This document shows, piece by piece, positions 1 to 64,000 of a stretch of DNA of 64,000 bases (position 1 is the stretch's first letter; the number at the start of each line of letters is the position of its first letter). The notes under the pieces were generated by a model. It did no database searches, was not told the origin of the DNA, and saw only the letters and a program-made list of their open reading frames with translations. This DNA comes from an uncultured Pelagibacteraceae bacterium (GTDB lineage: Bacteria; Pseudomonadota; Alphaproteobacteria; Pelagibacterales; Pelagibacteraceae). The position numbers and the translations under genes are program-made. The stretch is taken from positions 1 to 64,000 of the forward strand of contig CACDRY010000003.1 of assembly GCA_902555275.1 (NCBI GenBank). Reading direction: 5' to 3'.

Positions 1-255
1 TTTAATGCTAAAGTTGTAATCATGGATGAACCAACTGCTGCACTTGCAATAAAAGAAGTTGGTAAAGTTTTAGACCTTATAAATAGTTTAAAAAAAACAG
101 GTGTTGGAGTAATAGTTATTAGTCATAGAATGGACGATATTTTTGCCGTTTGTGATCGTGTGATGGCCTTATTTCAAGGAACAAACTTTGCAGAATCAGA
201 ATTATCCAAAACTTCAAGAGATGAAGTAATTGGATGGATTATGGGTAAAAAATAA
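1..255 (+). CDS. Sugar ABC transporter ATP-binding protein, C-terminal part (cut by window edge)
   Basis: The frame is open from base 1 and ends at TAA 253-255, giving the last 84 residues of a nucleotide-binding subunit. Visible are the Walker B segment VVIMDEPTAAL (residues 5-15) and the switch histidine in ISHR (residue 42). The protein ends about 40 residues later, so it is a C-terminal end like that of single-domain FrcA-type ATPases or the second half of RbsA. It lies 2 bases before the cognate permease gene and would energise uptake of a monosaccharide. The Walker A and signature motifs are outside the window. Confidence 0.9.
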   Translation, partial: FNAKVVIMDEPTAALAIKEVGKVLDLINSLKKTGVGVIVISHRMDDIFAVCDRVMALFQGTNFAESELSKTSRDEVIGWIMGKK

Positions 256-257
256 TT

Positions 258-1271
258 ATGGACAGTAAAGACCAAGAAAAAAACTCCCTTTATTTGAAAA
301 TAATGCCATATCTTGAAAAGTATGGAATACTTTTACTACTAGTAATCATGATAGTGGTTATGCATTTTCTCCAACCAGATGTCTTTCTTTCATGGAGAAA
401 TGTAACGAATGTATTTAAACAAATTTCTTGGCAATCGATGTTAGCGTTAGGAGTATTCATGGTTATAGTTACAGCTGGAATTGATCTTTCTGTTGGATCC
501 ATCATGATGTTGTCATTAATGATCCTGGCAATAGTTGCTAAAGCAGGAGCCCCTTGGTATATAGTAGTGATTACACCTTTGATTGCAGGTTTTCTTTGTG
601 GTTTATTTAATGGATTAGGAATAACATTGTTGAGGATGCCCCATCCATTTATAATGACTTTGGGTACTCTTTATATATTTAGAGGAACAGGAAATTTAAT
701 TTCAGGTGGAACACCAATTAGTGGTTTCACAGATGAGGTGAGGTATCTTGGACATGGGCGAATTGATTTAACGTGGCTTGGCCTTGAAAAATCTCAGTAT
801 CTTCCAGTGAGCTTAGTTTTAATAGCCATTGTATACATAATTTTCTGGGTATTTATGAATAAAACACGGACTGGAAAATGGATATACGCGATAGGAGGCA
901 ACCCTAATGCAGCAAGAGCTTCAGGTATTAACGTTAATAAAATATTAGTGATTGTTTATTCTTTGTGTGGATTTTTATCAGGTATTGGAGCATTAATTTT
1001 AGCAGGAAGAACAGACTCAGGATACCCAAACGCTGGTCTCCAATCAGAATTAGATGCTATTGCTGCCTGCATTATTGGAGGAGCAAGTTTTTTTGGTGGA
1101 AGAGGCACAGTTCTTGGGGTATTTGCTGGAGTCATGATTATGGGTATTTTACGAAATGGCCTTAATCTCATGGATGTTAGCTCATTTTGGCAACAAGTCT
1201 TAATAGGATCTATAATAGTTTTGGCTGTATATATAGATGTATTAAGAAGAGATCTTGGAACAAGAAAATAA
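258..1271 (+). CDS. Sugar ABC transporter permease, RbsC/FrcC family
   Basis: 337 residues, the usual length for the BPD_transp_2 (RbsC/FrcC/XylH) family. After a short cytoplasmic N-terminus it is almost entirely hydrophobic, with about eight to ten membrane segments. The family signatures GIDLSVGSIM and GGNPNAARASGINV are present. The ATG lies 2 bases after the ATPase stop, so the two are translated as a unit. It forms the membrane channel for the sugar delivered by the binding protein at 1378. The sugar cannot be fixed from sequence; the downstream fucU and ribokinase genes point to a pentose or deoxyhexose. Confidence 0.93.
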   Translation: MDSKDQEKNSLYLKIMPYLEKYGILLLLVIMIVVMHFLQPDVFLSWRNVTNVFKQISWQSMLALGVFMVIVTAGIDLSVGSIMMLSLMILAIVAKAGAPWYIVVITPLIAGFLCGLFNGLGITLLRMPHPFIMTLGTLYIFRGTGNLISGGTPISGFTDEVRYLGHGRIDLTWLGLEKSQYLPVSLVLIAIVYIIFWVFMNKTRTGKWIYAIGGNPNAARASGINVNKILVIVYSLCGFLSGIGALILAGRTDSGYPNAGLQSELDAIAACIIGGASFFGGRGTVLGVFAGVMIMGILRNGLNLMDVSSFWQQVLIGSIIVLAVYIDVLRRDLGTRK

Positions 1272-1298
1272 TTCACGTTTTGGTTGAACCTTAAAAAT

Positions 1299-1329
1299 AC
1301 TGTCTTTTATAAACAGTTGAATTTTTTTT
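1299..1329 (+). terminator. Weak hairpin plus T-run after the sugar permease
   Basis: ACTGT (1299-1303) can pair with ACAGT (1313-1317), extended by two A-T pairs across a bulge, and is followed by eight T. The stem is short, so this is only a possible terminator or attenuator separating the permease gene from the binding-protein gene at 1378. Confidence 0.3.
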
Positions 1330-1377
1330 AAAAATTTAATTAAATTAATTTTTAATAATTATTAAAGGGGTAAAAAT

Positions 1378-2310
1378 ATGAGAGAACTAAACAGAAAAAT
1401 TGTTGTTTTTCTATCAGCAATTTTTTTATTGATTAGCATGGGGTCAGTTTCTTTTGCTGATGGACATGGAAAAAAAATCTTATTCAGTATTAAAGGACCT
1501 GGATCAGGAAACCCATTCTGGGCTTCTGTAACTAAAGGTGCTGAAGAAGAAGCTAAAAAATTAGGGGTTAAACTAATTCTAATTGCACCTCCACAAGAAG
1601 GTGATGTACAGGCTCAGATTAACCAAGTAGAAGACCAACTTGCAAAAGGTGTTGATGCACTAGCACTAGCACCTGGAGATCCAAATGCTTTTGCACCAAT
1701 TGTAGATGATGCGATTAAAAGTGGAGTTCCAGTTGTGTTTGTTGACACTAAAGGGATTAACGAAGGTGTAACTTTTATTGGAACAAACAATATGAATGGT
1801 GCAGAGTTAGCTGCTAAATTCATATGTGATAAAACTCCAAAAGGTTCAGACGTTGCAATTCTTACAGGAATTGAGTCACAATCAACTGCATTATTAAGAA
1901 GAGATGGAGCAATCAAAGGATTTAAAAATTGTGGTTTAAATCTTGTTGCAACACAAACTGCAGAGTGGGATACAGCAAAAGGAAGATCTGTAACAGAGTC
2001 AATCATTCTAAAAAATCCAAACATTAAAGCAATATTTGCTTCTAATGACAATATGGGATTAGGTGCAATGCAAGCTTTAAAAGACGCTGACATGAATGAT
2101 GTTGTTGTTGTAGGTTTTGATGCTACACCTGATGCAGCTACAAGTATCTTAAAAGGTGAAATGACTGCAACTATTGCTCAGTTCTCATACAACATGGGAG
2201 CGTATGGAGTTAAGTATGCACTTGAGTTAGCTAATGGAGGAAGTATTGATCCTAATATTGATACTGGTACACAATTAGTAACAAAAGAAAACGCTAACGA
2301 TTTTAAATAA
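1378..2310 (+). CDS. Periplasmic sugar-binding protein, RbsB family
   Basis: 310 residues with a signal peptide (basic MRELNRK, hydrophobic stretch, likely cleavage after SFA at about residue 27). The mature part has the RbsB/type I periplasmic-binding fold, with FSIKGPGSGNPFWASV at the first strand, a VDALALAPGDP segment, and FASNDNMGLGAMQALK and VVGFDATPDA near the end. It captures the sugar for the permease at 258. It has its own strong ribosome site (AAAGGGG) and a 106-base upstream gap, and is followed by a strong terminator, consistent with higher expression than its partners. Ribose, fructose, fucose or another sugar cannot be separated by eye. Confidence 0.92.
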   Translation: MRELNRKIVVFLSAIFLLISMGSVSFADGHGKKILFSIKGPGSGNPFWASVTKGAEEEAKKLGVKLILIAPPQEGDVQAQINQVEDQLAKGVDALALAPGDPNAFAPIVDDAIKSGVPVVFVDTKGINEGVTFIGTNNMNGAELAAKFICDKTPKGSDVAILTGIESQSTALLRRDGAIKGFKNCGLNLVATQTAEWDTAKGRSVTESIILKNPNIKAIFASNDNMGLGAMQALKDADMNDVVVVGFDATPDAATSILKGEMTATIAQFSYNMGAYGVKYALELANGGSIDPNIDTGTQLVTKENANDFK

Positions 2311-2334
2311 TCTTTAGTTTTACATAGTGATTTA

Positions 2335-2366
2335 AAGGGTGGAATTTTATTCCACCCTTTTTTTTT
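2335..2366 (+). terminator. Rho-independent terminator after the binding-protein gene
   Basis: A perfect 10-bp stem, AAGGGTGGAA (2335-2344) with TTCCACCCTT (2350-2359), loop TTTTA, followed by a run of T. It lies 24 bases after the binding-protein stop and before the co-directional fucU-like gene, so that gene is reached by read-through or by its own promoter. Confidence 0.85.
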
Positions 2367-2384
2367 ATGTACTATAATCTTTAA

Positions 2385-2846
2385 ATGTTAATTAATATTA
2401 ATCCAGTACTGAGCCCTGAATTACTATTTCATTTAAGGTCAATGGGACATGGTGAAAAGCTAATTTTAGCTGATGCAAACTTCCCCTCAAACACTACTAA
2501 CGAAAAAGTTATTCGCCTTGATGGAGTAAATATTAAAGATGCAGCAACGGCTATATTATCTGTATTTCCATTAGACAGTTTTGTTGCATCTAAAGGTGGA
2601 TCACCAGCGATTAGGATGGAAGTAGATGATAAACCTGATGAATTAACTGAAACTCATAAGGAATTTATTGAAGCAGTTAAGACAGTTTCAGGTGAAAATT
2701 GGAAAGTTGGTTCAATTTCAAGAAAAGATTTTTATGAGGAAGCAAAAAAAGCTTATTGTATAGTAACCACCACAGATGCTAGGCCATTTGGATGTTTTGT
2801 GCTTACCAAGGGTGTAATTTTACCAGACGGAAAAGTTTGGACATAA
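2385..2846 (+). CDS. RbsD/FucU-family sugar mutarotase
   Basis: 153 residues, FucU-like in length (RbsD is shorter). It starts with LININPVLSPELLFHLRSMG and has the conserved histidine in MGHGEKLILADANFP and a C-terminal TTDARPFGCFVLTKGVI segment typical of FucU. These proteins interconvert anomers of fucose, ribose or similar sugars after uptake. It is 3 bases before the ribokinase gene. FucU similarity hints at fucose-like substrates, the kinase at ribose-like ones. The start shown lacks a clear Shine-Dalgarno site. Confidence 0.85.
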   Translation: MLININPVLSPELLFHLRSMGHGEKLILADANFPSNTTNEKVIRLDGVNIKDAATAILSVFPLDSFVASKGGSPAIRMEVDDKPDELTETHKEFIEAVKTVSGENWKVGSISRKDFYEEAKKAYCIVTTTDARPFGCFVLTKGVILPDGKVWT

Positions 2847-2849
2847 TAA

Positions 2850-3764
2850 ATGAAATCTATTTGTGTTTTTGGTGTTTTTGTTGCCGATCTTTGTTTTGTA
2901 GCTAATGCAATTCCTGAAAAAGGACAAACTATTTTAGGCAATAAACATATTGTTGGTCCGGGTGGAAAAGGATCAAACCAAGCAATTGCAGCAGCTAGAC
3001 TTGGAGGTCAAGTTAATTTTATAACAAAGATTGGGAATGACCAAAATGCTAAAATGGCATTAAATCTTTATAAGGAAGTGGGAATTAATAGAGACTCAAT
3101 AATTCAAGATAAAAATCAATTAACAGGTGTGGCAGGTATAATGATAAACGAAAAAACTGGGGACAACGCCATAAACATTGTACCAGGTGCAGCTGGCTCT
3201 TTAACCAATAAAGATATTGATGAAAATTTAAGTTTTATCAAAAATTCAGAAATTTTTTTAACTCAGTTAGAGACACCTTATAAAGTAACTAGTTATGCAC
3301 TTAACAAAGCAAAAGGATCAGGTTCAACAACTATTTTCAATCCAGCGCCTGCATCAAATATAAATGAGAGTGATTTTAAACTTATGGATTATTTTACGCC
3401 TAATGAAACAGAAGCAAGTTTTTATTTAAAAAAAAATGTTGAAACAAAAATAGAAATTGAAGAAGCTGCAAAAACTTTTCTTAATAAAGGAGTTAAAAAT
3501 ATTGTTATAACTTTAGGCTCAAAAGGAGTTTACTTTGCAAACTCTTCTAAAAGCTATTTTATTGATGCCTTTAATTTAAAAGATAAAGTTGTAGATACAA
3601 CTGGAGCAGGTGATGCATTCAATGGAGCCTTTGCATATGCTTTATCTAAAAATTATAAGGATAAAGATGCTTTAGAATTTGCAAATAAGGTTGCTGGTAT
3701 TTCAACTACAAGAGTTGGAGCAGCTAATGCAATGCCCAATCTAAATGAAGTAGAAGTCTATTAG
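2850..3764 (+). CDS. rbsK: Ribokinase, PfkB family
   Basis: 304 residues. PfkB signature 1 appears as GPGGKGSNQAIAAARLGG near residues 33-50, and signature 2 with the catalytic Asp as DTTGAGDAFNGAFAYAL near residues 249-265. It phosphorylates the imported sugar with ATP in the cytoplasm. It follows the mutarotase by 3 bases and ends directly against the convergent gene at 3765 with no intergenic base. Other PfkB specificities (for example fructokinase) are possible, but the RbsABC, RbsD/FucU and kinase set favours ribokinase. Confidence 0.85.
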   Translation: MKSICVFGVFVADLCFVANAIPEKGQTILGNKHIVGPGGKGSNQAIAAARLGGQVNFITKIGNDQNAKMALNLYKEVGINRDSIIQDKNQLTGVAGIMINEKTGDNAINIVPGAAGSLTNKDIDENLSFIKNSEIFLTQLETPYKVTSYALNKAKGSGSTTIFNPAPASNINESDFKLMDYFTPNETEASFYLKKNVETKIEIEEAAKTFLNKGVKNIVITLGSKGVYFANSSKSYFIDAFNLKDKVVDTTGAGDAFNGAFAYALSKNYKDKDALEFANKVAGISTTRVGAANAMPNLNEVEVY

Positions 3765-4940
3765 CTATTCTATAATTTTGAAATCAGACTTAAATTTATC
3801 AGTAATTGTTAAACCTAAACCTGGTTTGTTATCATCTAAATCTATGTATCCATTTTCAGGGGTAGGATCACCATCAAAAATATAATAAAATAATTCATTG
3901 CCAATTTCTACATCATGGACAGGAAAAAATTCAGATATTGGACAATTAAAATTTGACATTGTTAAATGATAATTATGCATTTGACCAGCATGAGGAATAA
4001 CTGGTACTTGATAAGCTTCTGCCAATGCATTTATTTTATTTGCAATTGTAAATCCACCAACTCTATTATTGTCATATTGAATATAACTGACTGCTTTAAT
4101 GTCCAACAATTGTTTAAACCCAAATAAGTTGAATTCATGTTCTCCACCAGAAATTGGAATTGCATTCATATTATTTAATTCAGCATATCCATGAATATCG
4201 TCTGCTATAACTGGTTCCTCCAACCATCTAGGGTTAAATTTTACTAATTTTGGTATCATCCTTTTTGCATAATCCAGGTTCCAACCCATATAACATTCCA
4301 TCATTAAATCAGTATCATATCCAATAACTTCTCTAACTGCTTCAGCTAACTCAATATTTTTTTTCATACCTTCAGGTCCATCTTTTGGCCCCCACCCAAA
4401 TCTCATTTTAAACATTTTAAAACCTTGCTTAACATAGCTTTCAGCTTCTTTTTGCAAGTCCTTGATTGGTTGGCTGTAAAGTTTAGATGCGTAAACAGGA
4501 ATTTTTTCTTTTGTTCTACCACCTAATAATTTAAATACAGGTTTATTTGTAATCTTTCCGATTATATCCCAGAGCGCAATATCAATTGCAGAAATAGCTA
4601 CCATACCTAAACCTCTTCTTCCCCACGCATGAGTTCTTCTGTACATTTTTTCCCAGATATAAGAATAATCAAAAGGATCTTCATCTAGTACTAACGGCGT
4701 TAAATAAGTATCGATTGTTTTTTTAACCAACTGAGGTGCGAGTGCCGCGTTTCCAATTCCAATGATTCCATCATCAGTTTCAACTTCACATATTAACCAT
4801 TCATGAAACCTAAAAGAGCCCATAGCATCTGATTTTTCAAACAAAAGGTCTGAAGCATTTGTGCAAAAATTATTTTGTGGAGGAACTGTTTTACCGTTCC
4901 ATTGATATACCTTGGTTCGAATACTTTTTATTTTAGACAT
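3765..4940 (-). CDS. Enolase-superfamily sugar-acid dehydratase, L-rhamnonate dehydratase-like
   Basis: 391 residues of the mandelate racemase/enolase type: N-terminal capping domain, then a barrel. It resembles L-rhamnonate dehydratase in the segments [43 protein letters not shown] (metal Glu followed by His), [11 protein letters not shown] (catalytic His) and the ending KPGLGL. It would dehydrate an aldonate to a 2-keto-3-deoxy sugar acid. The first metal ligand, Asp in LMLDCWMS of E. coli RhmD, is Glu here (LMMECYMGW). It is transcribed as a pair with the PdxA-like gene, whose start abuts a divergent promoter region shared with tctC. Specificity is inferred. Confidence 0.75.
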
Positions 4941-5936
4941 TTAATTGTTTTTATTTTCTGCCATTGTTAATGCAATTTTGAATGAATTCAAAGTAGGTTC
5001 TAAATTTGCTTTATTTTTACCTGCAATATCAAATGCTGTTCCATGTGCAGGAGTAGTTATAGGGACTGGCAAACCTCCTTGTACGGTTACTCCTCTATCA
5101 AATCCAAATGCTTTTAAACCTGATTGCAAAGCATCATGATACATGCCAACAATACAATCATAGTTTCCATTTTTATAAGCAGTAATAAAAGAAGTATCAC
5201 ATGGTAAAGGTCCATCAGCATTAATACCTAGTTTTTTTGCCTCTTCAATTGCAGGTATAATTTCATCTTTTTCCTCTGTTCCAAATTCAGCATGAGGATT
5301 TAGTGCTTGGACTGCTACTCTTGGACTTTTAATACCATTTAATTTCATAGCTTCATTTATAAGTTTAATTGGCTTAATAATTTTTTCCTTTTTTACATGT
5401 TCTGGAACTTCTTTTATTGGAATATGTGATGATACCCTTGCTGTCCAAAAATTATCAATAACATTAAATTCACAAAAAAAATTTTTAACCTCTAACTTTT
5501 CAGCCATTAAATGTAATTCATCAGAATATTTATTTCCTCCAAGTTTAAGGCTTGTTTTATTAAAAGGTCCAAAGTTTATTGCATGAATTTTATTTTCTTT
5601 AGCAAGATCTAAAGCTAAATTTAGCGAAGCTAAGACGCTTTCTCCCGCCTCTTTAGAGCACTCAGATAATTTATAATTATGATTTTTACCATTAGAGATA
5701 TCTAGAAAAAATTTATTACGCTTCGCAAAATCAATATTATCAAAATCTTCTACAAAATTTAGATTATGTGATTTGCCTGAAATTTTATTTCCACTTTCTA
5801 ATATATTTTTTTCACCTATGACAATTAAATTAGCCTTGTTAGTGATTTCCTCTGACAATAGTTTTGAGACCAATTCGGGGCCTATACCAGAAGGGTCCCC
5901 TAAAAGAACTGCTATGTTAATTTTATTTTGAGCCAT
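4941..5936 (-). CDS. PdxA-family dehydrogenase (4-hydroxythreonine-4-phosphate dehydrogenase or PdxA2)
   Basis: 331 residues, the usual PdxA length. It starts with INIAVLLGDPSGIGPELV (typical GDPxGIGPE) and carries the metal-binding histidines in ARVSSHIPIKEV, CIVGMYHDALQ and TTPAHGTAFDIAGK. PdxA oxidises 4-phosphohydroxy-L-threonine in vitamin B6 synthesis. The PdxA2 branch acts on phosphorylated D-threonate/D-erythronate and sits in sugar-acid operons. The context here (dehydratase, TctCBA, SDR, kinase) favours the catabolic branch. It abuts the downstream dehydratase gene without a gap. No pdxJ is nearby, which would have supported B6 synthesis. Confidence 0.8.
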   Translation of the reverse strand: MAQNKINIAVLLGDPSGIGPELVSKLLSEEITNKANLIVIGEKNILESGNKISGKSHNLNFVEDFDNIDFAKRNKFFLDISNGKNHNYKLSECSKEAGESVLASLNLALDLAKENKIHAINFGPFNKTSLKLGGNKYSDELHLMAEKLEVKNFFCEFNVIDNFWTARVSSHIPIKEVPEHVKKEKIIKPIKLINEAMKLNGIKSPRVAVQALNPHAEFGTEEKDEIIPAIEEAKKLGINADGPLPCDTSFITAYKNGNYDCIVGMYHDALQSGLKAFGFDRGVTVQGGLPVPITTPAHGTAFDIAGKNKANLEPTLNSFKIALTMAENKNN

Positions 5937-6007
5937 TTTTTACTTTACGCTATGTATCAGATTATGTTTATATATTTAAATATAAATTAACTAAAAAGAG
6001 GGAAATA

Positions 6008-6982
6008 ATGAAAAAAAGTTTTAAATTATTTTTAGCTGCCGCATTTTTGGTAACTGAATTTTTTGTTGTTGCACTTCCACTTATGATTACTTCTGCAAAA
6101 GCAGATGGTCACCCAATTCAAGCTATTACACACGCTGGTTTTGGTGGTGGTACAGACGTAACTACTAGAATGATGTTGTTAAGAACTAGAAGGTATCTAA
6201 AACAAGATATGCAATTAGTTAACAAGAAAGGTGGTGGTGGAGCTGCATCTATGGATTACATGATGACTTTACCAGCAGATGGTCAACATACTTTAACTTG
6301 GACTACAGGACATGCTGTTTCTATGGCATTAGGAAAAACAAAAGTTAAATTAAGTGATATGCAACCACTTGCTAGAGGAACTGATGATCCTCAATTATTT
6401 GTCGTAAATTGTAAAAATGATATTAAAGATGCTAAAAAATTTATTAGCGCTCAAAAATCAAAATCATTAAAATATGGTACTACTCACGTTGGTGGTATTG
6501 ATGATGTAAGTGCTATCGCTTTTACAAAAAAAGGAAAATTAACAGACCCAACAATTGTTCCTTATAAAGGTGTTGGTCCTATTAAAACTAATCTTATCAA
6601 AGGAGATATTGATGTAGGTGTTTTAAACTTGGGAGAAGCTGTAACAGAAATTGAAGATGGTACATTGTGTGTTTCAGTTGTACTTGCTAGTAACAGAATG
6701 GAAAAATTAAGTAATGTTCCTACTGCTACTGAGTTAGGAATTCCAGTTGTGCTTTCAACAGTTAGAGGTTTTGTAACAAGAAAAGGTGTTCCAGGCGACA
6801 GAAAAAAACAACTTGAAGATGCAATGATTAAAGCAATGGAACATAAATATTTCCAAAGTTTTTTAACTGATATCGGCCTTGACTCAACTAGTGTTGTTGG
6901 AGCTGATGAGTGGGGCAAGCAAATGGAAGTTATGCTTGCAGAGATGACTGCTCAACTTAAAGCTTTGGGTTACATTAATTAG
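6008..6982 (+). CDS. tctC: TctC/Bug-family periplasmic binding protein of a tripartite tricarboxylate transporter
   Basis: 324 residues with a long signal peptide (cleavage probably after SAKA, residue about 32). The mature protein begins with the Bug pattern ITHAGFGGGTDVTTRMM and has VVNKKGGGGAASMDYM-type and YKGVGPIKTNLIKGDIDVG segments of the family. It captures a carboxylate or sugar acid for TctAB. The start follows the strong site AGAGGGAAATA. A hairpin terminator lies just after the gene, inside the tctB frame. The neighbouring dehydratase and PdxA-like enzymes suggest a sugar-acid ligand (inference). Confidence 0.9.
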   Translation: MKKSFKLFLAAAFLVTEFFVVALPLMITSAKADGHPIQAITHAGFGGGTDVTTRMMLLRTRRYLKQDMQLVNKKGGGGAASMDYMMTLPADGQHTLTWTTGHAVSMALGKTKVKLSDMQPLARGTDDPQLFVVNCKNDIKDAKKFISAQKSKSLKYGTTHVGGIDDVSAIAFTKKGKLTDPTIVPYKGVGPIKTNLIKGDIDVGVLNLGEAVTEIEDGTLCVSVVLASNRMEKLSNVPTATELGIPVVLSTVRGFVTRKGVPGDRKKQLEDAMIKAMEHKYFQSFLTDIGLDSTSVVGADEWGKQMEVMLAEMTAQLKALGYIN

Positions 6983-7003
6983 TCATAAGAAAGTACATTT
7001 TTT

Positions 7004-7510
7004 ATGAATAATGTACGAAATAAAAAAAGGGCAAACAAAAGTTTGCCCTTTTTTTTTAAAGATGAATTTAAAGTTTTTTTTGTAATTATATTTGTTTCGA
7101 CAATATTATTAGTAACTACTTTTACATTTGATAAGGTTCCTCCAATTTTAAATAGAGGTATACAACCTGCTACTTTCCCAAAAGGATTGTTAGTATTGAT
7201 AATGTTTTTAACAGCAGTTATTTATTTTCTTTCATTCAAAAATCCTTGGAAAAAAGAAAAAAAACTTCCAAAACCATTTTTTTTAACAATCTTAAGTTTT
7301 ATTTTATTTATTATAATCTCTAAAACATTAGACTTTTTCTTAGCTATATCAGTACTCTCAATATTTGTTTCATACAATTGGGGTGAAAAGAGAATTTTTT
7401 ATTTATTATTAGTTGGAATTTTGTTTCCATTAGTAGTTTTCATATTTTTTGAAATGATATTGGGACTTAGATTTCCCCCAGGAATAATTACAAACCTTTA
7501 TTATTACTAG
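7004..7510 (+). CDS. tctB: TctB small membrane subunit of the TTT transporter
   Basis: 168 residues with four hydrophobic segments (roughly residues 25-45, 60-78, 88-105 and 120-150), typical of the small TctB subunit. It sits between tctC and tctA, and its stop is 1 base before tctA. No in-frame ATG, GTG or TTG lies between codon 1 and the first membrane segment, so ATG 7004 is the only ordinary start. That start sits in the loop of a small hairpin (GTACATT 6993-6999 with AATGTAC 7010-7016), and codons 7-18 overlap a perfect terminator hairpin. Sequence identity to known TctB is low, as is normal; the call rests on position and topology. Confidence 0.85.
   Translation: MNNVRNKKRANKSLPFFFKDEFKVFFVIIFVSTILLVTTFTFDKVPPILNRGIQPATFPKGLLVLIMFLTAVIYFLSFKNPWKKEKKLPKPFFLTILSFILFIIISKTLDFFLAISVLSIFVSYNWGEKRIFYLLLVGILFPLVVFIFFEMILGLRFPPGIITNLYYY
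7022..7058 (+). terminator. Perfect terminator hairpin embedded in the tctB reading frame
   Basis: A-tract plus GGGCAAAC (7022-7036) pairs without mismatch with GTTTGCCC plus a T-tract (7041-7055), loop AAAA. It is an intrinsic terminator reading well in both directions. It lies 40 bases after the tctC stop but within codons 7-18 of tctB, so a ribosome translating tctB would melt it. Confidence 0.85.
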
Positions 7511-7511
7511 T

Positions 7512-8990
7512 ATGGACAATCTTTTATTAATGATGGCACCTTTGTTTAGTTCTAAGTTGTTAATTGTTTTAATTTTTGGGACTTTATTTGGACTGATCTT
7601 AGGCGTTCTACCAGGATTAGGCCCTACAACTGGTGGTGCATTAATTTTACCATTTACTATGACTTTAGACCCTCTTTCAGCAATAGTTCTCTTGACATCA
7701 ATTTACTGTGCTGGAACATACGGCGGTGCAATCACTGCAGTTCTAATAAACACCCCTGGAACTCCAGCAGCAGCAGCCACTTGTCTAGATGGTTATCCCT
7801 TAGCTCAAAAGGGGGAAGCAGGAAGAGCTTTGGGTATGGCAACAGTTTCAAGCACAGTGGGTGGAATTTTTAGCGTAATAGTTTTGGTATTTTTTGCACC
7901 TGTTTTAGCTCAACTTGCCTATGAATTTGGTCAACCAGAATATTTTGCGTTAGCTATTTTTGGTTTAACAATGCTAGCATCAATTGGTGAAGGAAGTCCA
8001 ATCAAAAATTTAATCGCTGGTGCTTTTGGAATTTTAATTTCTACTATTGGAAAAGATTTTATGACTTCAATTGATAGATTTACTTATGGTATAAATGAGC
8101 TTTCTGTAGGAATAGGATTTATACCAGTTGTAGTAGGTTTATTTGCAATAAGCGAAATGTTAACCCAGTCTACAATTCTTGATCAAGTTTTTAAAAGAGT
8201 TGCACTAAAAGCGGTAAAACTTCCGTCCTTAGATGATTATAAAAAAACCTGGAAAACTATTCTTAGATCTAGTGGTATTGGTTCGTTTATTGGAGTTTTG
8301 CCAGCTGAGGGCGGGACTGTAGCATCCTTAATTGGTTATTCAGAAGCAAAACGATTTTCTAAAGAGCCAGAAGAATTTGGAAAAGGGTCAATAGAAGGTA
8401 TTGCCGGAGCTGAGGCAGCAAATAATGCTGCTACAGGTGGTGCAATGGTTCCAACTTTAGCATTAGGAATACCTGGAAGTGCTACAACAGCAGTCATATT
8501 AACTGGGCTTATAATTCATGGTGTAAGACCAGGTCCAGATCTATTTAGAGAGCAACCAGACTTTTTATATGGAATTTTTGGGGCAATGTTAATTGCTAAT
8601 GTTTTATTTTTTATATTTGGATTTTTTGGTGCAAAATTATTTGCAAGAATAACTTTAGTTCCAAACAAAATTTTGTGGCCAATGATATTTGCAGTATCTG
8701 TGTGTGGAACATACTCTTTAAGTCAATCTATCATTGATGTTTGGATTATGTTATTTTTTGGAGTACTAGGATTTTTCATGAGAAGATTTGGTTTTTCAGT
8801 TGTACCTGTAATTATAGGATTAATTTTAGGAGAATTAGTAGAAGGAACTCTAAGACAATCTTTAGTTATATTTGATGGAAACTGGTTTATGTTTTTAACA
8901 AGACCTATAGCTTTAACTTTTTTTATTTTATCTTTAATTGCATTAGCTTTTCCTTTATTAAGGTCAAAAAAAACAAAAAAAGTAATATGA
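7512..8990 (+). CDS. tctA: TctA large membrane subunit of the TTT transporter
   Basis: 492 residues and about twelve membrane segments, the standard TctA size. The family signature is clear near residues 25-50 (GVLPGLGPTTGGALILPFT), with AGTYGGAITAVLINTPGTPA, a second GVLPAEGGTVASLIGYS copy near residue 257, and ALGIPGSATTAVILTGL. It forms the main permease driven by an ion gradient. Its stop overlaps the SDR start by 4 bases (ATGA), tying transport to the following enzymes. Confidence 0.95.
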   Translation: MDNLLLMMAPLFSSKLLIVLIFGTLFGLILGVLPGLGPTTGGALILPFTMTLDPLSAIVLLTSIYCAGTYGGAITAVLINTPGTPAAAATCLDGYPLAQKGEAGRALGMATVSSTVGGIFSVIVLVFFAPVLAQLAYEFGQPEYFALAIFGLTMLASIGEGSPIKNLIAGAFGILISTIGKDFMTSIDRFTYGINELSVGIGFIPVVVGLFAISEMLTQSTILDQVFKRVALKAVKLPSLDDYKKTWKTILRSSGIGSFIGVLPAEGGTVASLIGYSEAKRFSKEPEEFGKGSIEGIAGAEAANNAATGGAMVPTLALGIPGSATTAVILTGLIIHGVRPGPDLFREQPDFLYGIFGAMLIANVLFFIFGFFGAKLFARITLVPNKILWPMIFAVSVCGTYSLSQSIIDVWIMLFFGVLGFFMRRFGFSVVPVIIGLILGELVEGTLRQSLVIFDGNWFMFLTRPIALTFFILSLIALAFPLLRSKKTKKVI

Positions 8991-9736
8991 TCAATTTTGA
9001 CTTAAAAAATAGAGTTGCAGTTGTTACAGGTGGAGCGCAAGGTTTTGGTTTGGCTATTACGGAGAGATTTATTGCTTCAGGAGCAAGCGTAGTAATTTGG
9101 GATATTGATGAAGAAGCAATTAAAACAGCTATTAACAAAATTAATTCTGATAAGGTCTCATATCAAATAGTTGATGTTGGAAATTATGAAAGTATCTTGA
9201 AAAATTTAGCTGATGTTGAAAAAACTCACAAAAAAATCGATATTTTTATCAATAATGCAGGAGTTGCAGGAAAAAATACAACAGTAGTTGATTATCCAAT
9301 TGATGAATGGAAAAAGGTAATAGATTTAAATTTAAATGCAGTATTTTATTGTTGTAAAGCAGTTACCCCCTACATGATAAAGAATAATTATGGAAGAATT
9401 GTAAATATTGCATCAATTGCAGGAAAAGAAGGCAATCCTAACGCTAGTGCTTACAGCACTTCTAAAGCAGGAGTAATAGGTTTAACAAAGTCATTGGGAA
9501 AAGAACTAGCATTAAAAAATATTGCAGTTAATTGTGTGACTCCAGCAGCAGCAAAAACAAGAATATTCGATCAAATGACCGAAGAACATATAAATTATAT
9601 GTTATCTAAAATTCCTAGAAATAAATTTGCAAAGGTTAATGAATTAGCATCCCTTGTGACTTGGTTATCAAGTGAAGAAAATTCTTTTTCAACAGCTGCT
9701 GTTTTTGATTTGAGTGGTGGAAGAGCAACTTACTGA
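8987..9736 (+). CDS. Short-chain dehydrogenase/reductase (FabG-like)
   Basis: 249 residues of the classical SDR family: NAD(P)-binding TGGAQGFG near residue 15, NNAG near 88, the catalytic Ser in NIASIAG and YSTSK (Tyr and Lys of the catalytic triad) near 153-157, and a PAAAKT segment after strand 6. SDRs in this setting oxidise or reduce a sugar acid or polyol. It overlaps tctA by 4 bases and precedes the ROK kinase by 3, so transport, oxidoreduction and phosphorylation are likely one pathway. The substrate is not identifiable. Confidence 0.85.
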   Translation: MINFDLKNRVAVVTGGAQGFGLAITERFIASGASVVIWDIDEEAIKTAINKINSDKVSYQIVDVGNYESILKNLADVEKTHKKIDIFINNAGVAGKNTTVVDYPIDEWKKVIDLNLNAVFYCCKAVTPYMIKNNYGRIVNIASIAGKEGNPNASAYSTSKAGVIGLTKSLGKELALKNIAVNCVTPAAAKTRIFDQMTEEHINYMLSKIPRNKFAKVNELASLVTWLSSEENSFSTAAVFDLSGGRATY

Positions 9737-9739
9737 TTT

Positions 9740-10642
9740 ATGCAAATAGGTATTGATGTTGGAGCTACAAAAATTGAAAGTGTAGTTTTAGATGAAAAAG
9801 GAAACGAAAGTCAACGTGAGAGAACTGATTGTCCAAAAGACTATTTTCAAATTATAAAAACAATTAAAGAAATTAACAAAAAGTTTGAAAAAGAATTTAA
9901 AAAAGAACTACCGATTGGTGTTTGTCATCCTGGAATTCATTCACCTCAAACAGGATTAGTTAAGAACGCTCCTAACTGTTATTGGTTAGAAAAAAAACCA
10001 TTTCAAAATGATTTAAGAAAAGAATTAGGTAAGGAGGTATTTTGTGAAAATGATGCCAATTGCTTTGCTTTGTCTGAAGCTTTAGATGGGGCAGGAAAAC
10101 ATTATAAAATTGTTTATGGAATTATTATTGGCTCTGGAGTAGGCGGTGGTTTAGTAATAGACAAAAAAATTGTTAGCGGACCAAATGGAGTAGCAGGTGA
10201 ATGGGGACATAATCAAATTAACCATTTAATTTCCAAAAAAGAAAATTTCGAGTCTACCAATCTAAGAGAGGGCGAGATTGAGAGTTTTATGTCAGGCTTA
10301 AGTTTAGCAAAAAAATTTAATAAAAAATTCAAAAAGAATTTAAAGACAAATGAAATTTTTAATTTATATAGAAAGCATGATTTAGATGCTGAAAATTTAA
10401 TAGATAATTTTAAAGTAAATTTAGCAATGTCCTTATCAAATATAATTAACATTCTTGATCCCGATTGTTTCGTTTTTGGAGGGGGTGTTTCAAATGAAAT
10501 TGATTTTTTAAGTGAAATCGAAACTATCGTCAGAAAATTTGTAACAGGCAGAGAGTATGATGGTGTGTTTCTTAAACCAAAGTACGGAGATGCTAGTGGT
10601 GTTAGAGGTGCTGCAAGATTAGGAAGAAAATCAATATATTAA
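9740..10642 (+). CDS. ROK-family sugar kinase without the zinc motif
   Basis: 300 residues. The phosphate-binding IGIDVGATKIESVVLDEKG starts the protein, and the ROK signature region reads GIIIGSGVGGGLVIDKKIVSGPNGVAGEWGH. ROK kinases phosphorylate glucose, fructose, N-acetyl sugars or related compounds. The usual CxCGxxGCxE zinc motif after EWGH is absent: the stretch to ESFMSG contains no cysteine, although the closing ExxxSG is kept. A start with an adjacent Shine-Dalgarno site is not evident; translation is probably coupled to the SDR gene. The last gene of the tct operon. Confidence 0.82.
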   Translation: MQIGIDVGATKIESVVLDEKGNESQRERTDCPKDYFQIIKTIKEINKKFEKEFKKELPIGVCHPGIHSPQTGLVKNAPNCYWLEKKPFQNDLRKELGKEVFCENDANCFALSEALDGAGKHYKIVYGIIIGSGVGGGLVIDKKIVSGPNGVAGEWGHNQINHLISKKENFESTNLREGEIESFMSGLSLAKKFNKKFKKNLKTNEIFNLYRKHDLDAENLIDNFKVNLAMSLSNIINILDPDCFVFGGGVSNEIDFLSEIETIVRKFVTGREYDGVFLKPKYGDASGVRGAARLGRKSIY

Positions 10643-10645
10643 TAT

Positions 10646-10677
10646 TACAAATCAATTCTTGGTTGTATTTTTTTTTT
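10646..10677 (+). terminator. Probable terminator after the ROK kinase gene
   Basis: TACAA (10646-10650) pairs with TTGTA (10663-10667), with a bulged CAA/TTG extension toward the loop TTC, followed directly by a run of about ten T. The stem is imperfect but the T-run is long. Confidence 0.45.
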
Positions 10678-10678
10678 C

Positions 10679-10708
10679 TTGTAGTCTTTTAATAAATCAA
10701 TCTATAAT
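10679..10708 (+). promoter_or_regulatory. Candidate sigma-70 promoter for the Gts-like transporter operon
   Basis: A perfect -10 box TATAAT (10703-10708) with a poor -35 candidate TTGTAG (10679-10684), 18 bases apart, in the 111-base gap before the binding-protein gene. The leader would be about 40 bases and carries the strong site AAGAGGGAAAT. Confidence 0.4.
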
Positions 10709-10753
10709 TGTTTTTTTTAAGTTAACTTAATTTAATAAATAAGAGGGAAATAT

Positions 10754-12010
10754 ATGAAAAAAATGCTAATTGCTTTAATTGCGTTTGCATTCACTTCTAC
10801 ATCTTCTTTTGCAGGACCAAAAATTGAGGTTTTGCACTGGTGGACATCAGGTGGTGAAGCAGCTGCACTTAAAGTATTAAAAGATGATTTCGCTGCAAAC
10901 GGCGGTGAATGGTTAGACATGCCTGTAACAGGTGGTGGTGGAGACGCTGCTAACGTTGCACTTAAAGCAAGAATAGTTGCGGGAGATCCTCCTTCAGCTT
11001 CTCAAATTAAAGGTCCAACAATTCAAGAATATGATCAAGAAGGAGTAGTTGCTCCATACAACATTGATCCTATTGCTCAATCAGAAGGTTGGGATGGATT
11101 ATTAGATCCTATGATTGCTGCAGTTCACAAATGTCAGAATAACAGTGGTCCATATTGTGCAGCTCCAGTAAACATTCATAGAATTGATTGGATGTGGGCT
11201 AACAAAGCAGTATTTGATGCTAATGGAATTTCAGTTCCTACATCTTGGGATGAATTAAATGCAGCAGCAGAAAAACTTCAAGCTGCAGGTATCATTCCTT
11301 TTGCACATGGTGGTCAAGCTTGGCAAGATGCAACAGTCTTCGAAGCAGTAGCTATGGGTATTGGTGGAAATAACTATTACAAAAACTGTTATGTAGATCT
11401 TAAAGAAACTTGTTTAAGAAGTGAGACAACTGTAAAAGTTTTTGATCAAATGAGAAAACTTCAAGGTTTCACTGATGAAGGTAGCCCAGGAAGAGATTGG
11501 AACGTTGCTACTGGAATGGTTATTGAAGGAAAAGCTGGTTTTCAGATTATGGGTGACTGGGCAAAAGGTGAATTTACTGCTGCTGGAAAAGTACCAGGCG
11601 TAGATTACTATTGTGCTGCAACTCCATCTAATAATGGATATTTGTACAATGTAGATAGCTTTATATTCTACAAAACAAGTGACCCAGACAAACAAGAAGG
11701 TCAAAAATTATTAGCTAAATTAATGATGGGTAAAAACTTCCAAAAAGTTTTCAACTTATACAAAGGATCAATTCCAGCACGTTTAGATGTACCAATGGAT
11801 GAATTTGATAAATGTGCAAAAACATCTAATTCTGACATCAAAACTGCAGGAGCAAGTGGTGGATTAGTTCCAAGTTTTGCTCATGGAATGGCTCAAGGTA
11901 ATACTATGAAAGCTGCTTTACAAGATGTGATTACAGAACACTTTAATTCTGACATGTCTTCAGTTGATGCAGCAAATGCTTTGGCTGATTCAGTATTAGA
12001 TAATATGTAA
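10754..12010 (+). CDS. Sugar-binding protein of a GtsA-like ABC transporter (glucose/mannose type)
   Basis: 418 residues with a signal peptide (cleavage after SSFA, residue about 20). The mature protein starts with IEVLHWWTSGGEAAALKVL and continues with DMPVTGGGGDAANVALKARI and AGDPPSASQIKGPTIQE, which closely follow Pseudomonas GtsA-type glucose/mannose binding proteins (SBP family 1). Four or more cysteines in the mature protein may form disulfides. It would deliver a hexose or pentose to the permeases at 12081 and 12946. A strong terminator separates it from them. Glucose is the family default, but the XylB- and XylD-like enzymes downstream leave xylose or related sugars open. Confidence 0.9.
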   Translation: MKKMLIALIAFAFTSTSSFAGPKIEVLHWWTSGGEAAALKVLKDDFAANGGEWLDMPVTGGGGDAANVALKARIVAGDPPSASQIKGPTIQEYDQEGVVAPYNIDPIAQSEGWDGLLDPMIAAVHKCQNNSGPYCAAPVNIHRIDWMWANKAVFDANGISVPTSWDELNAAAEKLQAAGIIPFAHGGQAWQDATVFEAVAMGIGGNNYYKNCYVDLKETCLRSETTVKVFDQMRKLQGFTDEGSPGRDWNVATGMVIEGKAGFQIMGDWAKGEFTAAGKVPGVDYYCAATPSNNGYLYNVDSFIFYKTSDPDKQEGQKLLAKLMMGKNFQKVFNLYKGSIPARLDVPMDEFDKCAKTSNSDIKTAGASGGLVPSFAHGMAQGNTMKAALQDVITEHFNSDMSSVDAANALADSVLDNM

Positions 12011-12022
12011 AATACAAAAATT

Positions 12023-12056
12023 AAGGCCACCTAATTTTTAGGTGGCCTTTTTTTTT
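12023..12056 (+). terminator. Strong terminator between binding-protein and permease genes
   Basis: A perfect 12-bp stem AAGGCCACCTAA (12023-12034) with TTAGGTGGCCTT (12038-12049), loop TTT, followed by T-run. It lies 12 bases after the binding-protein stop and 25 bases before the permease start in the same operon, so it should make the permease mRNA a minority product. Confidence 0.88.
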
Positions 12057-12080
12057 AATCAAAATTAGAAAATATTTATA

Positions 12081-12956
12081 ATGCTCAAGTGGCTAGAAAA
12101 AAACCTACCTAAAATCGTAATGGCTCCAGCTGTTGGATTAATTGGTTGGTTTGTCTATGGTTTTGTACTTTGGACCTTATATATATCTTTTACAAATTCT
12201 AAAATCTTGCCCAAGTATGAACTTTGGGGAGTAGGTCAATATGTTAAACTTTGGGGTTCTAGAAAATGGCTTATTGCAGTTGATAATCTTCTTATTTTCA
12301 CAGCTTTATTCTTAATTTTTTGTGTTGTGATTGGAATTATTCTTGCAATATTTCTAGATCAAAAAATTAGGGCAGAAGGTGTCTTGAGAACTATTTATCT
12401 ATATCCTATGGCTTTATCATTTATCGTTACAGGAACAGCTTGGAAATGGATTTTAAACCCAACCCTTGGTATCCAAAAAATGTTTATCGATTGGGGATTT
12501 GAAAACTTTACATTTGATTGGTTGGTCAATCGAGAAATGGCCATCTACACCATTGTGATTGCAGGTGTTTGGCAATCTGCAGGTTTTGTAATGGCATTAT
12601 TTCTAGCTGGGTTGAGATCAGTTGAAGATGAAATCGTTAAAGCAGCCAAAATAGATGGCGCAAATTTATTTACAGTTTATTGGAAAATTCTACTACCAAT
12701 GATGAGACCAGTTTTTTTTACAAGTTTTGTAATTTTGGTTCATATATCAATTAAAAGTTATGATCTTATTGTTGCGTTAACCCAGGGTGGTCCGGGTATA
12801 TCTACAACCATGCCTGCATTATATATGACACAAACTGCATTTCACAAAAGTCAAGTTGGTTTGTCGGCAGCGAGTGCGATGATGATGTTTATGGCAGTAG
12901 CAGCTGTGATTATACCTTATTTATATTCTGAATTGAGGAGAGAAAATGCAAGATAA
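12081..12956 (+). CDS. Sugar ABC transporter permease, GtsB-like (CUT1)
   Basis: 291 residues with six membrane segments and the EAA loop VEDEIVKAAKIDGANLFTVYW near residues 180-200, which docks to the ATPase. First of the two permeases that follow the binding protein; it overlaps the second by 11 bases. Length and topology match the MalF/UgpA-type subunit without the large MalF periplasmic domain. No Shine-Dalgarno site precedes the ATG at the usual distance. Confidence 0.92.
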   Translation: MLKWLEKNLPKIVMAPAVGLIGWFVYGFVLWTLYISFTNSKILPKYELWGVGQYVKLWGSRKWLIAVDNLLIFTALFLIFCVVIGIILAIFLDQKIRAEGVLRTIYLYPMALSFIVTGTAWKWILNPTLGIQKMFIDWGFENFTFDWLVNREMAIYTIVIAGVWQSAGFVMALFLAGLRSVEDEIVKAAKIDGANLFTVYWKILLPMMRPVFFTSFVILVHISIKSYDLIVALTQGGPGISTTMPALYMTQTAFHKSQVGLSAASAMMMFMAVAAVIIPYLYSELRRENAR

Positions 12957-13848
12957 AACACACTCTTCATATAAACAGCTTGAACAAAAATCTAAATATA
13001 CAAATATGTTTTTGAGATGGTTTTTATATTTTGTTTTAGTAATTTTTGCTTTGTATTTTATTTTTCCCTTGTATGTAATGGTTGTTACTTCATTAAAAAC
13101 AATGGAAGAAATCCGTCAAGGAACACTTCTAACTTGGCCAAGTGGATTAAATTTTGACTCTTGGTTAGTTGCATGGGGTGGAAGAGGATATGGTGCAGGT
13201 GATACTTTCTTAAAACCATATTTTTGGAATTCAATTAAAATGGTTGTTCCAGCAGTATTCTTTTCTACTTTTATTGGTGCGATGGCTGGATATGTTTTAA
13301 CAAAATGGAGGTTTAAGGGAGACAAATGGGTTTTCCTTTTTTTATTATTTGGATGTTTTATTCCTTATCAAGCAATCTTATTACCCATGGCTAGAACCCT
13401 TGGAGTTCTTGGAATATCGAATTCTGTAATTGGACTTGTTTTGGTCCATACAGTTTACGGAATTCCATTTACAACTTTATTTTTTAGAAATTTTTATGTT
13501 TCTATTCCTTCCGAATTAGTAAAAGCTGCTAGAATAGATGGAGCAGGATTTTTTAAAATATTTTTTAAAATTTTACTTCCAGTATCAACACCAATTATCG
13601 TAGTAACAATAATTTGGCAATTCACACAAATTTGGAACGACTTTTTGTTTGGCTCAACATTTTCATTTGGAGAGGCAGCGCCAATACAAGTTGCTTTAAA
13701 CAATATGGTTTTATCAAGTACTAGTGTTAAAGAATATAATGTTGATATGGCATCTGCTATTATTGCAGGAATTCCAACACTTATAGTATATGTCTTAGCA
13801 GGGAAATATTTTATTAGAGGATTAACTTCAGGAGCAGTAAAAGGTTAA
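12946..13848 (+). CDS. Sugar ABC transporter permease, GtsC-like (CUT1)
   Basis: 300 residues, six membrane segments. The EAA loop is PSELVKAARIDGAGFFKIFFK near residues 187-207, and the C-terminal GLTSGAVKG is the usual end of MalG-type subunits. Starts inside the preceding permease gene (11-base overlap) after a GAGGAG site, and ends 2 bases before the ATPase gene. Pairs with the 12081 product in the membrane. Confidence 0.93.
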   Translation: MQDKTHSSYKQLEQKSKYTNMFLRWFLYFVLVIFALYFIFPLYVMVVTSLKTMEEIRQGTLLTWPSGLNFDSWLVAWGGRGYGAGDTFLKPYFWNSIKMVVPAVFFSTFIGAMAGYVLTKWRFKGDKWVFLFLLFGCFIPYQAILLPMARTLGVLGISNSVIGLVLVHTVYGIPFTTLFFRNFYVSIPSELVKAARIDGAGFFKIFFKILLPVSTPIIVVTIIWQFTQIWNDFLFGSTFSFGEAAPIQVALNNMVLSSTSVKEYNVDMASAIIAGIPTLIVYVLAGKYFIRGLTSGAVKG

Positions 13849-13850
13849 AA

Positions 13851-14945
13851 ATGAAAACATTAAAAATTGAAGAATTATCAAAGAACTTTGGATCAACTGA
13901 GGTTTTAAGGAAAATTAATTTAGAGATAGATGAAGGTAATTTCTTAGTTCTTTTAGGTCCTTCTGGATGTGGAAAATCAACCTTGTTAAACATTATTGCA
14001 GGATTAGAAACTATTAATGAAGGAAATGTTCACATAGATGATTACAATGTAAGTAAAGTAGAGCCAAAAGACAGAAATATTGCAATGGTATTTCAATCTT
14101 ATGCTTTGTACCCATCAATGAATGTGCGTGAAAATATGATCTTTGGTCTTAAACAAGCTAAAGTTTCAAAGGAGAAAATCGAAGAGCAATTGGAAAAAGT
14201 ATCAAAATTTTTACAAGTAGATGCTTTGTTAGAGAGAAAGCCATCACAATTATCTGGCGGACAAAGACAGCGTGTTGCAATAGGCAGAGCTCTAGTTAGA
14301 GAACCAAGAATTTTTTTATTTGATGAACCTTTATCAAATTTAGATGCAAAGTTAAGAGTTGAGATGAGACGAGAAATTAAAAAACTTCATCAGCAACTTA
14401 AAACAACAGTAGTTTATGTAACACACGATCAAACAGAAGCTATGAGTTTAGGTACAAATATTGCAATTATGAACCATGGTGTAATTCAGCAAAATGATAC
14501 ACCTGAAAATATTTATAATAAACCTAGTAATACTTTTGTGGCAGACTTTATAGGCTCTCCATCAATGAATTTAATAAAAGGCAATCTAAAAGAGAGTTCA
14601 AATAAAGTTTCATTCGTTACCCGTGGATCAAATATTGAAATTCCAATAAATGGATATGATTTCAAAGAAAAGTCTAATTTAGATAGTAGAGAGGTTTTTT
14701 TTGGAATAAGACCAGAACATATATTTTTTAAAAAATCTAATGAAGAGGATTTTGAGATTAATTTAAGAGCAGATTTAAGTGAATATATAGGACATGAACA
14801 GATAATGACCTTTAATTTTGAAAATCAAGAGGTGTTAGCTAAGTTTCCTTCAACAGTAAAAATAGATCTATCAAAAAATACAAAATTATTCTTTGATTTA
14901 ACTCAAATTTCATTGTTTGATGCTAAAACAGAGGAGAGAATTTAA
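13851..14945 (+). CDS. ABC transporter ATP-binding protein, MalK/UgpC/MsmX family
   Basis: 364 residues: Walker A GPSGCGKST (about 39-47), Q-loop MVFQSYALYP, signature LSGGQRQRVAIGRAL, Walker B IFLFDEPLSNLDAKLR, switch His in YVTHDQTEAMSL, then the MalK-type C-terminal regulatory OB-fold region containing GIRPEH. It energises the 12081/12946 permeases. It abuts the next SDR gene without a gap. A second, distinct MalK-like ATPase is at 60770. Confidence 0.94.
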   Translation: MKTLKIEELSKNFGSTEVLRKINLEIDEGNFLVLLGPSGCGKSTLLNIIAGLETINEGNVHIDDYNVSKVEPKDRNIAMVFQSYALYPSMNVRENMIFGLKQAKVSKEKIEEQLEKVSKFLQVDALLERKPSQLSGGQRQRVAIGRALVREPRIFLFDEPLSNLDAKLRVEMRREIKKLHQQLKTTVVYVTHDQTEAMSLGTNIAIMNHGVIQQNDTPENIYNKPSNTFVADFIGSPSMNLIKGNLKESSNKVSFVTRGSNIEIPINGYDFKEKSNLDSREVFFGIRPEHIFFKKSNEEDFEINLRADLSEYIGHEQIMTFNFENQEVLAKFPSTVKIDLSKNTKLFFDLTQISLFDAKTEERI

Positions 14946-15707
14946 ATGAAAGTAAAATATTTTGACTTAAAAAATAAAAAAGTTTTTATTACTGGAGGTG
15001 GATCAGGAATTGGAGCTTCAATAGTTGAACATTTTTGTGAACAGGAATGTGATGTTTATTTTGTTGATATCAATAAGAAAGACTCAAATAAATTAATTAA
15101 AGATCTTAAAAAAAAAGGTCTTAAAGTACCTTATTTTATTGAATGTAATCTTATTAAAATTAAAAAATTACAAACTATCATTCAAAAAATAATTAAATCA
15201 AAAGGTCCTATCGATATTTTAATAAATAATGCTGCTAATGATGACAGACACTCCACAGATCAAGTAGATGAAAAATATTGGAATAATAGAATGGATGTGA
15301 ATTTAAAACATTTTTTCTTTTCAATTAAAGCAGTTTTAAAAGGAATGATTAAAAATAAAGGTGGAGCTATCGTAAATTTAAGTTCAGTTTCATGGATGTT
15401 GGGTGAGGGTGATAAAGTTGCTTATGAGACAGCAAAGTCTGCTGTTATTGGTCTGACTAGATCTTTTGCGAGAGAATTTGGCAAATATAATATTAGATGC
15501 AACTCAGTTACTCCTGGATCAATTGCTACTGAGAGACAAATAAAGCATTGGCTAACTCCAAAGTATAAAAAATTTATTCTTGATAAACAGTGCTTGAAGA
15601 GACAGCTTAAACCTGATGATGTGGCAAGTTTAGTTGTTTATCTTTCATCTGACGTATCGTCAGGATGTACGAAACAAAACTTTATTATAGACGCTGGGAT
15701 CACTTAA
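14946..15707 (+). CDS. Sugar 1-dehydrogenase, SDR family (Caulobacter XylB-like)
   Basis: 253 residues. Classical SDR motifs: TGGGSGIG near 17, NNAANDDRH near 94-102, YETAK near 157, and a final CTKQNFIIDAG. The NDDRH after NNA, the YETAK active site, QCLKRQLKPDDVASLV and the closing CTxxxxxxDAG match Caulobacter crescentus D-xylose 1-dehydrogenase (XylB) and related aldose dehydrogenases. It would oxidise the imported aldose to the aldonolactone with NAD+. Directly follows the ABC ATPase gene, linking uptake and the first oxidation. Xylose, arabinose, galactose or fucose are all possible. Confidence 0.8.
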   Translation: MKVKYFDLKNKKVFITGGGSGIGASIVEHFCEQECDVYFVDINKKDSNKLIKDLKKKGLKVPYFIECNLIKIKKLQTIIQKIIKSKGPIDILINNAANDDRHSTDQVDEKYWNNRMDVNLKHFFFSIKAVLKGMIKNKGGAIVNLSSVSWMLGEGDKVAYETAKSAVIGLTRSFAREFGKYNIRCNSVTPGSIATERQIKHWLTPKYKKFILDKQCLKRQLKPDDVASLVVYLSSDVSSGCTKQNFIIDAGIT

Positions 15708-15718
15708 AATTTATATAA

Positions 15719-16759
15719 GTGTCTAAGAAAATTAAAATATCTGTTGTTGGAATAGGTTTAATGGGACTACAACATATTAAAGCTATTCAAAAATCAAAGT
15801 TAGCATCTCTCCACTCAATTGTTGAAATAAAAAAAACTGGGATAGAATTATCTAAAAAATTTAATGTACCACTTTATAAAAATATCAAAATTTTATTAGC
15901 AAAAGATAAACCTGATGCAGTGATAATTGCAACACCCAATGTTTTACATGAAATTGATACAATACAAATTTTAAAATCTAAAATTCCAGTCTTATTAGAG
16001 AAGCCGATTTCAGATAATATTAAATCTGCAAAAAAAATTATTAATAGTGCACGCTCAAATAAAACTTCATTACTGATAGGATATCATAGACGTCATAATT
16101 CAATTGTTAATAAAGTTAAAAAAATAATAGAAAGTAAAAAACTTGGAAAAATTGTATCTGCAAATATTTTATGTTGGCTATATAAACATAAAAAATATTT
16201 TAACGAAAAATGGAGAGTAAGAGAAGGCGGTGGGCCATTAGGTATTAATTTAGTTCATGATATCGATATGATTTGTTACTTACTTGGTCCTGTTAAATAT
16301 GTTCAGGCGTTTAAATCAAATAATATTAGAAAATATAAGGTCGAGGATACAGCCTCAGTAAATTTATTTTTTAAATCTGGAACTTTATGTACTCTAAATG
16401 TTTCCGATACCATAACTTCACCATGGAGCTATGAATTAACAGCTGGAGAAAATTCTGCTTATCCAATAACTGACCAATCTTCATATTTTATTGGAGGAAC
16501 TAGAGGCTCTGTTCAATTTCCTAATTTAAAATTTTGGTACTATAAAAAAGAAAGAAGTTGGTGGAATAATATTTTTAATAATAAAATTAAAGTTCAAAAA
16601 AGTAATGAAACTTTAATTAATCAGATCGATCACTTTTCTAGAGTAGTTTTGAAAAAAGCAAAACCAAAAGTGACTGGTAAGGATGGATTAAATTCTTTAA
16701 TAATTTTTGATGCAATAAACAAAAGTTCTCGATCAGGTAAAAAAATAAGAATTAATTAA
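15719..16759 (+). CDS. Gfo/Idh/MocA-family oxidoreductase
   Basis: 346 residues beginning with a GTG codon at 15719, 11 bases after the SDR stop. N-terminal Rossmann motif VVGIGLMGLQH, the EKP motif in VLLEKPISDN near residue 97, and the catalytic-site HDIDMICYLLG near residue 180. Such enzymes oxidise sugars or inositols with NAD(P). Lysine- and asparagine-rich like other AT-rich genes here. Its 3' end overlaps the convergent DMT transporter gene by 8 bases. Substrate unknown. Confidence 0.85.
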   Translation: MSKKIKISVVGIGLMGLQHIKAIQKSKLASLHSIVEIKKTGIELSKKFNVPLYKNIKILLAKDKPDAVIIATPNVLHEIDTIQILKSKIPVLLEKPISDNIKSAKKIINSARSNKTSLLIGYHRRHNSIVNKVKKIIESKKLGKIVSANILCWLYKHKKYFNEKWRVREGGGPLGINLVHDIDMICYLLGPVKYVQAFKSNNIRKYKVEDTASVNLFFKSGTLCTLNVSDTITSPWSYELTAGENSAYPITDQSSYFIGGTRGSVQFPNLKFWYYKKERSWWNNIFNNKIKVQKSNETLINQIDHFSRVVLKKAKPKVTGKDGLNSLIIFDAINKSSRSGKKIRIN

Positions 16760-17636
16760 TTTTTTTTACCTTCTTTGTTCCTTCAACTCTAATAAACAAA
16801 ACTCCAAAAATTATAATTCCAATAAGACCAATTATTTTACTTATATCTGCCGGAACCCCAAAAATTAAAAAATTAATTATTGTTGACCAAAGCAATTGAG
16901 AATACTGAAAATTAGTTACAAATGACAAATTAGATAATTGAATTGCATAAATTATTATAAAATGACTTATAAAACCAAAAATTCCCATAGCGACTAATCC
17001 AATCCAATAAATATTATTTTCAATTGGTACCCAATTAAATGAAATATAAATTGTAAATATCAAAGCCCCAGTAACTGCCGTATAAAAAACTGCTGAGAAA
17101 GGTTCATTATTTCCTGATATAAGTTTTGTAAAAAATTGATAAAGTGCCCAACATAGGGGTGGCACAATAGGAAAGATTAATTCTGGCGATAATATTTTCA
17201 TACTGGGTCCTAGAGCATAAATAATTGATCCAAAACTTAGCAACATCAAAATTATACCTTTAGGAGATAATATATCTTTTAAAAAATATGCTGATAAAAG
17301 TGAAACAATTAATGGAGCGCTAAAAAAAACTACATAAATGTCAACCAGGTCAAATCTTTGTAATGAGTTAAACATAAAGAAAGTCGCTGTGACCATTAAT
17401 AATGATCTAATAATTTGAATTTTAAAATTTCTAGTTAAATTTAGCTTTGGCTTAAAAACTAAGAAATAGACACAAAGAGCGACAAAGTGAAAAAAAAATC
17501 TTCCCCACACAGCTTGTGTAACTGGCATAACATTTCCTAAATATTTTGCAGTTGAGTCCATACAAACAAATAGAAAAAACCCTGAAGCGGATAGAAAAAT
17601 AACCTTAATTAAAGAGGCTTTTTGATTTTTTGACAT
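16752..17636 (-). CDS. DMT/EamA-family transporter
   Basis: 294 residues with ten membrane segments in two EamA repeats. The first repeat has MDSTAKYLGNVMPVTQAVWGRFF and the second PLCWALYQFFTKLISGNN and a C-terminal FGVPADISKIIGLIGIIIFGV. Likely exports or imports a small metabolite across the inner membrane. It lies between sugar-acid genes, downstream of uxaA on the same strand (28 bases apart). Substrate unknown. Confidence 0.85.
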   Translation of the reverse strand: MSKNQKASLIKVIFLSASGFFLFVCMDSTAKYLGNVMPVTQAVWGRFFFHFVALCVYFLVFKPKLNLTRNFKIQIIRSLLMVTATFFMFNSLQRFDLVDIYVVFFSAPLIVSLLSAYFLKDILSPKGIILMLLSFGSIIYALGPSMKILSPELIFPIVPPLCWALYQFFTKLISGNNEPFSAVFYTAVTGALIFTIYISFNWVPIENNIYWIGLVAMGIFGFISHFIIIYAIQLSNLSFVTNFQYSQLLWSTIINFLIFGVPADISKIIGLIGIIIFGVLFIRVEGTKKVKKIN

Positions 17637-17664
17637 GATAATTTATGAAAAATTTATCAAAAAG

Positions 17665-19170
17665 TTACATTACCACGCCAACTTGCCATGGATTAAACTC
17701 CTCGTCACCGTAGCCGTTAATTTCACTTTTCGATTTATTTCCTGAAGCAGTGTTTACAACTAGATCAAATATTCTATTTCCAACTTTTTCAATGTCTTCT
17801 TTACCTTCTGCAATAGTCCCACAATTTATATCCATATCTTCTTCCATTTTTTCATACATCGCAGTATTTGTTGATAATTTCAAACTTGGAACAGGTTTGC
17901 AGCCAAAACATGAACCTCTGCCTGTTGTAAAACAAATTACATTTGCACCTGAAGCAACTTGACCTGTTACAGACACCGGGTCATATCCTGGAGAATCCAT
18001 AAAATTAAAACCTTTATTTTTTAATGGTTCTGCATATTCAAGTACATCTTCTAGAATTGATTTACCACCTTTTGCAACAGCACCCAGTGACTTTTCAAGT
18101 ATGGTAGTTAAACCACCTCGTTTATTCCCAGGAGCAGGATTATTATCCATTGTGCTATTATTAATTGAAGTATAGTTTTTCCACCATTTTAATCTTTCTA
18201 TTAATTTATCAGCTGTTTCTTGGCTATTAGCTCTATTAATTAGAAGATGCTCAGCCCCGTAAATTTCAGGAGTTTCAGATAATATTGAACTTCCACCTTT
18301 TTTAACTAACAAATCAGCTGCAACACCTAAAGCTGGATTTGCAGTAATACCAGAGTATCCATCTGATCCTCCACATTGAAGAGCTAAAGTTAAATGACTA
18401 ACAGACTGAGGGGTTCTCTTAATTTTGTTAGCTTCAGGCAATAAACTTTTTATTTGTGATAGAACCTTTTCGACAATTTTTTTAGTTCCACCTTCATCCT
18501 GAATTGTTAAAAAATGAATTCTATTATGTTTTTTTACAGACTCATCAAACAAACTTACTTGAGCACATTCACAACCTAAACCAATAACAAAAACATGAGA
18601 AAAATTTGGATGGTTCTTAAAACCATCAATTGTTCTTTGAAACATTTGCATTCCCTCGCTAACAGTATTCATTCCACATCCAGTTGAGTGTGTAATAGGA
18701 ACTATGCCATCAATATTAGGATAATCATTTAGAATGTTAGAATATTTAATTTTTTCTACAATCATCTTAGTGACAGTTGCCGAACAGTTAACTGTACTAA
18801 CGATACCTATATAATTTCTGGTAGCTACTTGACCGTTATCTCTTAATATTCCATTGAAAAAAGTATCAACTTTTTCATCAACAATTGTTTTTTTATTTTT
18901 TACATGAAATTCTCTGTCAAATTCTTTGAATTCTAAATTATGAGAATGAACATGTTCACCAGCGGTAATATTTTTTGACGCAAACCCAATTATCTGATCA
19001 TACTTAATTATAGGATCACCTTTGTTTATGGGTTTTAAACAAACTTTGTGTCCAAATGGTATAGGATCAATAGTGCTTATATCTTGACCATTAATTTTCG
19101 TTCTTTCTGGTATAATAAATTGACTTACACCTACATTATCATTTTTATTGAGTACAATTAGACTATTCAT
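17665..19170 (-). CDS. uxaA: Altronate dehydratase-family protein (UxaA)
   Basis: 501 residues containing both parts of UxaA: an N-terminal SAF-like domain (HKVCLKPINKGDPIIKYDQ, GEHVHSHN) and the C-terminal dehydratase domain with GYxRxNG-like DNGQVATRNYIGI, THSTGCGMNTVSEGMQ, GLGCECAQ, LQCGGSDGYSGITANPALG and CFTTGRGSCFGCKPVP. It converts altronate, or galactarate in the GarD branch, to a 2-keto-3-deoxy acid using a metal centre. Divergent from the XylD-like gene across a 47-base gap. Confidence 0.88.
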   Translation of the reverse strand: MNSLIVLNKNDNVGVSQFIIPERTKINGQDISTIDPIPFGHKVCLKPINKGDPIIKYDQIIGFASKNITAGEHVHSHNLEFKEFDREFHVKNKKTIVDEKVDTFFNGILRDNGQVATRNYIGIVSTVNCSATVTKMIVEKIKYSNILNDYPNIDGIVPITHSTGCGMNTVSEGMQMFQRTIDGFKNHPNFSHVFVIGLGCECAQVSLFDESVKKHNRIHFLTIQDEGGTKKIVEKVLSQIKSLLPEANKIKRTPQSVSHLTLALQCGGSDGYSGITANPALGVAADLLVKKGGSSILSETPEIYGAEHLLINRANSQETADKLIERLKWWKNYTSINNSTMDNNPAPGNKRGGLTTILEKSLGAVAKGGKSILEDVLEYAEPLKNKGFNFMDSPGYDPVSVTGQVASGANVICFTTGRGSCFGCKPVPSLKLSTNTAMYEKMEEDMDINCGTIAEGKEDIEKVGNRIFDLVVNTASGNKSKSEINGYGDEEFNPWQVGVVM

Positions 19171-19217
19171 TTTTTAATTTAGGTTTTATATATCATTATA
19201 ATATATTTTATTATTTT

Positions 19218-20993
19218 ATGAAAAAGAAGAATTTAAGAAGTAAACAATGGTTTGACGACCCAAAAGATCCAGGCATGACAGCCATGTATTTAGAAAGATA
19301 TCTAAATTATGGTCTTACGAGAAAAGAACTTCAATCAGGAAATCCAATAATTGGAATAGCCCAATCAGGGAGCGATTTATCTCCATGTAACAGACATTTT
19401 TTGGATTTAAGTAAAAGAATTAAAGATGGAATTAGAAGAGCAGGTGGTATTCCGATGGAATTTCCTACTCACCCAATTCAAGAAACTGGAAAAAAGCCTA
19501 CCGCAATGTTGGATAGAAACTTATCATATTTGTCTTTGGTTGAGATACTTTATGGATACCCACTTGACGGAGTTATACTTACAACTGGATGTGATAAAAC
19601 TACCCCAGCAGCGTTGATGGCAGCTGCAACAGTTAATATTCCTGCAATTGTTTTATCTGGTGGTCCAATGCTAGATGGAAATTATAAAGGCAAGAAAGCT
19701 GGTGCAGGAACCATTATTTGGGAAGCAAGAAGACTGCATGCTAAGGGAGAAATTAATTACGAAGAATTTATGGATATGGCAGCAGCATCATCACCAAGTC
19801 CTGGACACTGTAATACAATGGGTACTGCTTCCTCAATGAACTCAGTTGCAGAGGCATTAGGAATGTCTTTACCTGGATGTGCAGTGATACCAGCACCTTA
19901 TAGAGAAAGAGAACAAATTTCTTTTGAGACAGGATCAAGAATTGTAAATATGGTTCATGAAGATCTTACACCTTCAAAAATTATGACAAAGAAAGCATTT
20001 GAAAACGCAGTTATAGTTGCAAGTGCTATAGGAGCTTCTAGTAATTGTACTACACATTTAATTGCTATAGCAAAACATATGGGTGTTAAATTTGATTTAT
20101 CTCATTGGCAAAAGCTTGGGCACAAAATACCTTTATTAGCAAACTGCCAACCTGCAGGTGAACATTTAATGGAAGGTTTTTATAGAGCTGGAGGTATACC
20201 AGCAATCATGAAAGAATTAATGAAGAATAATAAAATTCACAAAAACTTAATTACTGTAACTGGTAAAACAGTTGCGCAAAATTTAAGAAAAAAAATTGAT
20301 GTTGATAGAAATGTGATTAAAACATTTAAAGATAATTTGACTGATAAGGCTGGGTTTCTAGTTATGAAAGGAAATTTCTTTTCATCTGCAATTATGAAGA
20401 CTTCAGTAATTAGCAAAGAGTTTAGAGATAGATACTTATCAAACCCCAAACATCCAAATGTTTTTAAAGGAAAAGCAGTAGTTTTTGAAGGTCCAGAGGA
20501 TTATCATGACAGGATCAATAGCAAAAAACTAAAAATAGATGAAAACTCTATTTTAATAATAAGAGGTTGTGGGCCTGTTGGATACCCTGGTTCTGCTGAG
20601 GTAGTTAATATGCAACCACCTGATAGACTACTAAAAAAAGGTATTAATGCACTTCCAACCCTTGGAGATGGAAGACAGAGTGGTACCTCCGAAAGCCCAT
20701 CAATACTTCATGTATCACCAGAGTCTGCTGTTGGCGGTGATTTAGCTATTGTTAAGACAGGAGATAAAATGACAATAGATCTTAATAAAAGAAGAGTCGA
20801 TCTTCAAATAACAAAGTTAGAATTTATTAAAAGAAGAAAAAAGAAAAGGATAAAAAAACTTACAAATCAAACTCCGTGGCAAGAAATATCTAGATCAAAT
20901 GTTGGTCAACTTGAAGACGGCGCATGCATTATGTCAAGAGATCAGTATTTAGACATCACTAAAACAAAAGGTGTTCTAAGAAACTCTCATTAG
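19218..20993 (+). CDS. IlvD/Edd-family sugar-acid dehydratase, D-xylonate dehydratase-like (XylD)
   Basis: 591 residues. The segments FDDPKDPGMTAMYLERYLNYG, GSDLSPCNRHFLDL, TTGCDKTTPAALMAA, HCNTMGTASSMNSVAEAL and PTLGDGRQSGTSESPSILHVSPESA follow Caulobacter XylD and related pentonate dehydratases. The three cysteines (PCNR, GCDK, HCNT) are placed to bind the Fe-S cluster. It dehydrates an aldonate to 2-keto-3-deoxy-aldonate, the step after the XylB-like dehydrogenase at 14946. It abuts the hydroxyacid dehydrogenase gene without a gap. Confidence 0.88.
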   Translation: MKKKNLRSKQWFDDPKDPGMTAMYLERYLNYGLTRKELQSGNPIIGIAQSGSDLSPCNRHFLDLSKRIKDGIRRAGGIPMEFPTHPIQETGKKPTAMLDRNLSYLSLVEILYGYPLDGVILTTGCDKTTPAALMAAATVNIPAIVLSGGPMLDGNYKGKKAGAGTIIWEARRLHAKGEINYEEFMDMAAASSPSPGHCNTMGTASSMNSVAEALGMSLPGCAVIPAPYREREQISFETGSRIVNMVHEDLTPSKIMTKKAFENAVIVASAIGASSNCTTHLIAIAKHMGVKFDLSHWQKLGHKIPLLANCQPAGEHLMEGFYRAGGIPAIMKELMKNNKIHKNLITVTGKTVAQNLRKKIDVDRNVIKTFKDNLTDKAGFLVMKGNFFSSAIMKTSVISKEFRDRYLSNPKHPNVFKGKAVVFEGPEDYHDRINSKKLKIDENSILIIRGCGPVGYPGSAEVVNMQPPDRLLKKGINALPTLGDGRQSGTSESPSILHVSPESAVGGDLAIVKTGDKMTIDLNKRRVDLQITKLEFIKRRKKKRIKKLTNQTPWQEISRSNVGQLEDGACIMSRDQYLDITKTKGVLRNSH

Positions 20994-21962
20994 ATGAAAC
21001 CAAAAATTTTAGTTTCTCGAAAAATTTCTGATGGTGCTGAAGAAATATTAAAAAAAGAATTTGATGTAACCCTTAATTTGGAAGACAAACCTTACACATA
21101 TGAGGAATTAATAAAACTTTCTAATGAATATGATGGTTTAATATCTACAAGTTTTGATAAATTAGATAAAAATTTTTTTGATAGTTTAAATGGAAAATTA
21201 AAGATTATTGGTCATGTTGGGGTTGGCTATGACAATATTCATACACAATCAGCTAAAGAAAAAAATATCAAGGTTTCAAATACACCAAATGTATTAAATG
21301 ATGCTGTAGCAGAAATAACAATTCTTTTAATTTTAGCATCATCAAGAAGAATTGGTGAGGCTTATAATTTAGTTAAGACAAATACTTGGAAAGATCATAG
21401 ACCAGATATTACTAAATTAATGGTTGGTAATGAAATTACAGGAAAAACTTTAGGTATAATAGGTATGGGAAGGATCGGACAAATAGTTGCAGATAGGGCT
21501 AGAGCGTTTAAAATGAAGATAGTTTATTACAACAGAAATAAGTTAACTAGTGATTTAGAAAAAGATGCAACTTATTACCCTGATTTAAAATCAATGCTAC
21601 CAAATTGTGATTATGTAAGTTTGCATACTCCTGCTACCTCAGAAACTAAAAATATAATTAATTCAGAAATTTTAAAATTATTTCCAAAACATTCAGTCTT
21701 TATAAATACTTCTAGAGGATCAACAGTAGATGATGATGCTCTGATTAAAGCTTTAAAAAATAAAAAAATCTATGGAGCTGGATTAGATGTTTTCAATAAT
21801 GAACCTAATCTTGATAAGAGATATTTAGAGTTAGAAAATTGTTTTGTTCTTCCTCATGTAGGTAGTGCGACACATGAAACTCGATTAGCTATGAGTATGT
21901 TAGCTGTAAAAAATATAAAATGTTTTTTCTCTCAAAAACCTCTTTTATCAGAAGTTGTTTAA
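20994..21962 (+). CDS. D-isomer-specific 2-hydroxyacid dehydrogenase (glyoxylate/hydroxypyruvate reductase-like)
   Basis: 322 residues. NAD-binding GIIGMGRIGQIVADRA near 153, catalytic Arg in INTSRGSTVDDDALI near 240, Glu in LDVFNNEPNL and His in LPHVGSATHETR near 290. Reduces glyoxylate, hydroxypyruvate or a 2-keto sugar acid. In the Dahms branch of xylose oxidation glycolaldehyde/glyoxylate would be produced, which would give this enzyme a role next to the XylD-like gene; this is inference. Its ATG directly follows the dehydratase TAG. Confidence 0.88.
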   Translation: MKPKILVSRKISDGAEEILKKEFDVTLNLEDKPYTYEELIKLSNEYDGLISTSFDKLDKNFFDSLNGKLKIIGHVGVGYDNIHTQSAKEKNIKVSNTPNVLNDAVAEITILLILASSRRIGEAYNLVKTNTWKDHRPDITKLMVGNEITGKTLGIIGMGRIGQIVADRARAFKMKIVYYNRNKLTSDLEKDATYYPDLKSMLPNCDYVSLHTPATSETKNIINSEILKLFPKHSVFINTSRGSTVDDDALIKALKNKKIYGAGLDVFNNEPNLDKRYLELENCFVLPHVGSATHETRLAMSMLAVKNIKCFFSQKPLLSEVV

Positions 21963-22027
21963 ATAATTCAACTTTTAGTTGTAATTATATAAACTAATTA
22001 TTTTAGAATTTTATTTCTGCCTTTTAT

Positions 22028-22056
22028 TTGAATTTTTTTTCTCTTTATGTTTAAAT
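22028..22056 (+). promoter_or_regulatory. Candidate promoter for the TRAP operon
   Basis: TTGAAT (22028-22033) and TTAAAT (22051-22056), 17 bases apart, each four of six to consensus, in the 123-base gap before dctP. The gap also has a small AT hairpin (CAACT-TTT-AGTTG) just after the preceding gene. Weak evidence in such AT-rich DNA. Confidence 0.28.
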
Positions 22057-22085
22057 TTAGAAAAACATAACCGAGAGGGAAAATA

Positions 22086-23102
22086 ATGTTAAAATTAATA
22101 ACAAAAATAACTGCTGCGATTGCTGTAGTGTCTATTGCTTTATTTGGTTCTGCTAATGCAAAAACTTTAAAAATAGAAACTCACTTTACAGCTAGTTCAC
22201 CAAATGGTGAAGTTGCAGCTCAATTCGCTAAAAACGTAGAAAAGTTTTCTGGTGGAAGCTTAAAAGTACAAATGTTCTACTCATCATCAGTTACAGGAAA
22301 GTCTGCTGAGGTATTTAACTCTGCACAAACTGGAATTATTGACTGTGATATGACAGGTGCTGGATACCAAACTGGTAAAAATGCAGCCTTCCAATTCGCA
22401 GGTGATGTAATGGGTGGATATGATAACCCATATCAACAATATGAATTCTTGAATTTCCCAGGAGCTCAAGAAGCTGTTGATGCACTTTACAATAAATATG
22501 GAATGACTTTAATTGGTTGGTGGATACCAGGACATGAGTCTTTAATATCTAGTAGACCAATTCCGGATGTTGCTTCACTAAAAGACTTTAAATTTAGATC
22601 ACCTCCAGGAATGGAAAGTATGATCTTTACTGCATTAGGAGCTAAGCCAATCGTTATGGACTTTGGTGAAGTTCCAACTGCTTTACAAACTGGTCTAATC
22701 GATGGTGCTGACTATTCATCATTAGCAACAAACTATGCTGGTGGACACTATGAGCAAAACAAATATGCTACATATCCAGGTTTTCACTCAATGCCAGCTG
22801 ACCACTTAGCTTGTAACACAAAAGTTTGGAACAAGTTAAAGCCTCATGAACAAGGCGCAATGTTAGCTGCAATCGAAATCTGTGGTAGAACTATCACTAG
22901 CTTAGTTGAAAGAAAAAACGCAGAAGCTGTCAAGGCTTTGAAAGAAATGGGCGTTACTCTTCACGACTGGTCTAGAGAGGACAGACTTAAATTCAGACAA
23001 GCTGCACTTGGTGCTTGGGAAGAATGGAAGAAAAAGTCTCCAGAAGCTGCTGCTCTTATAGAGATTCATAAAGCTTACATGAAAGCTAACGGTATCCTAT
23101 AA
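22086..23102 (+). CDS. dctP: TRAP transporter periplasmic binding protein, DctP family
   Basis: 338 residues with a signal peptide ending in GSANA (residue about 25). Mature part starts KTLKIETHFTASSPNGE. The carboxylate-binding arginine of the family is visible in LKDFKFRSPPGMES, and ALQTGLIDGADY is the usual late motif. It binds an organic acid in the periplasm, here probably a sugar acid given the flanking enzymes (inference). Strong ribosome site GAGAGGGAAA, and a hairpin follows the gene. Confidence 0.92.
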   Translation: MLKLITKITAAIAVVSIALFGSANAKTLKIETHFTASSPNGEVAAQFAKNVEKFSGGSLKVQMFYSSSVTGKSAEVFNSAQTGIIDCDMTGAGYQTGKNAAFQFAGDVMGGYDNPYQQYEFLNFPGAQEAVDALYNKYGMTLIGWWIPGHESLISSRPIPDVASLKDFKFRSPPGMESMIFTALGAKPIVMDFGEVPTALQTGLIDGADYSSLATNYAGGHYEQNKYATYPGFHSMPADHLACNTKVWNKLKPHEQGAMLAAIEICGRTITSLVERKNAEAVKALKEMGVTLHDWSREDRLKFRQAALGAWEEWKKKSPEAAALIEIHKAYMKANGIL

Positions 23103-23125
23103 TAAAAAGCACTTAACAAAACATA

Positions 23126-23148
23126 GAAGGGCCTAAAATAGGCCCTTC
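23126..23148 (+). terminator. Hairpin between dctP and dctQ
   Basis: A perfect 10-bp stem GAAGGGCCTA (23126-23135) with TAGGCCCTTC (23139-23148), loop AAA. No T-run follows at once; eight T begin near 23160. It can act as a 3' stabiliser of the dctP mRNA or a leaky terminator. Confidence 0.7.
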
Positions 23149-23171
23149 TCACAAAAGAATTTTTTTTGCCA

Positions 23172-23756
23172 ATGAGTGATAAAGAATTACAAGACAAACA
23201 ATTACAAGAGCAAAACGAAAAAGTTGCAAGTAAAGATGATTTTCCAATAACTTGGATTGATAGAATTTCGTTATTTTTAAGCCATACAATTAAATATTTA
23301 ATTCCCGTAATTGTAATCGTAATGATGTACGAAATTTTCATGAGATATATACTGGAAAAACCAACCTTATGGGTTAATGAGCTATGTCTATGGTTGGCTG
23401 GTGTTTGTTATTTAGTTGGCGGAATCTATGCAACAAGACTTAGAAGCCATATCAGAATTGTCTTATTATATGACTATGTAAGCAGGCCAACTCAGCGTAT
23501 TTTTGATCTAATTAGCACTTTAATTATTGTTACTTTTGCAGCTGCAGTAATTTATGGAGGAATGGAGGATGCATATAGATCATTTATAAATTGGGAAAGA
23601 TTTGCAACTTATTGGGACCCACCAATTCCTGCAACTATGAAACCACTAACACTTATTTGTATATTTCTCATTGCTCTACAATCAATAAATAATTTAATTA
23701 TTGATTGGAAAAATCCTAAGGAAAAACAGTACCAACCTGCCAAAGATTTAAAATAA
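23172..23756 (+). CDS. dctQ: TRAP transporter small membrane subunit, DctQ family
   Basis: 194 residues from ATG 23172 (an upstream in-frame TTG at 23166 is less likely). Hydrophilic Gln/Lys-rich N-terminus of about 30 residues, then four membrane segments. The typical NELCLWLAGVCYLVGGIYATR segment follows TM1. Lies between dctP and dctM and ends 1 base before dctM. Bridges the binding protein and the large permease. Confidence 0.9.
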   Translation: MSDKELQDKQLQEQNEKVASKDDFPITWIDRISLFLSHTIKYLIPVIVIVMMYEIFMRYILEKPTLWVNELCLWLAGVCYLVGGIYATRLRSHIRIVLLYDYVSRPTQRIFDLISTLIIVTFAAAVIYGGMEDAYRSFINWERFATYWDPPIPATMKPLTLICIFLIALQSINNLIIDWKNPKEKQYQPAKDLK

Positions 23757-23757
23757 A

Positions 23758-25080
23758 ATGGAATTTGAGATAGGTACACTCTCGATAATATTAATCGTAG
23801 GATTATTAGCGCTGATATCAATTGGCGTACCAATGGGTTTTGCTTCAGGTTTTATGGGAGCAGTGCTTGTATTTTTATATATAGGTGAACATGCTTTAGG
23901 AATTTTACTCTCAAGATATTATTCTCTTGTTGTAACCTATTCATTCTTATCGGTACCGTTATTTATATTTATGGCTTCCTTACTCGAACGCTCGAATATT
24001 GCAAGAGACTTGTATGATGCATTAAATGCTTGGTTAAGAAAAACTAGAGGTGGAGTAGGTGTAGTAACAGCTATCATGGCAACAATCATGGCAGCTATGA
24101 GTGGAATTATTGGAGGAGAGATAGTTTTATTAGGACTAATTGCATTGCCTCAGATGTTGAGATTGAAATATGATCAAGATATGTCGATTGGTATTATTTG
24201 TGCATCAGGTTCTTTAGGCACAATGATCCCTCCATCTATTGTTTTAATTATTTATGGACTTACAACAGAAACTTCAATTACCATGTTGTTTCAAGAGGCA
24301 ATCGTACCTGGTTTAATGATCTCAGGTTTAATAATTACATATATTCTTATTCGAACAAGACTACAACCTCATCTTGCGCCTTTAAGTGATGAGCCAGCTT
24401 TAACTCTAAAAGAAAAGATGTCGTATCTTCCTGGTCTTTTACCACCTATTGGTATTGTGATAATTGTTTTAGGTTCAATTTATTCTGGAATGACAGGAAT
24501 TACTGAGGCAGCTGGAATGGGTGTAGTTGCAACATTAATTATCATAGCTGCCAGAAAAGAGCTCACATGGTTTTTGTTTAAAGATGCACTTGTTAGAACT
24601 TTTAAAGCTTCAGGAACTATATTAACAATTACTTTTGGTGCTACAGTTTTAGCAGGAGCATATTCTCTTGCAGGTGGACCTACTTATGTCGCTGAAACAA
24701 TTTTAGCTTACGATTTAAAACCAATGTATCTAATTTTTATGATGCAAATAATGTTTTTAATAATGGGTGCATTTATGGATTGGGTTGGAATAGTTCTATT
24801 AGCAATGCCAGTTTTTTTACCAATAGTTCTAGCTCTTGGTTTTGATCCTATTTGGTTCGGAATATTGTTCTGTGTAAACATGCAAGTTTCATTTTTAAGC
24901 CCACCATTTGGTCCTGCAGCATTCTATTTAAAATCAGTTGCTCCACCACACATTTCACTAACTGATATTTTTAGAGGTTTTGCACCATTTATAGTAATTC
25001 AATTGATTGTTTTAGCTTGTGTTATGTTCTTTCCAGAAGCAATGACACAAAACTTTCACGATTTTGTCCCTAGAAAATAA
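23758..25080 (+). CDS. dctM: TRAP transporter large permease, DctM family
   Basis: 440 residues, about twelve membrane segments, standard DctM length. Family motifs include AAMSGIIGGEIVLLGLIALPQM, GIICASGSLGTMIPPSIVLIIYG and GMTGITEAAGMG. It carries the sodium-driven transport. Its stop overlaps the start of the following dehydrogenase by 1 base (TAATG), suggesting the imported acid feeds that enzyme set. Confidence 0.95.
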   Translation: MEFEIGTLSIILIVGLLALISIGVPMGFASGFMGAVLVFLYIGEHALGILLSRYYSLVVTYSFLSVPLFIFMASLLERSNIARDLYDALNAWLRKTRGGVGVVTAIMATIMAAMSGIIGGEIVLLGLIALPQMLRLKYDQDMSIGIICASGSLGTMIPPSIVLIIYGLTTETSITMLFQEAIVPGLMISGLIITYILIRTRLQPHLAPLSDEPALTLKEKMSYLPGLLPPIGIVIIVLGSIYSGMTGITEAAGMGVVATLIIIAARKELTWFLFKDALVRTFKASGTILTITFGATVLAGAYSLAGGPTYVAETILAYDLKPMYLIFMMQIMFLIMGAFMDWVGIVLLAMPVFLPIVLALGFDPIWFGILFCVNMQVSFLSPPFGPAAFYLKSVAPPHISLTDIFRGFAPFIVIQLIVLACVMFFPEAMTQNFHDFVPRK

Positions 25081-25955
25081 TGCAAAATATAGGTTTTATT
25101 GGTACTGGCCTTATGGGCTTTCCAATGGCAAAAAATATACTTAAAGCTGGATACAAAGTTAAAGCATTTAATAGATCTATAAATAAAGCTGAACCACTAA
25201 AAGACTTTGGTGCCGAAATTTCAAATTCAATAGGAGAACTTGTTAAAGCAAGCGATGTAGTAATTACAATGTTAACGAATGATGATGCTGTGAATGAAGT
25301 TATAGGTAGTGATGAATTTTTAAATAATTTAAAACCTAATTCAACTGTAATTGATATGAGCTCTGTAAAACAAACTACAGCAGTTAATCACGGGAAAAAT
25401 TTAAAATTTCAAAAAATTAATTTCTTAGATGCACCAGTTTCAGGTGGAACGATTGGAGCCGAAGAAGCATCTCTTGCAATAATGATTGGTGGAGAACAAG
25501 TAGTTTTTGACTCAGTTAAAGATATTTTAAAATCAATGGGAAATCCAACTCTTGTAGGTCCAGTAGGATGTGGTCAGGTTTCTAAATTAGCAAATCAAAT
25601 TATTGTTGGCTTAGCGATTGGAGCTGTTGCTGAAGCGGTTACTCTTTGTGAAAAGGCTGGCGCTGATCCAAAGAAAATGATTAAAGCTTTATCTGGAGGA
25701 TGGGCTGATAGCAAAGTTCTTAGAACACATGGAAAAAGAATGATAGACAAAGACTTTAGTCCGAAAGGCAAAACTTCAAGTCAATTAAAAGATATGAATA
25801 ATATATTAGAATGTGCAAATAATTATAATACTCAATTACCTATTTCAAATTTAGTTAAAGAAATGTATAAATCATTAGTTGAAAATGGACATGGCGAAAC
25901 AGATCATAGTTCATTATATAAAGAAATTGAAAGGATAAATAATGGGAAGACTTGA
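25080..25955 (+). CDS. Beta-hydroxyacid dehydrogenase (3-hydroxyisobutyrate/tartronate semialdehyde reductase family)
   Basis: 291 residues. N-terminal IGFIGTGLMGFPMAKNILKAG is the family NAD(P) signature; FLDAPVSGGTIGAEEASLAIMIGG and the catalytic Lys in GQVSKLANQI near residue 170 are kept. Members reduce tartronate semialdehyde (GlxR/GarR) or oxidise 3-hydroxyisobutyrate. The context, next to TRAP and sugar-acid genes, favours the GarR/GlxR role. It overlaps dctM by 1 base and the next SDR by 14. Confidence 0.87.
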   Translation: MQNIGFIGTGLMGFPMAKNILKAGYKVKAFNRSINKAEPLKDFGAEISNSIGELVKASDVVITMLTNDDAVNEVIGSDEFLNNLKPNSTVIDMSSVKQTTAVNHGKNLKFQKINFLDAPVSGGTIGAEEASLAIMIGGEQVVFDSVKDILKSMGNPTLVGPVGCGQVSKLANQIIVGLAIGAVAEAVTLCEKAGADPKKMIKALSGGWADSKVLRTHGKRMIDKDFSPKGKTSSQLKDMNNILECANNYNTQLPISNLVKEMYKSLVENGHGETDHSSLYKEIERINNGKT

Positions 25956-26682
25956 AGGAAAAGAAATAATCATTACTGCAGCTGGACAAGGGATAGGAAA
26001 AGCAACAGCTATAACTTTTCATAACGAAGGCGCAAATGTTACTGCTACTGATATTAATGAAAATACTTTAAGTGAATTAAATAAAGAATACCCAAAAATT
26101 AAAGTAAAAAAACTAGATTCAACAAGAAACGAGGATATTAAAGAATTCATTAATACATTTAATAATATAGATGTATTATTTAATGCAGTAGGATTTGTTC
26201 ATCATGGAACAATTTTAGATTGCGAAGAAAAAGATTGGGATTTTTCTTTTGATACTAATATTAAATCTATGTACTTTATGTGTAAAGCTACATTACCAAC
26301 GATGATAAATAATAATGGAGGTAGTATTATTAATGTTGCTTCTGTTGCGTCTAGTATTAAGGGACTTCCAAACAGATTTGTATATGGAGCAAGTAAAGCA
26401 GCAATTATTGGACTAACAAAATCAATCGCATCTGATTTTGTTAAGCAAAAAATTAGATGTAATGCAATTGCACCTGGAACCGTATTCACACCTTCTTGGG
26501 AAGATAGAGTAAAACAAAGCCCGGATCCAGTTAAGGCAAAAAAAGATTTCATAGCAAGACAACCCATGGAAAGACTAGGAACTGCACAAGAAATAGCTGA
26601 TTTTGCTATTTATTTAGCTAGTGATGAATCAACATTTACAACAGGAAATACTTTTTCTGTGGATGGTGGAATGACAATTTAA
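25942..26682 (+). CDS. 2-keto-3-deoxy-L-fuconate dehydrogenase-like SDR
   Basis: 246 residues. ITAAGQGIGKATA near the N-terminus, then VGFVHHGTILDCEEKDWDFS, NIKSMYFMCKATLP and VASSIKGLPNRFVYGASKAA, which are close to the bacterial 2-keto-3-deoxy-L-fuconate 4-dehydrogenase/BDH2 group. The active-site YGASK is intact. It would oxidise a 2-keto-3-deoxy sugar acid to a 2,4-diketo acid for the following FAH-family enzyme, as in the L-fucose oxidative route. Starts inside the previous gene with AAAGGAT upstream. Confidence 0.82.
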   Translation: MGRLEGKEIIITAAGQGIGKATAITFHNEGANVTATDINENTLSELNKEYPKIKVKKLDSTRNEDIKEFINTFNNIDVLFNAVGFVHHGTILDCEEKDWDFSFDTNIKSMYFMCKATLPTMINNNGGSIINVASVASSIKGLPNRFVYGASKAAIIGLTKSIASDFVKQKIRCNAIAPGTVFTPSWEDRVKQSPDPVKAKKDFIARQPMERLGTAQEIADFAIYLASDESTFTTGNTFSVDGGMTI

Positions 26683-26698
26683 ATATAAAGGAGACATA

Positions 26699-27541
26699 AT
26701 GAAACTATTAAGAGTCGGTGAAAAGGGAAAAGAAAAACCAGCAATATTAGATGGTGATGGAAAAATAAGAGATATTAGTTCACATGTAAGTGATTTAAAC
26801 CCACATAATTTAAATTTTGAAACAATTTCAAAAATTCAAAGCGTTGATATATCAAGTCTTCCTGAAATTTCACCAGGTCAAAGAGTAGGTTCTTGCATTA
26901 CAAGTCCAGGAAAGTTTGTTGCAATAGGGCTTAATTATTCAGACCATGCTGCTGAAGTTGGGGCTGAAATTCCAAAAGAACCAATTATGTTTATGAAGGC
27001 TACTAGTTCAATGTGTGGTCCTAATGATGATGTAGAAATAGTTTCAGGATCAAAAAAACTAGATTGGGAAGTTGAACTTGGAATTGTAATAGGAAAAGAA
27101 GCAAAACATATTTCAGAAAGTCAATCACAAGATCATATTTTAGGGTATTGTTTAGTAAACGATGTTAGTGAACGAGAATGGCAAATTGAAAAAATGGGAC
27201 AATGGGTTAAAGGAAAGTCTCATGACACTTATGGACCTACTGGGCCCTACTTGGTAACTAAGGATGAAATTAAAGATATTAATAATTTAAAGATGATGTT
27301 GGATGTAAATGGTGAAAGAATGCAAATAGGAAATACAAGTACTATGATTTTTAATGTAGATATCATTGTATCTTATGTGAGTAAATTTATGTCATTACAA
27401 CCTGGAGATATTATAACTACAGGCACCCCACCAGGAGTAGGCATGGGAAGAAAGCCTCAAGTATTTTTAAAAGCTGGTGATGAAATGAAATTATCTATAG
27501 AAAATTTAGGAGAACAGAACTCTAAAGTAGTTGCTGTTTAA
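26699..27541 (+). CDS. FAH-family hydrolase, 2,4-diketo-3-deoxy-L-fuconate hydrolase-like
   Basis: 280 residues with the fumarylacetoacetase fold. Metal-binding acidic residues appear in LDWEVELGIVIG (Glu-x-Glu) and NDVSEREWQ (Asp). The segments GLNYSDHAAEVG, GKSHDTYGPTGPYLVT and DIITTGTPPGVGMG are typical of the diketo-fuconate hydrolase/ureidoglycolate-lyase-like group. It would cleave the diketo acid to pyruvate plus a hydroxyacid such as lactate or glycolate. Preceded by a strong site AAAGGAGACATA, one of the best in this cluster. Confidence 0.83.
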   Translation: MKLLRVGEKGKEKPAILDGDGKIRDISSHVSDLNPHNLNFETISKIQSVDISSLPEISPGQRVGSCITSPGKFVAIGLNYSDHAAEVGAEIPKEPIMFMKATSSMCGPNDDVEIVSGSKKLDWEVELGIVIGKEAKHISESQSQDHILGYCLVNDVSEREWQIEKMGQWVKGKSHDTYGPTGPYLVTKDEIKDINNLKMMLDVNGERMQIGNTSTMIFNVDIIVSYVSKFMSLQPGDIITTGTPPGVGMGRKPQVFLKAGDEMKLSIENLGEQNSKVVAV

Positions 27542-27546
27542 TAATT

Positions 27547-28719
27547 GTGAAGATCAGCTCAATCAAAAGTCATGTACTTAGATATGAGTTGGATAAAGAA
27601 CTAGGATATTCTCAACAATATTACAAACACAGAACCGCTCACCTAGTAGAGATAGAAACTGATGAGGGTATTACAGGTTGGGGAGAATGTTTTGGCCCTG
27701 GAAATATAGCTCTCGCTAACAAATATATTGTAGAAAAAGTAATACAGCCTTTAATAATAGGAGAAGATCCAATTAATAAAGAATATATTTGGCATAAAGT
27801 TTATAATTTACTTAGAGATAGCGGTCAGAAAGGAATGCCTATTCAGGCATTATCAGGAATTGATATAGCATTATGGGATATACTAGCGAAAAAAGCAAAA
27901 TTGCCTCTTTATCAATTATTAGGGGGTAAAACTAATAACAAAATTCCAGTTTATGGTTATGGAATGATGCTGCAAAAAAAACCTGTCGAAGAATTATGTG
28001 AATTATTCAAAAAAGAGGCAAATCAAATAAAAGAAAAAAAATTCAAGGCGATGAAGATGAAAGTTGGTTTAGGTCCAAAAGAAGATTTAATGTTAGTAAG
28101 CGCAGTAAGAGAAGCAATTGGCAACAATTTTAAACTAATGGTCGATGCCAATCATGCTTATAACAGAAATGATGCTTTGTATGTTGGTAAAGGATTGGAT
28201 GAAATGGAAATCTATTGGTTTGAAGAACCTGTGGCACCAGAAGATTACGATGGATACAAAGAATTAAAAGAAAAATTAAAAACAAATATTGCCGGTGGTG
28301 AAGCAGAGTTCACAAAATATGGTTGGAACCAATTAATTAAAAATAATTGCATTGATATAGCCCAACCAGAAGTTTGCGGTTTAGGTGGAATAACAGAATA
28401 TTTAAAAGTATCAGCATTAGCTCAGTCGAATTTCATCCCAATTGTTAATCATGTATGGGGTTCAGCTTTAAGTGTAGCAGTAAATTTGCATTTACTTACT
28501 TCTTTACCAGATATGCCAGGTGGACTATTTCCAACAAAATCAATGTTAGAATTCGATACTACTGAAAAAAATATTTTTATTACAGATCTTGCTGAAGAAA
28601 AATTTTCAATTTTAGATCAGGTTAAAGATAAAGATGGATTTGCTTCACCATTAGAAAATATAGGAATTGGAATTAATCCAAAAAAAGATTTTATAAAAGA
28701 ATACGAGTATAATGGCTAA
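27547..28719 (+). CDS. Enolase-superfamily enzyme, galactarolactone cycloisomerase-like
   Basis: 390 residues starting with GTG. Mandelate-racemase subgroup: KMKVG (Lys-x-Lys), metal ligands in VDANHAY, WFEEP and GGEAE, and catalytic His in [33 protein letters not shown] and GWGECFGPGN closely resemble Agrobacterium D-galactarolactone cycloisomerase (Gci). Related enzymes dehydrate or racemise sugar acids, so the call is to subgroup only. It overlaps the lactonase gene by 8 bases. Distinct from the rhamnonate-dehydratase-like paralogue at 3765. Confidence 0.78.
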   Translation: MKISSIKSHVLRYELDKELGYSQQYYKHRTAHLVEIETDEGITGWGECFGPGNIALANKYIVEKVIQPLIIGEDPINKEYIWHKVYNLLRDSGQKGMPIQALSGIDIALWDILAKKAKLPLYQLLGGKTNNKIPVYGYGMMLQKKPVEELCELFKKEANQIKEKKFKAMKMKVGLGPKEDLMLVSAVREAIGNNFKLMVDANHAYNRNDALYVGKGLDEMEIYWFEEPVAPEDYDGYKELKEKLKTNIAGGEAEFTKYGWNQLIKNNCIDIAQPEVCGLGGITEYLKVSALAQSNFIPIVNHVWGSALSVAVNLHLLTSLPDMPGGLFPTKSMLEFDTTEKNIFITDLAEEKFSILDQVKDKDGFASPLENIGIGINPKKDFIKEYEYNG

Positions 28720-29623
28720 GATTATAACTTCAAAACCTGAAGTTTTGTGGAATTTAAAATGTACATTAGGTGAAGGTACTTTGTGGGTCAAAGAGCATAA
28801 CTCAATTTATATTACAGACATCAAAAAAAAAAGAATTCATATTTTAAATATAAAAAATAAAAAAAAAGAAACTATTAAAGTAAATAAAGAAATAGGATTT
28901 TTAGCTCATATAAAAAATAATATATTTATATTAGGTCTCCAAGGTGAATTAAGAATAGTAAATCTAAAAAGTAAAAAAAAAATTAAATCAATAGCCATTG
29001 AAAAGCCATTAAAAATGAACAGGATCAATGATGGCAAAACAGATCTAAATGGAAAACTATGGTTTGGAACCATGGATAACCCCGAAAGAAATATCCCAAA
29101 TGGAGCTCTTTATTGCCTAGATAAAAAATTTAATCTTAAAAAAGTAGATGACGATTACATGATTACTAATGGACCTGCTTTTATTGATAAAAAAAACTTT
29201 TATCATACAGATAGTAGAAAAAGAATAATCTACAAAATTAAGATAGATAAAAATCAAGATATAATAAGTAAAAAAATATTTAAAAGATTTTCAAATAAGG
29301 AAGGAGTGCCAGATGGCATGACCTTAGATAAAGCTGGAAATTTATGGGTATGCCAGTATCATGGAGCTTGCGTAAGTGTTTTAAATAAATTTGCCAAACA
29401 GATACATAAGATCAATTTACCCGCTAAAAATGTTACTAATTGTGCTTTTGGTGGTCCAAAAAATTCAGATTTATTTGTCACATCTGCTTTAAAAGGCATG
29501 AAAAACAGTGAAATTAAAAAATTTAAATTTTCAGGAAGTTTATTTAAAATACAAACTAATGCTATTGGTATAAATCAAAAAAAATTTGTAATAAAAAATG
29601 TTAAAAAGAGATCTCTACTATGA
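28712..29623 (+). CDS. SMP-30/gluconolactonase-family sugar lactonase
   Basis: 303 residues, six-bladed propeller family. Metal ligands can be placed: Glu in CTLGEGTLW, Asn in MITNGPAF and Asp in GVPDGMTLDKAGNLW; RINDGKTDLNGKLWFGTMD is the family core motif. It hydrolyses the aldonolactone made by a sugar 1-dehydrogenase. Very lysine-rich. Its last 26 bases overlap the PEP carboxylase start, an unusual junction of a catabolic gene with a central-metabolism gene. Confidence 0.85.
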   Translation: MAKIITSKPEVLWNLKCTLGEGTLWVKEHNSIYITDIKKKRIHILNIKNKKKETIKVNKEIGFLAHIKNNIFILGLQGELRIVNLKSKKKIKSIAIEKPLKMNRINDGKTDLNGKLWFGTMDNPERNIPNGALYCLDKKFNLKKVDDDYMITNGPAFIDKKNFYHTDSRKRIIYKIKIDKNQDIISKKIFKRFSNKEGVPDGMTLDKAGNLWVCQYHGACVSVLNKFAKQIHKINLPAKNVTNCAFGGPKNSDLFVTSALKGMKNSEIKKFKFSGSLFKIQTNAIGINQKKFVIKNVKKRSLL

Positions 29624-32285
29624 AAGAATACCCACAAAATCTCTTAGAGATGATGTTCGATTTTTAGGAAACATATTAGGAAGAGTAATTAAAGAACAAG
29701 AGGGACAGAAATTCTATGATCTAGTTGAAAAAATTAGATTACTTTCCAAAGCAAATATTGCCAACAAAAATCGTAAAGATCCATTTAAAAAAATTTTAAA
29801 CGAAATTAAAAAATTACCACCACATTTATTATTTAAATTAACTCGCGCATTTAATCATTTTATGAACTTTTATAATTTGGCTGAGTCAATTGATGCTTCT
29901 AGAACTCTAGATCTTTATGAGAACGTTAAACAGGAGAAAAAATTTCAAAATATTTTCATAGAAGAAATATTTGAAAATTTTTTCAAAAATAAAAAAATAT
30001 CTAATAATAAAATTTATAATATTGCAAAAAGTCTAAATATAGGAATTGTACTCACGGCACATCCAACCGAAGTAAAAAGAAGAACTTTGATACAGAAATA
30101 CCATTCTTTAACAGAAATATTAGAACAAAGAAACTTACTTAAAAATTATCCCTCAAAATTAAAAGTTTTAGATCGTAAGGTTTTTGACGAAATCACAATT
30201 ATATGGAATACAGACGAAATCAAAAGATCTAAACCAACTCCTGCAGAGGAGGCAAGATGGGGACTAGCAATTATTGAAGATAGCCTGTGGGATACAATTC
30301 CAAAAGTTTATAGAAGATTAAATCAAATATTTGAAAAAAATATGGGTAAAGGTTTGCCTAAAAATTTTAATCCTATTGAGTTTGGATCGTGGATGGGTGG
30401 TGATAGAGATGGCAATCCATTTGTTACTGCAGAAGTTACTAAAAGAGTTATTTTGTTATCAAGGTGGGAGGCAGCTAAACTTTATGAGAAGTCAATGACA
30501 AAGTTAATTAGATCTTACTCTATGGAAAAATGTTCAAAAAAAATATTAAAAACTACAGGAAGAACATTCGAGCCTTATAGAGTTTATCTAAGACCTTTAA
30601 GGGATAAATTAAGAAAAACACATAGAGCAATAGAAGGTTACTTGGCAAACAATAAACCATTGAATGAAAAAGATCTACTATCAGAGAGAGAAGAAATTTT
30701 AAAACCATTGAGAGTTGTAAGAGAGTCGTTAGAACAAAACCAAAGTGAAAATATAGCAAGTGGTGATTTATTAGATTTAATGCGAAGAGCTAAGTGTTTT
30801 GGAATAAATCTTGCACGACTTGATATAAGACAAGAGTCTTCAAGACATTCTCAATTATTAGCAGAATATATAAAGAAAAAACTAAACCAGAATTATTCTA
30901 CTTGGGATGAGGACAAAAAAATTAACTATTTATCGAACAAAATGCAAAGTAAAAATGTATTGAAAAATTTTCAATTTAAAAATAAAGAAAATAAAGAGGT
31001 TTGGTCTACTTTTAAAGTATTAGCAAGTCAACCTAAGGAGTGCTTAGGAGCATATGTAATCTCAATGACATCTTCGGCCTCTGATATATTATCAGTCATG
31101 TTTTTTCAAAAAGAAGCAAAAATTGAGAATAGACTTAGAGTAGTTCCTCTTTTCGAAACACTTGATGATCTGATAAATGCAAAACCAATAATGGAAAAAC
31201 TTTTTTCATTAAAATGGTACAGAAAAGATATTAATAACAAGCAAGAAATTATGATTGGGTACTCTGACTCAAGTAAAGATGCTGGAAAGCTCTCTGCGAG
31301 TTGGCATCAATTTAAATTACAGGAAGAAATAATTAAACTTGCTAAAAAATTTAAAATAGACGTTACATTTTTTCATGGAAGAGGAGGGTCTGCAGGAAGA
31401 GGTGGTGGACCGATACAAGCAACACTGAGATCACAACCAGCTGGATCGGTCAATGGTAAAATTCGAATAACCGATCAAGGAGAAGTAATACAGCAAAAAT
31501 ATGGTTATGAGCCTTTAGCAAAATATAATCTGTGCAGTTATATAGGATCTGTTATGGAAGCTACTTTAAACCCACCTCCAAAACCAAAAGACAGTTGGAG
31601 ACAATTAATTCAAAGTATGTCTGAGATATCAACAAGTTCTTATCGAAAAAATATAAATCAAAGTTCAGATTTTATAAGATATTTTAAAACCGTAACTCCT
31701 CATATGGCACTAGGGAAATTATCAATTGGTTCTAGACCTTCTAAAAGAAAAAATGTTGATAATATAAATAGTTTAAGAGCTATTCCTTGGGTTTTTGCCT
31801 GGACACAAATTAGATTAATGTTACCCGCTTGGTTAGGTACTGCTGAGGCCTTAAGATATTCATCTATAAAGAAATTTAAAAAAACACTTATTGATATGGA
31901 AAAAAACTGGCCTTATTTTAATTCAACAATGGACTTGCTTGACATGGTAATTTCTAAGGTAGACCCAGAAATATCAAAAATTTACGAAAAAAACCTAGCT
32001 GATGATAAACTTATCAGAGTTGGAAAAAAATTAAGATTTCAATTTGATGCTGTTAAAAAATTGAATGATCAAATAACACCAAAAGAAATTTTTAAACAAA
32101 GAAAAGTTTTTAGAGGTCCAGCAATTATTAGAAACATATATTCTGAAATCCTTAATGTTTTACAAGCAGTAGTGATGAATAAGCTTTTAAAAAGAAATTT
32201 AAATAAAAAAGATAAAAAAGATTTAAATGATGCAATGATGGCATCAATAGCAGGTATTTCTGCAGCTATCAAAAATACTGGATAA
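29598..32285 (+). CDS. ppc: Phosphoenolpyruvate carboxylase
   Basis: 895 residues, full length. Catalytic His region GIVLTAHPTEVKRRTL near residue 153, WMGGDRDGNPFVTA near 265, IMIGYSDSSKDAG, FFHGRGGSAGRGGGP near 594-608 and the universal C-terminal NTG. It carboxylates PEP to oxaloacetate, refilling the TCA cycle. The start is chosen because the typical LRDDVRFLGNILG follows about 16 residues in; it lies within the lactonase gene and has no clear ribosome site. Ends in TAATG shared with ccdA. Confidence 0.96.
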   Translation: MLKRDLYYERIPTKSLRDDVRFLGNILGRVIKEQEGQKFYDLVEKIRLLSKANIANKNRKDPFKKILNEIKKLPPHLLFKLTRAFNHFMNFYNLAESIDASRTLDLYENVKQEKKFQNIFIEEIFENFFKNKKISNNKIYNIAKSLNIGIVLTAHPTEVKRRTLIQKYHSLTEILEQRNLLKNYPSKLKVLDRKVFDEITIIWNTDEIKRSKPTPAEEARWGLAIIEDSLWDTIPKVYRRLNQIFEKNMGKGLPKNFNPIEFGSWMGGDRDGNPFVTAEVTKRVILLSRWEAAKLYEKSMTKLIRSYSMEKCSKKILKTTGRTFEPYRVYLRPLRDKLRKTHRAIEGYLANNKPLNEKDLLSEREEILKPLRVVRESLEQNQSENIASGDLLDLMRRAKCFGINLARLDIRQESSRHSQLLAEYIKKKLNQNYSTWDEDKKINYLSNKMQSKNVLKNFQFKNKENKEVWSTFKVLASQPKECLGAYVISMTSSASDILSVMFFQKEAKIENRLRVVPLFETLDDLINAKPIMEKLFSLKWYRKDINNKQEIMIGYSDSSKDAGKLSASWHQFKLQEEIIKLAKKFKIDVTFFHGRGGSAGRGGGPIQATLRSQPAGSVNGKIRITDQGEVIQQKYGYEPLAKYNLCSYIGSVMEATLNPPPKPKDSWRQLIQSMSEISTSSYRKNINQSSDFIRYFKTVTPHMALGKLSIGSRPSKRKNVDNINSLRAIPWVFAWTQIRLMLPAWLGTAEALRYSSIKKFKKTLIDMEKNWPYFNSTMDLLDMVISKVDPEISKIYEKNLADDKLIRVGKKLRFQFDAVKKLNDQITPKEIFKQRKVFRGPAIIRNIYSEILNVLQAVVMNKLLKRNLNKKDKKDLNDAMMASIAGISAAIKNTG

Positions 32286-32992
32286 TGATTGAATTTATTT
32301 TAGCTTTTGGAGCTGGTTTGCTTAGCTTTTTATCTCCATGTGTTCTGCCTCTAATACCAGGATATATATCATATATATCAGGATCAACTCTTAATGAATT
32401 ACTTGAAAAAAAAACTGTAAATATTTTTCCTATTATTTTATTTGCAGTCGGATTTTCTATTGTATTCATAAGTTTTGGAGCTACAGCTACATTTTTAGGC
32501 TCTTTAGTATTAGAAAACTCTTATCAACTCAGAATTGGAGCTGGAATAATCATTATAATATTTTCTTTACAAATATTAGGGCTCGTAAATCTTAAGTTTT
32601 TAAATTATGAGAAGAGATTTCAGACAAATAACAATACTGGAATAATAAGTTCAATATTAATTGGTATGGCTTTTGGATTTGGCTGGACACCTTGTATTGG
32701 TCCAATTTTAGGATCAATTCTCGCAATCGCTTCAACCGAAGATAGTATTAATAAAGGAATTGGTCTTTTATCATTTTATTCTCTTGGACTAGCAATTCCC
32801 TTTGTTCTATCAGGTTACTTGATACAAAAATTTATGATTTTTTCTAAAAATCTAAAAGCGAAGATGAAGATGATAAATATGTTTGGTGGATCTCTACTGT
32901 TAATTACAGGAGTACTAATGATTACCAATCAGTTGCAAGCTTTAGGTTATTATCTTCTTGAGTATATGCCTTTTTTACAAAGCATAGGTTAA
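32285..32992 (+). CDS. ccdA: Cytochrome c biogenesis protein CcdA
   Basis: 235 residues with six membrane segments. The paired cysteines that carry electrons across the membrane are visible in SPCVLPLIPGYISYISG (near residue 19) and WTPCIGPILGS (near residue 139). It passes reductant from cytoplasmic thioredoxin to periplasmic thiol proteins for cytochrome c maturation. Its ATG overlaps the ppc stop. It ends 1 base from the convergent dioxygenase gene. Confidence 0.93.
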   Translation: MIEFILAFGAGLLSFLSPCVLPLIPGYISYISGSTLNELLEKKTVNIFPIILFAVGFSIVFISFGATATFLGSLVLENSYQLRIGAGIIIIIFSLQILGLVNLKFLNYEKRFQTNNNTGIISSILIGMAFGFGWTPCIGPILGSILAIASTEDSINKGIGLLSFYSLGLAIPFVLSGYLIQKFMIFSKNLKAKMKMINMFGGSLLLITGVLMITNQLQALGYYLLEYMPFLQSIG

Positions 32993-32993
32993 A

Positions 32994-34112
32994 TTAATTT
33001 ATATTAAACTTTCTTTGTAAATGTCTAAGCTTGCTATCAGTACTATCATATTCAATATAGCACCCTTGTAAAAATCTTTTACCCTCATTCGGATTAAATT
33101 CTGTTCTACCATGAAGCAATCTGTAATTATCCATCATAATTAAATCTCCGGACATTAATCTAAATTCTATTCTATAGAAATCAGAGTTATATAAATCAGA
33201 TAATTTTTTTCTAGCCTTATAATAAAGGTCTAGTTCCTCTTTTTTTAAAACCGGTACGTAATCAAGCCGAGGACTAAATCTAACCTGTTTAAAATTCTTG
33301 TTTTCATCGAGCTCTATTAATTCAGACCAGTCTTCTAAAATCACATCTTTATCAATAAATTTAAATTTTACTTTTACTTTAGTTAATATTTCATAATATT
33401 CAGGAAAGTCTTTTTTTAAATCTTCAGTAACAGTATAACCATCAACCAACGTAGATAAACCACCCGTTACTTCATTCTCAATACAATGCAATATCTGAAT
33501 ACAAGGGACTGGATTTCTATATGGATTATCGGTATGAGGAGCCAAAGGCAAAGGTGTATATGCAAGATCATTAGGATTAGGTTTTGACGAAACATTAAAG
33601 TGTTCACCGAAATTAGTTCTTCTAACACTGCCCACAGAGTTGGCAAATTTGATTAAATAATTATTGTGAGTTGGAACATTCTTTAAAATTGCAAATCCAT
33701 ACTTGTAAAAAGAAGCAAGTAATTCATGCATTTCAACACTTTCATAAATATTCTCATGAAAATTAAATTTTTTTACATCATTAAGTGAAGAAGTCCATTT
33801 TACTTTTTCTTTAATTTTAATAATTGAGTTGGAATTTTTAAATTCTCGAATTATTTTATTAATATCAATTTTAGTTTCTATTCCATCTGAAAAAGTTATG
33901 TTTAAGAGGTCCTTTTCAATTATTGCTGACTTTATAATGACGTCTGATTCCATGGTGCTTGGATCAAATAGTCTCTGCTGTGTTTTTTGATCTAATAATT
34001 CAACATTTTCTACTCTTTCTCTAAGCCAAAAAGGATGAATTTCTTCATTCAGATTTTCATCTCTAAAGAAAACCTTATTATTATCTAATTCAATTTTCAT
34101 AAAATTGAGCAT
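32994..34112 (-). CDS. Gamma-butyrobetaine dioxygenase-like Fe(II)/2-oxoglutarate oxygenase
   Basis: 372 residues in two domains. N-terminal part (about 1-90) has HPFWLRERV and QQRLFDPSTM, like the DUF971 domain of gamma-butyrobetaine and trimethyllysine hydroxylases. The C-terminal TauD-type domain has the iron ligands HTD in APHTDNPYRNPVP, His in YRLLHGRTEF and the 2-oxoglutarate Arg in KRFLQGCYIEYD. The zinc-binding cysteines normally after WLRDN are absent. Acts on a quaternary amine or a similar small substrate (inferred). A second in-frame ATG at 34100 could be the true start. Confidence 0.85.
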   Translation of the reverse strand: MLNFMKIELDNNKVFFRDENLNEEIHPFWLRERVENVELLDQKTQQRLFDPSTMESDVIIKSAIIEKDLLNITFSDGIETKIDINKIIREFKNSNSIIKIKEKVKWTSSLNDVKKFNFHENIYESVEMHELLASFYKYGFAILKNVPTHNNYLIKFANSVGSVRRTNFGEHFNVSSKPNPNDLAYTPLPLAPHTDNPYRNPVPCIQILHCIENEVTGGLSTLVDGYTVTEDLKKDFPEYYEILTKVKVKFKFIDKDVILEDWSELIELDENKNFKQVRFSPRLDYVPVLKKEELDLYYKARKKLSDLYNSDFYRIEFRLMSGDLIMMDNYRLLHGRTEFNPNEGKRFLQGCYIEYDSTDSKLRHLQRKFNIN

Positions 34113-34161
34113 TAATTAAAAAATATCTTTAATCAAGAGAAATAAAGTAGTATTTGGAATT

Positions 34162-34965
34162 ATGGATAGCAATCTAATAATTAAAAATAATGAATTTCCA
34201 AAGTTTTTGAACCAACTAGCAATTGATTTAACAAATTTTTATTTTAAAAAACTTAATAAGCCTTTTAAAGTTAATAATAAATTACTTGGCAAAGGATATG
34301 ACCCTGTTACTACATGCGATAAAGCTTTTGAAAAATTCATTAGAGCAAAGATAGGCAAAAAATTTCCTGGTCATGAAATTATTGGAGAAGAATTTGGTTA
34401 CAAAAAAACTAAAAGTGATTTTAGTTGGGTAATTGATCCCATAGATGGAACCAGGTCATTTGTCATAGGAAGTCCTACTTGGAGTAATTTAATATCTGTA
34501 AATTATAAAGGCAATCCTATATTTGGTTTGGCAAACTTCCCAATGTTAAACAAATATTATTACAATCAATCTTCAAAAATTGCATATGTTGTTGAAAATA
34601 AAAAAAGAAAAAAAATATTAGTCAACAAGAATGTTAAATTTAAAGATATCAAATTAACTGCTGGTTTTCATGGAGCTATTTCTTTATATAAACAAAAAAA
34701 AATTCCAAAACTTCTTAAATTAATACAATTTCCTTGTTCAGATGCATTATCATATGCTCAGATATGTGAAGGTAGAATTGATGTTGTCATACAATGTAAT
34801 AATAAAATTTGGGACATTCATCCACTAATACCAATTATTAATGCTGCTGGTGGTATTGTAACAACTTGGGACAATCAAAATGCAAAACAGGCAGGACATG
34901 TAGTGGTATCATCCAATAAAACAATTCATAAAAAAATATTAGGTTTGCTAAAACCCATCGTTTAA
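34162..34965 (+). CDS. Inositol-monophosphatase-family phosphatase, histidinol-phosphatase-like
   Basis: 267 residues. Metal site residues GEEFG (near 75), DPIDGTRSFVIG (near 92-103) and WDIHPLIP (near 214) define the family; the TRSF..G.P.W pattern is the one seen in HisN-type histidinol phosphatases. It dephosphorylates histidinol phosphate or a sugar phosphate. Followed 2 bases later by the amidotransferase gene. A HisD-family gene lies near the window end, but that one looks like a catabolic paralogue, so the histidine link is not proven. Confidence 0.82.
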   Translation: MDSNLIIKNNEFPKFLNQLAIDLTNFYFKKLNKPFKVNNKLLGKGYDPVTTCDKAFEKFIRAKIGKKFPGHEIIGEEFGYKKTKSDFSWVIDPIDGTRSFVIGSPTWSNLISVNYKGNPIFGLANFPMLNKYYYNQSSKIAYVVENKKRKKILVNKNVKFKDIKLTAGFHGAISLYKQKKIPKLLKLIQFPCSDALSYAQICEGRIDVVIQCNNKIWDIHPLIPIINAAGGIVTTWDNQNAKQAGHVVVSSNKTIHKKILGLLKPIV

Positions 34966-34967
34966 TA

Positions 34968-35699
34968 ATGGAAATTCTTGTTCTTCAACACATTAAAATT
35001 GAAGATCCCGGTTATATAAAAGATTTAATGATCAAAGATGGAGTTAATATTACAACAATTGAATTAGATGAAGGTGAAAAAATTCCAAATAATCTAAGTT
35101 TTTTTGACGGAATGCTATGTATGGGCGGACCTATGGATACATGGATGGAAAAGGATTATCCTTGGCTTATAGATGAAAAAAATAAAATTAAAGAGTTTGT
35201 TGTAGAATTAAATAAGCCATACTTAGGTTTTTGTCTAGGATGTCAATTGCTAGGAGAAGTAATTGGAGGAAAAGTAGTTAAAACTAATAATCCAGAAATT
35301 GGAATGATGGATATAAATTTTTTGGATGAAAAAAAGAAAGATATACTTTTTACAGATTTTCCAGAAAAAATTACATCATTACAATGGCACTCTTATGAAG
35401 TTAAAGAATTAGAAAAAAATAAAGATGTAACATTAATTGCTTCATCAAAAGAGACAAAATATCAGATATTTAGATATAAAAATAGTGCTTATGGTATCCA
35501 ATTCCACATAGAGATTAAGGATACAACAGTAAATGATTGGGGGTGCGTACCTGAGTATAAAGCATCTTTAGAAAACCAATTAGGACAAGGTGCGCTAGAA
35601 AAATTTGATAAAGAAGCTAAAGAAAATATGCAAGATATGAATAATTATTCAAAAATTTTGTATACAAAATTTAAGAGTGATATCATAAACAAAAAATAG
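34968..35699 (+). CDS. Class I glutamine amidotransferase-like protein
   Basis: 243 residues, stand-alone GATase. The nucleophile Cys is in YLGFCLGCQLLGE near residue 85, the oxyanion-type MGGPMDTWME near 46, and the His in YGIQFHIEI near 178. Stand-alone members hydrolyse gamma-glutamyl compounds or supply ammonia; the partner is unknown. Ends 11 bases before the AhpD-like gene, with which it probably forms a unit. Confidence 0.83.
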   Translation: MEILVLQHIKIEDPGYIKDLMIKDGVNITTIELDEGEKIPNNLSFFDGMLCMGGPMDTWMEKDYPWLIDEKNKIKEFVVELNKPYLGFCLGCQLLGEVIGGKVVKTNNPEIGMMDINFLDEKKKDILFTDFPEKITSLQWHSYEVKELEKNKDVTLIASSKETKYQIFRYKNSAYGIQFHIEIKDTTVNDWGCVPEYKASLENQLGQGALEKFDKEAKENMQDMNNYSKILYTKFKSDIINKK

Positions 35700-35710
35700 G
35701 AGGAAATAAG

Positions 35711-36097
35711 ATGTTCAAACCAATTGAAGAAAAAGATGCAACTGGCAAAGTAAAAGAAATTTTTGATGAAATAAAAGAAGCTCGACAAATAACTGAAATT
35801 CCGAATTTTTGGAAAACTATGGCTAATAGTCCAGAAACATTAGAAAGAACTTGGAGATCATTACAACAAGTAATGGGAAAAGGTGAATTAGATCCTGCTG
35901 TAAAGGAGCTTATTTATGTTGCAGTTTCAATTACTAACAATTGTGAATATTGTATTAAATCTCATTCCTTAGCAGCAAGAAAAAAAGGTGCAACAGATGG
36001 AATGATAAACGAAATGATCGCAATAGTTGGAATGGCAAATGAAACAAATCGTTTAGTTGAAGGTTATCAAGTAGAGGTAGATAACTTTTTAAAATAA
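35711..36097 (+). CDS. AhpD-like/carboxymuconolactone decarboxylase-family protein
   Basis: 128 residues with the AhpD core: VKELIYVAVSITNNCEYCIKSH, whose CxxC plus His is the redox centre of alkylhydroperoxidase D-type proteins. Family members form oligomers and detoxify peroxides or act as small decarboxylases. Strong ribosome site AATAGGAGGAAATAAG. Cytoplasmic, no signal peptide. Confidence 0.87.
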   Translation: MFKPIEEKDATGKVKEIFDEIKEARQITEIPNFWKTMANSPETLERTWRSLQQVMGKGELDPAVKELIYVAVSITNNCEYCIKSHSLAARKKGATDGMINEMIAIVGMANETNRLVEGYQVEVDNFLK

Positions 36098-36098
36098 A

Positions 36099-36443
36099 AT
36101 GAATTTCGATTTTGTCTACAAGATATGCACAAAATCAGAGTGGAGTAATGCAAAACAAAATAATATTTTTAAAGGCACTACATTAGATTTAAAAGATGGT
36201 TATATTCATTTTTCAGACAAAGATCAGATCAAGCAAACACTAAATAAGTTTTATGTTAATCAAACTAATTTAATAATTCTTAAAGTGGATGCTCTAAAAT
36301 TAAAAAATCTGGTTTGGGAGCAATCAACTGATGGCAACATGTTTCCACATTTATACTCAGATCTAAATTTAGATTTTGTAGTTAAAGAATATATGATCAA
36401 TTTAAAAGATGACGGTAAGCATGATCTGCCAGATGAACTTTAA
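36099..36443 (+). CDS. DUF952-family protein
   Basis: 114 residues matching the DUF952 pattern: VYKICTKSEWSNAKQ at the start, DLKDGYIHFSDKDQIKQTLNKF, LIILKVDALKLKNLVWEQS and MFPHLYSDLNLDFV. The family is related in fold to ADP-ribosyltransferase-like proteins, but its role is unknown. One base after the AhpD-like gene; its end is 3 bases from the convergent SMR gene. Confidence 0.8.
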   Translation: MNFDFVYKICTKSEWSNAKQNNIFKGTTLDLKDGYIHFSDKDQIKQTLNKFYVNQTNLIILKVDALKLKNLVWEQSTDGNMFPHLYSDLNLDFVVKEYMINLKDDGKHDLPDEL

Positions 36444-36446
36444 TAT

Positions 36447-36785
36447 TTAATTTGATTTTCCTACTAAATTAACAATTAAAACTCCAGATATAATTAGTAT
36501 TAGACCTATAATTGTAAAAAAGTCAGGAATTTGATTAAATTTATAAATTCCCACAATAGAAGTAGCTATTATACATAAGCCTGCGAATGAAGCATATGTT
36601 ACGCTAACAGGAATAGTTTTCATAACTAAGGATAGTGTATACATACATGCAACTATTGTTATTGCTGTAAAGACACTTGGTAAAAATATTGTAAAACCAT
36701 TTGCAGCTTTGGCAAAACCATTTGATGCTGTACCAAGAGCAACTGCAATAATTAAGATTATATAAGCTGTTATATTACTCATCAA
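36447..36785 (-). CDS. SMR (EmrE/SugE)-like small membrane protein without the conserved glutamate
   Basis: 112 residues with four membrane helices and the SMR pattern: LGTASNGFAKAANGFTIFLPSVFT at the first helix-loop, VTYASFAGL at helix 3 and GLILIISGVLIVNLVGK at helix 4. SMR proteins are dimeric proton-coupled exporters of cations or guanidinium. The membrane-embedded Glu of helix 1 (Glu14 of EmrE), needed for both proton and substrate binding, is Val15 here when aligned on the following LGT. Trp63 of EmrE is Phe. Function is therefore uncertain. Confidence 0.8.
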   Translation of the reverse strand: MMSNITAYIILIIAVALGTASNGFAKAANGFTIFLPSVFTAITIVACMYTLSLVMKTIPVSVTYASFAGLCIIATSIVGIYKFNQIPDFFTIIGLILIISGVLIVNLVGKSN

Positions 36786-36827
36786 TTAAGAATAATATTA
36801 TCTAAAATTAATATCTATAAAATTATA

Positions 36828-37325
36828 TTATTCAATAATAATTGGCCCAACCATTCCAGTTTCATAATGACCCGGAATATTACACGCCATTTCTAAAGAA
36901 ATATCTTTTGAAAACTTCCAAATAATTTCTCCTGTTTTATTTGGCTCTAGCATTACACTATTTGCGTGTTTATGGCCTAATGAGTGATCTTTTTTAGACA
37001 TTTCTTTCATTTTTTTATGATCAATACGGTCGCCTAAAAGAATATCGTGTTCAATTAATCTTGCCATTTCGGGTTGGTGATCAATATGCATCTTTTTAGT
37101 GCCAATATTATATTCATGTACCAGTTCACCTAAATTTTTAACAATTATTTTTACTGTTTCACCTTTTTTCACTTTAATTGAGCTTGGTTCATAATAATTG
37201 TCATACATTTTTACTTCTATTACTCTGGTTACGTCTTTCGGATCTCCTTTGGATCCAATCATCTTCATTGACGCTGCATTTGAATTAAAGGCCATAAAAA
37301 CAAATAAAAGTATAAGCTTTTTCAT
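36828..37325 (-). CDS. Secreted cupredoxin-domain protein with a His/Met-rich insert
   Basis: 165 residues, signal peptide about 1-17. The cupredoxin fold is indicated by FxPxxIxVKKGETV-like YEPSSIKVKKGETVKI and by copper ligands His70 (LVHEYN), Cys148, His153 and Met158 (ACNIPGHYETGM). Between strands, residues 76-122 hold many His and Met residues (HIDHQPEM, HKKMKEM, HSLGHKH) that could bind additional copper. Last gene of the small-protein operon; its ATG overlaps the preceding stop (TAATG). Related proteins occur in copper resistance and electron transfer; the role here is unknown. Confidence 0.82.
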   Translation of the reverse strand: MKKLILLFVFMAFNSNAASMKMIGSKGDPKDVTRVIEVKMYDNYYEPSSIKVKKGETVKIIVKNLGELVHEYNIGTKKMHIDHQPEMARLIEHDILLGDRIDHKKMKEMSKKDHSLGHKHANSVMLEPNKTGEIIWKFSKDISLEMACNIPGHYETGMVGPIIIE

Positions 37326-37645
37326 TATTTTGGCATAGGAGTTGCGCCAGTCTCTAAACTAATGATTTTTCCATTATCATATTTGTAAACTGCCATTACT
37401 GCTTCAACATTACCATCGTCAAATGTTACAAAGGCATGATGTACTCCAACCTCATCATTTTCGTAAACAACTCTAGTGTCTCTCTGTTTAATATCTCCAC
37501 TCATGGCCCATTTGATCACATCAGATTTGCTTAAAGTATTACCTGATTTATGCATAGTAAATTTAAAATCATCATGCAAAAGCTCATTCATTGCTGTTTC
37601 ATCTTTATCTTTTATAGCTGCGCTATATTTTTCTAATATTGACAT
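37325..37645 (-). CDS. Small NTF2/SnoaL-like protein
   Basis: 106 residues from ATG 37645, chosen over an upstream in-frame start because AAAGGAG sits 7 bases before it. The pattern MSILEKYSAAI, LLHDDFKFT, VVYENDEVGVHHAFVTF and DGNVEAVMAVYKYDNGKII is that of a one-domain NTF2-like (SnoaL/DUF4440-type) protein. It is a clear paralogue of the gene at 40370 (shared MSILEK start, YENDE-G, KII-LETGAT--PK end). Such folds form hydrophobic pockets for isomerases and cyclases, but no catalytic residue can be assigned here. Confidence 0.78.
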   Translation of the reverse strand: MSILEKYSAAIKDKDETAMNELLHDDFKFTMHKSGNTLSKSDVIKWAMSGDIKQRDTRVVYENDEVGVHHAFVTFDDGNVEAVMAVYKYDNGKIISLETGATPMPK

Positions 37646-37655
37646 TTTATCTCCT

Positions 37656-37943
37656 TTATACTCCTTCAACTATTATTCCATTAGTATCTGCGTTATCTAA
37701 TCGAATTTGTTTTATTGGTTTATATTCTTCAGAATTATACCATTCTTTCGCTTTCTCGTAACTTGGAAATTTTATCACAACTGTCCTTGGATGCTGCCAT
37801 GACCCTTCAATAGTCTCGCTGCTACCACCTCTTACAAGATACTCCCCACCAAATTTTTCTGCAGTGGGTTTAACTTTGTCTATGTATTCCTTATAATTTT
37901 CAGGATTGTTAACATTAAGGTTAAAGATCGCATAACCACTCAT
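37656..37943 (-). CDS. DUF1330-family protein
   Basis: 95 residues. YAIFNLNVNNPENYKEYIDKV, FGGEYLVRGG, EGSWQHPRTVVIKFPSYEKAKEWYNSEEY and IKQIRLDNA follow the DUF1330 consensus, a small dimeric alpha/beta-barrel family of unknown function. Start preceded by CCAGGAGAATAATT. Its stop codon overlaps the Shine-Dalgarno site of the next gene. Confidence 0.85.
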   Translation of the reverse strand: MSGYAIFNLNVNNPENYKEYIDKVKPTAEKFGGEYLVRGGSSETIEGSWQHPRTVVIKFPSYEKAKEWYNSEEYKPIKQIRLDNADTNGIIVEGV

Positions 37944-37945
37944 AA

Positions 37946-38269
37946 TTATTCTCCTGGTTTAATAACAGACTTTGTGGCATCTGCAGCATTTTGAAAAGCT
38001 TTATTGTAGTCAATAACTTCATGTACCATCAAATCATCCATTAGTCCTGAATTTTTAAAAGCAATCTTCAAGGCTAGTGCTTGTTCATAATCTCCTTCTA
38101 CACATGAGATAACATCAAATCTACCTCTTACCCATTCATAGCTGATCAATTTTAAACCAGCCGCCTCAGTAACTTTCTTAGTCGATGCATATCTATCTGC
38201 AGTTGGATCATTTTGCATTCTTTTCATTAATTCTGCACTTATTTTGCCAACCAAATAAAATTTCGCCAT
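37946..38269 (-). CDS. GYD-domain-like small protein
   Basis: 107 residues from ATG 38269, which forms TAATATG with the end of the preceding gene. MAKFYLVGKISAELMKRM, AGLKLISYEWVRGRFDVISCVEGDYEQALALKI resembles the GYD family, another small ferredoxin-like fold. The end is Ala/Lys-rich. Function unknown; the fold assignment is by pattern only. Confidence 0.6.
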   Translation of the reverse strand: MAKFYLVGKISAELMKRMQNDPTADRYASTKKVTEAAGLKLISYEWVRGRFDVISCVEGDYEQALALKIAFKNSGLMDDLMVHEVIDYNKAFQNAADATKSVIKPGE

Positions 38270-38270
38270 A

Positions 38271-38561
38271 TTACATTTCAACCTTTGTTAAATCCCAAGC
38301 AGTCATTTTGATAACACATTCATCGTAAATTTCCTTTCCAACTGGATGTGTACCAGATATTAGTTCTTTCATTTTTTCCATATTATGAACAAATACCTTA
38401 AACATTACGCCACTTTTATCTGGCTTTACTGCTCCTATAGTTTTTTCTGGATGAGCTGCTGATTTTCTTACACTCATACCCTCATCTGATTGCATCCATC
38501 CCATAAATTTTTCAAGTTTTCCTTCTTTCAAATCTACGATCACTAAAACTTCTTTTTCCAT
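38271..38561 (-). CDS. Small protein, probable dimeric alpha/beta-barrel fold
   Basis: 96 residues beginning EKEVLVIVDLKEGKLEKFMGWM. The alternating strand-helix pattern (VLVIVDL, helix, GAVKPDKSGVMFKVFVHNMEKMKELI) suits a ferredoxin-like dimeric barrel. I do not recognise a named family. Excellent ribosome site AGGAGGAAAAA. Sits in the centre of the small-protein operon. Confidence 0.7.
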   Translation of the reverse strand: MEKEVLVIVDLKEGKLEKFMGWMQSDEGMSVRKSAAHPEKTIGAVKPDKSGVMFKVFVHNMEKMKELISGTHPVGKEIYDECVIKMTAWDLTKVEM

Positions 38562-38570
38562 TTTTTCCTC

Positions 38571-38858
38571 CTATTTGTTAAAATCGAAAACTTCTTCTTT
38601 AACCTCAGTAAATTGGTGAGGTTCAAAAAAATCATTCATCTGAGTAAGCTGTTCATTAATAGCATCAGTACTTTCTGCCATCCAATGACAAAACATTGTC
38701 ATAGTATCACCTGGAGTGTAATATGTCATTTGGCATTTAGCTTTATCGCTAGTGGAAGATTTAATCATATCTTCTCTGGACATGCCGCCTAAAACCTCGT
38801 TAAATTTGTCTTTCATTTCTTTAGATTTAAAAGTGTGAGTTACCATATAATATTTCAT
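38571..38858 (-). CDS. Small protein of unknown function in the operon
   Basis: 95 residues: MKYYMVTHTFKSKEMKDKF, then a helical middle, CQMTYYTPGDTMTMFCHWMAEST and EPHQFTEVKEEVF. The strand-helix order again suggests a dimeric alpha/beta-barrel-type protein, with two cysteines and several Met and His. No family recognised with confidence. Strong site AAGGAGAAAAAA. A 53-base AT-rich gap separates it from the secreted protein upstream, the longest within the operon. Confidence 0.68.
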   Translation of the reverse strand: MKYYMVTHTFKSKEMKDKFNEVLGGMSREDMIKSSTSDKAKCQMTYYTPGDTMTMFCHWMAESTDAINEQLTQMNDFFEPHQFTEVKEEVFDFNK

Positions 38859-38911
38859 TTTTTTCTCCTTTTTTTTATTTCGTATTTTAAATCAATCTTA
38901 TGATTATTCAA

Positions 38912-39397
38912 TTATTTCATTAAAGAATATCCACCTTTAAAATAAATTGATGAGGCAAATTTATTTTCTTGGGCTGAGTTAATTGGTGTGTACCCTGTTG
39001 AGCCACTACATTCTATTCCTTTATATTTTCCTGTTCCCCCTAAACATTTAAATGTACCATTCATTGAGTCTCCAAGTGGAATTTCGTAGTATGTAAAAAT
39101 AGTATCCCCATCCATTTGATTTATTTTACAGTGTCCCATTTCAAATCCCTTTCCTGGGATTGTGCCTGCGCCAAGACAATATTGTGAAGCATTATCCATG
39201 AATGTTGTACCTTCGACTGCCATTAATCCTCCAACTCCATCGTAAGTAAAAGTTAAAAAGTTACCCTCGTTATCAGTAAGAAATTTGTTATCTCCAACAA
39301 TAAAACCTTTAAGATCAATTTTTCCTTTATGACCGTCTGCAAAACTTGATGTTGTAAATATTAAAAAAAACATAATTACATATATTTTTTTCATCAT
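38912..39397 (-). CDS. Secreted protein of unknown function
   Basis: 161 residues with a signal peptide (MMKKIYVIMFFLIFTTSSFA, cleavage near residue 20-21, mature start DGHKGKIDL). The mature protein is glycine-rich and strand-rich, with three cysteines paired by position (SQYCLGAG, MGHCKI, FKCLGG plus IECSGS) and GTFKCLGGTGKYKGIECSGS, a pattern seen in beta-barrel proteins of the allene-oxide-cyclase/lipocalin-like kind. That fold is a guess. Lies among cytoplasmic small proteins, so the operon acts across the inner membrane. Confidence 0.72.
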   Translation of the reverse strand: MMKKIYVIMFFLIFTTSSFADGHKGKIDLKGFIVGDNKFLTDNEGNFLTFTYDGVGGLMAVEGTTFMDNASQYCLGAGTIPGKGFEMGHCKINQMDGDTIFTYYEIPLGDSMNGTFKCLGGTGKYKGIECSGSTGYTPINSAQENKFASSIYFKGGYSLMK

Positions 39398-39402
39398 TAG
39401 AA

Positions 39403-39696
39403 TTATCCTTTGTGGTTCATCACAGATTCATCAGTCATCATGGTCATTTTAGATTGGTCCATTATTACTCCAGAATCTATTCTTGCTTGAGTTAGTTCTG
39501 CATCTCCACCAAAACCTTTTAAGCCCTCAGGTGATTCAAAATGAATAACTACAGTCATAGCATTATCATCTTCTTTATCTGCACCTGCAAAAGCTATAGT
39601 CATTCCATACTTTTTAAGTTTCTCACTATTTGCAAGCATCATTTCCTTCCAAGAATTAAAACCTTTTGAGAGTTTTTGTTCTATTTTTACAAACAT
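39403..39696 (-). CDS. Small protein, probable dimeric alpha/beta-barrel fold
   Basis: 97 residues: FVKIEQKLSKGFNSWKEMM, IAFAGADKEDDNAMTVVIHFESPEGLKGF, then a Met-rich tail (SKMTMMTDESVMNH). The layout resembles antibiotic-biosynthesis-monooxygenase/EthD-type small barrels, but no active-site residue can be named. AAAGGAGATATATT precedes the ATG. Six bases separate its stop from the secreted protein start. Confidence 0.68.
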   Translation of the reverse strand: MFVKIEQKLSKGFNSWKEMMLANSEKLKKYGMTIAFAGADKEDDNAMTVVIHFESPEGLKGFGGDAELTQARIDSGVIMDQSKMTMMTDESVMNHKG

Positions 39697-39721
39697 AATA
39701 TATCTCCTTTTTTTTGCTAAT

Positions 39722-39991
39722 TTAATCTGAGCAAACGCTCATTACTGTTGTCTCTTGTTTATGACCAGATTCCGCAATTACTTTAGCATTCTCTGGATTC
39801 TGCATAAATTTTTGCATAGTGTCTGCTGCTGGTGTTTCCATCACAATATGTACTTTATTTGGATTTTCTATTTCATTACCTACGTAAATAGTTTTAATAC
39901 CTGCTGCTTCCCTAGGACCAGAGTGCTCATCAAACATTTTTTTCCAGTGAGCCCAGTCTTTTACTTCAAAGTTACCAACCATTTTTACCAT
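39722..39991 (-). CDS. Small protein, probable dimeric alpha/beta-barrel fold
   Basis: 89 residues from ATG 39991, chosen over an upstream frame extension because GGGGAGAATAAA precedes it and it starts 1 base after the cupin stop. MVGNFEVKDWAHWKKMFDEHSGPREAAGIKTIYVGNE and VHIVMETPAADTMQKFMQNPE follow the strand-helix pattern of small monooxygenase-like barrels. It resembles the 39403 product in layout. Function unknown. Confidence 0.7.
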   Translation of the reverse strand: MVKMVGNFEVKDWAHWKKMFDEHSGPREAAGIKTIYVGNEIENPNKVHIVMETPAADTMQKFMQNPENAKVIAESGHKQETTVMSVCSD

Positions 39992-39992
39992 T

Positions 39993-40343
39993 TTATTCTC
40001 CCCAAACCCCGGCAAACTCATATGCTTCAACAGGTTCATTGCCAACTACCCAAGCGTCATGACCTGGTGTTACGGAGTAAGAATCTCCTGCTTTATATGT
40101 AACCTCTGTTCCATCATCGTGTTTTGCACAAACAGATCCCTTTGTGATAATTCCAATATGGTTTGCCTGACAACTGTCAGTTCCAATATGTGGCTTAACA
40201 TCTGTAGACCATTTCCATCCTGGTTTTAAATGTAATCTAACTACTCTTTGACCGCCTACTTTAACTGCTTCTATTTTAGCATTATTAAACTTATCAACTA
40301 CCTCATCTGCTTTATCAAAGGTTTTAACTTCAATACTACTCAT
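39993..40343 (-). CDS. Small single-domain cupin
   Basis: 116 residues. Cupin motif 1 appears as HIGTDSCQANHIGIITKGSVCAKHDDG and motif 2 as YKAGDSYSVTPGHDAWVVGNEP. His residues in the first motif and the His of PGHDAW could bind a metal. RVVRLHLKPGWKWSTDVKPH precedes the motif as in many small cupins. Start preceded by GAAGGAGTTTAAT. Role in the operon unknown. Confidence 0.82.
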   Translation of the reverse strand: MSSIEVKTFDKADEVVDKFNNAKIEAVKVGGQRVVRLHLKPGWKWSTDVKPHIGTDSCQANHIGIITKGSVCAKHDDGTEVTYKAGDSYSVTPGHDAWVVGNEPVEAYEFAGVWGE

Positions 40344-40369
40344 ATTAAACTCCTTCTGTTAGTTTATAA

Positions 40370-40699
40370 TTATTTTGGTATTTTGGTTGCGCCTGTTTCG
40401 AGTTCAATGATTTTACCATCTTTAAATTTCCAATAACACATTAAAGCCTCTTTATTTCCATCTTCGGCATAAGTAACAATAGAATGATCAAAACCTATTT
40501 CATCGTTTTCATATAAAATTCTATATTTATCAACTTTCATGAAACCTTTGTTAATTGCTTCAATCATACCTGTTTTTCCACTTTCAGTATAGGCTCCCTG
40601 AAGATGAGAATATCTCTTATAATCATCATGAATAATCTCAGCTGCTGCTGCACCATCTTTTTCCATGATTGCTTTATTAAGTTTTTCTAAAATTGACAT
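40370..40699 (-). CDS. Small NTF2/SnoaL-like protein, paralogue of the 37325 gene
   Basis: 109 residues: MSILEKLNKAIMEKDGAAAAEIIHDDYKRY, ILYENDEIGFDHSIVTY, GNKEALMCYWKFKDGKII and a C-terminal LETGATKIPK. These elements recur in the gene at 37325, so the operon contains an internal duplication whose copies now lie about 2.7 kb apart. One-domain NTF2-like fold. Ribosome site AAGGAACA. Confidence 0.78.
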   Translation of the reverse strand: MSILEKLNKAIMEKDGAAAAEIIHDDYKRYSHLQGAYTESGKTGMIEAINKGFMKVDKYRILYENDEIGFDHSIVTYAEDGNKEALMCYWKFKDGKIIELETGATKIPK

Positions 40700-40707
40700 A
40701 TTGTTCC

Positions 40708-41091
40708 TTACTTCTTCATTGCATTGAACATGCTAAGCGTATCATCAAAAGTCATCATAACTTTAGTTTTTCCCTCATCACTTACTTCAAAATAGTGACC
40801 AAACATAGTATCCATGTTATCCGCAGTTGCATGAACTCTTGCAAAAACTTTATTTCCTTCACTTATCATATCTAAAACTTTTAAATGGAAATTTGGCCAA
40901 GTAGCTGGGATTTTAGACATTGCAGCCATCATAGCTTGTTTCCCTTTGTGAACTCCAGAAAGTGGATGTACACCTTCTTTACCTGGAAAAGTCCAAACGA
41001 TTTCATCATCGATCATATCATTAAAAAATGTTTCCATATCTCCTGAACCAAATAGTTCATATGCTTTTTTAGTTTGCTCTTTTACGTCCAT
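40708..41091 (-). CDS. SnoaL-like/ketosteroid-isomerase-like protein, first gene of the operon
   Basis: 127 residues: TKKAYELFGSGDMETFFNDMIDDEIVWTFPGKEGVHPLSGVHKGKQAMMAAM is the standard start of SnoaL-like (DUF4440-relative) proteins, followed by FHLKVLDMISEGNKVFARVHATADNM. The family binds small hydrophobic compounds or isomerises them. AAAGGAGAAACT precedes the ATG. A TATAAT box lies about 37 bases upstream. Confidence 0.82.
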   Translation of the reverse strand: MDVKEQTKKAYELFGSGDMETFFNDMIDDEIVWTFPGKEGVHPLSGVHKGKQAMMAAMSKIPATWPNFHLKVLDMISEGNKVFARVHATADNMDTMFGHYFEVSDEGKTKVMMTFDDTLSMFNAMKK

Positions 41092-41127
41092 AGTTTCTCC
41101 TTTAAATTAATTGTTATATTAGAGTTT

Positions 41128-41160
41128 ATTATATGATAGAAATGTAATGAATTTATTACA
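41128..41160 (-). promoter_or_regulatory. Candidate promoter and operator of the small-protein operon
   Basis: On the minus strand a perfect TATAAT (41133-41128) lies 36 bases before the first ATG. Just upstream is a perfect inverted repeat TGTAAT-N6-ATTACA (41143-41160) where a -35 box would be, and no good -35 hexamer is seen. This arrangement suits a regulator-dependent promoter. It lies in the 85-base gap after cysK. Confidence 0.4.
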
Positions 41161-41176
41161 GTACTGCTATGCGTGA

Positions 41177-42178
41177 TTATATCCAGTGAGGATAGGGAAG
41201 ACCTTTTTCTTTTAAAAAAGATTTATTGAACATCTTTGAGTTGTATTTATCAGATTTATCACAAAGAATTGTGACAATCGTTTTACCTGGTCCTAAAAGT
41301 TTACCCAATCTTATTGCTCCAGCAATGTTCACTCCACAACTTGTACCTAAACTTAAACCTTCTTTTTCAATTAAATCGAATAAAACAGGTAAAGACTCAT
41401 GATCACTTATTGAAAATGCTCCATCAATACGTGCTTTTGCAAAATTCGCAGTAACTCTACTAGATCCAATACCTTCAGTTATTGAACCACCTTCACTCTT
41501 TAATTCACCATTTTCAACGTAACTATATAGAGAGGAACCTGTTGGATCTGATAAATATATTTTAATATCTTTATTCTTTTCTTTTAAAAAACTACTTACA
41601 CCTGCAATTGTACCACCAGTACCAGATGAACATACAAAACCATCTATTTTGCCATCAGTCTGTTCCCATATTTCTGGCCCTGTTGTTTCATAATGACCTT
41701 TAGAATTAGCAGTATTATCAAATTGATTAGCCCACACTACACCGTGATTGTTGCTACTTTTTAATTCATCAGCCAATCTTCCTGCATATTTAACAAAGTT
41801 ATTTTCATCTTTATAAGGTTTAGGTGGAACCAACCTTAAATCAGCTCCAATATTTCTTAATAAATCTTTTTTTTCTTGTGTTTGATTATCGTTCATTACG
41901 ATAATAGTTTTATAACCAATAGAATTTCCTAATAGACATAATCCAATTCCAGTATTACCAGCAGTTCCTTCAACAATTGTTCCACCTTTTGAAATTAGTT
42001 TTTTTTCTTCAGCATCTCTTATCAAAGCTAAAGCTGCTCTATCTTTTACAGAGCCACCTGGATTAAGGTACTCTGCTTTTCCATAAATATTACAACCAGT
42101 AATTTCTGATGCGACTTTTAATTTAAATAAAGGAGTATTTCCTATTGCTTCGACAAAATTATTTTGTAAAGTTTTCAT
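41177..42178 (-). CDS. cysK: Cysteine synthase (O-acetylserine sulfhydrylase)
   Basis: 333 residues of the PLP fold-type II family. The PLP lysine is K45 in [25 protein letters not shown] binds substrate, and [12 protein letters not shown] the phosphate. It makes cysteine from O-acetylserine and sulfide. Overlaps cysE by 4 bases, so the acetylated serine producer and consumer are co-translated. Cystathionine-beta-synthase-like activity is the main alternative for this long form. Confidence 0.9.
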
Positions 42179-42756
42179 ACATCAAGCTTTGTATCACCCC
42201 CTGGTGCAACTCCATAGGGTTTAAATTCTTCAGATGCAGTACCAACATTTTTTGCTGGAATTCCAACCATTACTGCATTTTCTGGAACATCTTTTGTAAC
42301 AACGGCGTTGGCTCCAATTTTTGCATTTTTACCAACCACAACTGGTCCAAGTATTTGTGCACCAGAACCTACAACAACATTTTCTTTTAATGTTGGATGT
42401 CTCTTAACATTTCTTTGATCATCTGAATTAATACTTGGTGCAATTCCGCCTAATGTTGCCATGTGATAGATAGTAACGTTATCTCCAATATCAGATGTTT
42501 CTCCAATTACTACTCCCATACCATGATCTATAAAAAGATTTTTTCCAATTTTAGCATTTGGATGAATTTCAATACCTGTTAAAAATCTTGAGAACTGAGA
42601 AATTATTCTTGCAACAAGATGAAATTTTGCAATTGAAAAAAAATTTGCAATTCTATGAAAAAATAAAGCTTTAACACCAGGATAAGTTAGTATTAAACTT
42701 AACTTTGATCTTGCGGCAGGATCTCTTTTAATTATCGACTCTAAAAAATCATTCAT
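42175..42756 (-). CDS. cysE: Serine acetyltransferase
   Basis: 193 residues. An N-terminal helical part with [28 protein letters not shown], then a left-handed beta-helix of hexapeptide repeats with the CysE motif [19 protein letters not shown] and [19 protein letters not shown]. It acetylates serine for CysK. This is the short form, lacking about 60-80 N-terminal residues of the E. coli enzyme. There is no clear ribosome site in the 30 bases after the cysteine-rich peptide gene, which may couple its translation to that peptide. Confidence 0.92.
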
Positions 42757-42786
42757 GTTTATTTAAGATTAGTTATTAAAATTTAA

Positions 42787-42897
42787 CTACTTGTTACAAC
42801 AGCAGTTTTCTGATGATGGTTTGCAATCACAGTTTTTACAAACACATCTGTCACAAGAACAGTTTTTACATTTACAGTGTATATTATTGCATACCAT
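42787..42897 (-). CDS. 36-residue cysteine-rich peptide: metallothionein-like or polycysteine leader
   Basis: Reading the minus strand from ATG 42897 to TAG 42787 gives 36 residues, 12 of them Cys (positions 3, 8, 10, 13, 15, 18, 20, 23, 25, 32, 33, 34). Residues 8-25 are a run of CxC and CxxC motifs (CKCKNCSCDRCVCKNCDC), typical of metallothioneins, and Cys32-34 form a CCC just before the end. Lys and Asn make up most of the rest. It lies 54 bases after the persulfide dioxygenase gene and 30 bases before cysE, same strand. It may bind Zn/Cu or polysulfide sulfur, or act as a cysteine-sensing leader peptide for cysEK. No good Shine-Dalgarno site is seen. Confidence 0.72.
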   Translation of the reverse strand: MVCNNIHCKCKNCSCDRCVCKNCDCKPSSENCCCNK

Positions 42898-42951
42898 GAG
42901 AGTTATATAATTGTATATTTTTTAAAAACAATACTAATAATAACCCTGATT

Positions 42952-43644
42952 TTAGAGTTCTTTAAGCGTTAATCCCTTTAGATTTGCTGGTACTGCGATA
43001 TCCATCATTTTTGGATTGGCAAGATTAAGATTATCCATTATTTCAGCATATTCCTCTTTTGAGCTAACTTGTAATCGAGGATTATTGCTTTTTTCGTTAC
43101 CAATTGTTGAATTTTTTTTTCCATTATAATCATGGGCAGGATAAACAAGTGTTTCTTCTGGAAGTTTTAATAATTTGCCAAACAATGACTCATAAGCCTG
43201 ATGAGCACTTCCATTTTGAAAATCTGTTCTACCTGTCCCATTAATTAAAAGAGTATCGCCTGTAAAAACTCTATCATTCATTAAGTAACTATATGAACAA
43301 TCTGTATGACCAGGAGTATAAATAGCTTTAAGCTCAATATTCTCGATATTTATATTTTCTTCATCTTTCAATTTTATATCAATTACCTCAGATTTAGAGT
43401 TTTCACCCATCATACGAACACAATTAGTTCTTTGATTGAGCTCATTTAAGCCAGTTACATGATCTGCATGAATATGAGTATCAATTACTTTTACAAGTTT
43501 TAATTCCAAACTTTCTAAAACTTTTATGTATTCATCAGTATGTTCAATAACTGGATCTATGATTAATGCCTCACGTCCTTTTCCACTCGAAATAATATAA
43601 GTGTAAGTCGAGGATTTAGTATCAAATAGTTGTTCGAAAATCAT
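42952..43644 (-). CDS. Persulfide dioxygenase, ETHE1-like metallo-beta-lactamase-fold protein
   Basis: 230 residues. Metal motif DTHIHADHVTG (His57, His59, Asp61, His62), second-site YTPGHTDCSYSY and the late YPAHDYNG His. IIDPVIEHTDEYIKVLE and TLLINGTGRTDFQNGSAHQAYESLF are characteristic of the ETHE1 persulfide dioxygenase group rather than glyoxalase II. It oxidises glutathione persulfide to sulfite with one iron. Next to the sulfide:quinone oxidoreductase gene (35-base gap), whose persulfide product it would consume. Confidence 0.88.
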   Translation of the reverse strand: MIFEQLFDTKSSTYTYIISSGKGREALIIDPVIEHTDEYIKVLESLELKLVKVIDTHIHADHVTGLNELNQRTNCVRMMGENSKSEVIDIKLKDEENINIENIELKAIYTPGHTDCSYSYLMNDRVFTGDTLLINGTGRTDFQNGSAHQAYESLFGKLLKLPEETLVYPAHDYNGKKNSTIGNEKSNNPRLQVSSKEEYAEIMDNLNLANPKMMDIAVPANLKGLTLKEL

Positions 43645-43679
43645 AATTATAAAATAAGTAAAATTTTATAAAATTGATA

Positions 43680-44921
43680 CTAATTTTCAATAGCTTTATG
43701 ATTAGGTCTGCTCCATTCTTTTCCTTTAAACATAACGTTCCATTGTAACCAAGGAAATAGCTTTGATTTCATTTGCCAATATAAAGAGCTTGGTTTTGTT
43801 GGGTCAAAAGGCAAACTTGGAGTTACTTTTCCACCATAACAAAATTCTGCTAACATAACTTTACCGTATGCAACTGTTAATGGACAAGCACCGTATCCAT
43901 CATAAAGTCTATATGCTTCGGACGACTTATTAATATCTTTAATGATATTATGAGCAACTATTGGAGCTTGTTTTCTAACTGCTGCTCCTGTTTTTGCATT
44001 AGGTGCATTCATTACATCACCTAAACTATAAATATTTTCATATTTAGTATGTCTTAATGTTCCTTCTTTATGATCTACATCAACCCAACCACCAGCATCA
44101 GCTAATGGACTATTCTTAATAAAGTCTGGAGAAGTTTGAGGTGGTGTTACATGAATAAAATCAAATTTCTTTGTAACCTCTTTTGAATTTCCGTCTTTAT
44201 CAGATTGTTTGAATACAGCCTCTTTGGCCTCTCCGTTTACTGAAATTAAATTATGCTGGAAGCTTCTTTTAATACCATATGAGTCGCATATTTCATTCAG
44301 TGGACCTTGAAAGTGAGGTACACCAAAAATAACTGGCTTTGCACATAAAAATTCTAAATTACTATCTTTAAGAGCTCCTTTTTTCTTTAAATGGTCAGCA
44401 GCTAAGTATGCTATTTTTTGAGGTGCTCCAGCACACTTAATTGGCATTGGAGGTTCAGTGAATAGTAAATTTCCTCTATGTAAATTTTTTAGACATTCCC
44501 AAGTATAAACAGCCATATCTGAACTATAATTAGTACAAACATTATTTTTTCCTAAAGTTTCTTTTAGCCCAGCCACTCCATCAAAGTTAATTTTTAAACC
44601 AGGGCAAACTACTAAATAGTCATATGAATATTCACCACCTGAAGTTTTCACTGAATTAGATTCAGGGGAAAAACTTTCAGCATATTCTTTAATCCAATTA
44701 ACGTAACTAGGCATTACAGATGACATTGGCTTAATCGTACTGTTTACATCATAAGCACCCGCACCCACTAAAGTCCATGCAGCTTGATATAAAGATTTTT
44801 CAGAAGGTTCTATAATTGATATTGATAAGTCAGACTTTAAACTTTTTAGTCTTGTGGCAACTGATATACCAGCGCACCCACCACCGATAATCAAAATATT
44901 TGAGTGATTAGAATTATTCAT
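43680..44921 (-). CDS. Sulfide:quinone oxidoreductase, mitochondrial-type (SQRDL-like)
   Basis: 413 residues. FAD motif ILIIGGGCAGISVATRL at the N-terminus, PPMPIKCAGAPQKIAYLA with Cys163 and YGACPLTVAYGKVMLAEF with Cys346; these two correspond to the redox cysteines of human SQRDL. The C-terminal region has the amphipathic membrane-binding stretch PSSLYWQMKSKLFPWLQW. It oxidises sulfide to a persulfide and passes electrons to quinone at the inner membrane. First gene of the sulfur operon and divergent from the peroxiredoxin gene. Confidence 0.9.
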   Translation of the reverse strand: MNNSNHSNILIIGGGCAGISVATRLKSLKSDLSISIIEPSEKSLYQAAWTLVGAGAYDVNSTIKPMSSVMPSYVNWIKEYAESFSPESNSVKTSGGEYSYDYLVVCPGLKINFDGVAGLKETLGKNNVCTNYSSDMAVYTWECLKNLHRGNLLFTEPPMPIKCAGAPQKIAYLAADHLKKKGALKDSNLEFLCAKPVIFGVPHFQGPLNEICDSYGIKRSFQHNLISVNGEAKEAVFKQSDKDGNSKEVTKKFDFIHVTPPQTSPDFIKNSPLADAGGWVDVDHKEGTLRHTKYENIYSLGDVMNAPNAKTGAAVRKQAPIVAHNIIKDINKSSEAYRLYDGYGACPLTVAYGKVMLAEFCYGGKVTPSLPFDPTKPSSLYWQMKSKLFPWLQWNVMFKGKEWSRPNHKAIEN

Positions 44922-44936
44922 ATTAAAAAATCTAAC

Positions 44937-44971
44937 ACTTATAATTTACTTAAGATACACGTCTTATAAGT
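44937..44971. promoter_or_regulatory. Inverted repeat between SQR and peroxiredoxin genes
   Basis: ACTTATAA (44937-44944) and TTATAAGT (44964-44971) form a perfect inverted repeat with a 19-base spacer in the 131-base divergent region. Centre-to-centre spacing of about 27 bases could seat a dimeric regulator controlling the sulfide operon. AT-rich context lowers the weight. Confidence 0.35.
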
Positions 44972-44994
44972 TGTTTTTTCAAACTTAAATATCG

Positions 44995-45022
44995 TTGATA
45001 AACCTAATCAATAATTTATAAT
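44995..45022 (+). promoter_or_regulatory. Sigma-70 promoter of the peroxiredoxin gene
   Basis: TTGATA (44995-45000) and TATAAT (45017-45022) with a 16-base spacer; five of six and six of six to consensus, the best promoter I see in the window. The transcript would have a leader of about 23 bases, with AAGGAGAG at 45039-45046 just before the ATG at 45053. Confidence 0.65.
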
Positions 45023-45052
45023 GGTTCTAATTAATTAAAAGGAGAGTGAAGA

Positions 45053-45712
45053 ATGTTAAAAATAAACAGTATGTGTCCTGATTTTCAATGCAAAACTACA
45101 GAGGGAGATATATCTTTTCATGAGTGGCTTGGAGATAGTTGGGGCGTATTATTTTCTCACCCAAAAGATTTTACACCAGTTTGTACCACTGAATTAGGTT
45201 CATTGGGACAAATGAAAGCTGAGTTTGATGCAAGAAATGTAAAAGTAATCGGACTAAGTGTAGATGGAGTTGAGGATCACAAAAAATGGTTAGAAGATAT
45301 TAAAGATGTATCTGGAACGATGCCTGATTATCCTATTATCGCTGATGAAGATTTAAAAGTTGCAAAACTTTTCAATATGTTAGAAGCCGATGCAGGAACA
45401 ACCTCAATGGGAAGAACAGCAGTTGATAATGAAACTGTTAGGACTATTTTTGTTGTAAGACCAGATAAAAGAATTGGTCTTTATTTAACTTACCCAATGG
45501 CTACAGGAAGAAATTTCCATGAAATTTTAAGAGCAATAGACTCAATGCAACTTACTGCAAATCATAGAGTTGCTACTCCAGCTAATTGGAAAAAAGGTGA
45601 AGACGTAGTTATTCTTCCTGCTGTAAAAGATGATGAGGCTAAAAAAATATATCCAGATGGATGGGAAACAGTTAAGCCTTACTTAAGAAAAGTTCCAGAT
45701 CCTACAAAGTAA
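45053..45712 (+). CDS. 1-Cys peroxiredoxin (Prx6 type)
   Basis: 219 residues. Peroxidatic Cys44 in HPKDFTPVCTTELG; the later region ATGRNFHEILRAIDSMQL and TPANWKKGEDVVI are those of the Prx6/1-Cys group, which lacks the resolving Cys of AhpC. It reduces hydrogen peroxide and organic peroxides. It has its own good promoter and strong ribosome site and ends at a bidirectional terminator. The divergent sulfide oxidation genes suggest a shared redox stress theme. Confidence 0.92.
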   Translation: MLKINSMCPDFQCKTTEGDISFHEWLGDSWGVLFSHPKDFTPVCTTELGSLGQMKAEFDARNVKVIGLSVDGVEDHKKWLEDIKDVSGTMPDYPIIADEDLKVAKLFNMLEADAGTTSMGRTAVDNETVRTIFVVRPDKRIGLYLTYPMATGRNFHEILRAIDSMQLTANHRVATPANWKKGEDVVILPAVKDDEAKKIYPDGWETVKPYLRKVPDPTK

Positions 45713-45734
45713 TAAGGATTTCGGATTAATTTAT

Positions 45735-45768
45735 AATCTCGGTTCTAATAATAATTAGAACTGAGATT
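45735..45768. terminator. Bidirectional terminator between peroxiredoxin and racemase genes
   Basis: A 14-bp stem AATCTCGGTTCTAA (45735-45748) with TTAGAACTGAGATT (45755-45768), one G-T wobble, loop TAATAA. It sits between the two convergent stops (45712 and 45772) and can serve both genes, although T-runs are short. Confidence 0.65.
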
Positions 45769-45771
45769 AAA

Positions 45772-46470
45772 TTAAATTCTTTTATATTTTTTCATTGAAA
45801 TATTTGCCACAAGCAAGTTTGGATCAATAAAAATTTTAGACTGTTTTATTTTCTTAAAAGATTTATACGCAAATATTGCAATTGGTAATTCAGTACATCC
45901 TAGAATTATTTTTTTACATTTAATTTTCATTAAGTAATTTACAGCAGGTCTAATAGCTTTTTCAGCTTCTTTAATTTTTCCCATCTTAACAAGTTTTATT
46001 GATTTGTTCACAGAACTTTTTTGTAAATCATTGCTAGGGCTCACCAAATTAAAACTTTTAGCAAAGTATTTGCTATACACCTTTGTCTCTAAAGTTGCTT
46101 CAGTAGATAAAAGACCTATTTTAGTATTTTTTTTACAAGTTTTAAGTGTTTCTTTATAAACTTCTTGTGGCATACTTAAAATTGGTATCTTAATCTTTTT
46201 TTTCAAATCATCATACCAATAGTGCGCTGTGTTACATGGCATAACTATAAATTTACAATTATTTTTTTGTAGCATTTTACAGCCTTCAATAAGAGCATTT
46301 AAGACGTTGTAATATTTTTTTAAATTTTCTGGCCTCTTTGGGGTGTTAGTTTTGTTGTAGAGAACAAACATTGGATATTGCTGATCAAGCTTGCCAGTAT
46401 TAATCTTTGCAAGTTTATTGCAAAAATCTAAACCAGCTTGTGTCCCCATTCCTCCAAGAATACCAATCAT
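45772..46470 (-). CDS. Aspartate/glutamate racemase-family protein
   Basis: 232 residues. MIGILGGMGTQAGLDFCNKL start, first catalytic Cys in FIVMPCNTAHYWYDDL and second in IILGCTELPIAIF, as in aspartate racemase. It interconverts L- and D-aspartate (or glutamate), or acts on a related acid. Very lysine-rich. Convergent with peroxiredoxin and divergent from the alpha/beta hydrolase (60-base gap). Hydantoin racemase is a less likely alternative. Confidence 0.85.
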   Translation of the reverse strand: MIGILGGMGTQAGLDFCNKLAKINTGKLDQQYPMFVLYNKTNTPKRPENLKKYYNVLNALIEGCKMLQKNNCKFIVMPCNTAHYWYDDLKKKIKIPILSMPQEVYKETLKTCKKNTKIGLLSTEATLETKVYSKYFAKSFNLVSPSNDLQKSSVNKSIKLVKMGKIKEAEKAIRPAVNYLMKIKCKKIILGCTELPIAIFAYKSFKKIKQSKIFIDPNLLVANISMKKYKRI

Positions 46471-46530
46471 AAATTTGCTTTGAATTTTGTTTTAAAAATT
46501 AGATTATACAACTATATTTTATAAACAATT

Positions 46531-47283
46531 ATGCAAGATATTTATATTGACGATATTGGTTCAGGATATCCACTAGTTTTAGTTCATGGATATCTAGGAT
46601 CATCTGAAATGTGGAAACTCCAAAAAGATTATCTTTATAAAAAATTTAGAATTATAGCACCGGCTTTGCCGGGATTTGGCGAAAGTTTTAATGCAGAATC
46701 TTTAAATAGTATAAGTTTAATGGCTAAATTCATTATCCAACAAATTGATTTAAAAAATATAGATAAGTTTAATTTAATGGGTCACTCGATGGGTGGAATG
46801 ATAGTACAAGAAATAGCAAAACTATCTGGAGATAGAATTAATAGATTGATTTGTTTCGCTACTGGACCTATTGGTGATATTCCAGGAAGATTTGAACCGA
46901 TAAATACGTCGATAAAAAAGCTGGGTGAGGAAGGAGTTAAGGAACAAGTAAAAAGAATACCACCAAAGTGGTTTGTTGAAGGAGATCAAGCCAAAAATTA
47001 TTATTTATGTGAAAATGCAGTTAAAAACATTTCTGAAGAAACAGCACGTAACGCCCTAATAGCTATGAGAGATTGGAATGGATTAGAAAATTTAAAAAAA
47101 ATAAAAAACAAAACCTTGATAATTTGGGGAGATAAAGACAAATCTTATAATTTTGAACAAGTCTCAACACTAAAAAATAATATTCCTGATAGTGATTTAA
47201 AAATATTTAAAAATTGTTGTCACAATGTACATCTTGAACAGCCTCAGAAATTTAATCAAGTTGTTGAGGATTTTCTTATTTAA
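46531..47283 (+). CDS. Alpha/beta hydrolase
   Basis: 250 residues. Oxyanion region LVHGYLGSSEMWKLQ, nucleophile elbow GHSMGGMIVQE near residue 88-92, acid Asp in IIWGDKDKSYN near 202 and His in CCHNVHLEQP near 229. The triad is complete. Family members are esterases, lactonases or haloalkane dehalogenase-like enzymes; specificity is not visible. Monocistronic, with a weak GCC-GGC hairpin shortly after its stop. Confidence 0.87.
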   Translation: MQDIYIDDIGSGYPLVLVHGYLGSSEMWKLQKDYLYKKFRIIAPALPGFGESFNAESLNSISLMAKFIIQQIDLKNIDKFNLMGHSMGGMIVQEIAKLSGDRINRLICFATGPIGDIPGRFEPINTSIKKLGEEGVKEQVKRIPPKWFVEGDQAKNYYLCENAVKNISEETARNALIAMRDWNGLENLKKIKNKTLIIWGDKDKSYNFEQVSTLKNNIPDSDLKIFKNCCHNVHLEQPQKFNQVVEDFLI

Positions 47284-47339
47284 ATCGCCCATTTTAGGCT
47301 TTTGCATAGCAGATTTTACTATTTAGCTTATTAGAAAAG

Positions 47340-47369
47340 TTGACTCTAAATTTAAAACAAAGTTAGATT
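47340..47369 (+). promoter_or_regulatory. Candidate promoter of the proXVW operon
   Basis: TTGACT (47340-47345, five of six) and TAGATT (47364-47369, four of six), 18 bases apart, 33 bases before the proX start. The leader carries ATGAGGAAAAT as ribosome site. Confidence 0.38.
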
Positions 47370-47401
47370 TTAATTATATAAATAACATTAATGAGGAAAA
47401 T

Positions 47402-48364
47402 ATGAATATAATCAAAAAAATTATTGTGGCTGGAGTAATTTCATTATTTGTGCCAGCCTCAAGTTTTGCTGAAAAGGTAAAAATAGGTGATCCTGGCTGG
47501 ACAGGTGCAACTGCAATCGCAAATTTACTTGCAGCTGTTGTTGTTGATAAAATGGGTGGTGAGGCCGAGTTAGTCCCAGGAAACAATACTGCAATCTATG
47601 GTGCAATTGATAGAAGTAAAGGTGAAATCGAAGTTCATCCTGACATTTGGCTACCAAATCAAGAAGCTTATACAAAAGATTTAGTACCAAAAGGAACATT
47701 AAAATTGAGCAAAAATCCTTATGAGGGAAATCAAGGCTATTGTGTCTCTCAACAATTTGCAAAAAAAATGAATATTACTGCAATAGAAGATTTGGGCAGG
47801 CCAGAAGTTGTTAAAGCAATGGACAGCGATGGAAATGGAAAAGGTGAGTTTTGGATTGGTGCAGACGGATGGGCTTCTGCAAATGTAAACCAGGTCAAAC
47901 TTAGAGACTATAAACTTTATGATGCAGGTATAGAGCCAATAAGAGCTGCTGAAGCTGTTAAAAATGCTAGAGTTCTAGACTCGATCAAAAAAGGTGAAGG
48001 CTATGCATTTTATTGTTACAAACCTCATGCTATTTGGGGAATGGCTGATGTAGTTATGTTGGAAGAACCTAAGTATGATCCAGCTAAATATAAAATGATT
48101 CAACCAAAAGCAGATGCAGATTGGTATCAAAAATCATATGTAGCTTCAAAGGATGCTTTGAAACAAATTCAAATCGGATGGGGAACTTCTTTAGAAAGCA
48201 AATCACCAGCGATTGTTGAATTTTTTAAAAATTTCCAGATAACAGCAGATGATGTTTCTTGGATGGCATACGAAGTATCAGTTCAAAAAAGAGACCCAGG
48301 AGAAGTTGCAAGAGACTGGATGGCTAAAAATAAATCAACAGTTGATGGTTGGTTAGGTCTTTAA
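47402..48364 (+). CDS. proX: Glycine betaine/proline-type ABC transporter binding protein, ProX/OpuAC family
   Basis: 320 residues with a signal peptide (cleavage after SSFA, residue about 21). KVKIGDPGWTGATAIANLLAAVVVDKMG, EVHPDIWLPNQEAYTKDL and FYCYKPHAIWGMAD are typical of the quaternary-amine-binding family; the aromatic residues (Trp27, Trp in DIWLPN, Tyr/Trp in the later segments) would form the cation-pi cage. It collects a betaine-like osmolyte or nutrient such as glycine betaine, proline betaine or choline. Followed by a hairpin. Confidence 0.9.
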   Translation: MNIIKKIIVAGVISLFVPASSFAEKVKIGDPGWTGATAIANLLAAVVVDKMGGEAELVPGNNTAIYGAIDRSKGEIEVHPDIWLPNQEAYTKDLVPKGTLKLSKNPYEGNQGYCVSQQFAKKMNITAIEDLGRPEVVKAMDSDGNGKGEFWIGADGWASANVNQVKLRDYKLYDAGIEPIRAAEAVKNARVLDSIKKGEGYAFYCYKPHAIWGMADVVMLEEPKYDPAKYKMIQPKADADWYQKSYVASKDALKQIQIGWGTSLESKSPAIVEFFKNFQITADDVSWMAYEVSVQKRDPGEVARDWMAKNKSTVDGWLGL

Positions 48365-48386
48365 TTTAGTCAATTTAAATTTAATT

Positions 48387-48413
48387 TACCTGGCGACTTA
48401 TAGTTGCCAGGTA
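48387..48413 (+). terminator. Hairpin between proX and proV
   Basis: A 12-bp stem TACCTGGCGACT (48387-48398) with AGTTGCCAGGTA (48402-48413), one G-T wobble, loop TAT. The following T-run is interrupted (TCATTTTC), so it may be a leaky terminator or an mRNA stabiliser for proX. Confidence 0.65.
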
Positions 48414-48446
48414 TCATTTTCAATAATATTAAGCTAAAATCCTTTT

Positions 48447-49499
48447 ATGGAAGCTGCTATACAGATCCAAAATGTTTGGAAAATATTTGGAAACACATCC
48501 AGTGATGCATTAGATGCAATCCAAAATAAGAAAATTTCAAAACAAGAAGCTTTAGAAAAATATAATTCAGTAATTGGTGTTTCCGATGTTTCATTCGATG
48601 TTAATAAAGGTGAAATCTTTTGTGTTATGGGATTATCTGGAAGTGGGAAATCAACACTTGTTAGGCATATTAATAGATTATTAGAGCCAACATCTGGAAA
48701 AATTTTAATAAACAACCAGGATGTAATGCAATTTAATAAAGAAAATTTACAAGAACTTAGAAATAAAAAAATTGGTATGGTTTTTCAAAATTTTGCATTG
48801 ATGCCCCACAGATCTGTTTTAGATAATATTGCAATGCCTTTAGAAATAAGAGGAGTAAGTAAAAACGATAGGTTAGATGCAGCAAATAACATCCTAAATA
48901 TTGTTGAATTACAAGGATGGGGTAATAAATACGCACATGAATTATCTGGAGGAATGCAACAAAGAGTAGGGTTGGCCAGAGCATTAGCTGCTGATCCTGA
49001 ATTTTTACTCATGGATGAACCTTTCAGTGCACTTGATCCGCTTATAAGACGCCAACTTCAAACAGAGTTTATTAAACTTTCAAAACAAATGAAAAAGACA
49101 ACTGTATTTATAACTCATGATCTTGATGAAGCTGTAAGAGTTGGACATAGAATAGCAATAATGCGAGATGGAAGAGTAGTTCAAATCGGAACCCCTGAAG
49201 AAATAGTTGTAAATCCATCTGATGATTATGTTGCAGATTTTGTAAAAGGAATTTCAAGATTAAAAGTTGTTCAGGCTAAAACTATTATGCAACCTTTAGA
49301 GCAATATAAAAAAAACTTTGGGGAAAATTTAAGTAATAATGAAAAAGTAAATGAAAACGACATATTAAGCAAACTTATTGAAACTTCTGTTTCTAAAGAT
49401 AAACCAATTGTAGTTATAAATGACCATAATATAGAAGTTGGAATTATTACTCAATCAGACCTATTAAAGGCAGTTGTTGAAGGAAATGACAATGAGTAA
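48447..49499 (+). CDS. proV: Glycine betaine/proline-type ABC ATPase, ProV family
   Basis: 350 residues. N-terminal IQIQNVWKIFGN, a ProV-type insertion before Walker A MGLSGSGKST (about 72-80), signature LSGGMQQRVGLARAL, Walker B FLLMDEPFSALDP and switch His in FITHDLDEAV. The C-terminal part (about 260-350) resembles a CBS-type regulatory segment but is short. Powers ProW. Its end overlaps proW by 8 bases. Confidence 0.93.
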   Translation: MEAAIQIQNVWKIFGNTSSDALDAIQNKKISKQEALEKYNSVIGVSDVSFDVNKGEIFCVMGLSGSGKSTLVRHINRLLEPTSGKILINNQDVMQFNKENLQELRNKKIGMVFQNFALMPHRSVLDNIAMPLEIRGVSKNDRLDAANNILNIVELQGWGNKYAHELSGGMQQRVGLARALAADPEFLLMDEPFSALDPLIRRQLQTEFIKLSKQMKKTTVFITHDLDEAVRVGHRIAIMRDGRVVQIGTPEEIVVNPSDDYVADFVKGISRLKVVQAKTIMQPLEQYKKNFGENLSNNEKVNENDILSKLIETSVSKDKPIVVINDHNIEVGIITQSDLLKAVVEGNDNE

Positions 49500-50994
49500 G
49501 GAAATTAAAAATTTATCAAGATCGGAACTTATTAAAAATTTTGTAATTTCAAATCCAGATTACTATATCAAAGAGTTTAAAAAAATTGGAAGCAAACCAA
49601 CATACTCTTACTCTTTTAATTTGTTTGCAGCATTGTTTGGACCAGTATGGTTTGGACTAAGAAATGTGTGGAATTATGCTCTGGCATTTCTAATTGTGGA
49701 AACATTTGCAGTTGTTCAAATTGTCAGAGGATTATTTGGCAACATCACTAAAGATGCAGTTGAAAAAATTGATAAAATTCAATCAACAATAGATTTTAGA
49801 TACAAACAATTAGAGGCTGCAAAAGAAAACAACCCAGACAAAGTCGAAGTCTACGAAAGGGCAATTAAATCACTTGAAGACGCAATGATAGAATATGTAA
49901 TAGATGTTCAGCAAATCGAGGCTTCAGCAATATGGATTACTATTTCAGGAATTTTATTATTAATTTTTGTAAAATTTATTCAAGGAATATTAGCTAACAC
50001 TGTTTTAGAAAAAAGATACTCTGAGTGGTTATCAAACAAATCAATAAGCCCCGGCATGAAAACAAAAAATTACTTGCTAAGTATTGGCTTTACAATAGTG
50101 ATTATGTTTTTTTCAGTTATTCACTACAGTTTTCCTGGTTTTTTTTCTATAATGAATGATTTTCCTACTCACCCAGAGATAAGACTTACATCTATTAAAT
50201 GGGTAGAAACTATTTTTGATTATGCGGTGATAAAAGGGGACGCTGTATTTACAGCAATAACTATTGGTATCAGATCAGTATTAGATTTTTTAGAACTTTT
50301 ATTTGTTAAAACTCCATGGATTGTAATTATAACCACTATTGTAGTTTTAACTGCTTTATCAGCAGGGATAAGGACTGCAATTTACTCAGCTGGATTTTTA
50401 GCTTACATGGGTTTTTTAGGTTTTTGGGTTAAGGCAATGACAACACTCGCCTTACTTGGAACAGCTGCAATTTTAAGTATTGTTATTGGAATACCTTTAG
50501 GAATTTATTGTGCAAGACGTCAAAGATTTTATTCAATGATAAGACCAATAATGGACTTTATGCAAACAATGCCTGCATTTGTATTTATGATTCCAGTCAT
50601 CGCATTTTTTGGAACAGGGAAGGTTGCAGCTGTCATCATTACTATGATTTTTGGAGGAACACCTGTGGTAAGACTTACAGTATTAGGTTTAAGAGGGGTG
50701 CCTGAAACTATCAGAGAAGCTGCAATAGCTTATGGGGCATCTAAATGGTATTTACTTAGAAAAGTTGATTTACCTTTAGCAACTCCATCAATACTCGCTG
50801 GTGTAAACCAAACTGTGATGTTAAGCTTAGCGATGGTTGTAGTAGCATCATTAATAGGAGCCAAAGGGTTAGGACAAGATGTGCTAGAGGCTTTACAATA
50901 TGCAAATGTAGGCCAAGGTATTTTAGCTGGTATTGCAATATTATTTGTTGCTTTAATATTGGACAGAGTTGTTCAAGGTAAGAAAAGAGTATAA
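49492..50994 (+). CDS. proW: Glycine betaine/proline-type ABC permease ProW with an extra N-terminal domain
   Basis: 500 residues from ATG 49492, preceded by GAAGGAAA. The C-terminal half (about 270-495) is a normal permease with GTAAILSIVIGIPLGIYCARRQ and the ATPase-docking loop GVPETIREAAIAYGASKWYLLRK. The N-terminal part is extra: a YSYSFNLFAALFGPVWFGLRNVWNYAL segment like DUF2628-type small membrane proteins (about 30-75), a charged probable coiled coil (about 85-125), then further membrane segments. Usual ProW proteins have about 280-350 residues. Confidence 0.9.
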   Translation: MSKEIKNLSRSELIKNFVISNPDYYIKEFKKIGSKPTYSYSFNLFAALFGPVWFGLRNVWNYALAFLIVETFAVVQIVRGLFGNITKDAVEKIDKIQSTIDFRYKQLEAAKENNPDKVEVYERAIKSLEDAMIEYVIDVQQIEASAIWITISGILLLIFVKFIQGILANTVLEKRYSEWLSNKSISPGMKTKNYLLSIGFTIVIMFFSVIHYSFPGFFSIMNDFPTHPEIRLTSIKWVETIFDYAVIKGDAVFTAITIGIRSVLDFLELLFVKTPWIVIITTIVVLTALSAGIRTAIYSAGFLAYMGFLGFWVKAMTTLALLGTAAILSIVIGIPLGIYCARRQRFYSMIRPIMDFMQTMPAFVFMIPVIAFFGTGKVAAVIITMIFGGTPVVRLTVLGLRGVPETIREAAIAYGASKWYLLRKVDLPLATPSILAGVNQTVMLSLAMVVVASLIGAKGLGQDVLEALQYANVGQGILAGIAILFVALILDRVVQGKKRV

Positions 50995-51001
50995 TACCTT
51001 A

Positions 51002-52168
51002 ATGAATAAAAATGTATGGTTGCTATTTGCTAGCAATGCATGCGCATTTTCAGTTGCACCTGTAACAGTTTTTTTAAGTGGAATAATTGGATCAAGTATA
51101 AGCCCAATTAAATCTTTGTCGACTTTACCCATGTCCTTATCAATTGTTGGTACAGCCATTTTTATAATAGCTGCTTCTAAAATAATGAGCATCACTGGTA
51201 GAAAAAAAGGATTTATACTTTCATCCATCACAACCTCATTGTTTGCTTTACTGGCAGCTTATGCAGTAATGAAACAAAATTTTATCCTTTACTCGTTCTC
51301 ATGCTTTTCACTTGGATTTGGGATGGCATTTGCTCATCAATATCGTTTTGCAGCAGCCGAAAGTGTGGATAAAAAACAAGCTCCAAAAGCCATTTCTTTG
51401 TTACTTTTTGCAGGAATTTTGTCAGCTCTATTAGGTCCCAATATAGCTAATCTTGGAAAGAATATTATCTCAGAGGGTTTATATGTTGGCTCTTATTTAT
51501 GTTTGTCATTATTAACTTTATCATCAATAGTTTTTTTAGTTTTTTATAATGAAAATAAAATTACTGATAACAAAAAAATTTCAAAAGGAAGATCAATTTT
51601 AGAGTTAATTTCTCAACCAAGATTTCTACAAGCATTAGTTTCCTCATCTTTTGCTTATGCGGTAATGTCATTTTTAATGACTGCTACTCCAATAAGTATG
51701 CATATTAATGATAATATGTCTTTAAATAGCACCAGTTTTGTAATTCAATTACATATAATTAGCATGTTTCTGCCAGCATTAGTTACTGGAAATCTAATTA
51801 AAAAATTCGGACACAGCAAAATAATGTATTGTGGGGTATTATTTTTTATAATTACAATATTTCTTAGTTATCTTGATCAAACAGTTACAAACTATTTATT
51901 TTCATTAGTATTTTTAGGTCTTGGATGGAATTTTCTATTTATATCTGGGACAAGCTTACTTGTATTAAATTATAGAGAAGAGGAAAGGTTTAGAGCTCAA
52001 GGTTTTAATGATTTTATAGTTTTTTCAATTCAAGCCACTGCAAGTTTAACAGCAGGCGTAGTACTAAGTTATACGAGCTGGAAAACTATGAACATATTGT
52101 GCATACCCTTTTTGATTATAATAATTTTTACAATCCTGAGAGCTGATAAATCATATAAAAAAATTTAA
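51002..52168 (+). CDS. Major facilitator superfamily transporter
   Basis: 388 residues from ATG 51002 (a TTG 33 bases earlier overlaps proW and is less likely). Twelve hydrophobic segments; the MFS-like loop KIMSITGRKKGFILSS follows helix 2, and the second half begins near the soluble loop ending KGRSILELI. Seven bases after proW and on the same strand, so probably co-expressed. Substrate unknown; topology is the main evidence. Confidence 0.85.
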   Translation: MNKNVWLLFASNACAFSVAPVTVFLSGIIGSSISPIKSLSTLPMSLSIVGTAIFIIAASKIMSITGRKKGFILSSITTSLFALLAAYAVMKQNFILYSFSCFSLGFGMAFAHQYRFAAAESVDKKQAPKAISLLLFAGILSALLGPNIANLGKNIISEGLYVGSYLCLSLLTLSSIVFLVFYNENKITDNKKISKGRSILELISQPRFLQALVSSSFAYAVMSFLMTATPISMHINDNMSLNSTSFVIQLHIISMFLPALVTGNLIKKFGHSKIMYCGVLFFIITIFLSYLDQTVTNYLFSLVFLGLGWNFLFISGTSLLVLNYREEERFRAQGFNDFIVFSIQATASLTAGVVLSYTSWKTMNILCIPFLIIIIFTILRADKSYKKI

Positions 52169-52229
52169 GTTAAAGACGTGTCAACTTGTTGCACCAATTA
52201 GATATTGTTTATCCAATCTTAGATAATAT

Positions 52230-52682
52230 ATGAATTCTATGATAAAAAATAATAAAATTATAATTTCATTTATAATTTTAATAAGTACATTTTTTACGAA
52301 TATAGCATTAGGTGCGGATGTTACAGTGGAAATGTTGAATAGGCTTGACAAAGAGTCAAATGTATTTGAGCCTAAAATTGTTAGAGTAAACACTGGAGAT
52401 ACAGTTCTTTGGAAAGCAAATGACAAAGGACATAACGTAGAATTCATAAAAAAGGGTGTGCCAGATGGAGTAGGCAAGTTCAAATCAAAATATAATAAGG
52501 ATGTTGAATATAAGTTTGATGTCCCAGGAATATATGCTTACTGGTGTACACCACACAAAAATATGGGAATGATTGGTTTTGTGGTGGTTGGAGATGACAA
52601 GTCTAACCTGGATGCTATAAAAAAACTTAGATTTTCGTCAAAATCTAAGAAAATTGCACCAGATTTAATAGACCAACTATAA
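52230..52682 (+). CDS. Pseudoazurin-type cupredoxin
   Basis: 150 residues with a signal peptide (cleavage near ALGA, residue about 29). The mature sequence VTVEMLNRLDKESNVFEPKIVRVNTGDTV closely follows pseudoazurin. Copper ligands are His68 (KGHNVE), Cys106, His109 and Met114 (YWCTPHKNMGM), with the same Cys+3 His and Cys+8 Met spacing. A periplasmic one-electron carrier. No denitrification enzyme lies nearby, so the partner is unknown. Its end overlaps the convergent HAD gene by 6 bases. Confidence 0.9.
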   Translation: MNSMIKNNKIIISFIILISTFFTNIALGADVTVEMLNRLDKESNVFEPKIVRVNTGDTVLWKANDKGHNVEFIKKGVPDGVGKFKSKYNKDVEYKFDVPGIYAYWCTPHKNMGMIGFVVVGDDKSNLDAIKKLRFSSKSKKIAPDLIDQL

Positions 52683-53339
52683 ATCAGAAAATATTTTTGG
52701 ATTAAGTCTTCTGACTTTTATAAGTGAATCTTTGTACTTCCCGGTAAGATGAAAGTCTCCCGGGAAGGCAATACACTTTATTTTTGCTTTTCTTGCATAA
52801 CTTAGACTTATTTCTGTATCTTCAACAGCTACACATTTGCTTGGTTTAAGATTTAATTTTTTAAGGCAATGTTTATAAATATCTGATTTATCTTTAAACG
52901 TTTTAATAATTCTATCGTGACCTATGTAATCAAAATCATTTTTTTTGATATGGTGTTTTAAGGATTGAAATACTCCATCAACGTTATTTTTAGTTGTAGA
53001 AGTAACAAAACCAATTTTTATTTTATTTTTTTTACAGAATTTAATAATATTTTTTACTCCAGCACGTGGTTTTAATTTATTCTTTTTTAAATATTGATTA
53101 AATATAAATGTTTTTAAGTTTCTTATTTGTTTTGCGTTAACTAAAGTTTTTTTTGATATACTAAATTTTTTAACTCTAATTTCACCACCTGGTTTTTGTA
53201 ACATCGATTGGTACATTTTTTTCGTCCAATACCAATCAAGACCGTTTTTTTTAAAAGCTTTGTTAAATGATTGTCTTTGAATATTTGAAGTTTCAACAAT
53301 TGTGCCAATTGAACCAAATAAAACTGCTTTAATCGTCAT
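52677..53339 (-). CDS. HAD-superfamily protein lacking both catalytic aspartates
   Basis: 220 residues from ATG 53339, which overlaps the permease stop (TAATG). HAD fold: motif 1 region KAVLFGSIGTIVETS, motif 2 GFVTSTT, motif 3 Lys around KDKSDIYKHCLKKL and motif 4 CVAVEDTEISLSYARKAKI. In motif 1, where DxDGT is expected, the nucleophile Asp is Gly9 and the acid/base Asp is Ile11, so phosphatase activity by the usual mechanism is not possible. It may be a regulatory or binding protein of the adjacent transporter. Confidence 0.82.
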   Translation of the reverse strand: MTIKAVLFGSIGTIVETSNIQRQSFNKAFKKNGLDWYWTKKMYQSMLQKPGGEIRVKKFSISKKTLVNAKQIRNLKTFIFNQYLKKNKLKPRAGVKNIIKFCKKNKIKIGFVTSTTKNNVDGVFQSLKHHIKKNDFDYIGHDRIIKTFKDKSDIYKHCLKKLNLKPSKCVAVEDTEISLSYARKAKIKCIAFPGDFHLTGKYKDSLIKVRRLNPKIFSDL

Positions 53340-54220
53340 TAGCCTTTGACGGCACCAGTTGTTAATCCACTTATTACTTGTCTTTGGAAAAACATAACTA
53401 ACATAAATAGAGGGGCAGTGGCAGAAACAACTGCAGATACTGCCCACATCAAATTACCTTCATGTTGATTTGTTCCAAGATAACTTTGAATTTTGGGTAC
53501 CATTGTATGATTTTCTTGGTTTAGAAGTAGCGCTGTTACGGTAAAATCATTATATGCTAACATTAGACTAAACAAACCAGCAGTTATAACGCCAGGCCAC
53601 ATCACAGGCATAATTATATATCTAAATGCTTGAAAGTATGAACAACCGTCTATTAATGCACTCTCATCTAATTCTTTTGGCACTGTTTTAAAAAAAGAAT
53701 AGAGCAACCACAAAGTAAAAGGTTGATTAATTGCAACTAAAACTACAATTGTAGTCGGTAAAATTCCCCAAATCTGCAATTCAAAAAAGGGAAAAAGGTA
53801 ACCTGAGACCAATGTTATATGGGGCATTGCTCTAAAAATTAATGCTGCAATTAATATCCAAAATGCATATCTCTCTGTGGATCTAGATAAAGCATAAGCA
53901 CCTAATGTTCCTAAGAAAAGTGATATTGTAACTACAAAGACTGTTACTATTATTGTATTTCTTGAAGCTTTCCAAAACTCACCCTCAGTCCAAGCCTCAG
54001 AGTACGCATTTGATGTAAATTGTCCTCCAGTTTCTATTAAAGTATTAAATGCAGAAATTGCGTACCACCAATCTGCTCTTGAAAAAAAATCTGCTCTTAC
54101 CTTAAAAGATCCCCAAAATGTCCAAATAAATGGGAAGCATGCAATTAACAACCAAATGATTATAAAAGTTGTATTAAATGTTTTTAATGCATTTGATCTT
54201 TTGTCTAATCCATATTCCAT
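53339..54220 (-). CDS. CUT1-type ABC permease, MalG-like
   Basis: 293 residues, six membrane segments. EAA loop PKELDESALIDGCSYFQAFRY near residues 192-212 and the MalG-type ending GLTTGAVKG. Between the other permease (shares base 54220) and the HAD gene. Works with the ATPase at 60770, the only unassigned MalK-like ATPase in the island (inference). Confidence 0.9.
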   Translation of the reverse strand: MEYGLDKRSNALKTFNTTFIIIWLLIACFPFIWTFWGSFKVRADFFSRADWWYAISAFNTLIETGGQFTSNAYSEAWTEGEFWKASRNTIIVTVFVVTISLFLGTLGAYALSRSTERYAFWILIAALIFRAMPHITLVSGYLFPFFELQIWGILPTTIVVLVAINQPFTLWLLYSFFKTVPKELDESALIDGCSYFQAFRYIIMPVMWPGVITAGLFSLMLAYNDFTVTALLLNQENHTMVPKIQSYLGTNQHEGNLMWAVSAVVSATAPLFMLVMFFQRQVISGLTTGAVKG

Positions 54221-55248
54221 TATCTAGCGGTCCTAAATTCTTTCCATGTTCTTATTAATACTGGTGCCAGCAAAATAGCAATTCCAATTATAGTCATCAT
54301 TGAAGTTGCTGCTGCTGATCCAAATAAAATTACTTCTTCATTAACTAAATTGTCGTAAATTAACCAAGATAAAGACTGTGCACTTCCTTCAGCACTAAAA
54401 CCAATTATTGGTTCAAAGACTCTAAAGTTATCCATTAATGATATTAAAGCTACAAAAGTAACAACTGGATAAATATGTGGTAGAACAATGTGTCTAATTC
54501 TTTGGTATCTTGATGCTCCATCAATAATTGCTGCTTCAACTGGTTCTTGAGGCACTGTTTGTAAAGCTGCATAAAAAACCACAAAAGCAAAAGGAGAATG
54601 ATGCCAAATTCCATAAATTATAATTGTTATCCAAGTAAGTGTTCTAGAAGATTTCAATGATAGGTATGGATCTTCCATCATTAATTGTAAATTTGCACCA
54701 ATAATACCCTCTGCATCAATCATCCAGAATAGAACAAGTGATCCAACTAATGGGGTAACTATCATAGGTAATATTGTGCCAAATATTAGCGGACCTCTTA
54801 TTTTTCTTGATATTGCATTTAAACTTAATGCTATGATGAAGCCTAATAATAAGACATTTGGAGTTACAAACAAACAGTATGTTAAAGTAAACAAAAGTGC
54901 TTTGTAAAAAGGTAAATTTGTAACTTGGTCAATAAAATCTCCAAGGGTGTCAGTCTCATCCCAAAATTCAGATATTTGCTCAATTGCTAAATGATTTCTA
55001 TCAACATATGTTCCAAATCCATTAAATTTTCCTAACGGCCTCTCATCTCTTAGTACGGATGTTGCCTCTTGGTCAACAACAATTGAAACAGTACAACCAA
55101 AAGGATCACATTTTTTTACTTCTTTTACTACTTGATCATGTTGAGCATAAAAAGATTGAATACCAGTAGATATTATCGGGAGTCCAATAAATAGAATCAT
55201 TGCCAAACCAGTTGGCAAAAAAAACCAGAAAAAAGTTTTATTTGGCAT
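54220..55248 (-). CDS. CUT1-type ABC permease, MalF/UgpA-like, with an enlarged periplasmic loop
   Basis: 342 residues. EAA loop PQEPVEAAIIDGASRYQRIRH near residues 225-245. Between the first and second membrane helices (about residues 30-115) is a hydrophilic loop of roughly 85 residues with a cysteine pair (KKCDPFGC), much longer than in the 291-residue homologue at 12081. The start lies 7 bases after a perfect hairpin. Forms the transport channel with the 53339 product. Confidence 0.9.
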   Translation of the reverse strand: MPNKTFFWFFLPTGLAMILFIGLPIISTGIQSFYAQHDQVVKEVKKCDPFGCTVSIVVDQEATSVLRDERPLGKFNGFGTYVDRNHLAIEQISEFWDETDTLGDFIDQVTNLPFYKALLFTLTYCLFVTPNVLLLGFIIALSLNAISRKIRGPLIFGTILPMIVTPLVGSLVLFWMIDAEGIIGANLQLMMEDPYLSLKSSRTLTWITIIIYGIWHHSPFAFVVFYAALQTVPQEPVEAAIIDGASRYQRIRHIVLPHIYPVVTFVALISLMDNFRVFEPIIGFSAEGSAQSLSWLIYDNLVNEEVILFGSAAATSMMTIIGIAILLAPVLIRTWKEFRTAR

Positions 55249-55254
55249 TTACGA

Positions 55255-55281
55255 TTAAGTGGGGATTAAATCCCCACTTAA
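55255..55281 (-). terminator. Perfect hairpin between binding-protein and permease genes
   Basis: A 12-bp perfect stem, on the plus strand TTAAGTGGGGAT (55255-55266) with ATCCCCACTTAA (55270-55281), loop TAA. On the minus strand it lies 10 bases after the binding-protein stop and 7 bases before the permease ATG, so it occupies the ribosome-binding position of the permease. No T-run follows, favouring mRNA stabilisation or translational control over termination. Confidence 0.65.
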
Positions 55282-55290
55282 ATATTTATT

Positions 55291-56517
55291 TTATAGAAAG
55301 CCTTGTTCTTTAGCTTTACTTATATAAGCAGCCTCGACATCTTTTAGTGCTTGTTCCGCAGATTCTTTTCCCTGCAAGAATTCAACTATTTCACTTCCTA
55401 ATGCACCATGCATTAAACCCATTTGAGGTAACATTGGGTAAGGTTTCGCTCCCATTTTAACAGCTTCAATTACACCAATAGATTTTGGTCCTGGCACAAA
55501 GCCTTCAACCAACCAAACAGCTTGGTCGGCTGCATCTGCAACCATTTTCTTGTTTGAAGCAGCATGAGCTAGAGCTATAAAAGATGCTTCTGCATCACTA
55601 TCAGATCTATTTTTTGCTAAAGTAAATCCGTCCCACCATAATGTTGCAGCTGGAATATTCCCTCCACCAACAGTTGCTGGTCCAGTTAATTTGGTAGCTG
55701 CAGTAATTTTTGCATCTCCTTCATCATCTAATAAAGTTCCTGATCTTGATGCCCATAATGTCATAAGCGCAACTTTTCCAGATTCCCATTCAACTTTAAT
55801 TGCTTCACTGTCATGAGTAAGATAATCAGGGTTACTCAAACTAGCTAATTTTTTTAGCATGTTTAATGTAGCTACACCTTTTGCATTATTTATATTTGGC
55901 TCAGCAGTACCAGCTTTAAAAAATTCACCGCCATGACCGATAAACATATTTACAAATTCCTCAGCTAAATTCCATCCAGCTTTATACGCAGCTGCATAAG
56001 GATGTTGCATTTTACCTGATGCTCTTATTTTTTCAGATGCAGCAACAACTTCTTCGTAAGTTTTAGGTACAGGTATACCTAATTCTTTTAAAACATCTTC
56101 TCTATAATATAGATGTTGAGTGTTTGCCATAAAAGCAACAGCCATTACTTTTCCATCTATTGTAATTAATTGTGAGTCTTGAATTCCTTTTCCATATTTT
56201 TTAACTAGATCATCCATAGGTCTAATTAAATCTTGGTTCATCAAAGGCACGATAGAACTATTAGCTGCAATTCTTGCTGAAAACTCAGAAGGGTTTGCAG
56301 TTAAAGCAGGAACAGCTATTTTGTTATGCTCAGATGAGTGAGTAACCTTAAAATCTGCACTCCCTTTACATCCTTTAGCTGTTTCAACAAAAGTTCTTAA
56401 TGCTGGAAAATCATTTGCTAAAATATTTATTGAACCACTTGGTTTACTGCAATGCCCATCAGCATATGCGGTTGTTCCAAAAAGTATGAACAATAAAGTT
56501 AATAGTATTTTTTTCAT
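55291..56517 (-). CDS. CUT1-type periplasmic binding protein (SBP family 1)
   Basis: 408 residues with a signal peptide (cleavage after TAYA, residue about 19). Segments such as VMAVAFMANTQHLYYREDVLKELGIPVPKTYEEVVAASEKI and VEWESGKVALMTLWASRSG are typical of SmoE/MalE-type binding proteins of polyols and sugars. Two cysteines near the N-terminus and one in KGCKGS may pair. Ribosome site AAGAGAGATAAT. First gene of the minus-strand transporter set. The ligand is unknown. Confidence 0.9.
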   Translation of the reverse strand: MKKILLTLLFILFGTTAYADGHCSKPSGSINILANDFPALRTFVETAKGCKGSADFKVTHSSEHNKIAVPALTANPSEFSARIAANSSIVPLMNQDLIRPMDDLVKKYGKGIQDSQLITIDGKVMAVAFMANTQHLYYREDVLKELGIPVPKTYEEVVAASEKIRASGKMQHPYAAAYKAGWNLAEEFVNMFIGHGGEFFKAGTAEPNINNAKGVATLNMLKKLASLSNPDYLTHDSEAIKVEWESGKVALMTLWASRSGTLLDDEGDAKITAATKLTGPATVGGGNIPAATLWWDGFTLAKNRSDSDAEASFIALAHAASNKKMVADAADQAVWLVEGFVPGPKSIGVIEAVKMGAKPYPMLPQMGLMHGALGSEIVEFLQGKESAEQALKDVEAAYISKAKEQGFL

Positions 56518-56584
56518 ATTATCTCTCTTTTTAGGTTGTTTATAATTATTCTAAATAAAACTATATCTTTAAGGTTTATTTTAT

Positions 56585-56608
56585 AAAAGTGATTTTTAAA
56601 TCACTTTT
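56585..56608 (-). terminator. Hairpin at the end of the MetE-like gene
   Basis: AAAAGTGATTT (56585-56595) and AAATCACTTTT (56598-56608) are a perfect 11-base inverted repeat spanning the stop codon of the MetE-like gene, ending in a T/A-rich stretch on the minus strand. It can end the cupin-NTF2-MetE transcript before the binding-protein gene. The half AAATCACTTTT recurs after the ATPase gene near 61818. Confidence 0.45.
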
Positions 56609-57723
56609 GACGCAAGTCCTGATCCGACCACAAGTGACTCAAGTTTTTTATAAACTATGTTTTCATCAACATTTCCAAAACCAGCAAAAGTGCTAAATCC
56701 ACAATCAGTTCCGGCCATTAATTGGTCAGGGTCTACTACTCTGGAAAAGGCTAGAATTCTATGTTTTACAACGTCAGGATGTTCAATAAAATTACTTGTG
56801 GACTCTATGACGCCAGGGATAATGATCTTATCTTTTGGTAGTTTTATGCTCTCAAATACCTCCCATTCATGAGCATGCCTAGGGTTAGCAGACTCGATCA
56901 AATATTTGCTTACATTGGCTTTAAAAGCTAGATCGATAATTTTATTCAATCCAATATCGTGAGTATGAGGTCCTTCATAATTTCCCCAACAAATGTGCAT
57001 TCTTACTTTAGATGGATCAATATTTTCTAATGATTTATTTAAAACCTCAACATGTTTATTTGCTCTCTTTAAAAAATCTTGTTCTGAAATATTTTTGTAA
57101 ATCATATGCCTAGATAGAGCGAGATCAGGACAGTCAATTTGTAGAGACAGTCCACTATCAATGATTTTCTCATATTCAAATTTCATAATATCTGAGAGCT
57201 TTTCTAAATATTCATCATCATTTTTATAAAATTTATTAGGCAGAAAATTACAAATTACTCCCGGTGATGGAGAATTCATAAATCCCTCACTATGAGAACT
57301 TTTTTTTAATGCTTCTTTAAAATTAATTATATCTTTATTAATTGAGATATTATCTTTTATTTTTAATTCACTTGTGCAACAAGGTCTTTGATAAGTTGGG
57401 GTTCCACCAGATAGAATAAGTTTTTTTTTAAAAGATGGAAAATCATCTAAATCTTTTGGAGCTCTTCTTTCACTTTCACCTGAAAAACCATCAATTCTAT
57501 CTTTAATATATGTAGCATAACTTATTTTTGACATTTCTCCGTCACTTACAATATCTATGCCAGTGTTAATTTGTTTTTTTACAACTTCTAAAACATTATT
57601 TCTTACAACCTCGTCAAATTTTTTTATGCTTATTTTTTCTTTATTATCTTTTAAAGCTAAAAGGCTTGAGAGTTCATTTGATCTAGGTAAACTCCCAACA
57701 TGTGTAGTTCTTATTTTAACCAT
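56596..57723 (-). CDS. Cobalamin-independent methionine-synthase-like (MetE C-terminal) protein
   Basis: 375 residues, only the catalytic-domain length. Starts IRTTHVGSLPRSNEL as in stand-alone MetE-like methyltransferases. Zinc ligands can be placed: His and Cys in VRMHICWGNYEGPH, Glu in KYLIESANPRHAHE and Cys in LMAGTDCGFSTFAG. Such proteins move alkyl groups to or from thiols (methionine synthesis, epoxyalkane:coenzyme M-type or demethylation reactions). Next to a bicupin and NTF2-like genes it is probably catabolic (inference). Overlaps the NTF2-like gene by 8 bases. Confidence 0.85.
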   Translation of the reverse strand: MVKIRTTHVGSLPRSNELSSLLALKDNKEKISIKKFDEVVRNNVLEVVKKQINTGIDIVSDGEMSKISYATYIKDRIDGFSGESERRAPKDLDDFPSFKKKLILSGGTPTYQRPCCTSELKIKDNISINKDIINFKEALKKSSHSEGFMNSPSPGVICNFLPNKFYKNDDEYLEKLSDIMKFEYEKIIDSGLSLQIDCPDLALSRHMIYKNISEQDFLKRANKHVEVLNKSLENIDPSKVRMHICWGNYEGPHTHDIGLNKIIDLAFKANVSKYLIESANPRHAHEWEVFESIKLPKDKIIIPGVIESTSNFIEHPDVVKHRILAFSRVVDPDQLMAGTDCGFSTFAGFGNVDENIVYKKLESLVVGSGLASKVI

Positions 57724-58684
57724 GATTTAGTAATATCTGTTTCCAAATAGCAATTTCATCAAACAATACCCACTCTCTTATAATAGAGTTAGAATAAAAT
57801 TCTGCATGATTAATTCCCAATATAAATACTTTTTTATTTGAGGCTTTACCATAATCTTTACTTTCATTACTGTGTATACCTTCTAAAAACCATCTAATTG
57901 ATATTCTTGAGTTTTGTCCTTTTTCCTCTAAAAAACCTACATGTTCCACACTAAACTTTATATTGGAAAATATTTTTTTTAGAGAGTTCCATTTTTCCAT
58001 AATATCCTCTCTTCCATGGCCAATTTTATTACCAGGCCAGAAAATATTGGCTGCTCTATTATATCCCTCAAATGTGTAGTTATTATTAAATATATTTTTA
58101 AGTATCTCCGAATATTTTTCAGCTTTTGATCCATTTTTGTATTTCTCAGCTTCATAATTTGAATGTTTGTCAGTTTCAAAGTTAAATAACTTGGATGCAT
58201 TTGAAAGTCCTCCTTCACTTTCAATAATTATCTTTGCGAATTCTTTCGGTGAGTATCCAATTTGTCTTACCATTGCACCTTGATCTCTGACAATCCACTC
58301 GTCATAAACTTGATTATCTTTACATGCACAATCAGCAATCACTCTATAATAAATATCTTTTCCACTAGGTTTGCCATAAAAACCTTCACCTAGATGAGTA
58401 CCTTTACTTAATATTCTATGAGAGGAGTGATATCCGATTTCATCATTTCCGTTCCAAATAACATCTTCACCTAACAACTGCCTGTTTGGAAATTCCCTCA
58501 AAGTTGCATAAGTTGCATCAATCACTGGTTTATTTCCATAAGTAACCCCAAATGGAGATCTTACGGGTATATCTTTTGTATAAAACTCACCAATGGACTC
58601 TACATCTTTACCTTCCCATATTTGCTCAGTAATTTTTAAAATAAAGTCAGGGAAATCTTTAAATTTCTTATCAAAACCTTTCAT
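57716..58684 (-). CDS. Double NTF2/SnoaL-like domain protein
   Basis: 322 residues from ATG 58684, which overlaps the cupin stop (TAATG); an upstream in-frame TTG is less likely. Two NTF2-like domains: residues about 15-150 (ITEQIWEGKDVESIGEFYTKDIPVRSP, YRVIADCACKDNQVYDEWIVRDQGAMVRQIG) and about 190-320 (ILKNIFNNNYTFEGYNRAANIFWPGNKIGHGREDIMEKW, SNSIIREWVLFDEIAIWKQI). Resembles SnoaL-type ester/polyketide cyclases and tandem aldehyde-binding NTF2 proteins. It is similar in design, though not clearly in sequence, to the protein at 59683. Confidence 0.78.
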   Translation of the reverse strand: MKGFDKKFKDFPDFILKITEQIWEGKDVESIGEFYTKDIPVRSPFGVTYGNKPVIDATYATLREFPNRQLLGEDVIWNGNDEIGYHSSHRILSKGTHLGEGFYGKPSGKDIYYRVIADCACKDNQVYDEWIVRDQGAMVRQIGYSPKEFAKIIIESEGGLSNASKLFNFETDKHSNYEAEKYKNGSKAEKYSEILKNIFNNNYTFEGYNRAANIFWPGNKIGHGREDIMEKWNSLKKIFSNIKFSVEHVGFLEEKGQNSRISIRWFLEGIHSNESKDYGKASNKKVFILGINHAEFYSNSIIREWVLFDEIAIWKQILLNHG

Positions 58685-59628
58685 TATATTTTTGATACAC
58701 AATTGAGAAGAGACTCATGTTTTCCATCTGTCTGAATACTAATATGTGATCCAACTGGAACTGAAAATGTATCTTTATAATTTATTTCATAAGCAGAATT
58801 TTCTGTATCAATTTTCCATTTTCCTTTTTGGGAGAAAAGAATTGTAGGCTTATCAAATTTTAAATTATTTACTTTTCCATTTTCAGATTTAAAAGTGGTT
58901 AGGCTAAACCCCGTATCTTGTTTTATTATTGGTTTTATTAATTTGCTTTGAAATTTGTTTCCTAAAATATGTGAAATTTTTACATTATGCCCAATATTAT
59001 TTTCATTCTTAAGTCTTTTACTGACTACACATATATTTTTTTGTAATTGTTCTAGCTTATAATTATCATATTTTTTAACTTCGTTGTTTGAAATAGGTTC
59101 TAGTAACTTTCTACCACTTGGAATTTCTTCATTATTTAAATCAATTAAAGAATTGTCATCTAGGAGTGCCATACCAGTTTGTTTTGCTCTTTCAAGAACA
59201 TCAGGCATCCATGTTACAATTCCAGGATCATTTCCTCCAAGCACAACAAAAATACAACCTTCTTCATCTCCTGCATTTTCAAATCCTCTAAACATATTTG
59301 TTGGCATAGATATTATATCTCCCGCACTTAATATTGTTTCATCCTTGCCTTTCGAACCCCAATAAAACCTCCATTTACCAGAATAAATTATAAATACTTC
59401 AGCGGTTAAATGGCTATGAAGACCAGATCCATTTAAGGGTTTTGCAGAAACAGCACCCAGGTTAAATCCATGAGGTTCTAATATTTTTATTGATTGATTT
59501 GCATCCTCTGCAACACCTGGTCCCAAAATAGAGTAATTTTTTCTCTCTTTGTGCCCTTCTAATTTACCTTCAACAAATGGCAAAGAACTTGGAGTTAAAT
59601 CTTGAAATTTAGCAAGTCTAATATTCAT
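58684..59628 (-). CDS. Two-domain cupin (bicupin)
   Basis: 314 residues. First cupin (about 45-155) contains SGLHSHLTAEVFIIYSGKWRFYWG with the His, His and Glu positions of motif 1 and ETILSAGDIISMPTNMFRGFEN as motif 2. The second, weaker cupin (about 225-310) has KPTILFSQKGKWKIDTE and YKDTFSVPVGSHISIQTD and lacks the metal His cluster. Divergent from the 59683 gene across 54 bases that must hold both promoters. Enzyme or ligand-binding role unknown. Confidence 0.8.
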   Translation of the reverse strand: MNIRLAKFQDLTPSSLPFVEGKLEGHKERKNYSILGPGVAEDANQSIKILEPHGFNLGAVSAKPLNGSGLHSHLTAEVFIIYSGKWRFYWGSKGKDETILSAGDIISMPTNMFRGFENAGDEEGCIFVVLGGNDPGIVTWMPDVLERAKQTGMALLDDNSLIDLNNEEIPSGRKLLEPISNNEVKKYDNYKLEQLQKNICVVSKRLKNENNIGHNVKISHILGNKFQSKLIKPIIKQDTGFSLTTFKSENGKVNNLKFDKPTILFSQKGKWKIDTENSAYEINYKDTFSVPVGSHISIQTDGKHESLLNCVSKI

Positions 59629-59682
59629 ATATTTTTAATTATAATATTGTGATACACGAATATTTCCAATAAATAAATATAT

Positions 59683-60768
59683 ATGCAAACCGAGCAATTT
59701 GATACAGGTCTTAAAACCAAAACAAATGTAAAAGATATTATTCTTTCACCAAAACAAAATTTACAAAATAAAAATTTAATTAGAAATTATTTAAATCAAA
59801 TTATAAGTTTAGGCATAAAAGAAATTGACAAAAGTTTAGAAAAAGCTTTTGTTAGCGATGTAAAAGTAAATTGTTTTTATCCATTAGATGAATTCAAAGG
59901 ATTAAAAAATTTAAAGGAGAAACTTTGGATACCTCTGCTAGAGGCTTTTCCAGATTTAGAGAGAAGAGAGCATATTGTCTTGGGAGGAGCTTTTAGAGAT
60001 AAAATATTTGTAGCAACATACTCTGTATTGTCAGGTTATTTTAAGAAATCTTGGTTAGGTATAAAACCAAATTTTAAAATGATAAATCTTAGATGTTGTG
60101 AAATTCATGAAATAAAAAAAGACAAGATAATTGAGAGCTATATATTATTAGATGTTGTAGATTTCCTTAGACAATGTGGAAATTTAAAAATTAATCCATC
60201 TAGAGGACCAGAAGGTGCTTGGATGCCCCCAATTAATACTGATGGAGTAAATTTTTATGAAAAGGATATTGAAGTCTCAAATTCAAATTTAAAACAATCT
60301 TTGTCAATGAATAGAAGCTTAAACTTTAAGCCAGAAGAAGAAAATATTTCAAATGATGAACTGAAACAAAGATTGCTAAACCATCCACAAAAAGAATTCT
60401 GGCATGATAAAATGGTTTGGTATGGACCATGTGGGATAGGTACTTCTAGATCTTTAGAAGGTTTTATTGATATGCATCAATTACCATTTAGAAGATCATT
60501 TACTGATAGAGACTATTTTAAGCTCGGACATTATTGTGAAATAGGTGATGGAAAATTCTCTTTGTGTGCTGGTTGGCATAGTTTAGAGGGTGTTTATGGT
60601 TCAAATGATTGGCTAGGATTTAATGCGAGTAAACAGAAAATTACAATGAGAGTTATGGATTTTTATCATCATGATCAGGGGAAAATTCGTGAAAACTGGG
60701 TACCAATTGATATACTTCATATATTAAAACAAATAGGTGTAGACGTTTTGAAAAAAATTAAGAGTTAG
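59683..60768 (+). CDS. Double NTF2/SnoaL-like domain protein
   Basis: 361 residues. First NTF2-like domain about 30-165 (EKAFVSDVKVNCFYPLDEFKGLKNLKEKLWIPLLEAFPDLERREHIV, ILLDVVDFLRQCG) and second about 225-355 (KMVWYGPCGIGTSRSLEGFIDMHQLPFRRSF, ENWVPIDILHILKQIG). This matches SnoaL-like ester-cyclase relatives in which pairs of these domains are fused. It is 1 base before the ABC ATPase gene, so it belongs to the uptake system. No catalytic residue assigned. Confidence 0.8.
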   Translation: MQTEQFDTGLKTKTNVKDIILSPKQNLQNKNLIRNYLNQIISLGIKEIDKSLEKAFVSDVKVNCFYPLDEFKGLKNLKEKLWIPLLEAFPDLERREHIVLGGAFRDKIFVATYSVLSGYFKKSWLGIKPNFKMINLRCCEIHEIKKDKIIESYILLDVVDFLRQCGNLKINPSRGPEGAWMPPINTDGVNFYEKDIEVSNSNLKQSLSMNRSLNFKPEEENISNDELKQRLLNHPQKEFWHDKMVWYGPCGIGTSRSLEGFIDMHQLPFRRSFTDRDYFKLGHYCEIGDGKFSLCAGWHSLEGVYGSNDWLGFNASKQKITMRVMDFYHHDQGKIRENWVPIDILHILKQIGVDVLKKIKS

Positions 60769-60769
60769 T

Positions 60770-61819
60770 ATGGCTAATATAAAATTTACTGGAGTTCATA
60801 AATCATTTGGATCAAATAAAATAATTACAGACTTTAATTTAATGGGCAAGGATGACGAATTTCTTGTGTTAGTTGGACCATCTGGTTGTGGAAAATCTAC
60901 CTTATTAAGAATGATCGCAGGTTTAGAAAAAATTGACGAGGGAGAAATTTTCATTAATGACCAAAAAATTAATGATCTTCACCCTTCAAAAAGACAGACG
61001 GCAATGGTTTTTCAGTCTTATGCTTTGTACCCTCATATGAATGTATATGAGAATATGTCATTTGGTTTAAAAATTGAAAAAAAATCTAAAGATGAAATTG
61101 AGTCAAAAGTAATGCAAGCTGCAAAAATTTTAAAAATCGAAGAGCTTTTAGAGAGAAAACCCAAACAACTTTCAGGAGGACAGAGACAAAGGGTTGCTAT
61201 CGGTAGAGCAATTACAAGAAATCCAAAAATATTTTTATTTGATGAACCTCTATCAAATTTAGATGCAGCATTGAGAGCTGAAATGAGAGTAGAAATTTCA
61301 AAATTACACAATCAAATTAAAACAAATATGATATATGTAACTCATGATCAAGTTGAAGCTATGACCCTCGCTGATAGGATCGTAATATTAAATCTTGGAA
61401 ATATAGAACAAGTAGGAACTCCAGATGAAATTTATAATAATCCATCTAATATTTTTGTAGCACAGTTTATCGGAACTCCAAAAATGAATATTTTACCATT
61501 AAACTCAGAGAGTATAGTTTCAGATAATAAAATAAATTTTTTAGGAAATGAAATTACTTTTGCACAAACTAAATTCGACAAAAAAAATTATTTCTTAGGG
61601 ATAAGACCAGAACATTTTAATGTTTCAAATGGCTCGGAATTTAAATTTAAACCTAAAATTGATCTAGTAGAAAATTTAGGAAACGAGAAAATAGTCTACA
61701 TGAGTAATGATAACTTGGAACTCAGCGCAAAAATATCTAGCCAAGTTGATTTTCAAAGCGAGCTTAATTTTGATTCAAAAGATATTTTTATATTTGATGA
61801 ACACGGAAGTAGAATTTAA
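60770..61819 (+). CDS. ABC transporter ATP-binding protein, MalK/UgpC family
   Basis: 349 residues. Walker A VGPSGCGKST (about 37-46), Q-loop MVFQSYALYPHMNV, signature LSGGQRQRVAIGRAI, Walker B IFLFDEPLSNLDAALR, switch His in YVTHDQVEAMTL and C-terminal GIRPEHFNV regulatory part. Being the fourth subunit of the binding protein/permease set at 53339-56517, it lies on the opposite strand behind the divergent promoter. The AAATCACTTTT after it repeats one half of the 56585 hairpin. Confidence 0.93.
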   Translation: MANIKFTGVHKSFGSNKIITDFNLMGKDDEFLVLVGPSGCGKSTLLRMIAGLEKIDEGEIFINDQKINDLHPSKRQTAMVFQSYALYPHMNVYENMSFGLKIEKKSKDEIESKVMQAAKILKIEELLERKPKQLSGGQRQRVAIGRAITRNPKIFLFDEPLSNLDAALRAEMRVEISKLHNQIKTNMIYVTHDQVEAMTLADRIVILNLGNIEQVGTPDEIYNNPSNIFVAQFIGTPKMNILPLNSESIVSDNKINFLGNEITFAQTKFDKKNYFLGIRPEHFNVSNGSEFKFKPKIDLVENLGNEKIVYMSNDNLELSAKISSQVDFQSELNFDSKDIFIFDEHGSRI

Positions 61820-61853
61820 ATCACTTTTTGAGCTTGACCGTTGTTAAATTAAG

Positions 61854-62753
61854 ATGAACTGGATAGTTGTTACAATTATAGCTGCATTTTTTCAGAACCT
61901 AAGATCTTCTTTTCAGAAAAAAATTAATAAAGAGGTCTCCACTATTGCATCGACTTACGTAAGATTTTCTTTTGCATTACCTTTAGCATTAATTTTTTTT
62001 TTTATATATTTTAGAGACTTTTCTATTTTAGTAGAAGTGATTAACCAGCCTGGTTTTTTGGTTGATGTTACAATGGCATCAATTTTTCAAGTAATATTTA
62101 CATTTGTCCTACTGTATCTTTTTAAGTTTTCAAACTTTGTTGTTGGTACTTCTTTAAGTAAAACTGAGGTTGTGCAAGTTGCAATATTTGAATATTTAAT
62201 ACTTAATGAAAAGCTTAGCAAACTAGGGATAAGTGGAATTATAATTTCAACATTAGGAGTAATAATCTTAAATATTAAAGATTTAAAATTATTTTTACGA
62301 AACATATTTTCAAAAACTACATTCATAGGGTTAATATCAGGCTTATTTTTGGCTTTAAGTATTGTTTATTTTAGATCTGCTGCTTTATCTTTGGAGAACT
62401 TCAACTCAAACTTTGAAAAAGTAATATCAACTTTATTATTTGGACTTTTGATACCAACTATAATTTTAACTATTTATCTTTTATTATTTGAAAAAAAAGA
62501 ATTTAAAAAACTTTATAACGATAAATACGATTGTATGTTAATTGGGATCGGTGGATTTTTTGCCTCTTTATCTTGGTTTTATGCTTTTACATTAATACAA
62601 GCCTCATTCGTTAGAGCAGTTGGACAAATCGAATTATTATTCAGTTACTTTTCCTCAAGATATTTCTTCAAAGAAAAAGTAAGAGTTACAGAAATAATTG
62701 GTATAATAATATTTGTTTTTGGGGTTACAATTTTACTATTTTCTAGAATCTGA
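61854..62753 (+). CDS. DMT/EamA-family transporter
   Basis: 299 residues with about ten membrane segments in two EamA halves (first half ending LNIKDLKLFLRN, second starting FIGLISGLFLALSIVYFRSAAL). FVVGTSLSKTEVVQVAIFEYLILNEKLSK is the typical repeat end. Unlike the 16752 paralogue its N-terminus resembles the RhaT/YicL-type, with FFQNLRSSFQKKINKE. Substrate unknown. Its end is 5 bases from the convergent HisD-family gene. Confidence 0.82.
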   Translation: MNWIVVTIIAAFFQNLRSSFQKKINKEVSTIASTYVRFSFALPLALIFFFIYFRDFSILVEVINQPGFLVDVTMASIFQVIFTFVLLYLFKFSNFVVGTSLSKTEVVQVAIFEYLILNEKLSKLGISGIIISTLGVIILNIKDLKLFLRNIFSKTTFIGLISGLFLALSIVYFRSAALSLENFNSNFEKVISTLLFGLLIPTIILTIYLLLFEKKEFKKLYNDKYDCMLIGIGGFFASLSWFYAFTLIQASFVRAVGQIELLFSYFSSRYFFKEKVRVTEIIGIIIFVFGVTILLFSRI

Positions 62754-62758
62754 CTTAA

Positions 62759-64000
62759 TTAATTTTGAAATCCATATTTTCTAAGTCTAACATCCCCTGT
62801 TCTTGCATGTGCCTCCATTCCTTCATATCTTGAAATTCTAGCACAAGCTGCACCCACTTCTTTAGTAGACTCTTTAGTCATTCTTTGAAAACTCAATGTT
62901 TTAATGAATTTTCCTACAAATAAACCACCTGTATATTTTCCTGCACCTTTTGTTGGTAAAATATGATTGGTTCCTGAGCATTTATCTCCATATGCAACTG
63001 TAGTTTCCTCTCCAATAAATAATGATCCGTAGTTTTTTAATCGGTCATGAAACCATTGAAGGTTTTTAGTTTGAATTTCTAAATGTTCAGGTGCGTATTC
63101 ATCACTAATTTTTGCCAATTCTTCGTCTGTATCGCATAAAATAACTTCACCATAGTCTCTCCATGCAGCTCCTGAATTTTCTCTTGGTAAATCTGGTAAA
63201 TCTTCAATTAATTCTGGAACTCTTTGGATTACATAATCTGCTAATTTTTTACTTTTTGTAAATAACCAGGCTGGAGAATTATAACCATGCTCTGCTTGTC
63301 CGACTAAATCAAAAGCAACTAGCTCTGGGTCTGCTGTTTCATCTGCTATGACCGCAATCTCTGTTGGACCTGCAAATAGATCTATACCTACTTTGCCAAA
63401 TAAAATTCTTTTTGATTCTGCAACAAATTGGTTTCCAGGACCAACAAGCATATCTGCTGGAGCATTACCAAAAAGACCATAGGTCATTGCAGCAATAGCT
63501 TGAACTCCACCCAAATTCATTATTACATCAGCTCCGCATAAATCAGCAGTATAAACAATAGCAGGATGAACTCCAACACCAGGTTTTGGCGAACTACAAA
63601 CTATAATATTTTTAACACCAGCGACTTTAGCAGTAGTTACACTCATCACTGCAGATGCAATGTGAGCATATCTTCCTGCTGGCACGTAACATCCAGCCGT
63701 ATTAACAGGTATTAATTTTTGACCAGCAAACAAACCATCAGATAGCTCTACCTCAAAATCTTGACCATAATTTTTTAATTGTGCTTCAGCAAACTTTCTT
63801 ACTCTTTCATGTGAAAATTGAATATCATCTTTAGTTTTAGGATCTAAATTCTTTTTAATTTGCTCAATTTTTTCTCTTGTGACAATTACTTCACCTTCAT
63901 ACTTGTCAAATTTTTTTGATAATTCGATGCATCCTTCTTCTTTTGTTCTCTCAATGTCCTTTAAAATATTCTCTACAATTTCTCTAGTTTTTGTGTCATC
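62759..64000 (-). CDS. Histidinol dehydrogenase-family enzyme, sulfopropanediol 3-dehydrogenase-like (5' end cut)
   Basis: The frame is open from base 64000 down to the stop at 62759, 413 residues, so only some 20 N-terminal residues are missing. HisD-family motifs: GQAEHGYNSPAW with the zinc Gln/His, EYAPEHLEI with the catalytic Glu-His and CSGTNHILPTKGAGKYTGGLFVGKFIKTLSFQRM. The last segment (TNHxLPT..AxYTGGLxVGKFxKT) is the form seen in the HpsN group that oxidises 2,3-dihydroxypropane-1-sulfonate, not in true HisD (SNHVLPT..ARYSSGL). It would let the cell use this algal sulfonate. Histidine biosynthesis is the alternative. Confidence 0.8.
   Translation of the reverse strand, partial: DDTKTREIVENILKDIERTKEEGCIELSKKFDKYEGEVIVTREKIEQIKKNLDPKTKDDIQFSHERVRKFAEAQLKNYGQDFEVELSDGLFAGQKLIPVNTAGCYVPAGRYAHIASAVMSVTTAKVAGVKNIIVCSSPKPGVGVHPAIVYTADLCGADVIMNLGGVQAIAAMTYGLFGNAPADMLVGPGNQFVAESKRILFGKVGIDLFAGPTEIAVIADETADPELVAFDLVGQAEHGYNSPAWLFTKSKKLADYVIQRVPELIEDLPDLPRENSGAAWRDYGEVILCDTDEELAKISDEYAPEHLEIQTKNLQWFHDRLKNYGSLFIGEETTVAYGDKCSGTNHILPTKGAGKYTGGLFVGKFIKTLSFQRMTKESTKEVGAACARISRYEGMEAHARTGDVRLRKYGFQN

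Follow-up and report, generated by a model that had tools for sequence, protein, structure and literature searches.

A gene for a 36-residue peptide with 12 cysteines lies directly before the cysteine synthesis genes cysE and cysK of a SAR11 bacterium (Pelagibacteraceae). It is a conserved gene that probably codes for a metallothionein-like small protein and is equipped with its own promoter, a hairpin at the end of the gene and readthrough into cysE-cysK. SAR11 bacteria are among the most abundant cells of the ocean, and they have small genomes with few regulators. The peptide belongs to an unannotated family of Cys-rich microproteins that was detected in roughly one of eight genomes sampled from the order and has homologues in many marine viral contigs. 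Such a family would add a new element to the ocean metal and sulfur economy. Since no known family model covers the peptide, automatic annotation is likely to miss it. Its conserved, putatively leaderless promoter and the hairpin at the last cysteines (CCC) and stop codon raise the question of whether translation of a Cys-rich ORF is coupled to cysteine synthesis outside actinobacteria.

The Cys-rich gene and its surroundings

The analysed stretch of 64,000 nucleotides (the window) contains the peptide ORF at 42787..42897 on the minus strand. Its translation is MVCNNIHCKCKNCSCDRCVCKNCDCKPSSENCCCNK, followed by a stop codon. The initial annotation had placed a 36-residue, 12-cysteine frame between a persulfide dioxygenase gene and cysE, and its coordinates proved exact. 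Two occurrences of the CxC/CxxC pattern were detected in the window, each of them within the peptide ORF, and none in 100 dinucleotide shuffles; the spacing of cysteines exceeds chance. The possibility of a chance ORF is ruled out by conservation of the peptide among relatives.

All genes listed next with coordinates are encoded by the minus strand. An AT-rich gap of 30 nt (42757..42786) separates the peptide gene from cysE, coding for serine O-acetyltransferase (42175..42756; NF041874, 2.2e-67; TIGR01172 above cutoff). It is followed, with ATGA overlap, by cysK, coding for cysteine synthase A (41177..42178; NF007989, 2.5e-155). No Shine-Dalgarno-like sequence precedes cysE in the window or in 20 lineages, as expected from the earlier remark that cysE lacks a good ribosome site. 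On the upstream side are located a gene for a persulfide-dioxygenase/glyoxalase-II-like MBL protein (42952..43644; PF00753; TIGR03413 below cutoff), which is probably a transcription unit separate from the peptide gene, and a gene for a sulfide:quinone-reductase-like (SQR-like) flavoprotein (43680..44921; NF049943 below cutoff). A divergent peroxiredoxin is found upstream of these two.

The SQR-like gene between peroxiredoxin and dioxygenase is present in the window and in loci L004-L006 and absent in L002, L003 and L007. The latter three have cysE near-identical to that of SQR-bearing relatives, which points to recent gain or loss.

Conservation at the protein level

Length differences among the 16 members aligned first come down to an indel of three residues and minor changes at the C-terminus. 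Members contain 11-12 cysteines in 36-39 residues (about 30%), and CxC/CxxC spacing is conserved across lineages. In 78 distinct coding sequences, TGT and TGC are freely exchanged at the 11 shared Cys columns, while residue changes are rare. Purifying selection acts on Cys positions (dN/dS about 0.02 in the window's subclade) as well as on the remaining residues (about 0.31 in both groups). Among the latter, Asn5, Asp16 and Pro27 (numbered as in the window) hardly vary; all 78 sequences have Pro27, which differs in two further loci, L287 and L288. In SAR11 members the CCC run is near-invariant and ends 0-2 codons from the stop. Judged by these sequence patterns, the peptide ORF is a conserved protein-coding gene. 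A 44-residue variant with 14 cysteines and additional CxC/CxxC units (L258 in G025, 2338-2472) is missed by the family profile.

Two readings had been proposed in the initial annotation: a metallothionein-like metal or sulfane-sulfur buffer and a leader whose cysteine codons sense Cys-tRNA supply. Conserved Cys spacing with synonymous TGT/TGC changes is the outcome that it had assigned to a protein. Of the signs assigned to a leader, a covarying hairpin at the near-invariant CCC is found (see below), but non-Cys residues are conserved as well. In its strict form, the leader reading holds that scarce Cys-tRNA stalls ribosomes on the ORF, the tail hairpin opens and cysE-cysK expression rises, the peptide itself being functionless. 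A leader that needs Cys codons alone would leave non-Cys residues and spacing free. Since both are constrained, as also illustrated by Pro27, a pure leader is disfavoured.

Disruption of the frame in close relatives, named earlier as evidence against a functional ORF, was found in a single genome. This natural allele, MACNISNCKFKQASENCCC (L285 in G048, 2409-2470), has lost the Cys-rich core by internal deletion and retains promoter, ATG, CCC and both hairpin arms. Such a remnant is what a leader might look like. It is a single recent case and proves nothing.

Distribution and linkage to cysE

Profile search detected full-length members in 51 of 397 genomes of the order, 50 of them from the window's genus and one from another genus; three further weak partial matches are left out of this count. 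The 75 named loci all come from single-cell or metagenome assemblies of Pelagibacteraceae/Pelagibacterales. Profile searches of 385 genomes of the class and 398 genomes of the phylum revealed no members outside SAR11.

The peptide stop codon is located 25-38 nt before the cysE ATG in all 121 peptide loci analysed (some genomes are counted twice, under two handles), and the dioxygenase gene lies upstream of the peptide in 120 of them. At L286, from genus g8, the peptide gene is followed by cysE and by an ORF that looks msrB-like by eye, and the stretch covered there carries no dioxygenase gene. Peptide-less relatives possess either dioxygenase, cysE and cysK in this order, with cysE 24-52 nt past the dioxygenase gene, or cysE-cysK alone. 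On the cysE tree, presence of the peptide requires four changes, and at least one clean loss is nested among peptide-bearing clades. Because peptide-less relatives keep cysE and the tree reveals changes in presence, the peptide gene is an optional module, always found at the site before cysE. Its invariable position would suit a leader; relatives that have cysE closely behind the dioxygenase gene and manage without any leader argue against one.

The locus had been described as a same-strand sulfur operon. This holds as far as strand and adjacency to cysE-cysK are concerned, but the peptide gene has its own conserved promoter and in another genus precedes cysE with no dioxygenase gene nearby. 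The same two observations rule out that the peptide gene is part of a dioxygenase operon only. They also speak against the idea that the peptide is a sulfane-sulfur (persulfide) carrier or buffer serving the adjacent persulfide dioxygenase and sulfide:quinone reductase. The upstream dioxygenase gene in 120 of 121 loci would fit such a role, but sqr is missing at the site in several peptide-bearing genomes and no sulfur-oxidation neighbours occur among the examined proteins encoded next to viral homologues. We consider a persulfide carrier very unlikely.

Homologues in marine viral contigs

The core pattern C.N..C.C..C..D.C.C, searched as a degenerate DNA pattern, matches at least 120 stretches of viral contigs. 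Nearly all matches are short ORFs, for example MCNNEECKCENCTCDPCECTIDNQCGCDEELVSAI; a few (e.g. L127, L131, L175 and L189) are not credible members. The more specific form C.N..C.C..C.CDPC.C is present in about 108 of the 120 viral matches listed. These Cys-rich peptides of 20-50 residues (CNNPECKCENCTCDPCEC and others) are encoded in marine viral contigs (IMG/VR), with examples in L119 (4998-5096), L134 (around 7298), L143 (around 3244) and about 100 more loci (L118-L240). Their neighbours include cytidylyltransferase, tail and head genes, contexts are unrelated and the copies do not lie beside cysE. For two of the viral contigs, the named phages with matching surroundings are T4-like cyanophages.

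Since the search pattern itself required the Asn and Asp, both positions were skipped when homology was assessed. At the remaining non-Cys positions, SAR11 and viral cores score 5.85 versus -3.67 +/- 0.43 for shuffles within each core. Profile-profile comparison of the SAR11 peptide with the viral family (hhalign) yields 97.5%, and the viral profile matches only cysE-linked copies in SAR11 genomes. Searches of 50,697 phage records by tblastn and blastn, whose low-complexity filter may mask such queries, retrieved no relatives, and the core pattern is absent from six cyanophage/pelagiphage records. As judged from core and profile similarity, the SAR11 peptide is homologous to an undescribed marine viral Cys-rich family.

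Both groups have the same 18-residue core register and have Asn4, Asn5, Pro6, Asn12 and Thr14 in common. The viral core C-x-N-x-x-C-x-C-x-x-C-x-C-D-P-C-x-C carries CDPC at positions 15-18, whereas its counterpart is CDRC in the window and xDxC in most other SAR11 lineages. Viral copies mostly end in CGC or acidic tails, and none of those listed has a CCC tail; SAR11 copies, in contrast, have CCC at or close to their end. The core thus appears common to the viral family, and the CCC tail together with its hairpin appears particular to the cysE-linked SAR11 version. Since the viral homologues stand alone, away from cysE, a stand-alone metallothionein-like protein is favoured over a pure leader.

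Relation to known families and metallothioneins

No credible match to the peptide was obtained in Pfam, NCBIfam and PHROGs; Pfam returned no family for the window peptide at E<=1 and none for all 24 members at E<=10. Like the bacterial metallothioneins SmtA, BmtA and PmtA (PF02069), the peptide is small and Cys-rich, with CxC and CxxC motifs. However, its spacing differs from that of SmtA, and it lacks the aromatic/His-bearing segment found there. PF02069 was not detected in 61 SAR11 relatives, the control genome of Synechococcus elongatus being positive. Comparison by hhalign gives 0.4% for SmtA and 4% for human MT2A. With no SmtA-family match in the peptide or its relatives, the earlier view that the arrangement is unlike SmtA stands, and on sequence comparison the likeness is one of composition, not of membership. 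Vertebrate MT2A resembles the peptide by eye (CKCKxCxC, CC runs); evidence of homology is nil and the resemblance is probably convergent. A search of the available literature for SAR11 or phage metallothioneins found nothing useful.

At the level of sequence, the metallothionein-like reading gains from Cys spacing, selection on non-Cys residues, stand-alone viral homologues and the 44-residue variant. Binding of metals or thiols is the most likely function of the peptide, with expression tied to cysteine supply. Its ligands may be soft metal ions such as Cu(I) or Zn(II), or it may buffer cytoplasmic thiols in another way.

Promoter

Two promoter-like elements, both kept in relatives, precede the peptide gene on the minus strand: a -35-like TTGTTT (42926..42931), with TTG at about -34 from the peptide ATG, and a -10-like TATATAAC (42902..42909), with TATA at -12 to -10. 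All 20 divergent lineages compared show this TTG/TATA arrangement, as do all 10 loci outside the set from which the rule was derived. Elsewhere it precedes one of the 71 other long ORFs in the window and 0.5% of ATGs. The conserved placement predicts a transcript start at or next to the ATG, which would make the peptide gene a leaderless first cistron.

A TATATAG box occurs about 8 nt before the cysE ATG in some relatives without the peptide (L249, L250, L260 and L274) and suggests leaderless cysE mRNAs. The peptide ORF thus seems to be placed between promoter and cysE.

Hairpin at the end of the gene

A putative RNA hairpin, AACUGCU..AGUAGUU (42785..42807, minus strand), is built from the last Cys codons together with the stop. 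The segment takes in three Cys codons, one or two codons after these and the stop. When sliding windows were compared with synonymous-codon shuffles, this segment had a mean rank of 0.083 in 20 lineages, most of the gene ranking at about 0.3-0.65; on eight unseen sequences the rank was 0.057. Covariation was matched by one of 500 shuffles and exceeds that of every slid register (24 sequences without the window's subclade), and one pair is found as GC, CG, AU and UA. Since the sequences are related, this support is good but not overwhelming. Members of the window's subclade have a shifted 3' arm (AACUGCU/AGUAGUU). Of 50 distinct tails, 15 continue with a U-rich stretch after the hairpin and that of the window does not, so the hairpin is no plain terminator everywhere, the window included. 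No Rfam elements were detected in the window, and RNA structure of the whole region is not significant there (z -0.90); the tail hairpin alone stands out.

Possible coupling to cysteine synthesis

Tight and exclusive linkage to cysE together with the CCC hairpin exceeds the needs of a plain metallothionein. In mycobacteria, Cys-rich leaderless uORFs are located upstream of cysteine genes (Shell et al. 2015, PMC4633059), and an attenuation mechanism of polycysteine sORFs is attributed to Canestrari et al. 2020 in PMC9031893. As far as the summary in PMC9031893 goes, the systems have in common a leaderless Cys-rich first cistron before a cysteine gene and a Cys run with RNA structure near the stop. 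Unlike those leaders as summarised there, the SAR11 peptide has Cys codons throughout the ORF, conserved non-Cys residues and stand-alone homologues, and stalling on it is not predicted to free the cysE start. By analogy, polycysteine leaders are a serious analogue.

This precedent, the predicted leaderless start upstream of a cysteine gene and the consecutive cysteines near the stop, whose codons build the covarying hairpin, speak for the leader reading. Modelling speaks against it. Accessibility of the cysE start is 0.48 for free RNA and 0.49 with a ribosome stalled at CCC, i.e. stalling at the Cys tract is not predicted to open structure over the downstream start. Moreover, Cys codons begin at codon 3, and cysteine starvation would therefore halt ribosomes well ahead of the hairpin. 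If the latter acts like a terminator, such early stalling would lower cysE expression rather than raise it, which is the wrong sign for an attenuator. Given the unchanged accessibility, the early Cys codons and relatives in which cysE is present and the peptide is not, there is no support for classical attenuation, and a metallothionein-like protein with an intercistronic hairpin is favoured. We regard a functionless leader peptide as unlikely; the earlier leader proposal nevertheless gains unforeseen support from the promoter, the CCC run and the hairpin.

The two functions might also be combined, in that a metal or thiol binder reports cysteine supply to cysE-cysK by its own translation, with translational coupling and the CCC-stop hairpin as the link. 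This would account for selection on the protein and for its viral homologues as well as for the leaderless promoter, the hairpin, the CCC tail missing in viral copies and the lack of a cysE Shine-Dalgarno sequence. But in the model accessibility does not change when a ribosome stalls at CCC and rises slightly, from 0.48 to 0.60, when it sits at the stop codon, and we give such a dual role little credence. Similarly speculative is the broader proposal that a metal/thiol-binding microprotein of viruses and SAR11 was installed as leaderless first cistron of cysE-cysK, its translation setting cysteine synthesis through the CCC-stop hairpin. If true, one short ORF would supply both a Cys-rich product and a sensor of the cysteine consumed by that product.

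According to the favoured reading, that of a metallothionein-like protein, the peptide would be translated, probably from a leaderless mRNA with the peptide's ATG at its 5' end. The hairpin at the last codons and stop may limit or stabilise the end of this short message. The peptide mRNA would be abundant and a fraction would continue into cysE-cysK; the balance between peptide and cysE-cysK output would be set by the intercistronic hairpin, through partial termination or through mRNA stability. Co-transcribed cysE-cysK would provide the cysteine needed by the peptide, from which we infer a reason for the linkage.

Other features of the region

An AT-rich palindrome, TTGATTATTTAAATAATCAA (with variants), occurs in the gap between peptide stop and cysE in L008, L099, L109, L111, L117 and relatives; it is a candidate hairpin or operator. 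Directly past cysK, at 36828-41091, the window contains about ten consecutive small ORFs (95-165 aa) on the same strand, one of them SnoaL-like.
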